This document shows positions 1 to 64,000 of a stretch of DNA of 64,000 bases, piece by piece. How positions within the stretch are numbered: position 1 is the stretch's first letter; the number at the start of each line of letters is the position of its first letter. The position numbers were made by a program, and so were the translations under genes. The notes under the pieces are model-generated. The model was not told the origin of the DNA and did no database searches. It saw only the letters and a program-made list of their open reading frames with translations. The stretch is from an uncultured Fidelibacterota bacterium (GTDB taxonomy: Bacteria > Fidelibacterota > Marinisomatia > Marinisomatales > Marinisomataceae), in the NCBI GenBank assembly GCA_902629855.1, contig CACOSI010000002.1, positions 69,501 through 133,500 of the forward strand. Direction: 5' to 3'.

Positions 1-315
1 ATTTATATCTATTAAATCTGGATTAAATTCTTCTTTTACAAATTTTGCAGCATTTTCCATTACCTCAGGTGTATCGCCAAAAATTTGTATTCCAATTGGC
101 CTCTCAAAATTTGAAAATTCTATCATCTTTAGAGTTTTCTCATTTTTTCTAATTATGCCATGAGCTGATACAAACTCAGAATACACTACCCCTGCACCAA
201 ATTCTTTTGCTATGACACGATAAGCGTAGTCAGTAACTCCTGCCATTGGAGCCAAAAAGAAGGGAAAGTCTAATTTCAAGTTTCCTATTTCAATTTTTTT
301 ATTTAATTCAAACAT
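1..315 (-). CDS. dus: tRNA-dihydrouridine synthase (Dus family), truncated by window edge
   Basis: Reverse-strand translation MFELNKKIEIGNLKLDFPFFLAPMAGVTDYAYRVIAKEFGAGVVYSEFVSAHGI matches the Dus N-terminus (APMAGVTD); runs off position 1. Confidence 0.88.
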   Translation of the reverse strand, partial: MFELNKKIEIGNLKLDFPFFLAPMAGVTDYAYRVIAKEFGAGVVYSEFVSAHGIIRKNEKTLKMIEFSNFERPIGIQIFGDTPEVMENAAKFVKEEFNPDLIDIN

Positions 316-393
316 ACTGTTTTTGTTTGTTCGGTACGATTATTAGTTTAAATTTCCCCAGTTTAATAAAACTTAAACATAAAAGGTTAAAAT

Positions 394-630
394 ATGTCAA
401 GAGTTTGTGAAGTAACAGGAAAAAAAGTAATGTATGGTAACAATGTTAGTCATGCGCATAATAAAACTAGGAGAAGGTTTAATATTAATCTTCAGAAAAA
501 AACTTTTTGGGTTGAGAGCTTAAATAAATCTATTACACTTAAGGTGTCTGCTAAAGGTCTAAAAATTATCGATAAAAAAGGCATTGATACTGTTGTAAGG
601 GAGCTGATGTCCCAAGGAAGAAAGTTTTAG
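394..630 (+). CDS. rpmB: 50S ribosomal protein L28
   Basis: 78 aa, [29 protein letters not shown] is typical L28. Confidence 0.97.
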
Positions 631-2072
631 TCTTTCAAAAAGTCAGATATTGATTTCGCTATAATTTTATGATTTAACTTACCCTTTGTCTTTTTATTTA
701 CTTGACCAATAAAAAAACCCAATAATTTCTTTTCGCCACTTTTGAACCTTTTTATTTCTTCTGGGAATGAAGAGAGAGTTTTCTTTACTATTGAATCTGC
801 ATCCAAATCTTTTGTACTGTAGTCATCATTTCTTAAAATTTCATCATAAGAAATATTTCTTTCGAAAATTTTTCTCAAAATTTCTTTACCAGAAGACTGT
901 GTAATGATTTCTGCTTCGATATCAATAATTAACCTTTTGAGGTCTTCGGTTGATACTTTTTCAGAGCTAAAATTAATTTCATTTTCATTAAATAACCTGA
1001 ATAATTCATTTAAAATCCAAGAACATGCCGTATTTGGATGAATATTTTTTGAAATGAGTTCTTCAAAATATTCTGCAATTTCTCTTGAGGATGCTAATGC
1101 TATCGAATCATTTAATGATAAGTTATAACTTTCTGTCCATTTTTTTTCATATTCAAACGGTAAAACCTCAAAAGAATTTTCAATTTTTTCTAAAAATTTT
1201 TTGTCTAAATCTATTGGAGGAAGGTCAGGATCCGGAAAATATCTATAGTCATCCGCATTTTCTTTAATTCGCATAATCTCAGCTAAATTTTTTTCATTAT
1301 TCCATGTTAATGTAGCCTGCTCTATGATTTCATTATTTTCAAGCTTTTGACTTTGTCTAATTATTTCAGATTCAATAGCTTTTTGTACATTTTTAAAGGA
1401 ATTAATATTTTTAATTTCTGTTTTAGTACCAAATTTTTTTGAATTTTTTCGTCTTAGTGAAATATTTGCATCACATCTAAGTTTGCCTTTTTCCATTTCT
1501 GCCAGTGATATACCAATATAATTAACTAACTGCTTAACTCTTTGAACAAACTTCTTAGCCTGTTCCGGATGTGTCATTACTGGCTCCGTTACAATTTCTA
1601 TTAAAGGTGCTCCACTGCGATTAAAATCAATTAAACTATTCTTATTTTTCGAATTATGTGAAGATTTACCAGCATCTTCTTCAAGATGAGCTCTGGTTAA
1701 TGCAATGTCGTAGTTTTTTTCATTCCACCAAATTGGAATATGACCACCTTCAACTATAGGTTTATCAAATTGTGATATTTGGTATCCTTTGGGTAAATCT
1801 GGGTAGAAATAATGTTTCCTTGCAAAATTAAAGCTACTATTAATGTTTCCATTTACTGCTTTACCAAACTTACATGCAAACTCAATAGCTTTCAGATTTA
1901 CTGTTGGAAGTGCCCCTGGTAATCCAAGAGATGTTGGACAAGTTAGAGTATTTGGTTCGACATCATAAATATAATTGCAATCACTGAACATTTTTGAGTT
2001 TGTATCTAATTGAACATGGATTTCAAGACCAATGACAAAATCCCATTTTTCGTTAATTTTTTCTATTGTCAC
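627..2072 (-). CDS. gatB: Asp-tRNA(Asn)/Glu-tRNA(Gln) amidotransferase subunit B
   Basis: [23 protein letters not shown] and HLEEDAGKS motifs; 481 aa. Confidence 0.97.
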
Positions 2073-4324
2073 TTTTTACCAGCTATAACGTTCAATGCAG
2101 ATCCTGCTTTAAACCAACTTATTTGATTTTTTGAAAAAGTATGTATTGTTTTAATAGTTCGTGTTGTTCCATCAGGCTTCTTTAATATGAGTTCAATATT
2201 CGTTTTACTATCAAAATTGTTTAGATTTTTTGTTGTAATTAAATCATCTGAATCAATTAAATCATAATCTGATTTATTTTCAAATATCAATGGAATAATT
2301 CCTTGTTTCTTTAAATTTGTTTGAGCTATTCTAGCAAAACTTTTTGCCAATACAATTTTACATCCCATAAAACGTGGTTCCATTGCCGCATGCTCTCTAC
2401 TTGAGCCTTCACCGTAGTTCTCATCAGCGATAGCGATCCAATCAATTTTGTTGTCCTTATAATACTTTGCAACATTGTAGATGTTATCAATTTCACCGGT
2501 AATAATATTTCTGGCTTCACCATTTGTTTTTGTAAAAGCATTTAAGGCTCCAGAATACATATTTTGAGAAATATTTTCAAGATGGCCTCGATACTTAAGC
2601 CATGGTCCAGCAGGAGATACATGATCTGTTGTGCATTTGCCTTCCGCTTTTAATAAAATTTTTAAATCTTTGTATTCTTTTTTATCCCATTTTTCGAAAG
2701 GTGCAAGTAATTGTAATCTATCACTATCTGGTTTTACTATTATTTCAGTTTCTGGGCTTAAATCGGATTTCAAAAAATCATCTATACCATGATCTGCAAA
2801 TCCTTGTTCAGGAAGTTCAGAACCAATCGGCGCACCAAAAGTGAAACTACTACCATCATTTAGTTTAATTTTATCCGAAGTGGGGTTAAAGCTTAGTTTT
2901 CCAGCTATAGCTAAGGCAGTTACTATTTCAGGACTAGCTACAAAAGATTCAGTTGCAGCATTACCGTCGTTTCTTTTAGCAAAGTTTCTATTGAAAGAGG
3001 TAATAATTGTATTTTTTTCTCCATTATCCACATCTGACCTTTTCCATTGGCCAATACATGGACCACAAGCATTTGCTAAAACTTTGCCGCCTAATTCTTC
3101 AAAAATTTTCGTGTAGCCATCTCTTTCCATTGTAGCCTTAATTTGATTTGATCCAGGTGAAATATAAAACTCTGATCTGGCTTTAAGACCAACATCTAAT
3201 GCTTGCTTTGCAACGTGTGCAGCTTTTTCAATGTCTTCATAGGAAGAGTTAGTACAACTCCCAATTAAGCCAACTTTAAGGTTATCATCATAATCATTTT
3301 CAATAACCGCATTTGGAATATCAGATATTTTCCTTGAAAGGTCTGGACTATATGGACCAACTATGTGAGGTTCAAGCTCCGATAAATTTATTTCGATTAC
3401 TTCATCATAAAAGTTTTTAGGATTTATTTCAATTTCATGATCTGCTTGAAGCTCATCTTTGATTTTATTGGCTAATTCAGCGATATCTTTTCTATTTGTT
3501 GCAACTAAATATTCAAACATTTTTCTATCATAAGGAAAAATGGATGTTGTTGCACCAACTTCTGCTCCCATATTTGTAATAGTAGCTTTTCCTGTACAGC
3601 TTATATTTTTTGTTCCTTCTCCAAAATATTCAATTATTTTACCTGTACCCCCCTTAACAGTTAATATACCTGCTAGTTTTAAAATAATATCTTTTGGGGA
3701 TGACCAATTATTAAGTTCTCCTGTTAATTTTACACCAATAATCCCAGGCCAATTAACTTCCCATGGAGAATCTGTCATCACATCTACTGCATCTGCACCG
3801 CCTACTCCGATAGCTATCATTCCAAGCCCACCGGCGTTAGGTGTATGTGAATCAGTACCAATCATCATAGAACCAGGAATTGCATAATTTTCAAGAATTG
3901 TTTGATGGATTATACCAGCACCAGGCTTCCAAAATCCTACTCCAAATTTTTTACATACAGATTTTAAAAAATCATAAACTTCCTTGTTTGTAATAAGGGC
4001 ATTACTAAGATCATCATCAGCTCCAGTTATTGCTGTGATTAGATGATCACAATGTACAGTTGATGGAACAGCTGTAGTCTTCATTCCTGAGTTCATAAAT
4101 TGAAGAAGAGCCATTTGGGCTGTAGCATCTTGCATAGCTACTCTATCAGGTTTTAAATAACAAAATGATTTTGTTCTTTCTGGAATTCCTTGTAAATCTT
4201 CTGATAAATGCGAAAATAAAATTTTTTCTGTATAAGTTAATGGACGGCCAAAAAACTTTCTAGCTTCCCCAAGTTTTGAAGTATAATTGCTATAAATCTT
4301 TTTTGCTAGATGAGTTTCATTCAT
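2069..4324 (-). CDS. acn: Aconitate hydratase (mitochondrial-type)
   Basis: 751 aa; GSCTNSSYED, NACGPCIGQW, GEGSSREHAAMEPR motifs. Confidence 0.96.
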   Translation of the reverse strand: MNETHLAKKIYSNYTSKLGEARKFFGRPLTYTEKILFSHLSEDLQGIPERTKSFCYLKPDRVAMQDATAQMALLQFMNSGMKTTAVPSTVHCDHLITAITGADDDLSNALITNKEVYDFLKSVCKKFGVGFWKPGAGIIHQTILENYAIPGSMMIGTDSHTPNAGGLGMIAIGVGGADAVDVMTDSPWEVNWPGIIGVKLTGELNNWSSPKDIILKLAGILTVKGGTGKIIEYFGEGTKNISCTGKATITNMGAEVGATTSIFPYDRKMFEYLVATNRKDIAELANKIKDELQADHEIEINPKNFYDEVIEINLSELEPHIVGPYSPDLSRKISDIPNAVIENDYDDNLKVGLIGSCTNSSYEDIEKAAHVAKQALDVGLKARSEFYISPGSNQIKATMERDGYTKIFEELGGKVLANACGPCIGQWKRSDVDNGEKNTIITSFNRNFAKRNDGNAATESFVASPEIVTALAIAGKLSFNPTSDKIKLNDGSSFTFGAPIGSELPEQGFADHGIDDFLKSDLSPETEIIVKPDSDRLQLLAPFEKWDKKEYKDLKILLKAEGKCTTDHVSPAGPWLKYRGHLENISQNMYSGALNAFTKTNGEARNIITGEIDNIYNVAKYYKDNKIDWIAIADENYGEGSSREHAAMEPRFMGCKIVLAKSFARIAQTNLKKQGIIPLIFENKSDYDLIDSDDLITTKNLNNFDSKTNIELILKKPDGTTRTIKTIHTFSKNQISWFKAGSALNVIAGKK

Positions 4325-4368
4325 ATTATATCATTTATGATTAAATTTAACCAAAAATATCCAATTTT

Positions 4369-4935
4369 ATGTGTATAATATTAGCATCTAGTTCACCAAG
4401 ACGAAAGAGAATTTTAAATAAATTAGGGTACAATTTTCAAGTAGTTGAACCTGAGATAAATGAAAAAAATATAAATTCACTCAATCCCAAAGATTACGTG
4501 GTAGATATTTCTAAAAAAAAGGGTTTATGCGTAGAGGAGAAGTATCCCAATAGGCATATAATTTCTGGAGATACTATTGTTAGTTTTAAAAATAAAATAA
4601 TTGGTAAACCGTTATCGGAACAAGATGCTTTCAATACACTAAAAAATTTTTCTAATAATGCTCATTATGTAATAAGTGCATTGACTTTAACATTTAAAAA
4701 TGATCAAATAACAATTGTTGATTCATCAAAAGTTTATTTTGACAAGATATCTGATCAACAAATTAAAGAGTATATAGAAAAAAATAATGTGATGGATAAA
4801 GCTGGTTCTTATAACATTGAAAATGCAAATGGTTTCCTAATTAAAAATATTGACGGATGTTATAATAATATTGTAGGTTTCCCAGAACAAAAATTTTTAA
4901 AAAGCAAAATTAAGATAGTAATAGATAAAATATGA
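4369..4935 (+). CDS. maf: Maf family nucleotide pyrophosphatase
   Basis: IILASSSPRRKRIL start and SGDTIVSFKNKIIGKP motif. Confidence 0.92.
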   Translation: MCIILASSSPRRKRILNKLGYNFQVVEPEINEKNINSLNPKDYVVDISKKKGLCVEEKYPNRHIISGDTIVSFKNKIIGKPLSEQDAFNTLKNFSNNAHYVISALTLTFKNDQITIVDSSKVYFDKISDQQIKEYIEKNNVMDKAGSYNIENANGFLIKNIDGCYNNIVGFPEQKFLKSKIKIVIDKI

Positions 4936-5744
4936 TATTTTACTCCCGATATAAAAAATTTCGAATAGAAAATAATATAGATTTAAAAGATATTTCCAAA
5001 AGAACCAAAATAGATCTTAAGTACTTGCAATCAATTGAAAAAGGTAAATTTGCTGAATTACCATCTGTTTATGTTAAACTATTCTTCAAAGCTTATATCA
5101 ACGAAATTGGAGTAGACATTAATGAAGCCCTTCATGAGCTAGATACTTTTTTAAATCAAGGAGGAACGTCAAAAAAATTAAAATTTATACCTGATAATGA
5201 AAAATCTGAAAAAATTTCAATAATGAAAGCTTTTGATACCGAAAAAATATTTAATTCTAGCGTTATTACAGGGTTGGGATTTTTTTTATTTGTTATAATT
5301 ATAAGTTTTTCATTGAATTCAACTAATGAAGTGTCACAAAAAGATTTAGAGAATGAGTTAAGAATAACAAAGTCTGATTTAATTGAGTTTTATTCAGTTA
5401 GAAGTGAAGAAATTTTAATGTTAAAATCATCAAACTTTCCTGTAACAATAAGATTTAAATCTAATAAAGAAAATTATGTACATTATTTTGATAATTTTTC
5501 TGGAAGAGAGTTCTTCATTTTTGAGGAAAATATGAATATTCAAAATAACACTTTTACGGTTTCATATGATGGAAGTACCAAATCTTTAATCATTGCTAAC
5601 ACTTTAGACTTCGAATTAATATTCTTTTCTGACGACTATTTTGAAGATTTTTCTGAAAAAATACCTAATGATTTTCCAATAACCATAGATCTTGTAAGTG
5701 AACCAAATTCTCTAGTTATTAAAAAATATATCCCAAAAAAGTAA
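4932..5744 (+). CDS. Helix-turn-helix / RodZ-like membrane protein
   Basis: N-terminal HTH_25-like region (LKDISKRTKIDLKYLQSIEKGKFAELPSVYVKLFFKAY) followed by one TM segment. Confidence 0.75.
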   Translation: MIFYSRYKKFRIENNIDLKDISKRTKIDLKYLQSIEKGKFAELPSVYVKLFFKAYINEIGVDINEALHELDTFLNQGGTSKKLKFIPDNEKSEKISIMKAFDTEKIFNSSVITGLGFFLFVIIISFSLNSTNEVSQKDLENELRITKSDLIEFYSVRSEEILMLKSSNFPVTIRFKSNKENYVHYFDNFSGREFFIFEENMNIQNNTFTVSYDGSTKSLIIANTLDFELIFFSDDYFEDFSEKIPNDFPITIDLVSEPNSLVIKKYIPKK

Positions 5745-5781
5745 TTTTTTAAACTTTTCTTCATTTTTTTATACAATTTTA

Positions 5782-5829
5782 TTGACATAAACTCAAAGTA
5801 TTTTGTAATGTAAGTGGTTAATAGTGGGT
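5782..5829 (+). promoter_or_regulatory. Putative sigma70-type promoter and MraZ-box-like repeats upstream of mraZ
   Basis: TTGACA (5782-5787), 16-bp spacer, TGTAAT (5804-5809), then TGGTT (5815) and TGGGT (5825) spaced by 10 bp, 16 bp before mraZ ATG. Confidence 0.55.
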
Positions 5830-5844
5830 TAAAATCCCTTAATT

Positions 5845-6303
5845 ATGAGTAGCCAATATACATTTACAGGAGAATTTTCATTTAGTATTGATTCAAAAAA
5901 TAGAATCAATATTCCTTCATCTCTAAGAAAGCAATTTCTAAAAAATGACAATAAAACCTTTGTAATAACTAGAGGAATTGACGAGTGTGCTTGGATTTAT
6001 CCAATGAATGAATGGAAAAAAATTCAAAAAGAATTAAATAATCTTTCTTCAATGTCAAAAAAAAATAGAATTTTTTTAAGAAATCATTTAAGACACGCAA
6101 ATATTTTAAAGTATGACTCCCAGGGTAGATTTGTTTTACCAAATTCATTAATTGACTACACAAAAATATCAAAAGATGTAACTATTATAGGTGTTTTAAA
6201 TAAAATTGAAATATGGAATCCTAAAATTTTAAGAAAATCAGATGAAAAAGATCAAATAGATGATCCATCTTATGAACAATTGTCAGAAAGAGTAAATATC
6301 TGA
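5845..6303 (+). CDS. mraZ: Transcriptional regulator MraZ
   Basis: FTGEFSFSIDSKNRINIPSSLRKQF and LKYDSQGRFVLPNSL; first gene of dcw cluster. Confidence 0.95.
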   Translation: MSSQYTFTGEFSFSIDSKNRINIPSSLRKQFLKNDNKTFVITRGIDECAWIYPMNEWKKIQKELNNLSSMSKKNRIFLRNHLRHANILKYDSQGRFVLPNSLIDYTKISKDVTIIGVLNKIEIWNPKILRKSDEKDQIDDPSYEQLSERVNI

Positions 6304-7193
6304 TGACCGATAGTCCATCAATAAACAGTATCCATAATCCTGTTATGTTGATGGAATCTCTAGAAAACTTAAAAATTAAAAAAAATGGTATTTACATTGA
6401 TGGAACTCTTGGCTTAGGCGGTCATTCTAAAGAGATTCTAAAGAATATTAAATCAGGATTTTTAATAGGTATTGATAGAGATTATGAGTCTATTATGATT
6501 GCCAAAAATCGGCTTTCATCTTTTAAAAATTTTCAATTTTACCATGACAACTATAAAAATTTTCATTTTATTCTAGAAAACGAAGGCATAAAGAAGGTAG
6601 ATGGGATATTACTGGATTTAGGTCTCTCATCCTATCAGCTTGAAAATAATGGGAGAGGATTTTCCCATAAATTTGAATCTGAATTAGATATGAGATTTGA
6701 TAAATCTGATGATGGTCTTAAAGCGAGAGATTTAATTGAGAAATATTCTGTTGAGCAGCTAAAAAATATTTTTAGAGAATTTGGTGAGGAAAGGAATGCA
6801 TTAAAAATTGCAAAGCTTATTAAAGAAAGTGATAAGGAAATTAATGTAAAAAACATCACCAGAAAAATTGATCGTGTAACACCAACTAGATTTAGACTTA
6901 AAACGTATTCAAGAATTTTTCAAGCACTGAGAATTGAGACAAATGATGAAATAGAACATTTAAAAGATTTTTTAAATGTATTTATTGATTATTTAAAGCC
7001 TGGAGGAAGGATAGTAATTATAAGTTATCATTCAATTGAAGATAGAATAGTTAAACATTCTTTTAAAAACTTAAAGTTAAAAAATGAATTAAAACTTATT
7101 GTCAAAAAACCAATGATTCCGACGGATATTGAAGTTTCTGAAAATAAAAGATCTAGAAGTGCAAAAATGAGAATTGGAGAAAAAAATGCCTAA
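6303..7193 (+). CDS. rsmH: 16S rRNA (cytosine1402-N4)-methyltransferase
   Basis: HNPVMLMESLENL, GTLGLGGHSKEIL, LDLGLSSYQLEN motifs. Confidence 0.97.
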   Translation: MTDSPSINSIHNPVMLMESLENLKIKKNGIYIDGTLGLGGHSKEILKNIKSGFLIGIDRDYESIMIAKNRLSSFKNFQFYHDNYKNFHFILENEGIKKVDGILLDLGLSSYQLENNGRGFSHKFESELDMRFDKSDDGLKARDLIEKYSVEQLKNIFREFGEERNALKIAKLIKESDKEINVKNITRKIDRVTPTRFRLKTYSRIFQALRIETNDEIEHLKDFLNVFIDYLKPGGRIVIISYHSIEDRIVKHSFKNLKLKNELKLIVKKPMIPTDIEVSENKRSRSAKMRIGEKNA

Positions 7194-7491
7194 GAAAAAA
7201 AGATTAAATAAAGCACAAAAACAAAAAATTGAAAATATTAAATGGATAACAATGTTTTTAGTAGTTATGGCTACAGTTGCAGTTTATTTAGCATCATTTA
7301 TTGAAGTTGATAAAACACAAGCAAGTATTGAGTTTAATAAAAAGACTCTTGCAAAGCTCAACGAAGATTTAAAAATAAAATCTAGTAAGGTTGAGAGATT
7401 AAAACGAGCTGACGTCATTTCAAAAAAAGCAAAAAAAATCGGTTTAGTTTCAAGCAAACCTGAAACAATAATTGTAAAAATAAATGACTAA
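7186..7491 (+). CDS. ftsL: FtsL-like small bitopic division protein
   Basis: Single TM plus coiled coil, located between rsmH and ftsI; track ORF 7174, likely ATG 7186. Confidence 0.7.
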   Translation: MPKKKRLNKAQKQKIENIKWITMFLVVMATVAVYLASFIEVDKTQASIEFNKKTLAKLNEDLKIKSSKVERLKRADVISKKAKKIGLVSSKPETIIVKIND

Positions 7492-9397
7492 GAATTATTT
7501 AAAGTTTAAAAGTAGAATTATTCTTGTACATATATTCGTTATGTCAGCTTGGGTATTATTTGGGGTAACTCTTTTTAACATTCAAGTGATAAATAAAATT
7601 GAACAACCGCAAGGAATAAAGCTTGAAGCAATTAAAGGAGAAAGGGGGAACTTTTTAGATACTAATGGAAATAGCTTAACACAAAACCTTACTTTTTATA
7701 GAATCGGTGTTCATCCAAAAAAAATTAGTAATCTGGATGAATTTGTAAGTGATTTATCAGACTGTACAGAAAGAAAAAAAGATTTTTATTTTCAAATTTA
7801 CGATTCAAATAAAAATTATTTAGAGCTTGAAAAAAAGACACTTAAAAATTGCGAAAGCTTACAAAAAAAATATCAAAACTCACTAATTATTAAAAAAAGT
7901 TTTAAAAGATATTATCCAGAAGAAAATCTAGTATCTCAATTAATTGGTTTTACAAACGTTGATGATAGTGGTATTTCTGGTTTAGAATTAGAATATGAAA
8001 AGTACCTAAAGCCAAAAGATGGATCTAGGTTATATAAAAGAAATGGGTTAGGACAAAAAATCTTGGACCCAACTTTAAAAATGAATCAAGCCGAAAATGG
8101 TGCTGATATATCTTTAACTATCAATAAAGAATACCAAGCGGTCTTAAGAGAGGAACTGATTAATAGCATTGAGGTTACAAGTGCAAAAAGCGCAATGGGT
8201 TTAATTCTAAACCCTCAAACTGGAGAGATATTATCGATGGTCAGTATTCCTGATTATAATCCAAATTCTCCAAATGATTTTGAAGTTGAATATCAAAAAA
8301 ATAAGCTTGTAACTGATTTATATGAGCCTGGATCAACCTTTAAAATTGTTACTATGGCTGCAGCCCTAGAAAATGGTATCAATTTAACCGATGAATATAA
8401 CGTTGAGGGACCTTATAATTTTCACAATATTAAAGAAATCGAAGATACTGAGCCAAATACTGTGTTGAATGTTAAAGAAATTTTAGCTTTTTCAAGTAAT
8501 ATTGGTACTGTCAAAATCGCAGAATCTCTTGGCAAAAAAAATATATATAATCAGGCTAGAGAGTTTGGATTTGGAATGAAGACTGGCTATAATGATAAAA
8601 TAGAAGCTTCAGGCACTTTCAGAGATGTTAACAAATGGAGCCTTTCTTCAATGTATAGTATACCAATGGGATACGAAATATCAGTAACACCTTTGCAAAT
8701 GGCAATGGCTTATTCAGCTATTGCAAATGGTGGATTTATGCTAAAACCTTTTGTTGTAAGAGAGATAAAAAAAACAAATAATTCTATTATAAAAAACCAA
8801 AGAAGTTCAAAAAAGAGGATCCTTGAACAGAGTGACGCAAAAAAATTAAAAGATATGTTACATTATACAGTTGAAAGTGGCAGTGGTAAAATGGCTAATA
8901 TTGATGGATGGGATATTGCAGGCAAAACTGGAACAGCTAAAAAATATATAGATGGTAAATATTCAGAAGAAGAATTTTATTCAAGTTTTGTTGGATTTTT
9001 TCCAAAAGAAAACCCTCAAATACTCGGCTTAATAATTATTGACGGCGCTGATCCATCAAGAAAGCTACATTATGGTTCACTTTCCGCAGCCCCAGTGTTC
9101 AGATCGGTGATGAAAAGAATAATAAATATCGATAAAAATATTTCTAATAATAAAAAAGATTCTTCTAAATCAAATAAACCGTTATTAATACAAAAAAATG
9201 TTAAAAAAAAGCAAGAGTATGTAGTTATGCCAGATATGGTTGGAAAAAATGTTCAAGAGACTTACACAATTTTAAGAAAAATAGGGATAAGACCACAAAT
9301 TTCGGGAAGAGGATTAATTGTTTACCAAGACATATCGCCTGGAGAAAAAGTTTTAAAACAATCAATAAGTATATTAAAAGCTGAAATAAAGGAATAG
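7484..9397 (+). CDS. ftsI: Peptidoglycan transpeptidase FtsI/PBP with C-terminal PASTA domain
   Basis: YEPGSTFKIVTMAAALE, SSNIGTVKIA, GKTGTAKK motifs; C-terminal VVMPDMVGKNVQETYTILRKIG (PASTA). Confidence 0.95.
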   Translation: MTKNYLKFKSRIILVHIFVMSAWVLFGVTLFNIQVINKIEQPQGIKLEAIKGERGNFLDTNGNSLTQNLTFYRIGVHPKKISNLDEFVSDLSDCTERKKDFYFQIYDSNKNYLELEKKTLKNCESLQKKYQNSLIIKKSFKRYYPEENLVSQLIGFTNVDDSGISGLELEYEKYLKPKDGSRLYKRNGLGQKILDPTLKMNQAENGADISLTINKEYQAVLREELINSIEVTSAKSAMGLILNPQTGEILSMVSIPDYNPNSPNDFEVEYQKNKLVTDLYEPGSTFKIVTMAAALENGINLTDEYNVEGPYNFHNIKEIEDTEPNTVLNVKEILAFSSNIGTVKIAESLGKKNIYNQAREFGFGMKTGYNDKIEASGTFRDVNKWSLSSMYSIPMGYEISVTPLQMAMAYSAIANGGFMLKPFVVREIKKTNNSIIKNQRSSKKRILEQSDAKKLKDMLHYTVESGSGKMANIDGWDIAGKTGTAKKYIDGKYSEEEFYSSFVGFFPKENPQILGLIIIDGADPSRKLHYGSLSAAPVFRSVMKRIINIDKNISNNKKDSSKSNKPLLIQKNVKKKQEYVVMPDMVGKNVQETYTILRKIGIRPQISGRGLIVYQDISPGEKVLKQSISILKAEIKE

Positions 9398-9407
9398 GGA
9401 GTTAAAT

Positions 9408-10595
9408 ATGTTATTTGAATTTGATGAATTTGCAGCACAGAAAGCTAGAATAAAAGTGCTCGGCGTTGGCGGAGCTGGGGGTAATGCTATTAATCGAATG
9501 ATTACATCTGGTATGGATGGAGTAGAGTTTATTGCAATAAATACAGATGCTCAAGATCTAGATAGTAATCCCGCAGAAACAAAAATACAAATTGGTAAAG
9601 ATTTAACAAAAGGATTGGGAGCTGGAGCAAAACCTGAGGTTGGTCGAAAAGCTATTATGCATGATAAGGAAGCAGTTTCCTCTATAGTTGCTGGCTCAGA
9701 TCTAGTCTTTGTAACTGCAGGAATGGGTGGAGGAACAGGAACAGGTGCAGCTCCAGTTGTAGCAAAAATTTGTAAAGACTTAGGTATTTTAACTGTATGT
9801 ATTGTAACACTACCATTTAATTTTGAGGGACCTAAGAAAATGTCAGCTGCCTTAAAAGGTGTAGCATCAATGAGGAACTTTTGTGACACATTAATTGTTA
9901 TTCCTAATGAAAAACTACTATCTGTTATTGATTACAATACTACATTGGAAGAAGGATTCTCAGAATCAGACTCAGTTTTACTGCAAGCTGCACAGAGTAT
10001 TTCTGATTTAATTAATAAGCAAGGTAATGTAAATATTGACTTTGCCGATGTTGAAACTGTTATGAGTGGAATGGGTGATGCTGTGATGGGTACGGGTACT
10101 GCGAGAGGTGAAGAGAGAGCTGTTTTAGCAGCTCAGCAAGCAATATGCAGTCCATTACTCGATAATCAATCAATTAAAGGAGCCAAAGCTGCTTTAGTAA
10201 ATGTTACAGGAAATAAAAAAATGACAATGAGGGAAGTTGATGCAGCAACAAAACTTATCTATGATGAAGCTGGTAAAGATGTTCATCTTATTTTTGGTTG
10301 TGTTGTTGATGAGAATATGGATGATGAATTAAAAGTTACAGTAATTGCGACTGGTTTTAATCATCGACCAATTGAAGATACCATTATTGAAAAAGAACGA
10401 TCATATGGAGATCATCAGAAAGATACAAACGATTTAATGGATTCAAGAAATACAACACTATATAATCAAAAGAATAATGGAAATTTAATTGAAGAATCTG
10501 TTGAAGATGAGCATGAAGGTCCAACATTGGTATTTGATGATTTTGATCAAACCAATGATATAGATGTACCAGCTTATATTAGAAAACAAAAGTAG
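9408..10595 (+). CDS. ftsZ: Cell division GTPase FtsZ
   Basis: GVGGAGGNAINRM, GMGGGTGTGAAPVVA tubulin signature; C-terminal VPAYIRKQ. Confidence 0.99.
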   Translation: MLFEFDEFAAQKARIKVLGVGGAGGNAINRMITSGMDGVEFIAINTDAQDLDSNPAETKIQIGKDLTKGLGAGAKPEVGRKAIMHDKEAVSSIVAGSDLVFVTAGMGGGTGTGAAPVVAKICKDLGILTVCIVTLPFNFEGPKKMSAALKGVASMRNFCDTLIVIPNEKLLSVIDYNTTLEEGFSESDSVLLQAAQSISDLINKQGNVNIDFADVETVMSGMGDAVMGTGTARGEERAVLAAQQAICSPLLDNQSIKGAKAALVNVTGNKKMTMREVDAATKLIYDEAGKDVHLIFGCVVDENMDDELKVTVIATGFNHRPIEDTIIEKERSYGDHQKDTNDLMDSRNTTLYNQKNNGNLIEESVEDEHEGPTLVFDDFDQTNDIDVPAYIRKQK

Positions 10596-10596
10596 A

Positions 10597-11928
10597 ATGG
10601 ATCTCGACAAAAAAATAGGCATACTTGGTTTGGGTGAAAGTGGATATTGGGCGTCAATTTTAGCCCATGAGCTTGGCTATAACGTTTACATTTCTGAACA
10701 AAAAAACGAAGTAAGAAATAAATATAATAACGAATTAAAAAAAAGAAATATTTTTGTTGAATATGGAGAACATTCAGAAAATTTTTTGAAATCGGTAGAT
10801 TTAATAATCAAATCTCCAGGAATACCAAAAAATTCAACAATCATGAAGAGAATTTCAGACAAAAAGATTGATGTTATGAGTGAAATAGAATTTGCATCAA
10901 AATTTTCAAAAGTAAGAAATATTTGTATTACTGGCACAAATGGAAAGACAACAACTGTTTCTTGTCTTTTTGAGGTCCTAAAAAATAAATTTCAAGTTCT
11001 CAAATCAGGAAATATTGGAATTCCTTTCTCAAAAATTGTTTTAGAAAAAAAGCTTTATGATGAATCTGATTATGATTTTTCAATTTTAGAGCTATCAAGC
11101 TTTCAATTAGAAGATTGTTCATCACTTTCAAGTGAAATTTCTTTATTATTAAATATTTCTAATGACCATTTAGATTGTTATCAAAATTTTGAGGATTATT
11201 TAGAAACTAAGTTAAAAGTTTTTAATAATTCCAAAATTTGCTTTTATAACTTTGATAATGCTATACTTTCAAAGAGAATAAAAGAATCAGAGAATTTAAA
11301 ACCATATTCCATAAATAAAAAAAATGGCCCTTATTATTTTGAAGAAAATTTTATTAGATCTGAAGTGAGCCATTTCTCTTTAAGCTATGACGATATGCAT
11401 TTAAAAGGTCTTCATAACGTATCTAACTTTATTGCCATTGCTTCAATATGTAATCATTTGGGACTGGAGGATGATTTAATTTTTAAATCCATCAAGAATT
11501 TTAAAGGATTAGAACATAGGTTTGAATTTTTTAAAATAATTAATGGAATAAGTTTCATAAATGATTCAAAATCAACAAATATTGATTCAGTCGTAGCAGC
11601 TTTAAGTTCTTTAGATAAAAATGTAATATTAATTCTTGGGGGGTCTCCTAAAGAAAAAGATTTTTCAAAAATCTGTGAACATTCTCACAAAATTGATAAG
11701 GTTTTTGCTTATGGAGATGCTGCCCAGATCATTAATGAATCCATTGGTAAAAAAATAAATATCGAAATAAAGAAGGATTTTGTGCAGGTTGTAGAAAACT
11801 CAATAAAGTCTGCTAAGAATGGACAAATAGTATTGCTTTCACCTGGTTGTTCTAGCTACGATCAATTTAATAATTATATTGAAAGAGGTAACTCCTTTAA
11901 AAATATTGTAGAAAGGTATTATGCATGA
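10597..11928 (+). CDS. murD: UDP-N-acetylmuramoylalanine--D-glutamate ligase
   Basis: ITGTNGKTTTVSCL, NDSKSTN, SPGCSSYDQFNNYIERGNSFK; track ORF starts 10564 but ATG 10597 fits better. Confidence 0.95.
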   Translation: MDLDKKIGILGLGESGYWASILAHELGYNVYISEQKNEVRNKYNNELKKRNIFVEYGEHSENFLKSVDLIIKSPGIPKNSTIMKRISDKKIDVMSEIEFASKFSKVRNICITGTNGKTTTVSCLFEVLKNKFQVLKSGNIGIPFSKIVLEKKLYDESDYDFSILELSSFQLEDCSSLSSEISLLLNISNDHLDCYQNFEDYLETKLKVFNNSKICFYNFDNAILSKRIKESENLKPYSINKKNGPYYFEENFIRSEVSHFSLSYDDMHLKGLHNVSNFIAIASICNHLGLEDDLIFKSIKNFKGLEHRFEFFKIINGISFINDSKSTNIDSVVAALSSLDKNVILILGGSPKEKDFSKICEHSHKIDKVFAYGDAAQIINESIGKKINIEIKKDFVQVVENSIKSAKNGQIVLLSPGCSSYDQFNNYIERGNSFKNIVERYYA

Positions 11929-13058
11929 ATATTAAAGAGCAAAAACAAGATAAGTACTTATTGGTTACTGTTTTAATGATGATCTCATTTGGACTTTTTA
12001 TGTTATTTAGCGCTAGTTGGGTGAAATCTCTCGATATAACTGGAGGTGAATCAAGAACATTTTTTCTCACAAGTCAAATGCTTAAGTTGTTACCTGCTTT
12101 TTTTATATTTTTTGTTTTAACTAAAATTAATTATAGAAAATTGCAAATTTTAGCGCCTTTCCTATTACTTTTCTCTTTTTTATTATTGGTCTATACAAGA
12201 GTTCAAGGATGTGAAGGAGATTCTTGTAGATGGCTATCAATTGGACCACTATCCTTTCAAACATCAGATTTAGCAAGATTTTCAGTAATTATTTTTCTAG
12301 CAAGCTATATTGATAATAATTACAAAAAAATGAAAAGTTTTTTCACAGGAATTTTGGTTCCCTTAACTGCAATACTCCCAGTTGCATTGATGATTGTTAT
12401 TCAACCAGATAATTCTACTACAATGATTCTTTTAGCAATTGTATATGCTATGCTTTTTATCGGAGGAGCATCCTTCATTCAGCTTTTAACTATCGGAACA
12501 ATTTCAGTAGGAGCCTTCACTATTGCCATTTTAAATAAAGGTAACTACGCTTTAGCTAGAATATTATCTTTCATAAATCCAGCTAGTTCTGAAAATGTCA
12601 GTTATCAATCGAGTCAAGCTTTAATTGGACTTAAGCAAGGTGGAATTTCAGGGATGGGAATTGGAGAAAGCATACAAAAGTACTCATATCTTCCGGAAAC
12701 ACATACAGATTTTATTTTTGCAATTATTGGAGAAGAAATGGGCTTTATCACGGGCATAATTTTAATGATTGCTTATTACATTATTTTTTATCGTTCAATT
12801 CAGATATCAAAAAAATCTAATGATACTTTTGGAATTTTACTTTCCATAGGTTTCGGATTAAGTATATCTATATATGCATTAATAAACATTGGCGTTGTTA
12901 TTGGAATTGTACCCGTTACTGGTGTACCTCTGCCTTTTATTAGTTACGGTGGATCATCTTTAATAACAAATCTAATGATGATTGCTATACTTTTAAATAT
13001 TAGCAAAGCCCAAAGAAAAATTAATGTAAGAAAATGGAGACTTAGAGTTGACGCATAA
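11925..13058 (+). CDS. ftsW: SEDS glycosyltransferase FtsW
   Basis: Polytopic; FAIIGEEMGFITG and PLPFISYGGSSL motifs. Confidence 0.95.
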   Translation: MNIKEQKQDKYLLVTVLMMISFGLFMLFSASWVKSLDITGGESRTFFLTSQMLKLLPAFFIFFVLTKINYRKLQILAPFLLLFSFLLLVYTRVQGCEGDSCRWLSIGPLSFQTSDLARFSVIIFLASYIDNNYKKMKSFFTGILVPLTAILPVALMIVIQPDNSTTMILLAIVYAMLFIGGASFIQLLTIGTISVGAFTIAILNKGNYALARILSFINPASSENVSYQSSQALIGLKQGGISGMGIGESIQKYSYLPETHTDFIFAIIGEEMGFITGIILMIAYYIIFYRSIQISKKSNDTFGILLSIGFGLSISIYALINIGVVIGIVPVTGVPLPFISYGGSSLITNLMMIAILLNISKAQRKINVRKWRLRVDA

Positions 13059-14130
13059 AAGAAAAATATTATTATGTGGCGGAGGAACCGGAGGACATTA
13101 TTACCCATTAATGGCAATCAAAGAAAAGCTTGAATCTTTTTCTAAATTTGATTTTTGTTATGTTGGAGCAAAAAAAGGAATTGAATCAAAAAAAATTCAT
13201 GAACAAAATATTCCGTTTAAATTGTTACGTATTAAAGGTTTTCAAAGAGGAATTAGCTTTAAATCATTTATTAGAAACTTTACTATGATTATGAATGTTG
13301 CTGTAGGCTGTATAAAGACTTTATGGTTTTTTAAAAAGGAAAAGCCTCAAATGGTAATTTCAACAGGAGGCTATTCATCATTTATTCCTTTAATAGTGGC
13401 AAGGTTCTTAAGAATTCCGTATTTAATGCATGAGCAAAATTCATTTCCAGGTATTGTTACTAGAATTTTTTCACGAAAAGCAAAAATAATTTTTTTAGGT
13501 TTTGAAAACGCATCAAAATTTTTAAAAAAATCTAACATTTTATTTACTGGAAACCCTGTTTTATTAAAAAATTCAAAAAAAATTCAATTAAAGTTGAACG
13601 AAGGATTGAAAACATTAATGATTTTTGGTGGGAGTCAGGGATCCTTAATTATAAATAAAACAATAGCCAAACTAATATCTGAAGAATTAATAAAAAATTT
13701 TAATATTATTTGGATTGTTGGAGAAAAAAATTATGAAAAGTATGAATCCTTTAATAGAGATAATATCAATGTTATAGGATATTGCAATAGCATGTCTCAA
13801 GTCTATGAAATATCAAATCTTGCTATAACGAGAGCTGGAGCGATGACGGTATCTGAATTAATAAAATTCAAACTTCCATCAATTCTAATTCCATTAAAGT
13901 ATTCTGCTGAAAACCATCAATTTTTTAATGCCCAGTTTTTAAAAAGTAATGGATGTTCAGATTTGATTGAAGAAAAAGAATTAGATCACAGTTTAATTTT
14001 AGAAAAAATAAATAAAATTTGTTTTAACGAGGAAATTGAGAAAAAAATGATTTCAAATTACAATAGCATTGAAAGACCAAACTCTTTATTAATTATATCA
14101 AAGTTTATTGAGGAAAATTATGCTTCTTAG
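13048..14130 (+). CDS. murG: UDP-GlcNAc:lipid I GlcNAc transferase MurG
   Basis: LLCGGGTGGHYYPLMAI, ITRAGAMTVSEL; TTG start overlapping ftsW. Confidence 0.95.
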   Translation: MTHKRKILLCGGGTGGHYYPLMAIKEKLESFSKFDFCYVGAKKGIESKKIHEQNIPFKLLRIKGFQRGISFKSFIRNFTMIMNVAVGCIKTLWFFKKEKPQMVISTGGYSSFIPLIVARFLRIPYLMHEQNSFPGIVTRIFSRKAKIIFLGFENASKFLKKSNILFTGNPVLLKNSKKIQLKLNEGLKTLMIFGGSQGSLIINKTIAKLISEELIKNFNIIWIVGEKNYEKYESFNRDNINVIGYCNSMSQVYEISNLAITRAGAMTVSELIKFKLPSILIPLKYSAENHQFFNAQFLKSNGCSDLIEEKELDHSLILEKINKICFNEEIEKKMISNYNSIERPNSLLIISKFIEENYAS

Positions 14131-15487
14131 TGTTAAGAAAATACATTTTATTGGTATTGGAGGTATTGGTATGAGTGGTATTGCTGAACTTCTTCACAAC
14201 AAAGATTTTTTAATCACAGGTTCTGATATCGCAGAAAATTCGAACGTATCAAGACTTAGAGATATTGGTATCAACATTAACATTGAACATTCTCCTGAAA
14301 ATATTTTGGATCAAGACTTAGTAGTTTTTTCAGACGCTATTCCAATGAACAATATTGAACTGGAAACGGCAAAATCAAAAAATATAATGATTTATTCTAG
14401 AGCACAAATGTTACAGGAAATTTCCAAGCTTAATAATTCTACTGTTGCTATAGCAGGTACTCATGGTAAGACAACAACTACTTCAATCATTGGAGGAATT
14501 CTTAAAGACTCAAAGCTAGATCCGACGATAATTGTTGGTGGTGTCATAAAATCTATTGATTCAAACTCTTTTCTTGGAAAAGGAGACACTTTCGTTGTTG
14601 AAGCAGATGAGTATAATAAAACATTCATGCAATTAAATCCTACAATTGCTGTAATAAATAATATCGACTTTGAGCATATTGAATGTTATTCAAGTATTGA
14701 GGAGTTAAAAGAGTGTTTTACAATATTTGCAAATAATGTACCATTTTATGGTAAAGTATGTGCTTGTCTTGACTCGAATAACGTAAGAGATATTATTAAA
14801 AATATTGATAAACCAATTTTAACATACGGCATAGATAGTGATGATGTTGATTTAAAAGCTGAAAATATCGTTCAAAAAAATGGATCAATGACTTTTGATG
14901 TAAAAATAAAAAACCAATTAATAAAATTTGCCATGAATACTTCAGGAAAATATAATGTTTATAATGCTTTAGCAGCAATTGCTGTATGCCTAACAATGGA
15001 AATTGATATTGATTTAATTAAAAATGGTATTAAAAATTTTGAAGGCGTAAAAAGAAGATTTGATATTCAGCTTGATGATAAGATAATGGTAGTTGACGAT
15101 TATGCTCACCATCCAGTTGAAGTTGATAGTGTAATTAAAAAAGTGAAAGATAATTGGAGTAGGAATTTAACTGTAATTTTTCAACCACATCTTTTTTCAA
15201 GAACAAAAAGATTTTATAAAGAATTTGCAGATGCCTTATTTAATGCAGATAAAATTTTTATTACTGAAATTTTTGCATCAAGAGAAAAAAGTGATAGCAG
15301 TACGAGCTCAAAATTAATTCTTGATGAGCTTCTAATGAGACTTAATCATAAAGATGCGCATTATGTTGATTTAAATAAAATCGTAAAAACACTAAAACCA
15401 ATTTCAAAAGAAGGAGATATTATTTTGACATTAGGCGCAGGAAATATTTGGCGCTTTGCAAAAAAGCTTGCGGAGGAGTTTAAATGA
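14120..15487 (+). CDS. murC: UDP-N-acetylmuramate--L-alanine ligase
   Basis: IHFIGIGGIGMSGIAELL, AGTHGKTTTTS, VDDYAHHPVE. Confidence 0.97.
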   Translation: MLLSVKKIHFIGIGGIGMSGIAELLHNKDFLITGSDIAENSNVSRLRDIGININIEHSPENILDQDLVVFSDAIPMNNIELETAKSKNIMIYSRAQMLQEISKLNNSTVAIAGTHGKTTTTSIIGGILKDSKLDPTIIVGGVIKSIDSNSFLGKGDTFVVEADEYNKTFMQLNPTIAVINNIDFEHIECYSSIEELKECFTIFANNVPFYGKVCACLDSNNVRDIIKNIDKPILTYGIDSDDVDLKAENIVQKNGSMTFDVKIKNQLIKFAMNTSGKYNVYNALAAIAVCLTMEIDIDLIKNGIKNFEGVKRRFDIQLDDKIMVVDDYAHHPVEVDSVIKKVKDNWSRNLTVIFQPHLFSRTKRFYKEFADALFNADKIFITEIFASREKSDSSTSSKLILDELLMRLNHKDAHYVDLNKIVKTLKPISKEGDIILTLGAGNIWRFAKKLAEEFK

Positions 15488-16407
15488 ACTCAGAAGTAAT
15501 TTCACAGATCGATAAAAATACCTCGGCAAAAATTTTGTTAAACGAGTCACTTAAAAAGCATACTACATATGGTGTTGGAGGAAATGCAGACCTCATTATA
15601 CCTTCAAATAAAATTGATTTAAAAAATATAATGAAAATTGCATCCGATTATGATGAAAAAATAACCATCCTAGGTTCCGGTTCGAATGTTTTAATAAGCG
15701 ATAAGGGGATAAAAGGTATTACCGTTTCTTTGAAAGGCGCTCTTGATCAAGTAAAAGTCAATGGAGGAAAATTGTACGCAGAATGTGGAGCTAGACTTGG
15801 AAAAGTTGTAAAGGAATCTATTAAATACGATCTTATTGGATTAGAAAATTTAGTAGGAGTTCCAGGGACTCTTGGAGGCGCTTTAATAATGAATGCAGGA
15901 GCATGGGGTGGTGAGATTTCTCAATACCTAAAGTCGGTTGAAGTTATTATTGATAATGAAATTCAAAACTTAGATAGTTCTGATATAGAATTCTCATATA
16001 GAAATTCTTCATTTACAAAAAACACAATTTTACTCTCAGCCAACTTTGAACTTCAAAAATCAAATATTTCAGAAATAAAAAAAAATCTCATTAAAGCTCA
16101 AGATGGAAGAAAAAATACCCAACCTTTGAATAAACGATCAGCAGGAAGTTTATTTAAAAATCCAGATGGAAATTCAGCAGGAAAATTAATTGATGAAGCA
16201 GGGTTAAAAGGGCTTTCTATAGGAGATGCTAAGATATCTACTAAACATGCTAATTTCTTAATTAACGATGGAAAAGCTACCTCAAAAGACATGTTAAAAC
16301 TAATTAAAAAAGTAAGAAATACAGTTCAAGAAAAATTTAATGTTTTACTTGAATTAGAAGTGAAGTTGATAGGCTTTGATAAAAATGAATTAGGAGGACT
16401 ATCTTGA
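15484..16407 (+). CDS. murB: UDP-N-acetylenolpyruvoylglucosamine reductase
   Basis: HTTYGVGGNADLIIP, ILGSGSNVLISD, SAGSLFKNPDG. Confidence 0.95.
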   Translation: MNSEVISQIDKNTSAKILLNESLKKHTTYGVGGNADLIIPSNKIDLKNIMKIASDYDEKITILGSGSNVLISDKGIKGITVSLKGALDQVKVNGGKLYAECGARLGKVVKESIKYDLIGLENLVGVPGTLGGALIMNAGAWGGEISQYLKSVEVIIDNEIQNLDSSDIEFSYRNSSFTKNTILLSANFELQKSNISEIKKNLIKAQDGRKNTQPLNKRSAGSLFKNPDGNSAGKLIDEAGLKGLSIGDAKISTKHANFLINDGKATSKDMLKLIKKVRNTVQEKFNVLLELEVKLIGFDKNELGGLS

Positions 16408-17147
16408 AAAAAGATAAAATTTTTAAAATTTTGGAAAATGTATTTGTAGTTTTTCTAGTTTTTATCATTTTTTATTTATCGATAATTTGGGCTGATTTTA
16501 GCAAAATTTATAATGTTAAAGAGATAAAAATAAATGGTGTTAATTATTTTGACAAAAATGTAATTGAAGGTAAAAATATTGATTTTTTAGGACAAAATAT
16601 CTTATCCATCAATCTTGTTAGTTTGAAAAATGATATTAAAGATTTTGATCACATAGTTGATTGTAAAATTTCAAGAGAGTTTCCATCATCTGTTTCAATA
16701 AGCGTTGTTGAAAGAGTTCCTATAGCAATGATAAACACAGATGAACTAATTATTTTGGATTCTGAAGGAATATGTTTGCCAGTAGAACATTGTGATATTC
16801 CATTACCTATTTTATCAAATTATAGAAAAAATCCTGAATTGTATCCAAAGGGTAAAAAAACAAATTCAACAAACGTTATGAAATCAATTGAAGTAATAAC
16901 CTACACTAAGCAAAACTTTGAAGAGCTTTACAAAAATATATCAGAATTTTATTTTAATGAAAATAATGAATATGAGATAATTTTAAAGAATGGAAGAACA
17001 AAGATAGTTTTAGGTTCAAATAATTTTTTTAAAAAAATTAATAACTTAAGTGCTTTTACCACTTCAATTGAGAAAGAAAATAAACTAACAGATTTCAGTT
17101 ATGTTGACTTAAGGTATGAAGAACAGGTAGTTGTAAGAGAATTATAA
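16404..17147 (+). CDS. ftsQ: FtsQ/DivIB-like POTRA-domain division protein
   Basis: Single TM, POTRA-like VKEIKINGVNYFD, position murB-ftsQ-ftsA; TTG start. Confidence 0.85.
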   Translation: MKKDKIFKILENVFVVFLVFIIFYLSIIWADFSKIYNVKEIKINGVNYFDKNVIEGKNIDFLGQNILSINLVSLKNDIKDFDHIVDCKISREFPSSVSISVVERVPIAMINTDELIILDSEGICLPVEHCDIPLPILSNYRKNPELYPKGKKTNSTNVMKSIEVITYTKQNFEELYKNISEFYFNENNEYEIILKNGRTKIVLGSNNFFKKINNLSAFTTSIEKENKLTDFSYVDLRYEEQVVVREL

Positions 17148-18388
17148 TGAGAAATAGAATTCAAATAGCTTTTGATTTAGGGTCATACAGTATAAAAGGT
17201 GCAGTAGGTAGGATATTACCGGACGACAAAATTGAAATTTTATCTTTGAGTGAGATTAAAAGTACGAGTATTAAAAATGGTGACATTATTGATAAAGATC
17301 TATTACTTAATCATTTAGAAATATTAATTGAAAAAATGGAAAAAGATTCGAAGGTAAATATAGATGAGGATGCATGGGTTTCAATATCAGGAAGAGGTAT
17401 AAAGTCAATTAATTCATCAACACGTATTCGTTCTAGAGATAATGCAGACTTTGAGATTAATTCAGAGGTAAAACAAAAACTTTTAGATCAATGCTCAGAT
17501 GTAATGGTTTCTAGCGATAGATATGTGTTACATAATATTGAAAGAGGGTATTTCATTGATGATTCACCATTAATAAGGAATCCAATCGGAATGATTGGAA
17601 AGTCAATTGATGCAAAAACTCATGTTATTCATGTAAGGAATTTTAATTTATCTCAGCTAGACTATTGTTTCAAAGAGGACTTGGGTATTGAAACTAACCC
17701 CGTTTTTGATGGCTATGCTTCTGCAACATATAACCTTTCAAGAGATGAGAAAGAATTAGGTGTTATCTTTGTTGACATTGGTGCAGATAAGACTAATCTT
17801 ATAATTTTTAAAGATAACTATTTAATTCATTCAAAAGTTATACCAATTGGATCAAGTTTAGTAACAAAAGATATGGCAGCATACCTTCAAACATCTTTAA
17901 GCGAATCAAATAGAATTAAGCATGAACATATTTCAGCATTATCAGAACTTACAGACGATTCAGAATTTTTTGATGTAATTGTACCAAATGATGAATTACC
18001 AAAAAAAGTTAATAAAAAAGAAATTTCAAAAATAGCTGAACTGAGATTGGAGGATATAATTGATGAAATTCAAGATCAGATAAAATCAATAGGCAGTGAA
18101 GTAGAAGACTTTAAATCTGGCATTAAGATTTCTGGTGGAGGTTCAAAGGTAAAAAATCTAGATTTACTTTTTAGAAAACACTTCACAAATATTTCTGTTG
18201 ATTATGTTAACCTCAAAAAAATCGTTTTTAAAGAAAATATTGAGGAAAAAAGAGAGTTTTCAACGCTTTTTGGATTACTCTCTTGGCCTCTTTACAATAT
18301 CGAGGATAAATCTACAAATGTAAGTGTAAAAGATATTGGAGGAATAAGAAAAAGTATTTCATCTTTTTGGAGAGAAATTTTCGAGTAA
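17147..18388 (+). CDS. ftsA: Cell division protein FtsA
   Basis: IAFDLGSYSIKGAVG, VDIGADKTNLIIF, ISGGGSKVKNLD actin-fold motifs. Confidence 0.93.
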   Translation: MRNRIQIAFDLGSYSIKGAVGRILPDDKIEILSLSEIKSTSIKNGDIIDKDLLLNHLEILIEKMEKDSKVNIDEDAWVSISGRGIKSINSSTRIRSRDNADFEINSEVKQKLLDQCSDVMVSSDRYVLHNIERGYFIDDSPLIRNPIGMIGKSIDAKTHVIHVRNFNLSQLDYCFKEDLGIETNPVFDGYASATYNLSRDEKELGVIFVDIGADKTNLIIFKDNYLIHSKVIPIGSSLVTKDMAAYLQTSLSESNRIKHEHISALSELTDDSEFFDVIVPNDELPKKVNKKEISKIAELRLEDIIDEIQDQIKSIGSEVEDFKSGIKISGGGSKVKNLDLLFRKHFTNISVDYVNLKKIVFKENIEEKREFSTLFGLLSWPLYNIEDKSTNVSVKDIGGIRKSISSFWREIFE

Positions 18389-18417
18389 AATTTGGTTGGC
18401 TACCATAAGCGAAAGTG

Positions 18418-18453
18418 AGCTCCCGATTTGATAATAAATTGGGAGCTTCTTTT
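18418..18453 (+). terminator. Rho-independent terminator downstream of ftsA
   Basis: AGCTCCCGATTT-GATAAT-AAATTGGGAGCT (12-bp stem, one G-U) followed by TCTTTT. Confidence 0.75.
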
Positions 18454-18493
18454 AACCTTTGCTATATATTCTGCTTCTATTAAATTCTTAGCT

Positions 18494-18817
18494 ATGAAAA
18501 ACGTTTGGGATGATATAAAAAAAAATATTACCGATTGGAGTATTGTAGCATCTGAAAAAGCAGAGGAATTCACGCATGCAAGTAAATTACGAATTGATAT
18601 ATTGCAGCTTGAAAGAAAGTTATCAAGTAAATACGTAAAATTGGGGCTTTATGTTTTTTCAAAAACTAAAGATAAAAACATACTAAATTTCGTAGGAGAC
18701 AAAAAGTATCTTTCTTTAATTGAAAATATTCAGTCGATTAAAGATAAAATACATTCTATAAAAGATGAAATTAATTCTAATAAAGAAAATGTTGAGGTAG
18801 AAAAAAATGTTGAATAA
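18494..18817 (+). CDS. Hypothetical coiled-coil protein
   Basis: Track ORF 18428 begins inside the terminator; ATG 18494 gives MKNVWDDIKKNITDWSIVASEKAEEFTHASKLRIDILQLERKLSSKYVKLG; no family recognised. Confidence 0.7.
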   Translation: MKNVWDDIKKNITDWSIVASEKAEEFTHASKLRIDILQLERKLSSKYVKLGLYVFSKTKDKNILNFVGDKKYLSLIENIQSIKDKIHSIKDEINSNKENVEVEKNVE

Positions 18818-19703
18818 AAAATACTTCTCCTTTCAATTTTTGTCATCACAGAAATTGCATCAGATAAACTTTTCAGCAAAAAATGTATTATTAGCATCTG
18901 TTGCTTTTATTTTTTCATTTGTTTCGCTTAATTATTATTTATCATTACAATTTTCAACTGATTATTACAAAGATGAATTGAAAAAAACAGATGAGAAGTA
19001 TTCCCAGTTATCAAAAGATCTTTTGGATAAAATTACAGAATTAGAAAATGAACTTAAACTAATAGAAGACAAAGACAGTGAATTGAGAACATATGCTACT
19101 CTTCCTCCTTTAAGTAAAGATTTAAAGGCTCAAGGTACAGGAGGCTCAATAGAAATTGAATCTAATGATGAAAAAATTGAAATAAATTTCTTAGATGAAT
19201 TAAAAAATAAGGTCGATTCTCTTTCTTATGCAGTTAATGTACAAAAAGACAGTTATAACACAATCTTTAATAAAATAAAATCAAATGAAGAAATGTATTC
19301 ACATATTCCATCGATTTCTCCTGTTAAAGGATATATTGGATCTGGTTATGGATATAGAACCGATCCAATTGACAAAAAAAGAAGAATGCATTCAGGGTTG
19401 GACTTTGCTGTAAATCTTAATACTGATGTCGTTGCAACAGGGGACGGAGTTGTTACTAAAGCTCAATACGATTCTGGATGGGGAAGATATGTCAAAATAG
19501 ATCATGGATACGGCTTTGAAACAGTTTATGCTCATTTATACAAAATTAAAGTTAAAAAAGGCCAAAAAGTTAAGCGTGGTCAATTAATTGGCAAGTCTGG
19601 AAATAGTGGTAGAGCCGCAGGTTTTCATCTTCATTATGAAGTTCATAAAAATAAAAAGACAGAAGATCCAAAGAAATATTTTTTCACAGGTTACATCAAA
19701 TAA
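18807..19703 (+). CDS. M23 family metallopeptidase (LytM), membrane-anchored
   Basis: TM and coiled coil, then RRMHSGLDFAVNLNTDVVATGDGVV and HLHYEVHKN. Confidence 0.93.
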   Translation: MLNKKYFSFQFLSSQKLHQINFSAKNVLLASVAFIFSFVSLNYYLSLQFSTDYYKDELKKTDEKYSQLSKDLLDKITELENELKLIEDKDSELRTYATLPPLSKDLKAQGTGGSIEIESNDEKIEINFLDELKNKVDSLSYAVNVQKDSYNTIFNKIKSNEEMYSHIPSISPVKGYIGSGYGYRTDPIDKKRRMHSGLDFAVNLNTDVVATGDGVVTKAQYDSGWGRYVKIDHGYGFETVYAHLYKIKVKKGQKVKRGQLIGKSGNSGRAAGFHLHYEVHKNKKTEDPKKYFFTGYIK

Positions 19704-21029
19704 ATGAATACTTCAGTTATTAAAAAATTTGCCATTCAAACATATGGCTGTCAAATGAATGTCGCTGATTCTGAGCTAGTAGAGGGAATCCTTACAAAGC
19801 TTGGTCTCGAAAAAACATCAAACTTTGATGAAGCTGATGCAATTTTTTTAAATACATGTGCAATTAGAGAGAATGCTGAAACAAAAGTACACTCAAGGCT
19901 TGGAAATCTTCATAAAATAAAGCTTACAAAGCCACACCTCATAATTGGAGTTCTTGGTTGTATGGCTCAAAATTTGAAGGATGACTTATTAAAAAATAAG
20001 CCATATGTTGATATAATTTTAGGTCCTGATTCGTACAGGAAAATTCCAGAATTAATCAATCGTCATGAAATTGATAATAAAAGTATAGTTGATACAAAAC
20101 TTTCCAGATATGAGGTTTATGAAAATTTATTTCCAACACGTGGAGACACTTTCAACGCTTGGGTTTCAATCATGCGTGGTTGTAATAAATTTTGCTCCTT
20201 TTGCATTGTTCCGTTTACAAGAGGAAGGGAAAGAAGCAGAAGTATAGAGAGTGTTGTTGATGAAGTTAAGAAAGCTGTTGATCAAGGATTTGCTGAAATA
20301 ACCTTACTTGGTCAGAATGTTAATTCATACAAATTTGAGGGAAATACATTTGCTGAGTTATTGCTAGCTGTCTCAGATATAAATGGTGTCAAAAGGATAA
20401 GATATACTTCTCCACATCCACAAGATATAAATATTGAATTGTTGGAAGTTATGGCTTCAAGAAAAAATATTTGTAATTACATTCATTTTCCAATGCAATC
20501 TGGCTCTAATGAGATCTTGAAAAAAATGAACAGAACTTACACTCGTGAACATTTTCATTATATGGCATCTAAAATAAGAGAAATAATGCCAAATTGTGGT
20601 CTTTCAACTGATATTATAGTTGGCTTTCCGGGAGAAACAGAAGAACAATTTAGAGAAACTTTAGATCTTATGGAAAAGGTGAAATTTAATTCTGCCTATA
20701 CTTTTAAGTATTCCCCAAGACCATATACAAAAGCTGAACAATTTACTCAGCAAATCTCTGAACAAGTTAAAAAAGAAAGATTAGATGAGATGCTTGTCTT
20801 ACAAAGAAAGCATACTTTAGAATTAAATAAAAAAATGGTTGGAACTTACCAACAAGTTTTAATAGAAAAAGAGAGTAAAAAATCATCAAATCATTGGGCT
20901 GGGAGAACTGATTCTAATGAATGGGTGATAATTGAAAAAAATAATAGTAAAATTAAAGATATTGTTCCTGTAGAAATTACAAGTGCTACAGGAGTAATTT
21001 TACATGGACAAGAAATCACAGGTGCGTAA
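19704..21029 (+). CDS. miaB: tRNA-2-methylthio-N6-dimethylallyladenosine synthase MiaB
   Basis: TYGCQMNVADSE, RGCNKFCSFCIVPFTRGRERSR radical SAM motif, TRAM region. Confidence 0.96.
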   Translation: MNTSVIKKFAIQTYGCQMNVADSELVEGILTKLGLEKTSNFDEADAIFLNTCAIRENAETKVHSRLGNLHKIKLTKPHLIIGVLGCMAQNLKDDLLKNKPYVDIILGPDSYRKIPELINRHEIDNKSIVDTKLSRYEVYENLFPTRGDTFNAWVSIMRGCNKFCSFCIVPFTRGRERSRSIESVVDEVKKAVDQGFAEITLLGQNVNSYKFEGNTFAELLLAVSDINGVKRIRYTSPHPQDINIELLEVMASRKNICNYIHFPMQSGSNEILKKMNRTYTREHFHYMASKIREIMPNCGLSTDIIVGFPGETEEQFRETLDLMEKVKFNSAYTFKYSPRPYTKAEQFTQQISEQVKKERLDEMLVLQRKHTLELNKKMVGTYQQVLIEKESKKSSNHWAGRTDSNEWVIIEKNNSKIKDIVPVEITSATGVILHGQEITGA

Positions 21030-21343
21030 TGTTTAGAGTATTAAAAGTACTTTTTTTATTAGCGATGTTAGCTGGAATCTTTTTACTTTTTGACAAAAAT
21101 AGTGAAGATATTACAATATATTTTCTTAATGAAAGAGGATATTCTATTCCAGGATATTTAGCTTTTATTGGTTTTATAATGGTTGGGGTTATAGTTGGAT
21201 ATTTTATATCACTTAGATCACTTTTTTCATATAGATCAGAAATATCAAAACTTGTAAAAAATAATAAGGAAATATCTGAAGAGCTTGATAGTCTGCGTAA
21301 TGTTGCAGTCGGAGAAGAATTCAATTTTTCTGAGAAGGAGTAA
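21029..21343 (+). CDS. LapA-domain (DUF1049-like) membrane protein
   Basis: Two TM segments, GFIMVGVIVGYFISLRSLFSYRSEI followed by coiled coil. Confidence 0.65.
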   Translation: MFRVLKVLFLLAMLAGIFLLFDKNSEDITIYFLNERGYSIPGYLAFIGFIMVGVIVGYFISLRSLFSYRSEISKLVKNNKEISEELDSLRNVAVGEEFNFSEKE

Positions 21344-21346
21344 TTC

Positions 21347-22396
21347 TTGGGAATTCTTCCACTCGATTCATTAAATATTTTTCTACTATCAATTGTCGTA
21401 TTAATAATCATTTTTTCTGTAATTGTATCTAATAGAAAAAAGAATAAACCATCTGATCCTGAAGCATTTAATGAGGCTCTAAGAGCTTTAGTTGAGGGTA
21501 AAAATGATAAAGCATATCTATTACTTAGAGAAATTATTGCTAAAGATTCTAGTAATGTTGATGCTTTTCTACTTCTTGGAGATATTGTTAGAGAAAAAGA
21601 TGTTGAACAAGCTATAAAAATTCATCAATCAGTTATTTTAAGACCAAAAATTTCAAAAAAACATAAGACTGAGGCTCATATTGCATTAAGTAAAGATTTA
21701 TTGAAAAATAGGAACTTCGTTAGAGCTGAAATTGAGTTAAAAAATGTTTTACAAACTGAAAAAAATAACAAGTGGGCATTAGAAAAATTGAAAGATATAT
21801 CAACAGAAAATAAAAATTGGAAAGATGCTCTTCATTACGAAAAATTATTAATGAAAACAGACAGCGAACATAAGAAAAATGATGAATCTATGTTGAACTT
21901 TTATATAGCCATGGACTATAAATCAAAGGATAATATCAAAAACTATAAATATTATCTTGAAAAAAGTGTCGCTTGTGAAAAAATTTATCCTGATTCACTT
22001 GTTGAATTAGCTGAGCATAATTCTGAAAATATAGATTTATCAATCACATATTTGAAAATGTATGCCAAAAATAAACCTATAGATCGTATTTATGCCTACA
22101 ATAAAATTGAAAACCTACTCTTTGATAATAAAAGGTTTAATGATGTTGAATTTTTGTATCAGGAAAGCCTAAATGATGGATTTGACGGTTATGCTTTAAA
22201 CAGATTAGTTGACATCCTGCTTGAAAAAGGTGAAATAGAAGAATCAAAAGATTTAGTTGATAAATTCATGAAAAGTCAACATAACTGTCACTCAATTAGG
22301 TTAAATAAATTAAAAATTGAAACCTCAGATTTTGAATTGAGAAAATCAATCTCCACGCTTTGTAATGAAATGATTAAAGATGAAATTATTCAATAG
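21347..22396 (+). CDS. TPR-repeat protein, LapB/YciM-like
   Basis: N-terminal TM then EALRALVEGKNDKAYLLLREIIAKDSSNVDAFLLLGDI repeats; TTG start. Confidence 0.7.
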   Translation: MGILPLDSLNIFLLSIVVLIIIFSVIVSNRKKNKPSDPEAFNEALRALVEGKNDKAYLLLREIIAKDSSNVDAFLLLGDIVREKDVEQAIKIHQSVILRPKISKKHKTEAHIALSKDLLKNRNFVRAEIELKNVLQTEKNNKWALEKLKDISTENKNWKDALHYEKLLMKTDSEHKKNDESMLNFYIAMDYKSKDNIKNYKYYLEKSVACEKIYPDSLVELAEHNSENIDLSITYLKMYAKNKPIDRIYAYNKIENLLFDNKRFNDVEFLYQESLNDGFDGYALNRLVDILLEKGEIEESKDLVDKFMKSQHNCHSIRLNKLKIETSDFELRKSISTLCNEMIKDEIIQ

Positions 22397-23012
22397 TTTA
22401 ATATTTTTTTTAATGATTACTTCAATTTTTGGACAATCAAAAAGCTTTGATTTAGATTATCAGAGAGCACTAGATACATTTGATGCTAATGAGGCTTTAG
22501 AAATTTATGAATCAATAATAAAATCAAATGACAACTCAGATTATTTTTGGCTTTCTATTCTAAAAAAAGGTGAAATTCTTTATGCAAAAGGATCTTACAT
22601 TACTGCATCAAAACTTTTAAAAGATTTTAATTTTAATTCACCAAATAATCTTAGAACTGAAGAATCAATAAATTTATTTTTAAAATCACTTTCGGCTAGT
22701 GGTCAATTAGACTCTTTAAAACATTATGAGAAATCATTAAAAAAAAGTACGGTTTTTAATAACAAAAAGACCAAAAAGGTTAACAAAATATGGTTTATTC
22801 AATTTGGTGCTTTTTCAACAAAAGAAAATGCAATACTTTTGAAAGATTCTATGCTAGATGATGGATTAAAAAATATTCGCATAGATCAAGTTTTTAAAAA
22901 TGGACAAATGATTTTCTATGTTCGAAGTAAACACTTTAACTCATATAAAAATGCTAAAGAAGAGAGCATGGAACTATATAATGAATATAGATTTACAATA
23001 TCTGGTTTTTAG
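22380..23012 (+). CDS. Secreted SPOR-domain protein
   Basis: Signal peptide; C-terminal WFIQFGAFSTKENAILLKDSMLDDG typical SPOR. Confidence 0.8.
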   Translation: MKLFNSLIFFLMITSIFGQSKSFDLDYQRALDTFDANEALEIYESIIKSNDNSDYFWLSILKKGEILYAKGSYITASKLLKDFNFNSPNNLRTEESINLFLKSLSASGQLDSLKHYEKSLKKSTVFNNKKTKKVNKIWFIQFGAFSTKENAILLKDSMLDDGLKNIRIDQVFKNGQMIFYVRSKHFNSYKNAKEESMELYNEYRFTISGF

Positions 23013-24854
23013 CTATTTTTTAGCAATTACGAATAAATTATAGACAATCGTACTAATAATTAAAACAGCAACAATATCATCAAAAGGGCTATTCAAGGTT
23101 AGTTGAGGCCAATAATTTTTATCAAAAAATAATGGAACAGCAATAAATATTGCCATAAGTGCTTCTCCAGTTATAAGTCCTGATGCTATCAAGAGTCCAT
23201 TATTTTTTCCTGATTCTGATGCCGTTTTACCTGCAAAATGATTTATCATTCCACCAATAAAGATTGGAAGCGTTAATTCAATAGGTAAATAAATACCTAT
23301 TGCTACAGCTAAAATTGGTACCCTAAAGTCTGACTTACGATATGCTTGATATTGATCAATTAAAATGATTAACACTCCAAGAAAGGCACCAGCATAAATC
23401 ATGCCCCACTCCAGATTACCAGAAAAAACACCATTTGCAACATTTGTCATTAATACCGCTTGAGGAGCTGGAAGGTCCGAACTTCCTATACCGTAGGCCT
23501 CATGAAGAAGGGTTAAAACAATTCCGAGTGTCATAGCTGCACTTGATACACCAACAAGTTGCATAAGTTGTTGTTTCCATGGAGTTGCACCAACAATATT
23601 TCCTGTTTTTAAATCTTGTAAATTATCTCCACCAATAGCTGCTGCACAGCATACAACAGCTCCAATTAAAATTGCAGCAGCAGCACCTTTTGAAGAGTCA
23701 ACATCAAAAAAAGTAATAATTAATAATGAGCTAAATAGTATAGTAGCAATGGTTACTCCGGAGATAGGATTATTTGACGAACCAACTACTCCTGCCATAT
23801 AAGCAGCTACCGCAGAAAATAAAAAGCCAAAAATTGCCATTATCAAAGATAAAATTATAGCTGATGACCAAGAACCAATAATTCCAAAGTAAGTAAGAGA
23901 GATTGGAATAAGCATTAATAAAATGGCAAAAAATACATAATTAATTGGGAGATCTCTTTCTTCCAAAGATATATTATTTGAATTTTCACGTAAAGTTTTC
24001 AAACTTAATTGTATGCTCTCAATAAGAGGTTTTGCAAGTTGTATCACAGACCAAATACCTCCAACTACCATAGCCCCAACTCCAAGATATCTTATTTTGG
24101 CATTCCATATAATATTAGCGGCTTGAAAATAATCATCACCTTCATATCCGTAGAGATAAGTATATATTGGAATTGCAATTGCCCATGAAATTAATCCTCC
24201 TGTAAAAGCTAATATTCCGATATTTCGTCCAACAATATATCCAACACTAAAAAGTGATGGAGATAAGCTTGCGCCCATACCAAAAATAGCACCTTTGAAA
24301 GCAACAGCCCCACTAATAGCGCTAGACCATATCCCAAAAGCGAGCTCGCCTAATTTGACAATTCCGCCAATTAAAGCAGATGCACCTATCATTTTTAAAC
24401 TTTGTTGTGATTTATTTTTATCTGTTTCATGTCCTGTTTTTAGAACAGCTGCAGTTGCCACTCCTTCTGGAAATCTTAATTTTGCTTTTAAAATAAGCGC
24501 CCTCCTTAAAGGGACTGTAAACAATGCACCAAGGATTCCACCAACCATTGCAATTTTTGTAACTTCCCAGTAACTAATTGTATCCCAGTATCCAACAAGG
24601 AGAAGTGCCGGTAAAGTAAAAATAACTCCAGCTGCTAAAGATTCTCCTGCAGATGCGGCAGTTTGAACAATATTATTCTCAAGTATGTTAGATTCTCTAA
24701 ATAATCTTAAAATACCCATGGACATAATTGCTGCAGGTATGGAAGCAGAAATTGTCATTCCTGCATAAAGTCCTAAATATGTCATTGCAGATGATAGGAT
24801 TACAGATAGAAAAATACTTAGAAAAAAAGCTTTGACAGTTATTTCATTTTTCAT
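23013..24854 (-). CDS. OPT family oligopeptide/metal-chelate transporter
   Basis: 613 aa polytopic; TVKAFFLSIFLSVILSSAMTYLGLYAGMTISASIPAAI and GDNLQDLKTG motifs. Confidence 0.92.
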   Translation of the reverse strand: MKNEITVKAFFLSIFLSVILSSAMTYLGLYAGMTISASIPAAIMSMGILRLFRESNILENNIVQTAASAGESLAAGVIFTLPALLLVGYWDTISYWEVTKIAMVGGILGALFTVPLRRALILKAKLRFPEGVATAAVLKTGHETDKNKSQQSLKMIGASALIGGIVKLGELAFGIWSSAISGAVAFKGAIFGMGASLSPSLFSVGYIVGRNIGILAFTGGLISWAIAIPIYTYLYGYEGDDYFQAANIIWNAKIRYLGVGAMVVGGIWSVIQLAKPLIESIQLSLKTLRENSNNISLEERDLPINYVFFAILLMLIPISLTYFGIIGSWSSAIILSLIMAIFGFLFSAVAAYMAGVVGSSNNPISGVTIATILFSSLLIITFFDVDSSKGAAAAILIGAVVCCAAAIGGDNLQDLKTGNIVGATPWKQQLMQLVGVSSAAMTLGIVLTLLHEAYGIGSSDLPAPQAVLMTNVANGVFSGNLEWGMIYAGAFLGVLIILIDQYQAYRKSDFRVPILAVAIGIYLPIELTLPIFIGGMINHFAGKTASESGKNNGLLIASGLITGEALMAIFIAVPLFFDKNYWPQLTLNSPFDDIVAVLIISTIVYNLFVIAKK

Positions 24855-24883
24855 ATTATCAACTTACTAATATTTTAAAAAAT

Positions 24884-25159
24884 ATGAAAAAAACTATTTT
24901 ATTTACAACACTGCTTTCTTTTTCTCTTCTTAGTTTGCATGTACATCACGATGAAATTGATCATCTAAATCATTCATCAATTGGTACACAAGAGGAAGTA
25001 TGTGATATTTGTACATTCAATAGTGATAAAATATTTACAGAGCTTCCGGATAATTCTGTAAATGAGTATTTTGAAAATATTAGTTTTTTACGTTATATAG
25101 CTAGCTTTATAACTTCGAATATTTTTTCTTATAACAATAAGTCCCCGCCAAAAGCTTAA
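24884..25159 (+). CDS. Small secreted His-rich protein with CxxC
   Basis: Signal peptide, HVHHDEIDHLNHSS and EEVCDICTF; upstream of TonB receptor. Confidence 0.7.
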   Translation: MKKTILFTTLLSFSLLSLHVHHDEIDHLNHSSIGTQEEVCDICTFNSDKIFTELPDNSVNEYFENISFLRYIASFITSNIFSYNNKSPPKA

Positions 25160-25222
25160 TTTTTTTTCAATAATTGTATCTTTTTAAAGATATTACTTTA
25201 ATAAATCATTTTAGGAGTAAAA

Positions 25223-27556
25223 ATGAAATACATATTTAGTTTATTTATATTAATTAGTGCATTATCAGCACAAAATGTTGTTGCCGATTCAGACTCAACG
25301 AATCCCATTGCTTTAGAAGGTGTCGAGGTTTATTCTTCATTGATGCAAGTCAATGAAGGTGACTTAGCAGCTTCAGCAATTATTTTCAATGATGAATTAG
25401 AAATGATGGAAGGTCAACACTTTAGTGATATATTGCTTAAAGTTCCGAACCTTAATTATGCAGGTGGAACCTCTCGTCCAAGATATTTTCAAATTCGAGG
25501 AGAAGGATCTTTAAGTCGTTATGCGGACCAAGGACCTCCAAGTACATATGTTGGACTTGTTCTTGACGGGGCTGATTTATCAGAGCTCGGTATGATTACA
25601 CCCTTATTTGATATGGAACAGATTGAGGTGTTAATGGGTGTTCAAACCAGTTTATTTGGTGCAGCTGCTTCAAGTGGATTGATTAATTTTAAAACCACTG
25701 ATCCAACTGACAAAAAAGAGGGATATTTCATGACCCAATTTGGTTCACAGAATACTTATACTAATGGTTTAGTGTATAATTTACCATTAGAAAATGATTG
25801 GAAGCTTCGACTAGTTGCGCACGCCAATATATCAGATGGTTACAAAAAAAATATTGGTTTAGGTGATTATGCTTCAGCAAATAGAGATGAGACATCTTTT
25901 AGAGCTAAGCTTTTGAAAACAGGTGAAAATAATATAACCCAAAAATATACTATGATATTCTCTGACTTTGACAATGGATATGACAATTGGGCACCTGATA
26001 ATAATACCGATCACATAACATATTCTGACAATCCAGGAAAGGACAGTCAAAAATCTCAAATATTTATAGCTGATTATCGTTATGATCTTGGAGATGATTT
26101 TGTTGACTTAAATATTGGAATGACAAAAAATGAAACTCTTCATAGTTATGATTCAGATTGGGGAAATTATGATTTTTGGCTTGGTTATGAAGATCACGAT
26201 GAGCATGGAGATGATCATGACGGAGATGAAGATGGAGATGACCACGATGGAGACCATGATGGTCATGAAGAGCACATTGAATTTGAAGCAAAAGGTTATG
26301 ATTTCTTTGATTCATTTAATAGAGACATTGACACAAGAACAGTTGACTTAAGATTTACAAGCAATAGAGCTAATAATAATAAAGTTGATTACGTTTTTGG
26401 TTTATATCAGTCCAATTATGATGAAACAACTGATGCTTTAGGATATTTATATGGAGGATCAGCTTTTGGTTTATCATCGGGATATGATATTACTACAAAA
26501 TCCGTTTATGGTGAGTTAGCTTTTAACTTCAGCAATGATTCTTCTCTATCCCTTGCTTTAAGAAATGAAAGAAGAAGTATGTCATACTTTGACTTTGATG
26601 ACAAGAGCAATGACTTTGATATCAGAGGAGAAAATAACGTATCTTACAAAGTTTCTTATGAAATTCATCCAACTTCTAATCTTCACTGGTTTATGTATTA
26701 TGCTGAAGGCTATCACCCAGCTGGTATAAATCAAAATCCTTATTTAGACGCTGATGAAAAAACATATGATAAAGAAACATACTATGATATTACCACTGGT
26801 ATAAGATGGTATACAGATAATATTAAGTTGACAACATCACTGTTTTATTTAGAGCACGTTGGCCATATTTATGAAACAAGTGAGCAACTTGATCCCACAA
26901 ATCCAAATGCATTTGCCTTCTTTAAAGCAAATGCAGATTCTGGTTATGAGTATGGTTCAGAATCATCAGGTGAGTTTAAATTAGGAGATAAACTAACAAT
27001 TAACGCATCTCTTGGTTTATTAAGTAGTGAAATCGAAATAGGCGGTCATGATGAGCATGGTGATGAACATGGAGACCATGATGATCATGGCGATGAACAT
27101 GGAGACGATCATGACGGAGACGATCATGACGGAGATGATCATGATGAAGATCATGATGGTGACCACGATGATCACGGAGACCACGACGACCACGGTGACC
27201 ACGAAGGTCACTTACATGGTCCTAAAGCTCATTCACCAAATTGGAACTATAGTTTATCCTTTAATTATAATTTCACAGATAATAGCTCATTAATGGTTGA
27301 GGTAGCAGGTAAGGATGGTTTTGTTTTTGATTCAGCTCATGCAGAATATGAATCTGAGCCATATCATTTATTAAATGCTTATTATTCTCATACGATTAAT
27401 GATCTTAAAATAGGCTTCTATGCAAAAAATATCCTTGATGAAAGCTATGCTGATAGAGGATTTATTTTTGCTCTAGAGCCACCATTTGAGGAAAAACTAT
27501 ATAAATCCTTTGCTCCTCCAAGAGAGATTGGATTGTCATTAACATATAGTTTCTAA
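25223..27556 (+). CDS. TonB-dependent receptor with His/Asp-rich loops, putative metal uptake
   Basis: Plug domain (LLKVPNLNYAGGTSRPRYFQIRGEG), barrel C-terminus ending LTYSF, two HDGD/HGDH tracts. Confidence 0.92.
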   Translation: MKYIFSLFILISALSAQNVVADSDSTNPIALEGVEVYSSLMQVNEGDLAASAIIFNDELEMMEGQHFSDILLKVPNLNYAGGTSRPRYFQIRGEGSLSRYADQGPPSTYVGLVLDGADLSELGMITPLFDMEQIEVLMGVQTSLFGAAASSGLINFKTTDPTDKKEGYFMTQFGSQNTYTNGLVYNLPLENDWKLRLVAHANISDGYKKNIGLGDYASANRDETSFRAKLLKTGENNITQKYTMIFSDFDNGYDNWAPDNNTDHITYSDNPGKDSQKSQIFIADYRYDLGDDFVDLNIGMTKNETLHSYDSDWGNYDFWLGYEDHDEHGDDHDGDEDGDDHDGDHDGHEEHIEFEAKGYDFFDSFNRDIDTRTVDLRFTSNRANNNKVDYVFGLYQSNYDETTDALGYLYGGSAFGLSSGYDITTKSVYGELAFNFSNDSSLSLALRNERRSMSYFDFDDKSNDFDIRGENNVSYKVSYEIHPTSNLHWFMYYAEGYHPAGINQNPYLDADEKTYDKETYYDITTGIRWYTDNIKLTTSLFYLEHVGHIYETSEQLDPTNPNAFAFFKANADSGYEYGSESSGEFKLGDKLTINASLGLLSSEIEIGGHDEHGDEHGDHDDHGDEHGDDHDGDDHDGDDHDEDHDGDHDDHGDHDDHGDHEGHLHGPKAHSPNWNYSLSFNYNFTDNSSLMVEVAGKDGFVFDSAHAEYESEPYHLLNAYYSHTINDLKIGFYAKNILDESYADRGFIFALEPPFEEKLYKSFAPPREIGLSLTYSF
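26189..26278 (+). repeat. His/Asp-coding low-complexity tract 1
   Basis: Encodes EDHDEHGDDHDGDEDGDDHDGDHDGHEEH. Confidence 0.9.
27044..27232 (+). repeat. His/Asp-coding low-complexity tract 2
   Basis: Encodes GHDEHGDEHGDHDDHGDEHGDDHDGDDHDGDDHDEDHDGDHDDHGDHDDHGDHEGHLHGPKAH. Confidence 0.92.
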
Positions 27557-27566
27557 TGTCTTATTT

Positions 27567-27604
27567 TCATAATTTAGCGGGTATTAGTACCCGCTAAATT
27601 ATGA
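27567..27604 (+). promoter_or_regulatory. Perfect 17-bp inverted repeat spanning the polA start codon
   Basis: TCATAATTTAGCGGGTA-TTAG-TACCCGCTAAATTATGA; ATG 27601-27603 lies in the right arm. Confidence 0.8.
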
Positions 27605-30315
27605 GTCCTAAAGAACAAAAAAGATTATTTATTATAGATGGTTATGCCACTTTATATAGAGCGCATTATGCTCTTATAAGAAATCCTCTAACAAATTCAG
27701 CCGGCACACCTACAAGTGCCATTTTCGGCTTTGCGAATCAAATTTTTCAGATTATTGATGATGAAAAACCTGATTACTTAGTTACCGCATTTGATTCAAA
27801 AGGTAAAAATTTTCGACACGAAATATTTTCAGACTATAAAGCCAATAGATCTGAAATGCCTGATGAAATTCAACAACAATTACCATATTTATGGAAGCTT
27901 TTAGAGGCAATGAATATACCAGTTTTAAGAGTAGATGGAGTAGAAGCTGATGACATTATTGGAACTGTAGCAAAAAAATGTAATGATAATAATCTTCAAT
28001 GCAATATTGTAAGTGGTGATAAAGATTTTATGCAATTAATTAACGATTCTACATTTTTATATGCACCACAAGCAAGAAAAAGAGAAAAAGAGATTTTTAA
28101 TTCAGATAAAGTTATAGAAAAATGGGGCGTTGGTCCTGAAAATATTATTGATTTATTAGGTTTAATGGGTGACAGCTCAGATAATGTTCCTGGCGTACAA
28201 GGTGTTGGACCAAAAACTGCAATGAAACTTATAAAAGACTTTGGTTCAATTGAAAATATTTACTCAAATATTGATGATATAAAAAATGAAAAAATGAGAG
28301 AAAAGCTAATAAATAATAAGGAAAATGCTCTTCTCAGTAAACAGCTTGTTACAATTCTTACTGACGTTCAAATTGATTCTTCAGTAGAAAGTTTTTTAAA
28401 AAGAGAAATGAATGATAAAGATTTGGAAGAAATTTTTAAAGAGCTTGAATTCTCAGGACTCCTAAAAAGAATAGGCTCTGAGGAGACAATTAAAGTAAAA
28501 TCAGTTCAAAGAAAGAAGGATTATAAAAACATAATGTCAATTGAAGACTTAATTGGTTTTACTGAAACGCTTGAACCTGGAAAGTGGTTATCAGTTGACC
28601 TTGAAACTACCTCAGTTAATCCAATGAAAGCTGAGATAGTAGGTTTTAGTTTTTCAACAAAGAAAAATACTGGATATTATATTCCAATACTTTTTAAAGA
28701 TAAAAAGAATAATCTTTTTGGAAACAATGACTTAGATGAAGTAGTTAGAATTTTAAAACCTTTTTTAGAAGATGAAAATATTCCTAAAACAGGACAAAAT
28801 ATAAAATATGATGCTTTAATTATGAAAAGATATGGTATTGAGCTAAAAGGAATTGAATTTGATACAATGATAGCAGCTCACTTACTCAATCCAAATGCAA
28901 GATCATACAAATTAGATAATTTATCATTAGCTCATTTAAACTATAAGATGGTGCCCATTAAAGATTTAATTGGCGTTGGTAAAAATCAAATTACCATGGA
29001 TCAGGTATTACTTGATGATATATCATTTTATGCTGCTGAGGATGCTGATGTTGTAATCGAACTAACAGAAATTTTTTTAAAAGATTTAAAAAAACAAAAA
29101 TTATTTAATTATTTCAAGTCAATAGAAATTGATCTTTTACCAGTATTAATTGACATGCAATATAATGGAATTTTTGTTGATAAAGAGTATTTAGAGGAAA
29201 GGTCAAATGAAATTGGAAAGAAAATCAACGAACTTGAAATTGAAATAACCAAGATTGCTGGCGAAAAATTTAATCTAAATTCCTCACAACAATTAGCCGT
29301 AATTCTTTTTGACAAACTTCAGCTTCCCATGATAAAAAAAAGATCTACTGCTGAAGCAGTTCTAAAAGATCTGGAGAATAAACATCCATTACCAATGCTT
29401 ATTTTACAATACAGAAAGCTATATAAGCTAAAAAATACATATCTAGACCCGCTTCCTTTAAGTATAATTACCTCAACTGGCAGAGTTCATTCATCGTTTA
29501 ACCAGACTATGACAGCGACTGGTAGATTATCAACCAGTAGTCCAAATTTTCAAAATATTCCTATTAGAACAGAAGATGGAAAAGAGGTCAGAAAAGCAAT
29601 TAGAGCTCGCTCCGATAAGTACCAAATTTTTTCTGCTGATTATTCTCAAGTAGAGCTTAGAGTTATGGCTCATTTAAGTGGAGATGAGTCTCTTATTTTA
29701 GCTTTAAATAATGGAGAGGATATTCATACTTTTACTGCAAAAAATATATTCAATGTTGATAATGATGAAAAGGTACTACCTGAAATGAGAAGAATAGCAA
29801 AGATTGTTAACTTTGGTATTATGTATGGAGCGGGACCATTTCGTCTTAGTCAAGAATTGGATGTTCCATTTAACGAAGCAAAGCAAATCAAGGATGCTTA
29901 TTTTAATAAGTACAAAGGAATTGAAAGATATATTGAAACATCCAAAAAGCATATTAAAGAAAGTAAATCAGTTGAAACATTATTAGGTAGAAAAAGAGCA
30001 GTTTGGGATTCTGATAGTCAAAATAAAATTAGAAGAGATGCAGCCGAAAGAATGGCAATAAATATGCCAATCCAAGGTACTGCAGCCGAAATGATAAAAT
30101 TAGCAATGATAAAGATTCATCGAATTATAAAAAAAGAAAATTTAAAATCTATGTTAATTATGCAAATTCACGATGAACTACTTCTTGAAGTTCACAAAGA
30201 CGAATTAGATTATATTACTAAAATCGTTGTTGAGAATATGAAAAATGCTATGAAATTAGATGTTCCAATTGAAATAGACTTTGGATCGGGACCATCTTGG
30301 TACGAGGCCCATTAA
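27601..30315 (+). CDS. polA: DNA polymerase I (5'-3' exo, 3'-5' exo and polymerase domains)
   Basis: RLFIIDGYATLYRAHYAL, VDLETTS, SADYSQVELRVMAHLS, MQIHDELLLEV. Confidence 0.98.
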   Translation: MSPKEQKRLFIIDGYATLYRAHYALIRNPLTNSAGTPTSAIFGFANQIFQIIDDEKPDYLVTAFDSKGKNFRHEIFSDYKANRSEMPDEIQQQLPYLWKLLEAMNIPVLRVDGVEADDIIGTVAKKCNDNNLQCNIVSGDKDFMQLINDSTFLYAPQARKREKEIFNSDKVIEKWGVGPENIIDLLGLMGDSSDNVPGVQGVGPKTAMKLIKDFGSIENIYSNIDDIKNEKMREKLINNKENALLSKQLVTILTDVQIDSSVESFLKREMNDKDLEEIFKELEFSGLLKRIGSEETIKVKSVQRKKDYKNIMSIEDLIGFTETLEPGKWLSVDLETTSVNPMKAEIVGFSFSTKKNTGYYIPILFKDKKNNLFGNNDLDEVVRILKPFLEDENIPKTGQNIKYDALIMKRYGIELKGIEFDTMIAAHLLNPNARSYKLDNLSLAHLNYKMVPIKDLIGVGKNQITMDQVLLDDISFYAAEDADVVIELTEIFLKDLKKQKLFNYFKSIEIDLLPVLIDMQYNGIFVDKEYLEERSNEIGKKINELEIEITKIAGEKFNLNSSQQLAVILFDKLQLPMIKKRSTAEAVLKDLENKHPLPMLILQYRKLYKLKNTYLDPLPLSIITSTGRVHSSFNQTMTATGRLSTSSPNFQNIPIRTEDGKEVRKAIRARSDKYQIFSADYSQVELRVMAHLSGDESLILALNNGEDIHTFTAKNIFNVDNDEKVLPEMRRIAKIVNFGIMYGAGPFRLSQELDVPFNEAKQIKDAYFNKYKGIERYIETSKKHIKESKSVETLLGRKRAVWDSDSQNKIRRDAAERMAINMPIQGTAAEMIKLAMIKIHRIIKKENLKSMLIMQIHDELLLEVHKDELDYITKIVVENMKNAMKLDVPIEIDFGSGPSWYEAH

Positions 30316-31415
30316 TGAGTTATTTCGGGCCAAAAATTTTTATTGACCTAAAAAGGTTGTCAAATAACTATCAATTATTGGTAAAAGAAATTAAAGATTT
30401 GTCAATAATGGCAACCGTCAAAGCTAACGCTTATGGGCATGGAGCAATAGAAGTCTCTAAAACTTTAGAAAAAGAGGGAGTTAGATATCTAGCTGTCTTT
30501 ACAATTGATGAAGCAATTGAGTTAAGAAAAGCTGGAATCAAATCAGATATTTTCATTTATTCTAAAATGGATCCAAAAAGAATTGATGAAGCTCAAAAAA
30601 ACAACCTGACACTTAATGTTTCATCATTTGAAGATCTTAAAACCTTAGATAATTTTTCTGGTAGAATAAAAGGACATTTAAAGTTTGATACTGGAATGAC
30701 AAGGTTGGGTGTTCCATTTGATAAAGCTGAAGAATTCTTAAAAAAAGCTAAAAAAATTTCATCTTTAGAAATAGAAGGCCTTTATTCTCATTTTGCAACT
30801 GCAGATGAAGGAGACCTATCTTATGCGACAAATCAACTTAAAAAATTTAATAAAGTGCTTGATTTTGCAAATCATCTAAAAATAAAAGCAAAGTTCATTC
30901 ATTGCAGCAACAGTGGTGCAATCTTAAATCTTCCTAATTCAAGATTTAACATGGTTAGAGCAGGGATGCTACTATATGGTGCTTTTCCTTCTGATGATGT
31001 ACCTCAAGATTTATCAATAGAACCTGTTATGACATTTACAGCACCTGTTGTTGAGGTTAGAGATGTCAAAAAAGGAACATTAATTAGCTATGGTGGCGCA
31101 TATGAAACTAAAAAAGATACCAAAATTGCTGTTATTCAAGCAGGTTTTGCTGATGGTGTTCCAAGACCTTGGTATATTAATGGTTATGTTTTATTTAAAA
31201 ATCAAAAAATGAAGATAACTGGAAGAATTTGTATGGATCAACTAATGATTGATATAAAAAATAGTAATATAGCTTATGGAGACGAGGTTCTCATTTTTGG
31301 ATCTAATGATAATGGCACTATTGATATTAATGAAATAGCTGAAAAAATTGATTCCACGTCTTACGTCATAGTTACATCAGTTGGTATTAGACCAAAAAGA
31401 ATACATAAAAAATAA
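30315..31415 (+). CDS. alr: Alanine racemase
   Basis: MATVKANAYGHGAIEVSK PLP-lysine motif, FDTGMTRLG, GRICMDQLMID; ATG overlaps polA stop. Confidence 0.96.
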   Translation: MSYFGPKIFIDLKRLSNNYQLLVKEIKDLSIMATVKANAYGHGAIEVSKTLEKEGVRYLAVFTIDEAIELRKAGIKSDIFIYSKMDPKRIDEAQKNNLTLNVSSFEDLKTLDNFSGRIKGHLKFDTGMTRLGVPFDKAEEFLKKAKKISSLEIEGLYSHFATADEGDLSYATNQLKKFNKVLDFANHLKIKAKFIHCSNSGAILNLPNSRFNMVRAGMLLYGAFPSDDVPQDLSIEPVMTFTAPVVEVRDVKKGTLISYGGAYETKKDTKIAVIQAGFADGVPRPWYINGYVLFKNQKMKITGRICMDQLMIDIKNSNIAYGDEVLIFGSNDNGTIDINEIAEKIDSTSYVIVTSVGIRPKRIHKK

Positions 31416-31439
31416 ATCCATTAAAAATCTTGCATTTTA

Positions 31440-31459
31440 AACTTACGTTAACGTAAGTT
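31440..31459. promoter_or_regulatory. 20-bp perfect palindrome, candidate MerR-family operator
   Basis: AACTTACGTTAACGTAAGTT, 21 bp upstream of the MerR gene start. Confidence 0.7.
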
Positions 31460-31480
31460 AAATCACTAAAACGTAATAAT

Positions 31481-31873
31481 ATGAATTTTAATAAAGAAAA
31501 ATTTTTTACCGTACCGGAATTGGCAAAAGATCTTGGTTTAACAGAACGTGCTATAAGATTTTATGAATCAAAAGGACTAGTCTCCCCAAAAAGAGCTGGT
31601 AATACTAGAATTTTTTCATATGGAGATAGAACCAGATTAAAGATTGTAGTGAGATCAAAAAAAGTGGGATTTTCATTAAAAGAAATTAAGGATTTCCTTG
31701 ATCTATATGATGTTAATTCAAATCATAAACAGCAAGCTAAAAATGGATTAAAAATTGTTGAAAAAAGAATGAATTCATTAAAAGATCAATATAAAGAAAT
31801 TGATATTATGTTGAATGATTTAAAAGGCATAAAAAAAGAACTTTCAAGAGTTATGAAATATGGAAGAAAATAA
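31481..31873 (+). CDS. MerR-family regulator (LiuR-like by context)
   Basis: FFTVPELAKDLGLTERAIRFYESKGLVSPKRAGNTRIFSYGDRTRLKIV. Confidence 0.92.
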   Translation: MNFNKEKFFTVPELAKDLGLTERAIRFYESKGLVSPKRAGNTRIFSYGDRTRLKIVVRSKKVGFSLKEIKDFLDLYDVNSNHKQQAKNGLKIVEKRMNSLKDQYKEIDIMLNDLKGIKKELSRVMKYGRK

Positions 31874-33653
31874 AAAAATTAAAATAGGATGTGCCTCTGC
31901 ATTTTGGGGAGATACTAATGATGCAGCTGCACAGCTCGTTAATAGTGAACAGATAGATTATCTAGTTTTTGATTTCTTGGCTGAGGTTACAATGTCAATT
32001 TTAGCTGCAGCAAAAATGAAAAATTCAAATTTAGGCTATGCTACAGATTTTGTAAATCAAACTGCGCCACTTTTGAGTAAAATAAAAACACAAGGAATTA
32101 AAGTTATTAGTAATGCTGGAGGAATTAATCCAGTTGCATGTAGAGAAGCTTTAAGCAAAGAAGCTGATAAACAAGGATTAAAATTCAATATTGCTATTGT
32201 TGAGGGAGACAATCTTTTTCATAAAAAAGAAAATTTTTTTGAGGGCAAAATTAAAGATATTGATACAAATAGTTTAATGCCGGAATCAGTAACGAGTATT
32301 AATGCATATTTAGGAGCAGAGCCAATAAGAAAGGCTTTAGATGAAGGGGCAGATATTATTATTACAGGAAGATGTGTAGATAGTGCCGTAACTTTAGCTC
32401 CTCTAATGTATGAGTTTGGTTGGAAATCAAATGATTACGATTTATTAGCTGCTGGAAGTTTAGCTGGTCACATCATTGAATGTGGAGCACAATGTAACGG
32501 AGGTAATTTTACTGATTGGCATTTAGTAGAAGATTTCGATAATATAGGTTTTCCAATCATTGAAGTTGATTCAACCGGAAGTTTTACAGTGTTCAAACCT
32601 GACAATACTGGAGGATTAGTTTCCTTTGGCACTGTTGCAGAGCAATTTTTATATGAAATTGGAGATCCAGGAGCATACATTTTACCGGACGTTACTTGTG
32701 ATTTCAGAGATGTTTCAATAAAAGAAATTGAAAAAGATAAGGTTCTAGTTTCGGGTGCAAAAGGTAAGCCTCCTACTAACACATATAAAGTTTCCGCAAC
32801 ATATCTAAATGGATATCGGACGCAAGCATCTGTAGTAATTGGTGGAATAGACTCAACTAAAAAAGCTCAAATTACAGCTGATGCAATACTAAAGAAAGCT
32901 TCTAGGATGTTAAAAGATTTGGGAATACAAGATTTTACAGATAAAAAAGTATCAATAATTGGTACTGAAACGATGTACGGAGATAATTCTAGAAATCCAA
33001 ATCCAAGAGAAGTTTTATTAAGAATTATTGCAACTCATCCTCAAAAAGAAGCTCTAGTATTATTATCAAGAGAAATTGCGCAAGGTTCAACAGGAATGAC
33101 ACCAGGATTTGTAAATATGCTTGGAGGAAGACCTTCAGTATCACCATCAATCAAGCTTTTTTCATTCCTTATTCCTAAAAAAGACGTAAGGTCATCAATT
33201 AACATTGATAAAAAAAGCATAGATATTTTTATTGATGATAATTATGATTCTAATTTTCAAACAACAGATGAAGTTTCTAATGAAGTTGAAAATAAATCTT
33301 TTCCAAATGAGGTTCCTCTTTATAAACTTGCTTTTGCAAGAAGCGGAGATAAAGGAGATCATAGTAATATTGGTGTTATTTCAAGAAAACCTGAAAATTT
33401 TTTCTATATTAAAAATCACTTAACTAGCCAAACTGTTAAAAAATATTTTTCACACGTAGCAAAAGGTGAAGTAATATGCTGGGAAGTACCAGGTATTCAT
33501 GCTTTAAATTTTTTATTAAAAAATTCCCTTGGTGGAGGAGGTATGGCTAGCCTCAATATTGATCCGCAAGGTAAGGCATACGCTCAACAGCTTCTTGATA
33601 TGATGATTCCAGTGCCAAAAGAAATTTATAATGAGTTAATAAATAGGGGATAA
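31860..33653 (+). CDS. AtuA/DUF1446 family acyclic-terpene-utilisation-like protein
   Basis: GCASAFWGDTNDAAAQLV, TGRCVDSAVTLAPLMYEF, C-terminal ARSGDKGDHSNIGVISR. Confidence 0.88.
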   Translation: MEENKKIKIGCASAFWGDTNDAAAQLVNSEQIDYLVFDFLAEVTMSILAAAKMKNSNLGYATDFVNQTAPLLSKIKTQGIKVISNAGGINPVACREALSKEADKQGLKFNIAIVEGDNLFHKKENFFEGKIKDIDTNSLMPESVTSINAYLGAEPIRKALDEGADIIITGRCVDSAVTLAPLMYEFGWKSNDYDLLAAGSLAGHIIECGAQCNGGNFTDWHLVEDFDNIGFPIIEVDSTGSFTVFKPDNTGGLVSFGTVAEQFLYEIGDPGAYILPDVTCDFRDVSIKEIEKDKVLVSGAKGKPPTNTYKVSATYLNGYRTQASVVIGGIDSTKKAQITADAILKKASRMLKDLGIQDFTDKKVSIIGTETMYGDNSRNPNPREVLLRIIATHPQKEALVLLSREIAQGSTGMTPGFVNMLGGRPSVSPSIKLFSFLIPKKDVRSSINIDKKSIDIFIDDNYDSNFQTTDEVSNEVENKSFPNEVPLYKLAFARSGDKGDHSNIGVISRKPENFFYIKNHLTSQTVKKYFSHVAKGEVICWEVPGIHALNFLLKNSLGGGGMASLNIDPQGKAYAQQLLDMMIPVPKEIYNELINRG

Positions 33654-33654
33654 T

Positions 33655-35280
33655 ATGTCAAAAGAATTCAAATCTAAAGTTGATGTTAATTCAGAGAGTT
33701 TTTTAAAAAATCGTGCAGAAATGCTTGAGAAAATAAAAGAAATGCATAATTTAGAAAAAAGAAGTTTTGATGCATCTGAAAGTAAAAGAAAAAAATTTGA
33801 AGATCGAAATCAACTAAGTCCTCGAGAAAGATTAAAAGCTTTAATTGATCCTGATTCAGAATTTGTTGAGTTATATAATATGGCTGGATTTCTAGTTGAA
33901 GATAAAAATTTTGAGACAAGCATACCTGGTGCTAGCGTAATTGCTGGAATAGGTTTTATAAATGGTGTTAGATGCATGATAATGGTTGATGATAGTGGAA
34001 TTAACGCAGGTGCTGCTACAAGCACAACTGTAGATAAATGTGTTGGCTGTTTAGAGATTTCTCTTGAAAAGAAATTACCATTTGTTCATTTAGTTGAAAG
34101 TGCAGGAATTAATTTAATGAATTACAAGGTTGAAATTTGGGCAAGGGCAGGGGGTATGTTTGCCGGTTTAGCCAAATTAAGCGCAGCTGGAGTTCCAACT
34201 ATCACAGTTTTACATGGTCTTTCGACTGCAGGTGGAGCTTATAATGTTGGAATGAGTGACTATGTAATTGGTGTTAAGAAAAATGGAATGGCAGCTTTAG
34301 CTGGCCCAGCTTTACTTAAAGCGGCAACAAATGAAGTCGCATCAAATGAAGAGTTAGGCGGATCAGAAATGCATGCAACTGTATCAGGATTAGTTGAGTA
34401 CCTAGCAGAAGATGATTCTGATGCAATCAACATAGCTAGAGATGTCATTAAATCATTAGATTGGAATTCTGGTTTTTCTGAAATCAAAAATAACGATTTT
34501 TTAGAGCCAAAGTACGATATTGATGAGCTTGCTGGTATTGTGAACCTTGATTATAAAAAACCATATGATGCAAGAGAGATAGTTTTAAGATTAGTTGATG
34601 ATTCAAGATTTATAGAGTTTAAACCAAGGTATGGAATAACAACTCTTTGTTTTCAAGCTGATATAAATGGTAACTCTTGTGGAATTATTGCAAATAATGG
34701 ACCTATTGATACTGATGGAGCAACAAAATCAGCACAATTTTTTCAATTGTGTGACAAATCAGATATTCCTTTAATTTTTTTGAATAATGTTACTGGTTTC
34801 ATGGTTGGAAAAAAGTATGAGCAAGCAGGAATGATTAAACATGGATCTAAAATGATACAAGCAGTAACGAATATTTCTGTTCCTAAGATTTCTCTTTATG
34901 TTGGAGCAAGTTTTGGTGCAGGTAACTATGGAATGTGCGGATATGCATATGATCCAGATTTTCTATTATCTTGGCCGAATGCTATTACAGGAGTAATGGG
35001 CGGCCAGCAAGCATCGTCAACTATGGCTCAAGTTATGGTTGCTGCTGCAAAAAAAAGAGGAGATAGCTTTGACCAAGATAAAATTGATCAAAAGCAAAAA
35101 GAAATTTCAGAACATTTTGATAACCAATCTAGTGCATTTTATACGTCGGGAAGATTGTTAGATATGGGAATAATTGATCCTAGAGAAACCAGAAGAGTTT
35201 TAGCTTTTTTATTACAAACATGTAAAGAATCTAAAGCTAGAAAATTAAAGTCAAATACTTTTGGTATTGCGAGAATGTAA
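33655..35280 (+). CDS. Acyl-CoA carboxylase beta subunit (carboxyltransferase; LiuB/AtuC-like)
   Basis: LSPRERLKALIDPDSEFVEL, STAGGAYNVGMSDYVIGV, GASFGAGNYGMCGYAYDP. Confidence 0.92.
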   Translation: MSKEFKSKVDVNSESFLKNRAEMLEKIKEMHNLEKRSFDASESKRKKFEDRNQLSPRERLKALIDPDSEFVELYNMAGFLVEDKNFETSIPGASVIAGIGFINGVRCMIMVDDSGINAGAATSTTVDKCVGCLEISLEKKLPFVHLVESAGINLMNYKVEIWARAGGMFAGLAKLSAAGVPTITVLHGLSTAGGAYNVGMSDYVIGVKKNGMAALAGPALLKAATNEVASNEELGGSEMHATVSGLVEYLAEDDSDAINIARDVIKSLDWNSGFSEIKNNDFLEPKYDIDELAGIVNLDYKKPYDAREIVLRLVDDSRFIEFKPRYGITTLCFQADINGNSCGIIANNGPIDTDGATKSAQFFQLCDKSDIPLIFLNNVTGFMVGKKYEQAGMIKHGSKMIQAVTNISVPKISLYVGASFGAGNYGMCGYAYDPDFLLSWPNAITGVMGGQQASSTMAQVMVAAAKKRGDSFDQDKIDQKQKEISEHFDNQSSAFYTSGRLLDMGIIDPRETRRVLAFLLQTCKESKARKLKSNTFGIARM

Positions 35281-35281
35281 G

Positions 35282-36088
35282 ATGAAAATAGAAAAAAATT
35301 TTTCTAACGTTAATTTTTTTAGCAAAAATAAAGCATGGGTCAATATAGAATTTGATGATTCTTCATCCAAAAATGCTCTTTCAGAAAATATGATAAATGA
35401 ATTGAACGAGATTTTTGATATAGTTGAAGGAAATGATGACATAAGAGGTATTACTTTTAGAGGATCTAATGGGATTTTTTGTTCAGGTGCAAACTTAAAA
35501 GAAATAAATGAAATTTTTGAATCAAATAAGCCAAAAGAAAAAGCTTATTTTGTTTCAACAAACATTGGAAAACTTTTGAAAAGAATTCAGTCATTACCGC
35601 AAGTAACTATCATGATTGTTGAAGGTGCAGCAATGGCTGGCGGCTTTGGTATAATGTGTGCAGGAGATATCACTGTTATAAATTCAAATGCCAAATTTTC
35701 ACTTACAGAGACAATGGTAGGTCTTACCCCTGCTCAAATATCACCCTATGTCATAAAAAAAGCTGGGTTTACTAACGCAAAAAAATTAATGATAACAGCT
35801 GAAAGATTTGATGGAATTAAGGCCAAAGAATATCACTTAGCTGACTATTTATTTGATACAGATCAAGAGTTACAAGAAATTGAAGAAAGTTTAGAAAAAC
35901 AAATTCTTAATTGCGCACCAAAAGCAATTATTGAAACAAAAAAAATTCTTGATATAGCATATAATAGAATTGACCAAGATTTTATTGAGTATGCCAGTAA
36001 AAACTTTGTTGAGCAGATTATTGATGGTGAAGGAAGAGAAGGAATATTAGCATTTATTGAAAAAAGAAAACCTGAATGGAAAAAATGA
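35282..36088 (+). CDS. Enoyl-CoA hydratase/isomerase family protein
   Basis: FRGSNGIFCSGANLKEI, VEGAAMAGGFGIMCAGDITV; ATG 35282 preferred over track start 35261. Confidence 0.92.
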   Translation: MKIEKNFSNVNFFSKNKAWVNIEFDDSSSKNALSENMINELNEIFDIVEGNDDIRGITFRGSNGIFCSGANLKEINEIFESNKPKEKAYFVSTNIGKLLKRIQSLPQVTIMIVEGAAMAGGFGIMCAGDITVINSNAKFSLTETMVGLTPAQISPYVIKKAGFTNAKKLMITAERFDGIKAKEYHLADYLFDTDQELQEIEESLEKQILNCAPKAIIETKKILDIAYNRIDQDFIEYASKNFVEQIIDGEGREGILAFIEKRKPEWKK

Positions 36089-36106
36089 ATATTGTAAGGA
36101 GATAAA

Positions 36107-37261
36107 ATGAAATTTACAGATGAACATCATGCATTATATAAAACAGTAAAGGAATTTGGAGAAAAAGAAATAAAACCTTTTAATGAAGAATGGGAAAAAG
36201 CTGGTATTTATCCTGCTAAAGAAATTTTCAAAAAAATGGCAGATTTAAATTTACTGGGCATCACAAAAGATCCAAATTATGGAGGGATGGGACTAGATTA
36301 TTCCTATTCAATAGTGTTTGCGGAAGCACTGGGGCATTCATGTAATGCATCTGTTGTTATGAGCATAGGTGTACAAACTGATATGGCAACTCCAGCAATC
36401 GATAGATATGGGTCTGATTTAATTAAGAAAGAATTTTTAGCTCCATCTATTTCAGGAGATTACGTAGCATCTGTTGCAGTAAGTGAGCCAAATAGTGGTT
36501 CAGATGTGGCATCAATAAAAACCTCAGCTACAAAAGACGGAGACGATTACATTATTAATGGTCAAAAGATGTGGATTACTAATTCAACGCAGGCTGACTA
36601 TTTTTGTACGCTTGTTAACACGAGCAATGATCAATCTCATCAAAATAAATCATTAATTGTGATTCCTGCTAATACTCCAGGTGTTAGTGTTGGGGAAAAA
36701 ATTGATAAAATAGGCATGAGATCATCTGACACTGCCCCTGTATTTTTTGATAATGTAAGGGTACCTCAGTCATACAGAATTGGCGAAGAAGGATCTGGTT
36801 TTACCATGCAAATGCAACAATTTCAGGAAGAAAGACTTTTCATTGCTGCTTCAACATTAATTGCGACTGAAAATTGTATTAAAGATACTATTGAATATTG
36901 CTCTGAAAGAAAAGCATTTGGAAAGCCACTTTTAGATAACCAGGTAATTCATTTCAGGTTAGCTGAACATCAGACTGAGCTTGAATCATTAAGAGCTTTG
37001 ATTTATAAAGCTTGTGATAGGTTTGTTGATGGGAAGGATGTAACGATGCTTGCATCAATGGCAAAATTAAAAAGTGGAAGACTAATAAGAGAAGTATCTG
37101 ATTCTTGCCTTCAATTTTGGGGTGGTATGGGTTATACTATGGAAAATCCAGTTTCTCAGCAATTTAGGGACGGTAGATTGCATTCAATTGGAGGTGGTTC
37201 TGATGAAGTTATGCTTCAAATAATCTCAAAATATATGAACACTCTTCCAAAAAAGAGTTGA
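36107..37261 (+). CDS. Acyl-CoA dehydrogenase
   Basis: VAVSEPNSGSDVASIKTSATKDGDDYIINGQKMWITN; QFWGGMGYTMENPVSQQFRD. Confidence 0.95.
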   Translation: MKFTDEHHALYKTVKEFGEKEIKPFNEEWEKAGIYPAKEIFKKMADLNLLGITKDPNYGGMGLDYSYSIVFAEALGHSCNASVVMSIGVQTDMATPAIDRYGSDLIKKEFLAPSISGDYVASVAVSEPNSGSDVASIKTSATKDGDDYIINGQKMWITNSTQADYFCTLVNTSNDQSHQNKSLIVIPANTPGVSVGEKIDKIGMRSSDTAPVFFDNVRVPQSYRIGEEGSGFTMQMQQFQEERLFIAASTLIATENCIKDTIEYCSERKAFGKPLLDNQVIHFRLAEHQTELESLRALIYKACDRFVDGKDVTMLASMAKLKSGRLIREVSDSCLQFWGGMGYTMENPVSQQFRDGRLHSIGGGSDEVMLQIISKYMNTLPKKS

Positions 37262-37336
37262 GGAGCAAATTAAAACCTAACCAAGGGTAAGAGAAAGGAA
37301 TTAAGAGGTAATTTTAAACTTTAATTTACTCCTCAA
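37258..37336 (+). other. Long inverted repeat, possible structured RNA or operon-end element
   Basis: TTGAGGAGCAAATTAAA (37258-37274) vs TTTAATTTACTCCTCAA (37320-37336), 16/17 paired, 45-nt loop, T7 run at 37347-37353. Confidence 0.5.
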
Positions 37337-37402
37337 TTAGTTAATGTTTTTTTCAAAAAAAGGTTCCTCCTTTTTCAATTTTTAGTTATTATACAAATAG
37401 AT

Positions 37403-37476
<74 letters not shown>

Positions 37477-37506
37477 CTAACCTCCTAATGAAAAAGGATA
37501 TAAATA

Positions 37507-38715
37507 ATGAAGTTATACAAATCTTTTTTAATCATTCTTTCATCACTTATAATTATGAATTGTAGCTCTAATAATGATGATCAGCTAATGGAAAAAGCTA
37601 AAGAATTATCTCAAAAATTTATCATAACAGATGGTCATATAGATACACCATGGAGAATGCATAAGTGGGGCTATGAAGATATTTCAAAAAGGTCCCCAGG
37701 TGACTTTGATTATGTCAGAGCAAAAGAAGGTGGTTTAGATGTCCCATTCATGGCTATTTACGTTCCTGCAACATACCAAGTAACTGGTGGAGCAAAAGAA
37801 AAAGCAGAAGAGTTAATTGCCATTGTTGAAAGAATCGTTTCAGATCATCCAGACAAATTTGAGATTGCTCATAGCGCTGAAGAGGCTGAAAGAATTGTAT
37901 CGGAAGGAAAAATAGCATTACCTATGGGTATGGAAAACGGAGCTCCTTTAGAAGGGGACTTATCTAATGTTCAATATTTCCACGACAAAGGTATAAGTTA
38001 CATTACTTTAACTCATTCTGAAGATAATGCAATTTGTGATTCTTCATATAATTTAGGCAAACGTACTCATAATGGGCTTAGTGCTTATGGAAGAGAGGTA
38101 GTCAAAGAGATGAATCGTGTTGGTATTATGGTAGATATTTCACATGTATCTGATGACGCATTCTATCAAGTCATGGACGTAACCCAAGTTCCAGCTATTG
38201 CATCACATTCATCTTGTAGGCACTTCACACCTGATTGGGAAAGAAATATTGATGATGATATGATAAAAAGGCTTGCAGAGAATGGTGGAGTTGTTCAAAT
38301 AAACTTTGCATCATATTTTGTTGATCAAGCATCAAAAGACACCAAAGCTCCTATTGACGCTGATGTAGCAAAGTATATTGAAGATAATAATTTAGATCCA
38401 ACTGATTACGCTTCTTACGATGAATATAAAAGAGAGCAATATGATAAAAGGTTTTTGTATGTAAGTTCTGAAAAAGTTGCAGATCATATTGATCATGTAG
38501 TGAATTTAGTTGGAATTGACCATGTTGGTTTCGGGTCAGATTTTGATGGTGTTGGATATACACTTCCTACTGATTTGAAAGGTCCGGAAGGATTTCCGAT
38601 TGTTATTTATCATCTTTTGAAAAAAGGTTATTCAGAAGAGGAAATTGAAAAAATTTGCTATAAGAACGTTTGGAGAGTTTGGAAGGCAACAGAAGATTTT
38701 GCTAAGCTTAACTAA
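37507..38715 (+). CDS. Membrane dipeptidase (peptidase M19), lipoprotein
   Basis: Lipobox IIMNCSS; DGHIDTPWRMHKWG, VDISHVSDDAFYQV, GFGSDFDGVG. Confidence 0.93.
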   Translation: MKLYKSFLIILSSLIIMNCSSNNDDQLMEKAKELSQKFIITDGHIDTPWRMHKWGYEDISKRSPGDFDYVRAKEGGLDVPFMAIYVPATYQVTGGAKEKAEELIAIVERIVSDHPDKFEIAHSAEEAERIVSEGKIALPMGMENGAPLEGDLSNVQYFHDKGISYITLTHSEDNAICDSSYNLGKRTHNGLSAYGREVVKEMNRVGIMVDISHVSDDAFYQVMDVTQVPAIASHSSCRHFTPDWERNIDDDMIKRLAENGGVVQINFASYFVDQASKDTKAPIDADVAKYIEDNNLDPTDYASYDEYKREQYDKRFLYVSSEKVADHIDHVVNLVGIDHVGFGSDFDGVGYTLPTDLKGPEGFPIVIYHLLKKGYSEEEIEKICYKNVWRVWKATEDFAKLN

Positions 38716-39451
38716 TTACTTGTCTTAGTCTTTCAAAGACAATGGCGCTTACGGCAGTAGCAACATTTAAAGAATTCATTTTGTGAGACATAGGGATTGT
38801 TGCAAGAAAATCTGAATTTTTAAGAATTTGCTTACTAATACCGTTTCCTTCACCACCAAAAATCAAAACAGATCTTCCTTTCAAATCGATGGAATACCAA
38901 TTTTTTGCTTCAATATTATTTTCAAAGCTTGTTATCCAGAAATCATTATCTTTAAAATGGCTGATAGCTTTATTGATGTTTGTTACTGAAAATAAAGGAA
39001 CTTTCGAAAACCCTCCTTGGCTAACTTGAGCTACAGCACTAGTCATTGATACGCTATTTCGATCAGTAACTATTACTCCATCAATATCTCCACCAGCACA
39101 TATCCTTAATATTTGTCCAAGATTATGAGGATCTTGAACTTGATCGAGAATTACGAAACAAGAATTTTCTTTTTCAATATTTGGAAGTTCGTGAAAAGTT
39201 TTAGCTTGAGCTTTTATAAAAATACCTTGTGCTCTGTTATTGTCAACATACTTTTTAAAACTTTCCGAATCTACTATATCAATAAGATTTTTAGATACAT
39301 CGGTTAATACAGCATTTATTATACTACTATTATCTGCTGGAGAATTTTTTTCAATGATTACTTGATTAACATCAATAATAGACGATGTAATTGCATCATG
39401 GCATCCATTAATACCATAAACTGATATGCGATGTTTTGTAAAATTATTCAT
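38708..39451 (-). CDS. rlmB: TrmH/SpoU family rRNA methyltransferase (RlmB-like)
   Basis: ILDQVQDPHNLGQILRIC, GGEGNGIS, IPMSHKMNSLNVATAVSAIVFE. Confidence 0.9.
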   Translation of the reverse strand: MNNFTKHRISVYGINGCHDAITSSIIDVNQVIIEKNSPADNSSIINAVLTDVSKNLIDIVDSESFKKYVDNNRAQGIFIKAQAKTFHELPNIEKENSCFVILDQVQDPHNLGQILRICAGGDIDGVIVTDRNSVSMTSAVAQVSQGGFSKVPLFSVTNINKAISHFKDNDFWITSFENNIEAKNWYSIDLKGRSVLIFGGEGNGISKQILKNSDFLATIPMSHKMNSLNVATAVSAIVFERLRQVIS

Positions 39452-39484
39452 AAAAAATTCTGTAAATTTTATAAAAATATTTTA

Positions 39485-39883
39485 ATGATAAAAATTAAAG
39501 AATCAGAGTTACATTTTTCGTTTGTAAGATCGAGTGGTCCAGGCGGGCAACATGTAAATAAAGTTTCAACCGCAGTTCAATTAAAGTATAATATATCAAA
39601 ATCTGACATATCTAATGATTTGAAACAAAGATTTATAAAAAAATATGAAAAAAGAATTTCAAAGAATGGTTTTATAACAATTCTTGCTCAATCTTTTAAA
39701 TCACAGAAAAAAAATAGAGAAGATGCAATAAAAAGGTTAGAAAAATTATTTAGTGATATTAAAATAGATGCAATAAGAATTCCAACGAAACCTTCTAGGA
39801 GTTCTAAAGTTAAAAGAATTGAAAATAAAAAAAGAAGATCACAAATAAAAAAAAGAAGAATGAAAGTCAGTTTAGATGATTAG
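39485..39883 (+). CDS. arfB: ArfB/YaeJ-like GGQ peptidyl-tRNA hydrolase
   Basis: FVRSSGPGGQHVNKVSTAVQLKY with Lys/Arg-rich C-terminus; ATG 39485 preferred over 39431. Confidence 0.88.
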   Translation: MIKIKESELHFSFVRSSGPGGQHVNKVSTAVQLKYNISKSDISNDLKQRFIKKYEKRISKNGFITILAQSFKSQKKNREDAIKRLEKLFSDIKIDAIRIPTKPSRSSKVKRIENKKRRSQIKKRRMKVSLDD

Positions 39884-40415
39884 GTATATTTTATTATTTT
39901 TGTTTTTGAATTTAATTCATTCCCAAGACTCAGAAAAAAAGATTGAAAATAACATTCAGCCTTTATTAGTTGAGGAGCTTTCTGAATTAGAGTTAATGTT
40001 AATAGCTGATATTAATACTAACGAGACACTAAAAAATTTTTTACAACTAGATATTATTAATGAGTCAATAAAGTTAAGTGCACCATCTTATGATAGATTT
40101 GCTAGAAAGAATAATATAGGAATGTTATTACCATTAAGTTCATCATCATCTATTTATCTGGATGCAGGCATCGAAGGTTGGATAGAGGCTAATAAATACA
40201 TTTCGAAAAATAATAGTATGTATTCTAAAGGTTTTTTCAATTCATCAATTGACAAGTTTTCGTACTACAATACAAGGAAAACTTTTATTGACACAGATAA
40301 TTACTTTAAAGATCCATGGAATCAAAGAGATTTTAATGATTACATGAGATACCTTCATACGCCTCCAAATATTAAACACTCTGAAATAAATACTATTTAT
40401 GATCGAAATAGGTAA
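39876..40415 (+). CDS. Hypothetical secreted protein
   Basis: Signal peptide IRYILLFLFLNLIHSQ; stop overlaps murE start; no family recognised. Confidence 0.65.
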   Translation: MIRYILLFLFLNLIHSQDSEKKIENNIQPLLVEELSELELMLIADINTNETLKNFLQLDIINESIKLSAPSYDRFARKNNIGMLLPLSSSSSIYLDAGIEGWIEANKYISKNNSMYSKGFFNSSIDKFSYYNTRKTFIDTDNYFKDPWNQRDFNDYMRYLHTPPNIKHSEINTIYDRNR

Positions 40416-41838
40416 AGTATTAAAAGGGATTTCCTTTGAACCTTTAGAATTACCCAATGTTTTTGTAGAAGGTCTTACAAATAGCTCATCAAAAGTTGAA
40501 AAAGGATTTATATTTTTTGCTTTTAAAGGTAAAAAATACGATGGTAATGATTTTATTGACGATGCATTCAAAAATGGTGCGTGTATTGTTATTTCTGATT
40601 CAGATAAAGTGTCACCTCAAAATAACATAATTAAAGTTGATAATATAAGAGCTGCAGCAGGAATTGCATGCTCAAATTTCTATGATTATCCTCAAAATAA
40701 AATGAAGTTGATTGGAATAACAGGTACTAATGGTAAAACATCTACATCTACTATTTTAAAGAGTATTTTAGATGCTGATAATAAAAAAACACTTCAAATT
40801 GGAACAAGTGGAATAATTCCATTAATAGGAATTGACACAAGTTTAACCACCCCAGATATTTTTGATTTATATGAAATTTTAAATCACGCTGTTAAAGAAG
40901 AATTCAAATACGTTATTTTGGAAGTTTCATCTCATGCATTATCTCAAAAAAGAATTGAAAATATCTTTTTCGATGTTGCGGCTTTTACAAATCTTACGCT
41001 TGATCATTTAGATTATCATAATTCAATGGAAGAATATTTCAACGAAAAATTAAAACTTTTTGATCTAAAAAAAGATAATGGTCGATCAATAGTTATATCT
41101 GATGATAAATATGGCAGAAGAATTGCAGAATTGAAATCGAACACAAAATGTGTTTCACTTAAAAAAGAAAATGTAGATTATTTTTGTAAAGCTCAAAACA
41201 CAAATGATTTTAGTATTAAAGGAACTTTAATTTGGGATAGAGATACTTTAGATTTTCATTCAAAATTAATTGGTAAATTTAATTTAGAAAATATTGTTCT
41301 TTCTGCGGCAATTGCATTGGAGATAAATATTTCACCTAAATCAATATCTAAGGGTATAAAAAATTGTTCAAATATTAATGGTAGACTTCACTTAATTCAA
41401 AATAGAAGTAATCAATTAATATTTTTGGATTATGGGCATACACCTGATGCATACTTGAAAGTATTAAAAACTTTAAAAGATAATTTTAATAAACCTTTGA
41501 AAGTTCTTTTTGGCGCTGGAGGTGGAAGAGATAAATCTAAAAGACCAAAAATGGCAGCAGTGGTCGAAAAATTTACCGTAGAATCTTATTTAGCTCCTGA
41601 TAATCCTAGATTTGAAGATATCGAATCAATAAACGCTGATGTGATAAATGGATTTTTAAAATCAAATCATTATTCTTTTAATGATCGAAAAGAAGCCCTT
41701 GAGTTTGCTTTAAAAAATCTAAAACCAGAAGAAATATTAATTATTTTTGGTAAAGGAACTGAAGAGTACCAAGAAATCGATGGCGTAAAACATTTCTATT
41801 CTGACATTGATATAATTAACAACTTTTATGCGAATTGA
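40399..41838 (+). CDS. murE: UDP-MurNAc-tripeptide synthetase (DAP-adding type)
   Basis: GITGTNGKTSTSTIL, DYGHTPDAYLKVL, DNPRFED (DNPR motif of meso-DAP ligases). Confidence 0.95.
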   Translation: MIEIGKVLKGISFEPLELPNVFVEGLTNSSSKVEKGFIFFAFKGKKYDGNDFIDDAFKNGACIVISDSDKVSPQNNIIKVDNIRAAAGIACSNFYDYPQNKMKLIGITGTNGKTSTSTILKSILDADNKKTLQIGTSGIIPLIGIDTSLTTPDIFDLYEILNHAVKEEFKYVILEVSSHALSQKRIENIFFDVAAFTNLTLDHLDYHNSMEEYFNEKLKLFDLKKDNGRSIVISDDKYGRRIAELKSNTKCVSLKKENVDYFCKAQNTNDFSIKGTLIWDRDTLDFHSKLIGKFNLENIVLSAAIALEINISPKSISKGIKNCSNINGRLHLIQNRSNQLIFLDYGHTPDAYLKVLKTLKDNFNKPLKVLFGAGGGRDKSKRPKMAAVVEKFTVESYLAPDNPRFEDIESINADVINGFLKSNHYSFNDRKEALEFALKNLKPEEILIIFGKGTEEYQEIDGVKHFYSDIDIINNFYAN

Positions 41839-43066
41839 ATTAAAAGAACAGAATTATTTTTTAAAAGTCATTAAGACTTTCTTTGATAAAAATTTCGATA
41901 AACCAATAAAAGGCATATCGATCGATAGTAGAAATATCAAAAAAAACGATTTATTTATTGCCTTAAAAGGTGAAAAATTTGATGGAAATGATTTTATAGA
42001 CCAAGCATACAAAAATGGTGCAAGCTTTACCTTATCATCTTCAAAAAATGAAAGAAATAACCATCTTTTTGTAGAAAATTTAAATGCATTTATCAAAGAA
42101 TTAATTATCAAATGGCTAAAAGGTTTTAATGGAAAAATTGTTGGCATTACAGGTTCTAATGGAAAAACAACATCAAAGGATTTGATTACACATTTGCTTA
42201 GATCAAATTTCACTGTTGAGAAGACTTTAGGTAATTATAATACTTCCATTAGTGTTCCATTATCAATCTTTTCTTTTTCTTTAGAAAGCGATATATATGT
42301 TTTAGAGCTAGGAGCAAATAAAGTTGGCGATATAGAATACCTTTCATCAATGATTATGCCGGATTACGGAGTAATTACAAGTATAGCCGCTGCACATCTA
42401 GACGGATTTGGATCAATTGAAAAAATTAAAAAAGAAAAAAAATCCTTACTTACTTTTTCCAAAAAGAAATACAACTTTGACAAAATCCAACCAAAAAAGC
42501 TAAAAATTGCTTCAAAACAAATTAAAAGTGATGTATTTATAAAAAATTTGGAAATTGCTTATCATGTTGCTAATGACATCATTAAAGATTTTAATTTTTC
42601 TTCTTTGACAACAAAATCGTTACAGGATTGTTTAGAAAATTTTGTAATGCCAAAAGGAAGAGGTGCTGTTTTAAGTTTAAATAAAGTAAAAATTATTGAT
42701 GATTCATATAATGCAAATCCTCAATCAGTTAAAGCTGCATTAGATCATCTTAGTTTATATAAAAAAAATAGAAAACTTTTTGTTTTTGGTGATATGAAGG
42801 AACTTGGAAAAAATGAAGATAGTTTTCATAAACAAATAGGTGAATATGCAGCTGGAAAAACTGATATTTTATTAACTGTTGGCAAGCTGGCTAAAAAAGC
42901 ACAATCTAATAGTAAAAACTTTACTTTAAGCTTACATTTCAATGATAATTTTACTTTATTAGAAAAACTAAAAGAACTTTTACTTGATGGAGATACTGTT
43001 TTAATCAAAGGTTCAAGAAGTATGAATCTTGATTATATAGTAAATGATTTAAAAAATGCTAAATGA
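41828..43066 (+). CDS. murF: UDP-MurNAc-tripeptide--D-Ala-D-Ala ligase
   Basis: GITGSNGKTTSKDLI, ELGANKVGDIEYLS, DDSYNANPQSVKAAL. Confidence 0.95.
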   Translation: MRIELKEQNYFLKVIKTFFDKNFDKPIKGISIDSRNIKKNDLFIALKGEKFDGNDFIDQAYKNGASFTLSSSKNERNNHLFVENLNAFIKELIIKWLKGFNGKIVGITGSNGKTTSKDLITHLLRSNFTVEKTLGNYNTSISVPLSIFSFSLESDIYVLELGANKVGDIEYLSSMIMPDYGVITSIAAAHLDGFGSIEKIKKEKKSLLTFSKKKYNFDKIQPKKLKIASKQIKSDVFIKNLEIAYHVANDIIKDFNFSSLTTKSLQDCLENFVMPKGRGAVLSLNKVKIIDDSYNANPQSVKAALDHLSLYKKNRKLFVFGDMKELGKNEDSFHKQIGEYAAGKTDILLTVGKLAKKAQSNSKNFTLSLHFNDNFTLLEKLKELLLDGDTVLIKGSRSMNLDYIVNDLKNAK

Positions 43067-44165
43067 ATTATTAATACCACTTAGAGAATACTTTGGTTTT
43101 TTAAATCTTTTTGAATATATAACCTTTAGAGCTGGAGCAAGTGCAATTTTAGCGCTTCTAATTAGTTTTATTTTTGGACCTTTTGTACTTAAAAAATTAA
43201 TCAATTTACAAATTGGAGAGTCCATTCGAGAACATGGACCAAATTCACACAAGGATAAACAAGGTACACCTACAATGGGTGGTGTTATAATTATTTTATC
43301 AACCATTATTCCAACTATACTTTTAGCAGATTTAAATAATCTGTTTATTCAAATTATTTGCTTATCTATGATATGGATGGGTATAATTGGTTTTTATGAT
43401 GATTATTTAAAAGTTGTAAAAAAAACAAAAGATGGTTTGAGTGGAAGGTACAAACTTCTTGCACAAACCTTCTTAGGTATTTTCATTTCATATTTGCTGA
43501 TAAGTTCAAACGTTTATGGAGATTATACACTTTCAACCTTTGTACCTTTTTTAAAAAACGTATCAATAAACTTTTATTATCCCATCATTTACGCAATTTT
43601 TATCATTTTGGTTGTTTCAGCTACCTCAAATGCTGTTAATTTAACTGATGGTCTTGATGGTCTTGCAGCAGGGTTATTAGCTATTTCTGTAAGCGTATTT
43701 GGTATAATTGCATATATTTCTGGAAGAGTTGACTTTACCGACTATTTATATATTGCATATTTACCTTTAGCTAGTGAATTAACAATTTTTGCAACTGCTT
43801 TTTTTGGGGGCTGTTTAGGTTTTTTATGGTTTAATGCTAAACCAGCAGAAATTTTTATGGGAGATGTAGGTTCATTGTCTACAGGAGCTGCTTTAGGAAC
43901 ATTAGCAATTCTTCTAAAAAAAGAAGTTTTACTGTTAATTGTTGGTGGAGTTTTCGTTATTGAAACCTTATCGGTTATCATTCAGGTATTGTACTTTAGA
44001 TACACAAAAAATAAATATGGAGTAGGTAAAAAATTCTTTTTAATGGCACCAATTCATCATCATTTTGAGCTTAAAGGATGGCCAGAGTCAAGAGTAGTAA
44101 CAAGATTCTGGATAATTGGAATTTTGTTTGCTTTAATGTCTCTTACTACCTTTAAAGTTAGATAG
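43056..44165 (+). CDS. mraY: Phospho-MurNAc-pentapeptide translocase
   Basis: GTPTMGGVIII, NLTDGLDGLAAG, FMAPIHHHFELKGWPE. Confidence 0.98.
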   Translation: MLNELLIPLREYFGFLNLFEYITFRAGASAILALLISFIFGPFVLKKLINLQIGESIREHGPNSHKDKQGTPTMGGVIIILSTIIPTILLADLNNLFIQIICLSMIWMGIIGFYDDYLKVVKKTKDGLSGRYKLLAQTFLGIFISYLLISSNVYGDYTLSTFVPFLKNVSINFYYPIIYAIFIILVVSATSNAVNLTDGLDGLAAGLLAISVSVFGIIAYISGRVDFTDYLYIAYLPLASELTIFATAFFGGCLGFLWFNAKPAEIFMGDVGSLSTGAALGTLAILLKKEVLLLIVGGVFVIETLSVIIQVLYFRYTKNKYGVGKKFFLMAPIHHHFELKGWPESRVVTRFWIIGILFALMSLTTFKVR

Positions 44166-44166
44166 C

Positions 44167-45951
44167 ATGAGAAGAAAAACTGTAAGCGTAAAAATTGGCG
44201 ACTTATTTATTGGTAGCAATCATAAAATTAAAACACAATCAATGACCACAGCATCAACCGCAGATACGAAATCAAGCGTAGATGAAGCAATAAGAATTTT
44301 CAAAGCCGGCGGAGAATTAGTTAGATTTACAGCTCCGAGTATAAAAGAAGCAAAAAATCTTGAAAATATTAGAAATGATCTTAAAGCTGAAGGATATTCT
44401 AAACCTTTAGTAGCTGATATACATTTTACTCCAAACGCCGCCATTGTAGCATCTGAGATTGTTGAAAAAGTCAGAATTAATCCAGGAAATTTTGTGGATA
44501 AAAAGAAATTCGAAATAAAAGAATATGACGACGAAACATATCAAGAAGAAGTCAAAAAAATTGAACAAAAATTCGTTGATTTAATCAATTCATGTAAAAA
44601 AAATGGAACAGCTCTAAGGATAGGTACTAACCATGGTTCTTTATCAGATAGAATTATGAATAAATTTGGCGATACGCCTAATGGAATGGTTGAGTCAGCT
44701 ATGGAATTTTTAAGAGTTTGTATTAGAGAAAACTTTGATCAAGTGGTCTTATCAATGAAATCATCAAATCCAATTGTTATGATTCATGCTTATAGGCTAT
44801 TAGTCAAGGTAATGGAATCTGAAAAAATGTATTTTCCTCTCCATTTGGGTGTAACAGAAGCTGGAGATGGATTAGATGGAAGAATAAAATCAGCACTAGG
44901 AATAGGCACCTTATTAACCGAAGGTCTCGGAGATACTATTCGGGTATCATTAACAGAAGATCCAGAGTTTGAAATTCCTGCAGCTGAAAAAATTATTTCA
45001 AAAATTGAATCAGCTTCTATTAGAAAAGCAAATTTTAATAATATTAGAGCTTTTTCTTACTATAAAAGAGAAACATTTGAGGTTGATAATATAGGTCAAG
45101 AAAACCCACCGATAGTAATTTCTGAAGATGAGAGTATATTTGAGGAAAATTCACCAGATTATATTTTTTCTACTAAAAGAAAAAATTTTGATTTAAATAA
45201 AAAATATATTTTACAGTCTGAAGAATGGGTAAAAAATTGTTTTAAAAATACTTTTCCATTTTTTAATTCAGTTAAAGACTACAGAAAAAGTGAAAAAAAG
45301 TCTGATAAAATAAATTTTATAAATCTTTGTTTTAAAAGAATAAAAAATACCATCAATCAATCATTTAACGAAAATGTGGTTTTTATCCTTGACGTAACGG
45401 GTGAGTCAAGACACAAACTTATTGAAGCAATTGATTTTTTTGAGGAGCTAAATATAAAAAATCCTGTAATTCTTAAAGGTCAATATAATTGGGAAGATTT
45501 TGAAAAAACAGCAATAGACGCATCTATTGATATAGGTTCTTTATTTCTAGAAGGCATGGGTAATGGAATATGGATTTCTTCAAAAAAAAATAAAAACAAA
45601 ATAAACGAATTATCATTTCTAATTTTACAAAATACTAGAACCAGAATTTTCAAAACAGATTACATTTCTTGTCCTTCATGCGGAAGAACAAAATTTGATT
45701 TACAAAAAACAACATCTTTAGTAAAGGAAAGTACAAACCATTTAAAAGGTTTAAAAATTTCAGTTATGGGATGTATTGTAAATGGTCCTGGTGAAATGGC
45801 TGATGCAGATTATGGTTATGTTGGTTCAGGAACAGGATTTATTTCACTATACAAAGGTAAAGAATTAGTTAAAAGAAATATACCGAGTAAACATGCTGTT
45901 GATGAGTTAATACACCTTATTAAGGAAAATGGTGATTGGATTGAACCTTAA
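44167..45951 (+). CDS. ispG: 4-hydroxy-3-methylbut-2-enyl diphosphate synthase, long (insert-containing) form
   Basis: IKTQSMTTASTADTKSS, CPSCGRTKFDLQ, MGCIVNGPGEMADADYGYVG; 594 aa. Confidence 0.95.
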   Translation: MRRKTVSVKIGDLFIGSNHKIKTQSMTTASTADTKSSVDEAIRIFKAGGELVRFTAPSIKEAKNLENIRNDLKAEGYSKPLVADIHFTPNAAIVASEIVEKVRINPGNFVDKKKFEIKEYDDETYQEEVKKIEQKFVDLINSCKKNGTALRIGTNHGSLSDRIMNKFGDTPNGMVESAMEFLRVCIRENFDQVVLSMKSSNPIVMIHAYRLLVKVMESEKMYFPLHLGVTEAGDGLDGRIKSALGIGTLLTEGLGDTIRVSLTEDPEFEIPAAEKIISKIESASIRKANFNNIRAFSYYKRETFEVDNIGQENPPIVISEDESIFEENSPDYIFSTKRKNFDLNKKYILQSEEWVKNCFKNTFPFFNSVKDYRKSEKKSDKINFINLCFKRIKNTINQSFNENVVFILDVTGESRHKLIEAIDFFEELNIKNPVILKGQYNWEDFEKTAIDASIDIGSLFLEGMGNGIWISSKKNKNKINELSFLILQNTRTRIFKTDYISCPSCGRTKFDLQKTTSLVKESTNHLKGLKISVMGCIVNGPGEMADADYGYVGSGTGFISLYKGKELVKRNIPSKHAVDELIHLIKENGDWIEP

Positions 45952-46006
45952 TGTCAATACTTGACCAAGTTAACTTTTATTAGTAATCTACCCAAAAAGG
46001 TAAAAA

Positions 46007-47038
46007 ATGGACTTATTACAAATAAATATGGTTTCAGAAATTGGAATTGTTGCCATTGGTACAATTTTAGGCGTTATTTTTAAAAGGTTTTTATTTAGTA
46101 AAATAAAAATTCTCTCAGACAAGAGTTCATGGAAGGGAGATGATGTTGTTATTAATGCAGTTAATTCTATAATAGTTTTTTGGTTTTTTCTTGCCTCATT
46201 ATCAATTGCTATTGGAGATGCAGATTTACCAGAACCTGTCGGATTATATTTACCAAAAATAATTTTATCATTCTTAGTTATTTCAATAAGCTTAACATCA
46301 TCAAGAATTGTTCTTGGATTACTTGATGTATGGGCTGAATCAAATACATCATTACCCTCAACAGGAATTTTTAAAGGATTAGTGAATTTTACAATATTTG
46401 CTTTAGGATTTCTATTTGTTTTACAGACATTTGGAGTTTCTATAACCCCTCTAATAACGGCACTAGGTGTAGGTGGTCTAGCAGTTTCATTGGCTCTAAA
46501 AGATACGTTATCAGATTTATTTGGTGGAATTAACATTTTACTTAGCCAGACCATGAAAGAAGGTGACTTTGTTGAGCTTGATAATGGATTTCAAGGATAT
46601 GTAAAAAATATTGGTTGGAGGTATACAACCATAAGAGAGAGAGCCAATAATATAATTTCAATTCCAAACTCAGTTTTATCGGGTTCAGTTTCAAAAAATT
46701 TTACATCGAAAGATGCTGCTTTTAGAGTTCCAATTAAAATTGGTGTATCTTACGAAAGCGATTTAGATCATGTCGAAAAAATAACACTTGAAGTTGCTAA
46801 TGAACTTTATGAATCATTAGATTGTATGAACAAAAATTACAAGCCAACAATCAGATTTAGAGAATTTGCTGATTCAAGCATCAATTTTTTCATCTATTTT
46901 CAAGGTAAAGAGTTTGGTGACCATAATACCATATTAAATGCTTTCATAAAAGCTCTTCATAAAAGATATAAAAAAGAAAACATTGATATTCCTTTCCCAA
47001 TAAGAACTTTAATTCATAAAAATGAAATTAAGAATTAA
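46007..47038 (+). CDS. MscS-family mechanosensitive ion channel
   Basis: LGVGGLAVSLALKDTLSDLFGGINILL and EGDFVELDNGFQGYVKNIGWRYTTIR. Confidence 0.92.
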   Translation: MDLLQINMVSEIGIVAIGTILGVIFKRFLFSKIKILSDKSSWKGDDVVINAVNSIIVFWFFLASLSIAIGDADLPEPVGLYLPKIILSFLVISISLTSSRIVLGLLDVWAESNTSLPSTGIFKGLVNFTIFALGFLFVLQTFGVSITPLITALGVGGLAVSLALKDTLSDLFGGINILLSQTMKEGDFVELDNGFQGYVKNIGWRYTTIRERANNIISIPNSVLSGSVSKNFTSKDAAFRVPIKIGVSYESDLDHVEKITLEVANELYESLDCMNKNYKPTIRFREFADSSINFFIYFQGKEFGDHNTILNAFIKALHKRYKKENIDIPFPIRTLIHKNEIKN

Positions 47039-47459
47039 GCCTTTTAATGATAGGGCTAAATCGCTGTATGAAAATCATACACACTTTCATTCGGGAGATG
47101 CTGGACTAGACCTCTTTGTAGTGGAAGATCAAATTATTCCAGCAAATTCAACTACGCCTATACCACTTCAGATAGCTTGTGAGAACATTGATAATAGAGC
47201 ATATTACCTTTTTCCAAGATCAAGCATTTCAAAAACTCCTCTTAGGCTTGCTAATTCAATTGGATTAATTGATGGTGGATACAGAGGAGAAATAGTTGGA
47301 ATGGTTGATAATATCTATGATAAAGATTACAAGATATCCAGAGGAGAAAGGTATTTCCAACTAGTTGCAGTGGATAGTTCTCCAATAGAATTCGAACTTG
47401 TTGACGAATTATCCAAATCAACTCGAGGCGAGGGTGGGTTTGGAAGTACTGGTAAATAG
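47022..47459 (+). CDS. dut: dUTP diphosphatase (trimeric)
   Basis: GDAGLDLFV, PRSSIS, LIDGGYRGEI, RGEGGFGSTGK. Confidence 0.92.
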   Translation: MKLRIKPFNDRAKSLYENHTHFHSGDAGLDLFVVEDQIIPANSTTPIPLQIACENIDNRAYYLFPRSSISKTPLRLANSIGLIDGGYRGEIVGMVDNIYDKDYKISRGERYFQLVAVDSSPIEFELVDELSKSTRGEGGFGSTGK

Positions 47460-47549
47460 TTTTTATTGCAGAAAATTATTTGTTATTAACATCAATTTAT
47501 ACTAAAATTCTAGGCAATTTTATTAAGTAATTTTAAAAGGAGTGCAAAA

Positions 47550-47837
47550 ATGTCTTTAAAAATTAAACCACTCGAAGATAGAGTAGTTGTCGAAGCATTA
47601 GCTGCGGACGAAAAGACTGCTAGCGGTATTATTTTACCAGATACGGCTCAAGAAAAACCACAGCAGGGTACTGTTGTAGTAGTTGGTCCTGGAAAAAGTG
47701 ATAAAGATGGAAAAGTTGGAATGACTGTTAAACCAGGCGATGTTGTTTTATACGGAAAATATTCAGGTACAGAAATCACACATGAAGGTAAAGAGTTACT
47801 TATCATGAGAGAAAGTGATATTCTGGCAATTTTATAA
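47550..47837 (+). CDS. groES: Co-chaperonin GroES
   Basis: [44 protein letters not shown]. Confidence 0.98.
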
Positions 47838-49502
<1,665 letters not shown>

Positions 49503-49523
49503 ATGTAGTAATTTTCCTTTTTC

Positions 49524-49551
49524 AAAAAACCCTCATTAATGAGGGTTTTTT
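49524..49551 (+). terminator. Rho-independent terminator after groEL
   Basis: AAAAAACCCTCATTAATGAGGGTTTTTT, perfect stem with T-run. Confidence 0.92.
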
Positions 49552-49568
49552 GTTTGTAATATAAATGT

Positions 49569-49922
49569 ATGTTAAAAATTTCTGTTAAAAATCTAAAAAT
49601 AAAAGGTTACCATGGTGTTTTCGAAGATGAAAAAATCAATGGTGTGAATCTCGCAGTAGATGTTGAATTATTTTTTAAAAAACAAAAAATTAATGACTCT
49701 ATTGATGAAACGGTAAACTATGTAGACATTGTTGAGCATGTAAAAAGAATAAATAATGATAATAATTTTGATCTATTGGAAACATTTTGTCAAAAAATAA
49801 TAAATGATTTAATGAAGCTTTACAGTCCTAAATCAATAACTGTAAGAATTAGAAAATTTAATATATATCAAAAAGAAGAATTAGATTTTGTAGAAGTTGA
49901 AATGGAAGAAAAGAGTGAATAA
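49569..49922 (+). CDS. folB: Dihydroneopterin aldolase
   Basis: VKNLKIKGYHGVFEDEKINGVNLAVDVEL; adjacent folK. Confidence 0.9.
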   Translation: MLKISVKNLKIKGYHGVFEDEKINGVNLAVDVELFFKKQKINDSIDETVNYVDIVEHVKRINNDNNFDLLETFCQKIINDLMKLYSPKSITVRIRKFNIYQKEELDFVEVEMEEKSE

Positions 49923-50418
49923 AGTATATTTATCAATTGGATCTAATCTAGGTGACAGAGAGTCCAACATTGCTTCAAGCATTGCTATGCTGGATAGTTT
50001 TGATGAAATAACAAATATTAAATCATCTTCTTTTTATAAAACGGAACCATTGTTTAATGAGAATCAGCCATATTTTTTAAATATTGTTATAGAAATATCG
50101 ACAACCCTTAGTCCATTTAATTTATTAGACAAAATTAAAGATATTGAAAATATGCTTGGGAGAGATTTAAAAAGAGAAAAAAACCAGCCAAGAACAATTG
50201 ATATTGATATAATTTTTTTTGGAAATACTTTCATATCTACCAAAGAGTTAGAGATTCCGCACCCAGGTTCTATTTTTAGAAAATTTGTACTAAAACCATT
50301 AAGTGAACTAATACCAAATGAAATTTTTCCAAAAACAGGTGTTAAAGTTGTTGATTTACTTGAAAAGTGTCCTGATACTTCAGTAGTGGAAAAGTATATT
50401 ATCGATAAAAAAGCATGA
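49915..50418 (+). CDS. folK: 2-amino-4-hydroxy-6-hydroxymethyldihydropteridine pyrophosphokinase
   Basis: VYLSIGSNLGDRESNI, QPRTIDIDIIFFG, IPHPG; GTG 49915 preferred. Confidence 0.93.
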   Translation: MNKVYLSIGSNLGDRESNIASSIAMLDSFDEITNIKSSSFYKTEPLFNENQPYFLNIVIEISTTLSPFNLLDKIKDIENMLGRDLKREKNQPRTIDIDIIFFGNTFISTKELEIPHPGSIFRKFVLKPLSELIPNEIFPKTGVKVVDLLEKCPDTSVVEKYIIDKKA

Positions 50419-51056
50419 AAGAATTGGAAGCATATATAGCAATTGAAGGTCCAATAGGTGTTGGTAAGACAAGTTTAGCAGAGCGTATTGCAGATAAATT
50501 GAATGCAAGAAAAGTTTTTGAAAATTTCGAGGATAATCCTTTTTTAAAAGATTTTTACGATGATCCAGAGTCAAATGCATTTCAAACTCAAATTTTCTTT
50601 TTATTACAAAGATATCAGCAACAGCAAAAAGAAATTAAACAGTTAAATTTGCTTCAAAAAGGAGTTGTGACAGATTATATGTTTGAGAAAGATAGATTGT
50701 TTGCAGATTTTACGCTTAATTCAGAAGCAGAATTTAAATTATATTCGCATGTTGCAGATATTTTAGAAAAAGATATTGTTAAGCCTGATCTTGTAGTTTA
50801 TTTACAGGCTGATACAGATAGATTAATGACAAATATTAAAAAAAGAGGAAGAGATTTTGAGAAGGGTGTAACAAGAGATTATATCAATCAAGTAAATGAG
50901 AGGTACCAAGAATTTTTTGTAAACTACGAGGATGGCCCTCTTTTAATTATTAATACTAATAACATAGATTTTGTTGAAAATTCTGATGATTTTGATAATC
51001 TTCTTAATGAAATTCATCAACCACATCAAGGTATTAAGTATTTTAATCCTGCATAA
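50415..51056 (+). CDS. Deoxynucleoside kinase
   Basis: IAIEGPIGVGKTSLAERIADKL, TDYMFEKDRLFA, VVYLQADTDRLMTNIKKRGR. Confidence 0.92.
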   Translation: MKELEAYIAIEGPIGVGKTSLAERIADKLNARKVFENFEDNPFLKDFYDDPESNAFQTQIFFLLQRYQQQQKEIKQLNLLQKGVVTDYMFEKDRLFADFTLNSEAEFKLYSHVADILEKDIVKPDLVVYLQADTDRLMTNIKKRGRDFEKGVTRDYINQVNERYQEFFVNYEDGPLLIINTNNIDFVENSDDFDNLLNEIHQPHQGIKYFNPA

Positions 51057-51058
51057 TT

Positions 51059-51205
51059 ATGATAACAAAAATTTTATTAGCAGCTTTTATTTTGTGGATC
51101 ATTTATAGATTTATAAATCTTAAAGAAGAAAAAATTGTTATTAAAAAAAAGACAAAAATAGATTTCAAAAAAGTTAAAGATGCGGAGTTTGAAGACAATG
51201 AATAA
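51059..51205 (+). CDS. Small single-TM protein (48 aa)
   Basis: MITKILLAAFILWIIYRFINLKEEKIVIKKKTKIDFKKVKDAEFEDNE; not in ORF track (below size cutoff); stop overlaps next ATG. Confidence 0.55.
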   Translation: MITKILLAAFILWIIYRFINLKEEKIVIKKKTKIDFKKVKDAEFEDNE

Positions 51206-51779
51206 AAAATTATTAATTTTAGTAATATTAGTATCAAATTTATTTGCACAAGGAAATAATCAAAATCTTAATTTCATTTTTGCAAATAATGGTTACGGTT
51301 TTGGCTACGAATATGAAAAAAACGTAAGATCAAATTTATCTATTGGAGTTGATTTAAGACTTTACGATGTAAGAAATGATGAATATCCAATCTATGATCC
51401 ATTTTATAATCAATTTCAAGTTGCGGGTGAAAAAGATATTTTGCTATTTCCTCTTTTATTTAGAACTAATTATTATCTTTTTGATGGAAAAATTGCAAAT
51501 AATTTTCGACCATATCTTTTATTTTCTGTCGGTCCATTAATCGGTGTCGATGCTGATGAAAATATTTCAAGTTTTAAGAAGAAATGGAGTAGTACAAACT
51601 CTCAAACTTCATTAGCAGGTTCTTTTGGTTTCGGAGTTAATTTTACTTCACCAACTATGTCCAATACTATTTCTTTAGGTCTTGGTTATGATCATTTTCA
51701 GTTTGTTGAACCTTTTCATGGTAAAAAAGACTTTGGTGGAGGTTTCATTTATTTAAAATATCAGATTAATCGTGAGTAA
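51198..51779 (+). CDS. Outer-membrane beta-barrel-like protein
   Basis: Signal peptide MNKKLLILVILVSNLFAQ, alternating beta pattern; ATG 51198. Confidence 0.65.
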   Translation: MNKKLLILVILVSNLFAQGNNQNLNFIFANNGYGFGYEYEKNVRSNLSIGVDLRLYDVRNDEYPIYDPFYNQFQVAGEKDILLFPLLFRTNYYLFDGKIANNFRPYLLFSVGPLIGVDADENISSFKKKWSSTNSQTSLAGSFGFGVNFTSPTMSNTISLGLGYDHFQFVEPFHGKKDFGGGFIYLKYQINRE

Positions 51780-52497
51780 TTACTCATACATTGACAAAAG
51801 AAATATAAAGAATTCAACTTTTTTTCTTGATGAGAAGGAGTCGCACCATATTATTTCAGTGCTCAGGTTAAAGGAAGATTCAGAAATTATATTAACAGAC
51901 GGAAGAGGAACTGTTTATAAAGCAATAATTAAAGATTTAAATAAAAGATTAGTAAGTGGAAATATATTATCTCAAAAAAAAATTTCAGATAAAAAAAAAT
52001 ATGAAATTCACCTTGCATTGCCACTCATAAAAAATAATAGATTTAAAATAGCTTTAGAGAAATCTATTGAGTTGGGAGTTAACGAATTAACTCCTATCAA
52101 ATTTGATAAGTCAATCAAATCTTCAATAAATAATGAAAAAATTTTAGCTATTATACATTCTGCATGTAAACAAAGTATGAGGGCCAATTTTCCAAAATTG
52201 AATCAATTAATGACATTTGAACAATGGTATGACCCTAATGCGATAAATATTGCTTGCGTTATTGATTCTCAAAAATCTTTATATCAACAAATTGATCTCA
52301 TAAAAGATAATTTTAAAAATAATAAGAAAATTAATTTAATGGTTGGTCCAGAAGGTGACTTTTCTGATGAAGAAAAAAATTTTATAAATGATAAAAATTT
52401 CATAAAAATTAATTTAGGAGGAACTATATTAAGGACTGAAACAGCTATAGTTTCAATAATTTCAATTATAAATGAGTTAATGATTAATAATGAATAA
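51772..52497 (+). CDS. rsmE: 16S rRNA (uracil1498-N3)-methyltransferase
   Basis: KESHHIISVLRLKEDSEIILTDGRG, LMVGPEGDFSDEE, LGGTILRTETA. Confidence 0.92.
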   Translation: MSNYSYIDKRNIKNSTFFLDEKESHHIISVLRLKEDSEIILTDGRGTVYKAIIKDLNKRLVSGNILSQKKISDKKKYEIHLALPLIKNNRFKIALEKSIELGVNELTPIKFDKSIKSSINNEKILAIIHSACKQSMRANFPKLNQLMTFEQWYDPNAINIACVIDSQKSLYQQIDLIKDNFKNNKKINLMVGPEGDFSDEEKNFINDKNFIKINLGGTILRTETAIVSIISIINELMINNE

Positions 52498-52834
52498 AAC
52501 AATATTTGAAAAAATTATTGATAAAGAAATACCCGCAAATATTCATTACGAAGATGAAAATATCATTGCCATAGATGATATTAATCCAGTTGCACCTGTG
52601 CACATATTAATTATTCCCAAAAAAAAGATATCAACTCTTAATGAAATTGAAGATATAGATATTAACTTAGTAGGAAAGCTTTTTAAGATTGCAAAGTTTT
52701 TAGCAAAAAAATTTGAAATTGATAAAAGTGGTTATAGGACTATTTTTAACTGTAATGAAGACGGAGGGCAAACTGTTTTTCATATACATTTACATTTAAT
52801 TGGTGGTAAAAAATTAGGATGGCCTCCAGGTTAA
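52490..52834 (+). CDS. HIT family protein (HinT-like)
   Basis: HIHLHLIGGKKLGWPPG; HILIIPKKKI. Confidence 0.94.
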   Translation: MNKTIFEKIIDKEIPANIHYEDENIIAIDDINPVAPVHILIIPKKKISTLNEIEDIDINLVGKLFKIAKFLAKKFEIDKSGYRTIFNCNEDGGQTVFHIHLHLIGGKKLGWPPG

Positions 52835-52835
52835 A

Positions 52836-54941
52836 ATGAATATTAAAAAATTAGAAATTTTTGGCTTTAAATCTTTTGCTAAAAAAGAGACAGTTCTTTT
52901 AGATAGTGGAATTACTGGGATTGTTGGTCCTAACGGTTGTGGAAAAACTAATATAGTTGATGCAATTAGATGGGTTCTTGGTGAACAAAAAACATCAAGA
53001 TTAAGAAGTTCTAAAATGGAAGATGTTATTTTTAATGGAGCCTCAAATATTAAACCATTAGGGCTTTGTGAAGTTTTTTTAACTATTGAAAATACTAAAG
53101 GTCTTTTACCTACTGAATTTTCAGAAGTTGAAATAGGAAGACGTCTTTATAGATCTGGAGAAAGTGAATATTTTATTAATAGAAATGCTTGCAGATTAAA
53201 AGATATATCGAATCTTTTTATTGATACAGGACTTACTTCAGATGCTTATTCAGTAATTGAATTGAATATGATTGACCAGATTCTTTCTGACAAAGACGAC
53301 AGTAGAAGAAATATGTTTGAGGAAGCCGCTGGTGTAAATAAATATAAATCTAAAAGAAAATCAACTATCAAAAAATTTGAACTTAATCTTAGGGATCTTG
53401 AAAGAATTGATGACATTATTGTAGAAATTGATTTTCAAGTTAAAGCCTTAGATCTTCAACTTAAACGTTTTAAAAGACATGAAAAACTTTCAAAAGAAAT
53501 TCAAGAACTTGAAATTAAGCTAGCTTCTGCAAGAATTAAAGATTTAGACATAACAATAGAACCTTTAGAAATTCTTCTCAAAGAAAAAAATAAACTTTTA
53601 AAAAAAAATACCTCTAAGAAAAAAGTTAATAGTGTTGAGTTCGATAATGCTCGAGAAAAATATTTAAATGAAAAAGATTCGTTATCAAAATTAAAGTCTA
53701 AGGTAGATTTGCTTACAGAAAATCTTTTAAAGGAAATTCAAGAAAAAAATATTCAATCATCTCAGGGTGTAGGAATACTTGAAGATGAACTTCAAAAAAA
53801 GATTTCTGAATTGAATAAGTTTGATAAAAATTACATTAATATTGTTACTAAAAGTGATGTATTTAAAAGCCTATCAACACAAAGTAGAGAAAACTTTCAA
53901 AATAAAAATTATACCGTAATTGAAACTGACAAAAAATATGAAAATCTAAAAGCAAGTATCGAAGATTATAAAAATAAAATAGACTCTTACAAAAAAGAAA
54001 AAGAGTTTGATTTCTCAAAGATGGATAAATCTATTAAAGAAATTCAAGAGCAAATCAATAAAAACAATATTGAGTTGGAAAAAAAAGAAAATGATGTCAA
54101 CAAGTTATTTGTTAAAATGGAATCCATAAGAGCAAAATTAGATTCAGAAAACTTTAGTAAAGATGATTTATTCTATGAAATCAAGAATGCTGAAATGAAA
54201 ATTGCTGAATCAAAACTTAAAAAATCTCAAATCAATCAAAATTTAGTTGAGAAATATGGAAGTAAAGTAAAATTATTAGATATTAAAGATTATGACATTA
54301 GCGATATGGTTTATAGGATTGAAAAAATTAAAAGAAGTATTGAAAATATAGGCCCTATAAATTGGGCTGTTAAAGATGAGTTTGAAGAAAAAAATAATCG
54401 TTTAACAACATTAAAAGAACAAAAGTCAGATTTGATTGAAGCTGAAAATAATCTCAAGGAAGCAATTAAGAAGATTGATAGAGTAGCAAAAAAACAGTTT
54501 AGTGAAACATTTGAAAGTGTAAAGAAAAATTTTGAGAAGATGTTTACAGTTTTCTTTAGTGGAGGTAGTGGTTCATTAAAGTTAACAGATGATAATGATC
54601 CTCTTAATTCAGACATCAAAATTCTTGCACAGCCTCCTGGAAAAAGAAATAATTCTTTAAAAATGTTATCTGCTGGAGAAAAATCTTTAACTGCAATAGC
54701 TCTTCTATTTTCAATATATCAGTATAAGCCGAGTCCTTTTTGTATTTTAGACGAAATTGATGCTCCTTTAGATGACATAAACATTAAAAAATTCACAGAT
54801 GTTATTAAAGAATACAGTAAATCTACCCAATTTATTATGGTTACTCATAATAAGCTCACAATGGAGTCTGCTGATTGTATTTATGGTGTCACAGCAGAAA
54901 AAAAGGGTATTTCTAAGCTAATGTCTATTGATTTTTCATAA
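52836..54941 (+). CDS. smc: Chromosome segregation SMC ATPase, unusually short (701 aa)
   Basis: N-head LEIFGFKSFAKKE, GPNGCGKTNIVDAIRWVLGEQ; C-head LSAGEKSLTAIALLFSIY, FCILDEIDAPLDD; no visible hinge. Confidence 0.93.
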   Translation: MNIKKLEIFGFKSFAKKETVLLDSGITGIVGPNGCGKTNIVDAIRWVLGEQKTSRLRSSKMEDVIFNGASNIKPLGLCEVFLTIENTKGLLPTEFSEVEIGRRLYRSGESEYFINRNACRLKDISNLFIDTGLTSDAYSVIELNMIDQILSDKDDSRRNMFEEAAGVNKYKSKRKSTIKKFELNLRDLERIDDIIVEIDFQVKALDLQLKRFKRHEKLSKEIQELEIKLASARIKDLDITIEPLEILLKEKNKLLKKNTSKKKVNSVEFDNAREKYLNEKDSLSKLKSKVDLLTENLLKEIQEKNIQSSQGVGILEDELQKKISELNKFDKNYINIVTKSDVFKSLSTQSRENFQNKNYTVIETDKKYENLKASIEDYKNKIDSYKKEKEFDFSKMDKSIKEIQEQINKNNIELEKKENDVNKLFVKMESIRAKLDSENFSKDDLFYEIKNAEMKIAESKLKKSQINQNLVEKYGSKVKLLDIKDYDISDMVYRIEKIKRSIENIGPINWAVKDEFEEKNNRLTTLKEQKSDLIEAENNLKEAIKKIDRVAKKQFSETFESVKKNFEKMFTVFFSGGSGSLKLTDDNDPLNSDIKILAQPPGKRNNSLKMLSAGEKSLTAIALLFSIYQYKPSPFCILDEIDAPLDDINIKKFTDVIKEYSKSTQFIMVTHNKLTMESADCIYGVTAEKKGISKLMSIDFS

Positions 54942-55017
54942 AAATAAATCATTTGTAGTATTCATTACTTTTAAACAAATTACGCGTGTTAAATTTTAAT
55001 ATAAAAGAAAGAGCTTT

Positions 55018-55809
55018 ATGGCAACTAAAATAAGATTAAAAAGAATTGGTAGACGAAATAGACCTTTTTATAGAGTTATAATAATTGATTCACGAAAAAG
55101 AAGAGATGGCTCTGCTATTGAGCAAGTTGGTTGGTACAATCCAATTGAAAAAGATAAAGAAAAAAATTATAGTCTTAAAGAAGATCGTATTCTTGAATGG
55201 CTGAAGCTCGGTGCCCAGGTATCAGATCCAGTAAATAAATTGATGAAAAGATCCGGACTGGCATATAGATGGCATTTAATAGGCCAAGGTTTATCAGATG
55301 CAGATATTGATAAAGCAGTTAGTGAATGGAAAAAGAATCGCGATAAAGTTATTAAAGATAGAATCAAAGCAAGTTTAGCAAAAAAGGAAGAAGCAAAAGC
55401 AAAGAAAGCTGCAGCAAAGTTAGCTGAGGAAGCTCCAGCTGAAGAAGTAAAAGAAGAAGCACCAGCTGAAGAAGCAAAAGAAGAAGCTCCAGCTGAAGAA
55501 GTAAAAGAAGAAGCACCAGCTGAAGAAGTAAAAGAAGAAGCTCCTGCTGAAGAAGCAAAAGAAGAAGCTCCTGCTGAAGAAGCACCTGCTGAAGAAGTAA
55601 AAGAAGAAGCACCAGTTGAAGAAGCTCCTGCTGAAGAAGCAAAAGAAGAAGCTCCTGCTGAAGAAGCTCCTGTCGAAGAAGTAAAAGAAGAAGCACCAGC
55701 TGAAGAAGTAAAAGAAGAAGCACCAGCTGAAGAAGCAAAAGAAGAAGCTCCTGCTGAAGAAGCACCTGCTGAAGAAGCAAAAGAAGAAGCTCCTGCTGAA
55801 ACTAAATAA
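55018..55809 (+). CDS. rpsP: 30S ribosomal protein S16 with long Ala/Glu/Pro-rich C-terminal extension
   Basis: ATKIRLKRIGRRNRPFYRVIIIDSRKRRDGSAIEQVGWYNP; 263 aa total. Confidence 0.97.
   Translation: MATKIRLKRIGRRNRPFYRVIIIDSRKRRDGSAIEQVGWYNPIEKDKEKNYSLKEDRILEWLKLGAQVSDPVNKLMKRSGLAYRWHLIGQGLSDADIDKAVSEWKKNRDKVIKDRIKASLAKKEEAKAKKAAAKLAEEAPAEEVKEEAPAEEAKEEAPAEEVKEEAPAEEVKEEAPAEEAKEEAPAEEAPAEEVKEEAPVEEAPAEEAKEEAPAEEAPVEEVKEEAPAEEVKEEAPAEEAKEEAPAEEAPAEEAKEEAPAETK
55423..55803 (+). repeat. Tandem repeats encoding EEVKEEAPA/EEAKEEAPA in rpsP
   Basis: 27-nt (9-aa) degenerate repeats, with shorter EEAPA units. Confidence 0.95.
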
Positions 55810-55862
55810 ATCTTTATTTAAAGATTATAATATCTTATGGTTAAATTTTAATTAATGTTGAC

Positions 55863-56552
55863 ATGAAGATTTTTTTTATCACACCATTTCCTGATACTAT
55901 TAACATTTTTATCAAAAATAATATTGCTAATCAAGGTATTAAAAAGGGATTAATTGATATTCAAACGATTGATTTAAGAAAATTTTCAAGAAATTCTTAC
56001 AAAAAAATCGATGATGAGCCATATGGTGGTGGAGATGGTATGGTTATGATGTGTCAGCCTCTATTTGATGCAATTGAATTTTGCATAAAAGAATGCGATT
56101 CCAAACCTATAGTAGTCTTCCCTTCACCAAGAGGAAAAGTTTTAAACCATTCATTATCCTCAAATTTATCCAATGAAAATTCTTTAATATTTATTTGTGG
56201 GCATTATAAGGGTATTGATGAAAGAGTTGTCGAAAAATATGTTGATCTTGAAATATCAACTGGCGACTACATTTTATCTAATGGAGAACTATCATCAATG
56301 ATTATTTTTGATTCAATAGTACGTTTAATTCCTGGCGTTTTAAATAATATTAACTCTGCCTTAACTGATTCTTTTGTTGATGATTTACTTGATGCTCCTT
56401 ATTTTACGCGTCCTGATGAAATTGATGGACTTAAGGTTCCAGAAGTGTTATTATCTGGCAATCATGAAGCCATTAAAAAATGGAAAATTGATAAAAAAGA
56501 ACAAATTACTAGAGACAGAAGACCTGATCTTTGGAAAAAATATAATAAATAG
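55863..56552 (+). CDS. trmD: tRNA (guanine37-N1)-methyltransferase
   Basis: [42 protein letters not shown]. Confidence 0.97.
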
Positions 56553-56554
56553 TT

Positions 56555-56875
56555 ATGAGCAATACATTAAGAGACGATATACCAAATTTTAAACCTGGTG
56601 ATACACTTTCTATCTCTGTTAACGTAAGAGAAGGACAAAAGGTGAGACAGCAGCTTTACAAAGGTACAGTTATTGCGAGAAAAGGTTCAGGTATAGCTGA
56701 AACCATAACTGTTAGGAAAATTTCAAACGGTGTTGGTGTTGAAAGGATATTTCCTATCCATTCACCTTCAATAGCATCAATAAAAGTAGACAGAATAAAT
56801 AAAGTTCGAAGAGCAAAATTATATTATTTAAGAGGTCTATCAGGAAAAGCTGCTAGACTTGCAGAAAAAAAGTAA
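56555..56875 (+). CDS. rplS: 50S ribosomal protein L19
   Basis: [45 protein letters not shown]. Confidence 0.97.
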
Positions 56876-56878
56876 GTA

Positions 56879-58021
56879 TTGTCTCAAAATTTAATTCTTC
56901 TAGTTCTTAGCCTCTCTCACATGTCTGTTCACATCATTATGATGTTAATACCAAGTTTATATATTGAATTAACTAACTATTTTTTAATTAATGCATCCCA
57001 ACTAGGTTTTATTTTTAGTTTAGCTAGTTTTTGTTATGGTGTTGGATCTTTACCAATGTCTTTTTTATACAATAAGTTTGGACCTAAGAAACTAATTGCT
57101 TTTTCACAATTTGGGATATTAATCTCGGCTTTGTCAGTAAGTTTTTCTAATTCAATCGAAGCATTTGCTATAACCAACATCTTTTTAGGTATTTTTGCCA
57201 GTATTCATCACCCAGTTTCATTAACATTAATTTCTGAAGTTTTTGAGAAAAATATTTCAAAAGCTAATGCTTTTCATGGAGTTTTTGGTTCAATTGGAGT
57301 TTCTCTTGGACCATTAATTGCTTTTTTTGCAGTTTCAAATTTTGATTGGAAATCGGCCTTTTTTATTGTTGCATTAATTAATCTTTTAATCATTCCATTA
57401 TCCATATTTTTCATACCAAAGACCAAAAAGCTAGATATAGTTTCCTTAGATGACTTTAAAGATAAAAAGCAGAATAATATTCTTAAAATATTTTTTGCTA
57501 TTTCACTTGTAGTGGGTCTATCTTTTACAATATTCAACACTTTCTTACCTCCAGTTTTTAGCATAGAGTTTGGTGGAGATTCAAATAGGTTAGTTTCTTT
57601 AATAATGCTTAGTGGATTTATTGGTCAAATTTTATCAGGTTTTTTTGGTGATAAATTTAATAGGTCAAAATTATTAAGCATTGTTTTTTTGCTCTTAATT
57701 CCTTTATTCATACTAATATTTTATTTAGGTAATTTTTCGTTGATTTCTATTTCTGTCTTATTAGCAATTATGATGTATTCAATTCAACCATTAATAAATT
57801 CAATCATCAAAGAAATTTCTCCAACAAGCATAAGATCCATTGTTTTTGGATCTAATTTTTTCATAATGTTTGGAGTTTCAGGGCTAGCGGCTTATATAGG
57901 TGGAATTGTTGCAGATTATTATAGTTTTAAAGTTATTTTCCCTATATTTTCACTATTATTTCCGCTTGGAATAGTATTAATATATAATTTAAATAATCAA
58001 AGAAAGGTAGATAAATGTTAG
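56879..58021 (+). CDS. Major facilitator superfamily transporter
   Basis: About 12 TM; LYNKFGPKKLIAFSQFGI motif; TTG start. Confidence 0.85.
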   Translation: MSQNLILLVLSLSHMSVHIIMMLIPSLYIELTNYFLINASQLGFIFSLASFCYGVGSLPMSFLYNKFGPKKLIAFSQFGILISALSVSFSNSIEAFAITNIFLGIFASIHHPVSLTLISEVFEKNISKANAFHGVFGSIGVSLGPLIAFFAVSNFDWKSAFFIVALINLLIIPLSIFFIPKTKKLDIVSLDDFKDKKQNNILKIFFAISLVVGLSFTIFNTFLPPVFSIEFGGDSNRLVSLIMLSGFIGQILSGFFGDKFNRSKLLSIVFLLLIPLFILIFYLGNFSLISISVLLAIMMYSIQPLINSIIKEISPTSIRSIVFGSNFFIMFGVSGLAAYIGGIVADYYSFKVIFPIFSLLFPLGIVLIYNLNNQRKVDKC

Positions 58022-58818
58022 TTAGCATGACAGGTTTCGGTTCATCTGCTTTTGAGGATAAGAAACTATCTATTTCTGTTGAATTAAAATCATTTAATTC
58101 AAGATATTTTGAACTAAATACTAAGTCCTTTGATTTATCAGGTTCATTTGAAAATACTATTAGAAATTTTTTAAAAAAGAAACTCCAAAGAGGATCAATA
58201 ACATTAGTGGTAAAGGTTGACTCAAAAGATTATTTTAAGTTTAATCAAAGGAAAACAGAGAGCGTACTCAATGCTTACCAAAAAATTGAAAAAAAATATA
58301 ATATTAAACTTAATTATAGCCAGCTTTTGAGAAACAATGATATTTTAACTTATGTACCTTTGAATAAATCAGACCAAAAAAAGATATTTGAAACAATAAA
58401 GCTCGCAACTATTCAACTTATTTCAATGAGAAATAAAGAGGGAGCTCAAATTGAAAAAGAATTTTTAAAATATATCGAAGTTGCAAAAAAAGATCTTAAA
58501 AATATAAAGAAAATACAAGATAGTGTTTATATCAAGAAAGTTAAGTCAAAATCTAGTATCGAAAACAAAGTTGAAGAAGTTGAAAAAATTGACCTTTCAG
58601 AGGAGATTGATAGAATTAACAGTCATTTGATACAAATTATTAAGTCAATAAAATCTCCAGAATTATCAGGAAAAAAAATTAATTTTATTCTTCAGGAGAT
58701 AAACAGAGAATCAAATACAATTTTATCAAAGTTTTTGGATAAAAGAGTTTCAAAAAATGCAATTAGCTTAAAAATGCAAGCCGAGAAGATGAGAGAGCAG
58801 GTAGCAAATATATTATGA
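58015..58818 (+). CDS. yicC: YicC/YloC family endoribonuclease
   Basis: MTGFGSSAFEDKKLSISVELKSFNSRYFEL; GKKINFILQEINRESNTILSK. Confidence 0.93.
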   Translation: MLVSMTGFGSSAFEDKKLSISVELKSFNSRYFELNTKSFDLSGSFENTIRNFLKKKLQRGSITLVVKVDSKDYFKFNQRKTESVLNAYQKIEKKYNIKLNYSQLLRNNDILTYVPLNKSDQKKIFETIKLATIQLISMRNKEGAQIEKEFLKYIEVAKKDLKNIKKIQDSVYIKKVKSKSSIENKVEEVEKIDLSEEIDRINSHLIQIIKSIKSPELSGKKINFILQEINRESNTILSKFLDKRVSKNAISLKMQAEKMREQVANIL

Positions 58819-59387
58819 AAAATTTCTTTATTATATCTGGATCTTCAGGTTCTGGTAAAACCACTCTTTTGGAATTGCTTTCAAGAGATTTAAATATCGA
58901 AATATCTGTTTCCTTCACAACAAGAAATAAAAGAGAGTATGAGATAGATGGTGTTCATTACCACTTTATTTCAGAAGATAAATTCAATGAAATGATTAAA
59001 GATAATAAATTTTTAGAGTTTGAAACTGTTCATGGTGACTTATATGGTACTGCGCTAGAAAGTTTATCAAAGTACATTGATAATAATAAATTACTTTTTT
59101 TAGAATTAGATGTTAATGGCGCAATTAGTCTAATGAACCATTATCCTGAAAGAACTGTTTCAATTTTTCTTTCTCCACCAAATATTGAAGAATTAAGAAA
59201 AAGATTGGAAATTAGATCAACAGAAACTGATACTGAAATTAATAAAAGGTTAAGCAGATTTCAGGAAGAAGATAATCTCAAAAAAGAATTTGACCATAAA
59301 TTAATAAATGATAACTTCGAAACCACATTTGAAAATATTAAAAATATAATTGAAAAACATAAAAATGAGGATTTAAATGGCAGTTGA
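58815..59387 (+). CDS. gmk: Guanylate kinase
   Basis: ISGSSGSGKTTLLELL, VSFTTRNKREYEIDGVHYHFIS. Confidence 0.96.
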   Translation: MKNFFIISGSSGSGKTTLLELLSRDLNIEISVSFTTRNKREYEIDGVHYHFISEDKFNEMIKDNKFLEFETVHGDLYGTALESLSKYIDNNKLLFLELDVNGAISLMNHYPERTVSIFLSPPNIEELRKRLEIRSTETDTEINKRLSRFQEEDNLKKEFDHKLINDNFETTFENIKNIIEKHKNEDLNGS

Positions 59388-59664
59388 CCCAATATCATTC
59401 AATAAATTATTGAAAAAGACAGATGACATTTATGAAGCAGTTGTTGTTTCATCAAAAAGAGCGAAACAAATTTTACAAGACAGAATTGTTAAACAAATGA
59501 TAGATGAAAACGACGAATTAGCTGAAGAAGGTATATTATCAGAGCCCGTTTCAAGAGAGATTCCCAATTTTGATAAAGAGGAAAAAGTTACATCACTAGC
59601 ACTTGATGAATTTCTTGATGGTGACATAGATTGGGAAAAATCAGAAGAAAATATTGAGCACTAA
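59377..59664 (+). CDS. rpoZ: RNA polymerase omega subunit
   Basis: LLKKTDDIYEAVVVSSKRAKQI; position after gmk. Confidence 0.8.
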   Translation: MAVDPISFNKLLKKTDDIYEAVVVSSKRAKQILQDRIVKQMIDENDELAEEGILSEPVSREIPNFDKEEKVTSLALDEFLDGDIDWEKSEENIEH

Positions 59665-60418
59665 CTCAATAAAAAAAAAGTATATTAGACAGAACCAAGA
59701 TTTATTTGGCAAAGAAATATATCTAGATAAATCAAAACTGTCTTCAAAACATAAAAAAGTTAAAATTTGTGACTCTTGGTATAATATTTTAGAAGATATT
59801 TTTGAAGATGAATCATGGATAAAACTTTCGAAAAATATAAGAAATCTTTATAAAAGAAAAACAGTCTATCCTAAAGCTAGTAATATTTTTAATGCTTATG
59901 ATTTAACACCATTTGATGATGTAAAAGTTGTAATAATTGGACAAGACCCATATCATGGAGAAAATCAAGCACATGGACTATCCTTTAGCGTTTTAAATGA
60001 AAATATTCCACCTAGCTTAAAGAATATTTTTAAAGAACTCCAAAAAGATTTAGATATAGATAATAAAAAAAATGGAAATTTAACCTCTTGGGCTAAACAA
60101 GGTGTATTGCTTATAAATTCTGTTTTAACTGTAGAAAAAAATAAAGCAAATTCTCATCAAGGTCTTGGTTGGGAAGATTTTACTAAATCAGTTATCATGA
60201 AGTTAAATGAAAATAAGAAAAATATTGTATACCTCTTATGGGGAAAATATGCTCAATCATTTAAAGAATTTATAAATATTGATGATAATTTAGTTTTAAC
60301 AGCAGCTCATCCATCTCCTCTATCTGCACATAATGGTTTTTTTGGATGTAAACACTTTTCAAAAGCAAATAATTTTTTACAAAGTAATGGAGAGAAACCT
60401 ATTAACTGGAAATTATAA
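59654..60418 (+). CDS. ung: Uracil-DNA glycosylase family 1
   Basis: VVIIGQDPYHGENQAHGLSFSV, AAHPSPLSAHNGFFGCKHF; TTG start. Confidence 0.96.
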   Translation: MSTNSIKKKYIRQNQDLFGKEIYLDKSKLSSKHKKVKICDSWYNILEDIFEDESWIKLSKNIRNLYKRKTVYPKASNIFNAYDLTPFDDVKVVIIGQDPYHGENQAHGLSFSVLNENIPPSLKNIFKELQKDLDIDNKKNGNLTSWAKQGVLLINSVLTVEKNKANSHQGLGWEDFTKSVIMKLNENKKNIVYLLWGKYAQSFKEFINIDDNLVLTAAHPSPLSAHNGFFGCKHFSKANNFLQSNGEKPINWKL

Positions 60419-60433
60419 TTTTTAAGGATTTTC

Positions 60434-60462
60434 TTGTCACATTTTAAAAACATTACTAATCT
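60434..60462 (+). promoter_or_regulatory. Putative promoter upstream of dnaB
   Basis: TTGTCA (60434-60439), 17-bp spacer, TAATCT (60457-60462). Confidence 0.4.
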
Positions 60463-60494
60463 ATTAAAACATTGAAAACTAACTGTTGAAAGAC

Positions 60495-60503
60495 TGTGGA
60501 TAA
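60495..60503 (-). promoter_or_regulatory. Perfect DnaA-box 9-mer in dnaB leader
   Basis: TGTGGATAA on + is the reverse complement of TTATCCACA; 4 bp before dnaB ATG. Confidence 0.55.
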
Positions 60504-60507
60504 ATAA

Positions 60508-61854
60508 ATGGCACAAAATGATAAAAATGATAGCTTAAATTTGCAACCTCAAGCTCTTGAAGCTGAGGAAGCAGTTTTAGGTTCAATGATGATAGATGAA
60601 GATGCTGCTAATAAAGCAATTAGTATTCTAGGTTCAAATCATTATTTTTATAAAGATTCGCATAAGAAAATCTTTGATGCTATGCTTACCCTTTCATCTG
60701 AAAGTAATCCAATCGATACAGTATCCGTTTCCAATGAATTAAAAAAAATAAAAAGTTTGAAATCAGTTGGTGGTATTTATTACTTAACTGGTTTGGTTGA
60801 TAAAGTACCCACATCAGCAAGGGTGGAAACCTATGCAGAAATTGTAAAAGAAAAGGGTATGTTAAGAGATTTAATAACAACCTCTCATGCAATATCAAAA
60901 AAAGCTTTAGATGCTGGAGATTCTGTTGGATCAATCTTAGATGAAGCTGAACAATCAATTTTTAGCCTTACTGAACAGAAAGATACCAAAATTTATAAGC
61001 ATATAGAGCCAATTTTATCTGCAACAGTTAAGAGAATGGAAGACATAGCAGCTAATCCTGGATCAACTATTGGAGTACCATCAGGTATCATTGATTTAGA
61101 TAAGCTTACAGCAGGATTCCAGAAAGGAGATCTAGTCATCATTGCTGGTAGACCATCAATGGGTAAAACTGCGCTAGCATTAACAATTGCAAGAAATGCA
61201 GCAATCGAAAATAATTCTGGAACAGCAATTTTCAGTCTTGAAATGTCCAGTGACCAACTTGGTCAGAGATTGCTGACGTCAGAGGCAAGAGTTGATAATT
61301 CACATGTAAGAAGAGGAAGCCTACCATCCGGAAAGTGGAAAAATATTAATATTGCTTCCGGTAAATTAGCTCAAGCTCCGCTTTATATAGATGATACCCC
61401 TGCATTATCAATTTTAGATTTAAGATCTAGAGCTAGAAGACTTAAAAGGGAAAGAAATATTGAAATGATAATTGTTGACTATCTTCAGCTTATGCAAGGA
61501 CCTCAAAATTCGGAAAATAGACAAAATGAAATTTCACAAATAACTCAGTCATTGAAAGCATTAGCAAAAGAATTAGATATTCCAGTAGTAGCTCTATCAC
61601 AGCTTTCAAGAGCAGTAGAGCAAAGAACAAAAAAAGAGCCACAACTCTCAGACTTAAGAGAGAGTGGAGCAATTGAACAAGATGCAGATGTTGTAATTTT
61701 TCTTTATAGACCTTCGGTTTATGATAAGGATGATGAAAGTGTAAAAGGAATGGCATATTTGATTGTTGCCAAACAAAGAAATGGCCCTACAGGCAGAGTA
61801 ACAGCATCATTTATAGATACTTATGCAAGATTCGATAATTGGACAGAATTTTAA
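60508..61854 (+). CDS. dnaB: Replicative DNA helicase DnaB
   Basis: LEAEEAVLGSMMID, IIAGRPSMGKTALALTIARNAA, IIVDYLQLMQGP. Confidence 0.98.
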   Translation: MAQNDKNDSLNLQPQALEAEEAVLGSMMIDEDAANKAISILGSNHYFYKDSHKKIFDAMLTLSSESNPIDTVSVSNELKKIKSLKSVGGIYYLTGLVDKVPTSARVETYAEIVKEKGMLRDLITTSHAISKKALDAGDSVGSILDEAEQSIFSLTEQKDTKIYKHIEPILSATVKRMEDIAANPGSTIGVPSGIIDLDKLTAGFQKGDLVIIAGRPSMGKTALALTIARNAAIENNSGTAIFSLEMSSDQLGQRLLTSEARVDNSHVRRGSLPSGKWKNINIASGKLAQAPLYIDDTPALSILDLRSRARRLKRERNIEMIIVDYLQLMQGPQNSENRQNEISQITQSLKALAKELDIPVVALSQLSRAVEQRTKKEPQLSDLRESGAIEQDADVVIFLYRPSVYDKDDESVKGMAYLIVAKQRNGPTGRVTASFIDTYARFDNWTEF

Positions 61855-61857
61855 AAA

Positions 61858-64000
61858 ATGAAAGTAGCTGATACTGAAAAAAGTGACTCTAGTTTAATAA
61901 AAGAAAAAAGCAGGTTACTTCTTGATAGAATTAAGACTAAATCACAAAAAAACAATGTAAATGATGCATTAAATTTTTCAATTAAGATGCATCATGGTCA
62001 AAAAAGAAAGTCTGGATTACCATATGTAAGTCATTGTATAGACGTTGCAAACAAACTAATTGATTGGAAAATGGATCATACAACGGTTATAAGTGCACTT
62101 TTACATGATGTTGTTGAAGACACAAGTGTAACGCTTGATGATATCAAGAATAAATTTGGCGAAGATGTTGCTTTATTAGTTGATGGAGTAACAAAAGTCG
62201 AAAATATAGCATTTTATTCAAAGCAACATAAACAGGCTGAAAATTTTACAAAGCTTTTTTTATCATTAGCTAAAGATCTGAGAGTAATAATCATAAAGTT
62301 TGCTGATAGACTTAATAATATGGAGACGATTCAATATCTTTCTTCAAAAAAACGAAAAGAAATAGCTCTAGAAACAAAAGAAATTTTTGTTCCCCTTGCT
62401 CATAAGTTAGGAATGGCAAAACTAAAATGGGAGCTGGAAGATTTATCTTTAAAATGTTTAGATTTAAGATCTTACAATAGCATTAAAAAGAAAATTGAAA
62501 CTTCTGCTAGATTAAATGAAGATATTCTAAATAATGCTATACGACCTGTAAAAAAAGAACTTAAATCATATAATATTAAATCCAATATTTTTGGTAGATA
62601 CAAGTCAATATCTTCTATCAATCGAAAAATAATTAAATCAAATAAAAAATTTGAAGATATATACGATTTATATGCAATTAGAATAATCGTTGATAAGATT
62701 GAAGAATGTTATTTAGCCTTAGGAATCATTCATAGCATTTATCCACCTTTACAGGACAGATTCAAAGATTTCATAGCAACACCAAAAACTAATGGATATC
62801 AATCTATTCACACTACAGTTTTAACAAAGGATAACAGATTAACAGAAGTTCAAATAAGAACAAAAGAAATGGATGATACTGCAGAAGTTGGAGTAGCTGC
62901 TCATTGGCTTTATAAAGGAGAAAATGAAATTGGGGAATTTGATTCACAGGTGTCTTGGTTAAGAGATTTACTTTCAATTATAGATAATGAAAATTCAGAG
63001 CCTGAAGAGATGATGAATCTGCTAAAAATAGATATGTTTGAAGACGAAATTTTTGTTTTTACACCAAAAGGTGACTTAATTAAACTTCCTCAAAATTCAA
63101 CACCCCTAGATTTTGCTTTTTCTATTCATAGTGATCTTGGTTTTACAACTGTTAGGACAAAAGTAAACAAAAAATTAGTCCCTCTAAGTTATAATTTAAA
63201 AAATGGAGATATTGTAGAGATTCAGACAAATAAAAAACAAACACCAAATAGTGGCTGGTTGAAATTTGTAAAAACATCAAAAGCTCAACATGCAATATCT
63301 AAATATTTGAGAAAAATTGAATTTGAAGAAAGTATAAAAATTGGAAATCAAATTTTAGAAAAATCATTTAGAAAAATGAAAATTTTTGAAAAATTATCTG
63401 ATTTCAAAAAATCTTATGCTGATATTGGTTATGAGAGTATTGAGAAAATGCTTTCAGACGTTGGTAGAGGAGGAGTCACTGTTAAAGATTTAGTTCCCAA
63501 AATTTTTCCTGAGCTTAACGCAATTGATACAAAAGAAAATGACGAACATGAATTTATTGATTCTGCGAGATCAGATTTTGATGGAATTAATTTAGATGGT
63601 GTAGAAAATATTGTCGTTGATTATGGAAAATGTTGTAATCCAATTCCAGGTGACGATGTTATTGGTTATATATCTAGAGGAAGAGGACTAATTGTACATA
63701 ATACGTCATGTTCAAATATTTCTTCATTTTCTAATAAGGAAGATCGAATAGTTTCGGTTAATTGGAATATGAAAAAAAATATTTCTTTTAGAGCTAAAAT
63801 TCATATTTCGTGTCTAGATACAGCTGGTGTATTAAATGATATTGCAGATATTATTTCAAAAAATAACGTAAATATCATAGATGTTTCAACAGATGTTGTT
63901 GAGGGTGGTCTAGCCAATATTTGGATTATTTGCAAAGTAAAAAGTAAAGAAAAGTTAGATTTTGTTATTAATGATATTTTAAAAATTAAAAATGTCGATT
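61858..64000 (+). CDS. rel: RelA/SpoT (p)ppGpp synthetase/hydrolase, truncated by window edge
   Basis: Not in ORF track because it runs off the end; HD motif LLHDVVEDTSV, ADRLNNMET, synthetase RFKDFIATPKTNGYQSIHTTV, TGS region. Confidence 0.95.
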   Translation, partial: MKVADTEKSDSSLIKEKSRLLLDRIKTKSQKNNVNDALNFSIKMHHGQKRKSGLPYVSHCIDVANKLIDWKMDHTTVISALLHDVVEDTSVTLDDIKNKFGEDVALLVDGVTKVENIAFYSKQHKQAENFTKLFLSLAKDLRVIIIKFADRLNNMETIQYLSSKKRKEIALETKEIFVPLAHKLGMAKLKWELEDLSLKCLDLRSYNSIKKKIETSARLNEDILNNAIRPVKKELKSYNIKSNIFGRYKSISSINRKIIKSNKKFEDIYDLYAIRIIVDKIEECYLALGIIHSIYPPLQDRFKDFIATPKTNGYQSIHTTVLTKDNRLTEVQIRTKEMDDTAEVGVAAHWLYKGENEIGEFDSQVSWLRDLLSIIDNENSEPEEMMNLLKIDMFEDEIFVFTPKGDLIKLPQNSTPLDFAFSIHSDLGFTTVRTKVNKKLVPLSYNLKNGDIVEIQTNKKQTPNSGWLKFVKTSKAQHAISKYLRKIEFEESIKIGNQILEKSFRKMKIFEKLSDFKKSYADIGYESIEKMLSDVGRGGVTVKDLVPKIFPELNAIDTKENDEHEFIDSARSDFDGINLDGVENIVVDYGKCCNPIPGDDVIGYISRGRGLIVHNTSCSNISSFSNKEDRIVSVNWNMKKNISFRAKIHISCLDTAGVLNDIADIISKNNVNIIDVSTDVVEGGLANIWIICKVKSKEKLDFVINDILKIKNVD

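Follow-up and report, generated by a model that had tools for sequence, protein, structure and literature searches.

A protein of 701 amino acids encoded in the stretch of DNA that was analyzed (64,000 nucleotides from an uncultured marine bacterium, referred to here as the window) is a true bacterial SMC protein from which the hinge is missing, together with the hinge-distal half of each arm. To our knowledge, the hinge is regarded as universal in SMC motors, and whether it matters by its fold, by DNA binding, or merely by dimerization is debated. The hinge-less form is fixed in a genus of Candidatus Marinimicrobia/Neomarinimicrobiota (SAR406), most members of which carry CxxC motifs in a short loop at the site of the hinge.

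A bacterial SMC protein without a hinge

When the sequence was re-read, the smc open reading frame was unbroken and contained all of the motifs quoted in an earlier note that had been made from the sequence alone, with ∼337 residues between EEAAG (residues 162 to 166) and NIGPIN (residues 504 to 509) rather than the ∼330 given there. In Pfam searches both halves of the protein matched SMC_N, in two pieces (1.6e-60), and other P-loop families were also matched, but the hinge family, PF06470, gave no match at E ≤ 1. The SMC-type ATPase head expected of a bacterial Smc-ScpAB protein was recognized by the curated NCBIfam model TIGR02168 (SMC_prok_B) with 717 bits, compared to a cut-off of 567. In a genome-wide profile search the alignment to this model covered positions 2 to 386 and 907 to 1180 only, and thus ∼520 positions in the middle of the model (387 to 906) are absent.

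Table 1 Features of the hinge-less smc gene, in window coordinates
Feature	Residues	Window position	Strand	Basis
smc, hinge-less SMC protein, 701 aa		52836..54941	+	ORF, Pfam, TIGR02168
ATPase head, N-terminal half, ending with EEAAG	1-166	52836..53333	+	Pfam, alignment, model
Walker A, GPNGCGKT	31-38	52926..52949	+	Invariant in 30 aligned SMCs
N-terminal arm helix, collinear with head-proximal arm of full-length SMCs	167-338	53334..53849	+	Model, profile alignment
Apex loop at hinge site, without cysteine in the window protein and with one or two CxxC in relatives	339-361	53850..53918	+	Alignment, model
C-terminal return arm, without indels across the genus	362-503	53919..54344	+	Model, profile alignment
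NIGPIN neck and ATPase head, C-terminal half	504-701	54345..54938	+	Pfam, alignment, model
ABC signature, LSAGEKS	611-617	54666..54686	+	Alignment
Walker B/D-loop, FCILDEIDAPLDD	635-647	54738..54776	+	Alignment

Profile alignment placed residues 169 to 334 of the N-terminal arm on positions 170 to 344 of full-length SMCs and residues 406 to 510 of the C-terminal arm on positions 873 to 977. As judged from this alignment, it is the head-proximal arms that were kept and the hinge, together with the hinge-distal half of each arm, that was lost. The N-terminal arm, at ∼170 aa, falls short of the ∼300 aa or more of bacterial SMC proteins. The tentative suggestion that SSQGVGILEDEL is a remnant of the pre-hinge segment found no support: the arm up to approximately residue 334 maps onto head-proximal positions 170 to 344, the pre-hinge motif is at approximately 497 to 504, and the segment from ∼296 to 350, searched alone, gave no pre-hinge match in the profile alignment.

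The monomer was modeled with AlphaFold2, as the earlier note had proposed. The model (mean pLDDT, 73.6) consisted of a single helix from residue 168 to 338, a low-confidence apex (339 to 361), and return helices from residue 362. Its best match in the PDB with Foldseek was 5xei, which comprises an SMC head, coiled coil, and joint, and the top matches were SMC heads with arm and joint. In 20 complete sequences from the genus there was not a single indel in either arm, and length varied only in the apex and in the last two columns. Smc arms are reported to tolerate certain lengths only, with natural modes of 238, 341, and 515 aa and a possible minor mode of 163 aa (PMC5344682), and the indel-free arms of the genus agree with that restriction.

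The gene for ribosomal protein S16 is also in the window (55018-55809); its product has a tail of EEAPAEE/AKEEAPAEE repeats that is well over 100 residues long, and a similar repeat tail is present in S16 of a relative, G001.

Distribution of the short form and its partners

The genus was sampled with 24 genomes, which also constitute the entire family as sampled. Comparison of orthologue lengths, proposed in the earlier note, revealed the short SMC in 23 of these genomes (the window genome and 22 others), and all of the complete copies were 687 to 709 aa. Two further copies were incomplete, apparently at contig ends, and the smc of G001 (L115, G001:C2), whose apex has one CxxC, was broken by frameshifts in its draft MAG. 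One genome, which is 72% complete, had no SMC match. PF06470 was above the cut-off in none of the 24 genus genomes versus 12 of 17 genomes from the same order. In a scan of 149 genomes across the phylum, complete-looking SMC frames outside the genus were ∼1169 to 1239 aa and shorter frames matched one end of the protein only, as expected for fragments; other named Marinimicrobia SMCs were 1166 to 1173 aa. Every complete SMC seen outside the genus thus has the full length, and the loss of the hinge appears to be specific to this Marinimicrobia lineage. The genomes of the genus are small (∼0.8 to 1.0 Mb for those at least 90% complete, versus 1.2 to 4.7 Mb in the rest of the scan).

Two genomes from family f13 of the order, G035 and G140, had no convincing smc, which might reflect a draft gap or loss; G035 has scpA and scpB.

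The window genome is a draft of 925,868 bases in 19 contigs (87.8% complete), and the 701-aa protein was its only SMC match at E ≤ 10. Domain searches, comparison across the genus, and the full length of relatives wherever a complete copy was seen in the rest of the phylum all support the earlier claims that the hinge is missing and the arms are shortened; none of the findings that the note had listed against them (a PF06470 match, full-length SMCs in close relatives with assembly breakpoints, or a second smc) emerged. A split gene with its hinge encoded elsewhere was considered and rejected, since PF06470 gave nothing above the cut-off in the genus. A phage origin was likewise rejected, viral contigs having no relatives of the 701-aa SMC.

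The search for scpA and scpB was positive: the two genes are adjacent in the window genome (G000:C7:23627-24771). ScpA, ScpB, and ParB were each above the cut-off in 21 of the 24 genus genomes, so that the kleisin and the kite protein of an Smc-ScpAB complex occur in the window genome and in most of the genus. ParB was not found in the window genome, an incomplete draft.

The apex of the shortened arms

Alignment of the apex distinguished three states within the genus. State A, with two CxxC motifs (for example, SCDACDSGLNLEVSCSKCGK) at residues 340 to 343 and 353 to 356, was found in seven genomes, the two most divergent among them; state B, with one CxxC (ECDECGKN or ECDDCGK), in another seven; and state C, without cysteine (SDVFKSLSTQSRENFQNKNYT in the window genome), in nine. 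The apical CxxC characteristic of the Rad50 hook is thus absent from the window protein and present, once or twice, in 14 of 23 genus genomes. The arms contained no other cysteine in the genus alignment. When a state A protein was modeled, two beta strands (347 to 352 and 359 to 365) were placed around the CxxC knuckles in a zinc ribbon-like, low-confidence arrangement; in this model, as in that of the window protein, confidence along the arms was lowest at the apex (pLDDT below 50). The two-CxxC apex had a weak match to DZR (E 0.036, under the cut-off). The CxxC apex of the relatives probably binds zinc, and the two-CxxC loop, as a zinc ribbon or hook, is probably the ancestral form. A zinc held by cysteines cannot join the apex of the window protein, because state C has none.

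PF04423, the Rad50 zinc hook, gave no match at E ≤ 5 in four relatives with CxxC. The hook-like apex therefore more likely represents convergence with Rad50 than descent from its hook. SbcC of the same genomes was considered as a donor of the hook and rejected, because profile searches of the genus and of sampled members of the order returned no SbcC above the cut-off.

Six changes among the four labels (full length and states A, B, and C) are needed on a tree from which the apex was excluded. G002 (L014) has a state C apex within a clade of state A genes. Its apex columns (341 to 380) had 73 to 90% nucleotide identity to state C genes versus 31 to 80% to its sisters, whereas the flanks of the same smc were closer to the sisters than to state C genes and its upstream genes clustered with the same state A sisters. 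Because the apex disagrees in affinity with the flanks and upstream genes, these comparisons point to local recombination as the route by which the Cys-free apex came into G002. The ratio dN/dS in the apex was 0.01 to 0.06 in most same-state pairs, with a value of 0.22 in one close pair, and was 0.046 in the state C pair L002 versus L006. Such low values indicate that in most same-state comparisons the apex loop is under purifying selection, the Cys-free state included.

All 14 of the genus genomes read, including the window genome (G000:C4:118498-118611, L170), encode a zinc-free (C-) ribosomal protein L36, compared to the CxxC zinc form in nine sampled relatives from the order. This suggests a genus-wide zinc economy, a possible driver of the loss of cysteines from the apex.

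Proposed function and alternative explanations

The explanation that we favor, and consider reasonably likely, is that the protein acts as the only SMC in a miniaturized Smc-ScpAB condensin in which a short hook, zinc based ancestrally and zinc free in the window species, closes the apex. The ancestor of the genus would have lost ∼520 residues, namely the hinge itself and the hinge-distal half of each arm, after which a short apical loop, probably a two-CxxC zinc ribbon or hook, would have joined the two arm helices. Some species would then have cut the loop to a single CxxC, resembling the Rad50 hook, and others, including the window species, to a conserved Cys-free loop. By analogy with the Rad50 hook, this apical loop most likely links the arm of one SMC to that of another; for the Cys-free loop of the window species such dimerization is a conjecture. 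The heads, bridging by ScpA and ScpB, and ATP-driven translocation of DNA would presumably operate as in ordinary Smc-ScpAB, around a lumen of approximately half the length. The suggestion in the earlier note that dimerization would need another solution gains indirect backing from the CxxC motifs of the relatives, which sit exactly at the apex. Counting against this explanation, the apex of the window species is free of cysteine and modeled with low confidence, the CxxC relatives do not match PF04423, and the functional short constructs in an arm-shortening screen of Bacillus subtilis Smc had arms of 253 to 267 aa (PMC5344682), longer than the ∼170-aa arms found here.

A broader proposal is plausible but more tentative: that a hinge was naturally exchanged for a zinc ribbon or hook, convergent with Rad50, in a working condensin of a streamlined marine lineage that kept ScpAB and ParB, and that zinc-free versions later moved between species by local recombination.

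The main rival, which we regard as unlikely but deserving of attention, dispenses with the apical dimer. Monomers would be joined by ScpA and ScpB and by ATP-dependent engagement of the heads, perhaps with the arms side by side, and the apex would be a mere hairpin turn. The Cys-free, poorly predicted apex of the window species, the repeated shifts in apex cysteine content within the genus, and the retention of ScpAB are all compatible with this possibility. However, a mere turn is difficult to reconcile with the strong purifying selection on most apices compared within a state, Cys-free ones included, or with the paired CxxC motifs placed exactly at the apex of the most divergent members, and characterized SMC-kleisin motors dimerize at the apex.

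It is less probable still that the apex is mainly a zinc ribbon for binding or sensing DNA, standing in for the DNA contact of the hinge rather than dimerizing. SMC hinges contact DNA as well, and the ribbon-like two-CxxC apex, with its weak DZR match, could hold one zinc in one chain. Yet this short loop is not strongly basic, and the one-CxxC state lacks a complete four-cysteine site within one chain, which suggests an intermolecular site.

Assignment of the protein to the Rad50/SbcC, RecN, or archaeal ASRP type instead of the condensin SMCs, as the hook-like apex of the relatives and weak NCBIfam similarities to ASRP (55 bits) and Rad50 (52 bits) might suggest, is very improbable, because both scores are far under their cut-offs and far below that of TIGR02168, and because the genomes have ScpAB and no SbcC above the cut-off. 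A decaying or misassembled full-length gene, for which the draft state of the window genome and the frameshifts in G001 could be cited, can be dismissed: the same intact length recurs in many independent assemblies (including a 734-kb contig and, in named database records, AG- and AH-named isolates that we take from their names to be single-cell genomes), dN/dS is mostly below 0.1, and the arms are free of indels across the genus, which rules out an artifact or a pseudogene.

Relation to known systems

The protein shares with Smc-ScpAB proteins (TIGR02168) the head motifs, the neck, and the head-proximal arms, as well as ScpA, ScpB, and ParB in the genomes, but it has no hinge, arms of about half the length, and 687 to 709 aa in the genus compared to ∼1170 to 1200. 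The literature searched contained one earlier report of hinge-less SMCs, a cluster without CXXC from oceanic Actinobacteria (Sussfeld et al. 2025; PMC12153180). As in that cluster, the protein is marine, has no hinge, and is apparently the only SMC of the cell, and the window protein also lacks CxxC. By its description, the actinobacterial cluster differs in phylum and in lacking CXXC, which is present here in 14 of 23 genomes, and partners are identified here. Compared to that report, what appears to be new is the occurrence in a phylum other than Actinobacteria, with full-length relatives, retained partners, and a CxxC apex in most members.

B. subtilis Smc carrying the zinc hook of Pyrococcus furiosus Rad50 supports normal growth, and the fold of the hinge was judged irrelevant in that study (Burmann et al. 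2017; PMC5344682). Smc(Zh) resembles the CxxC relatives in having a small CxxC element in place of the hinge, and shortened arms were also tested, but it was engineered, whereas the form described here is natural, has shorter arms, and has a two-CxxC version that is probably ancestral. The converse exchange is also possible, in that the MukB hinge can substitute for the Rad50 hook (PMC6969161). Natural zinc-hook relatives of SMC are Rad50 and archaeal ASRP (PMC9389158), neither of which is an ScpAB-type SMC. Like the CxxC relatives, the Rad50/SbcC hook and archaeal ASRP/ClsN (PMC6969161, PMC9389158) have a CxxC at the tip of a coiled-coil hairpin of the SMC type. The proteins described here differ in that their heads are those of SMC, PF04423 is not matched, the apex also occurs in two-CxxC and Cys-free states, and the genomes encode ScpAB but no SbcC above the cut-off. 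The open-access literature searched contained no ScpAB-type SMC in which a zinc hook naturally replaces the hinge. The exchange of a hinge for a zinc-binding tip had previously been only engineered in the laboratory; in several relatives of the window protein, a tiny tip that probably binds zinc occupies the hinge site.

In this marine bacterial lineage, evolution has halved the arms and dropped the hinge while the rest of the complex was kept, which amounts to a natural minimal SMC. The series of two-CxxC, one-CxxC, and Cys-free forms built into the genus offers direct tests of the need for a hinge, for arm length, and for dimerization at the apex.
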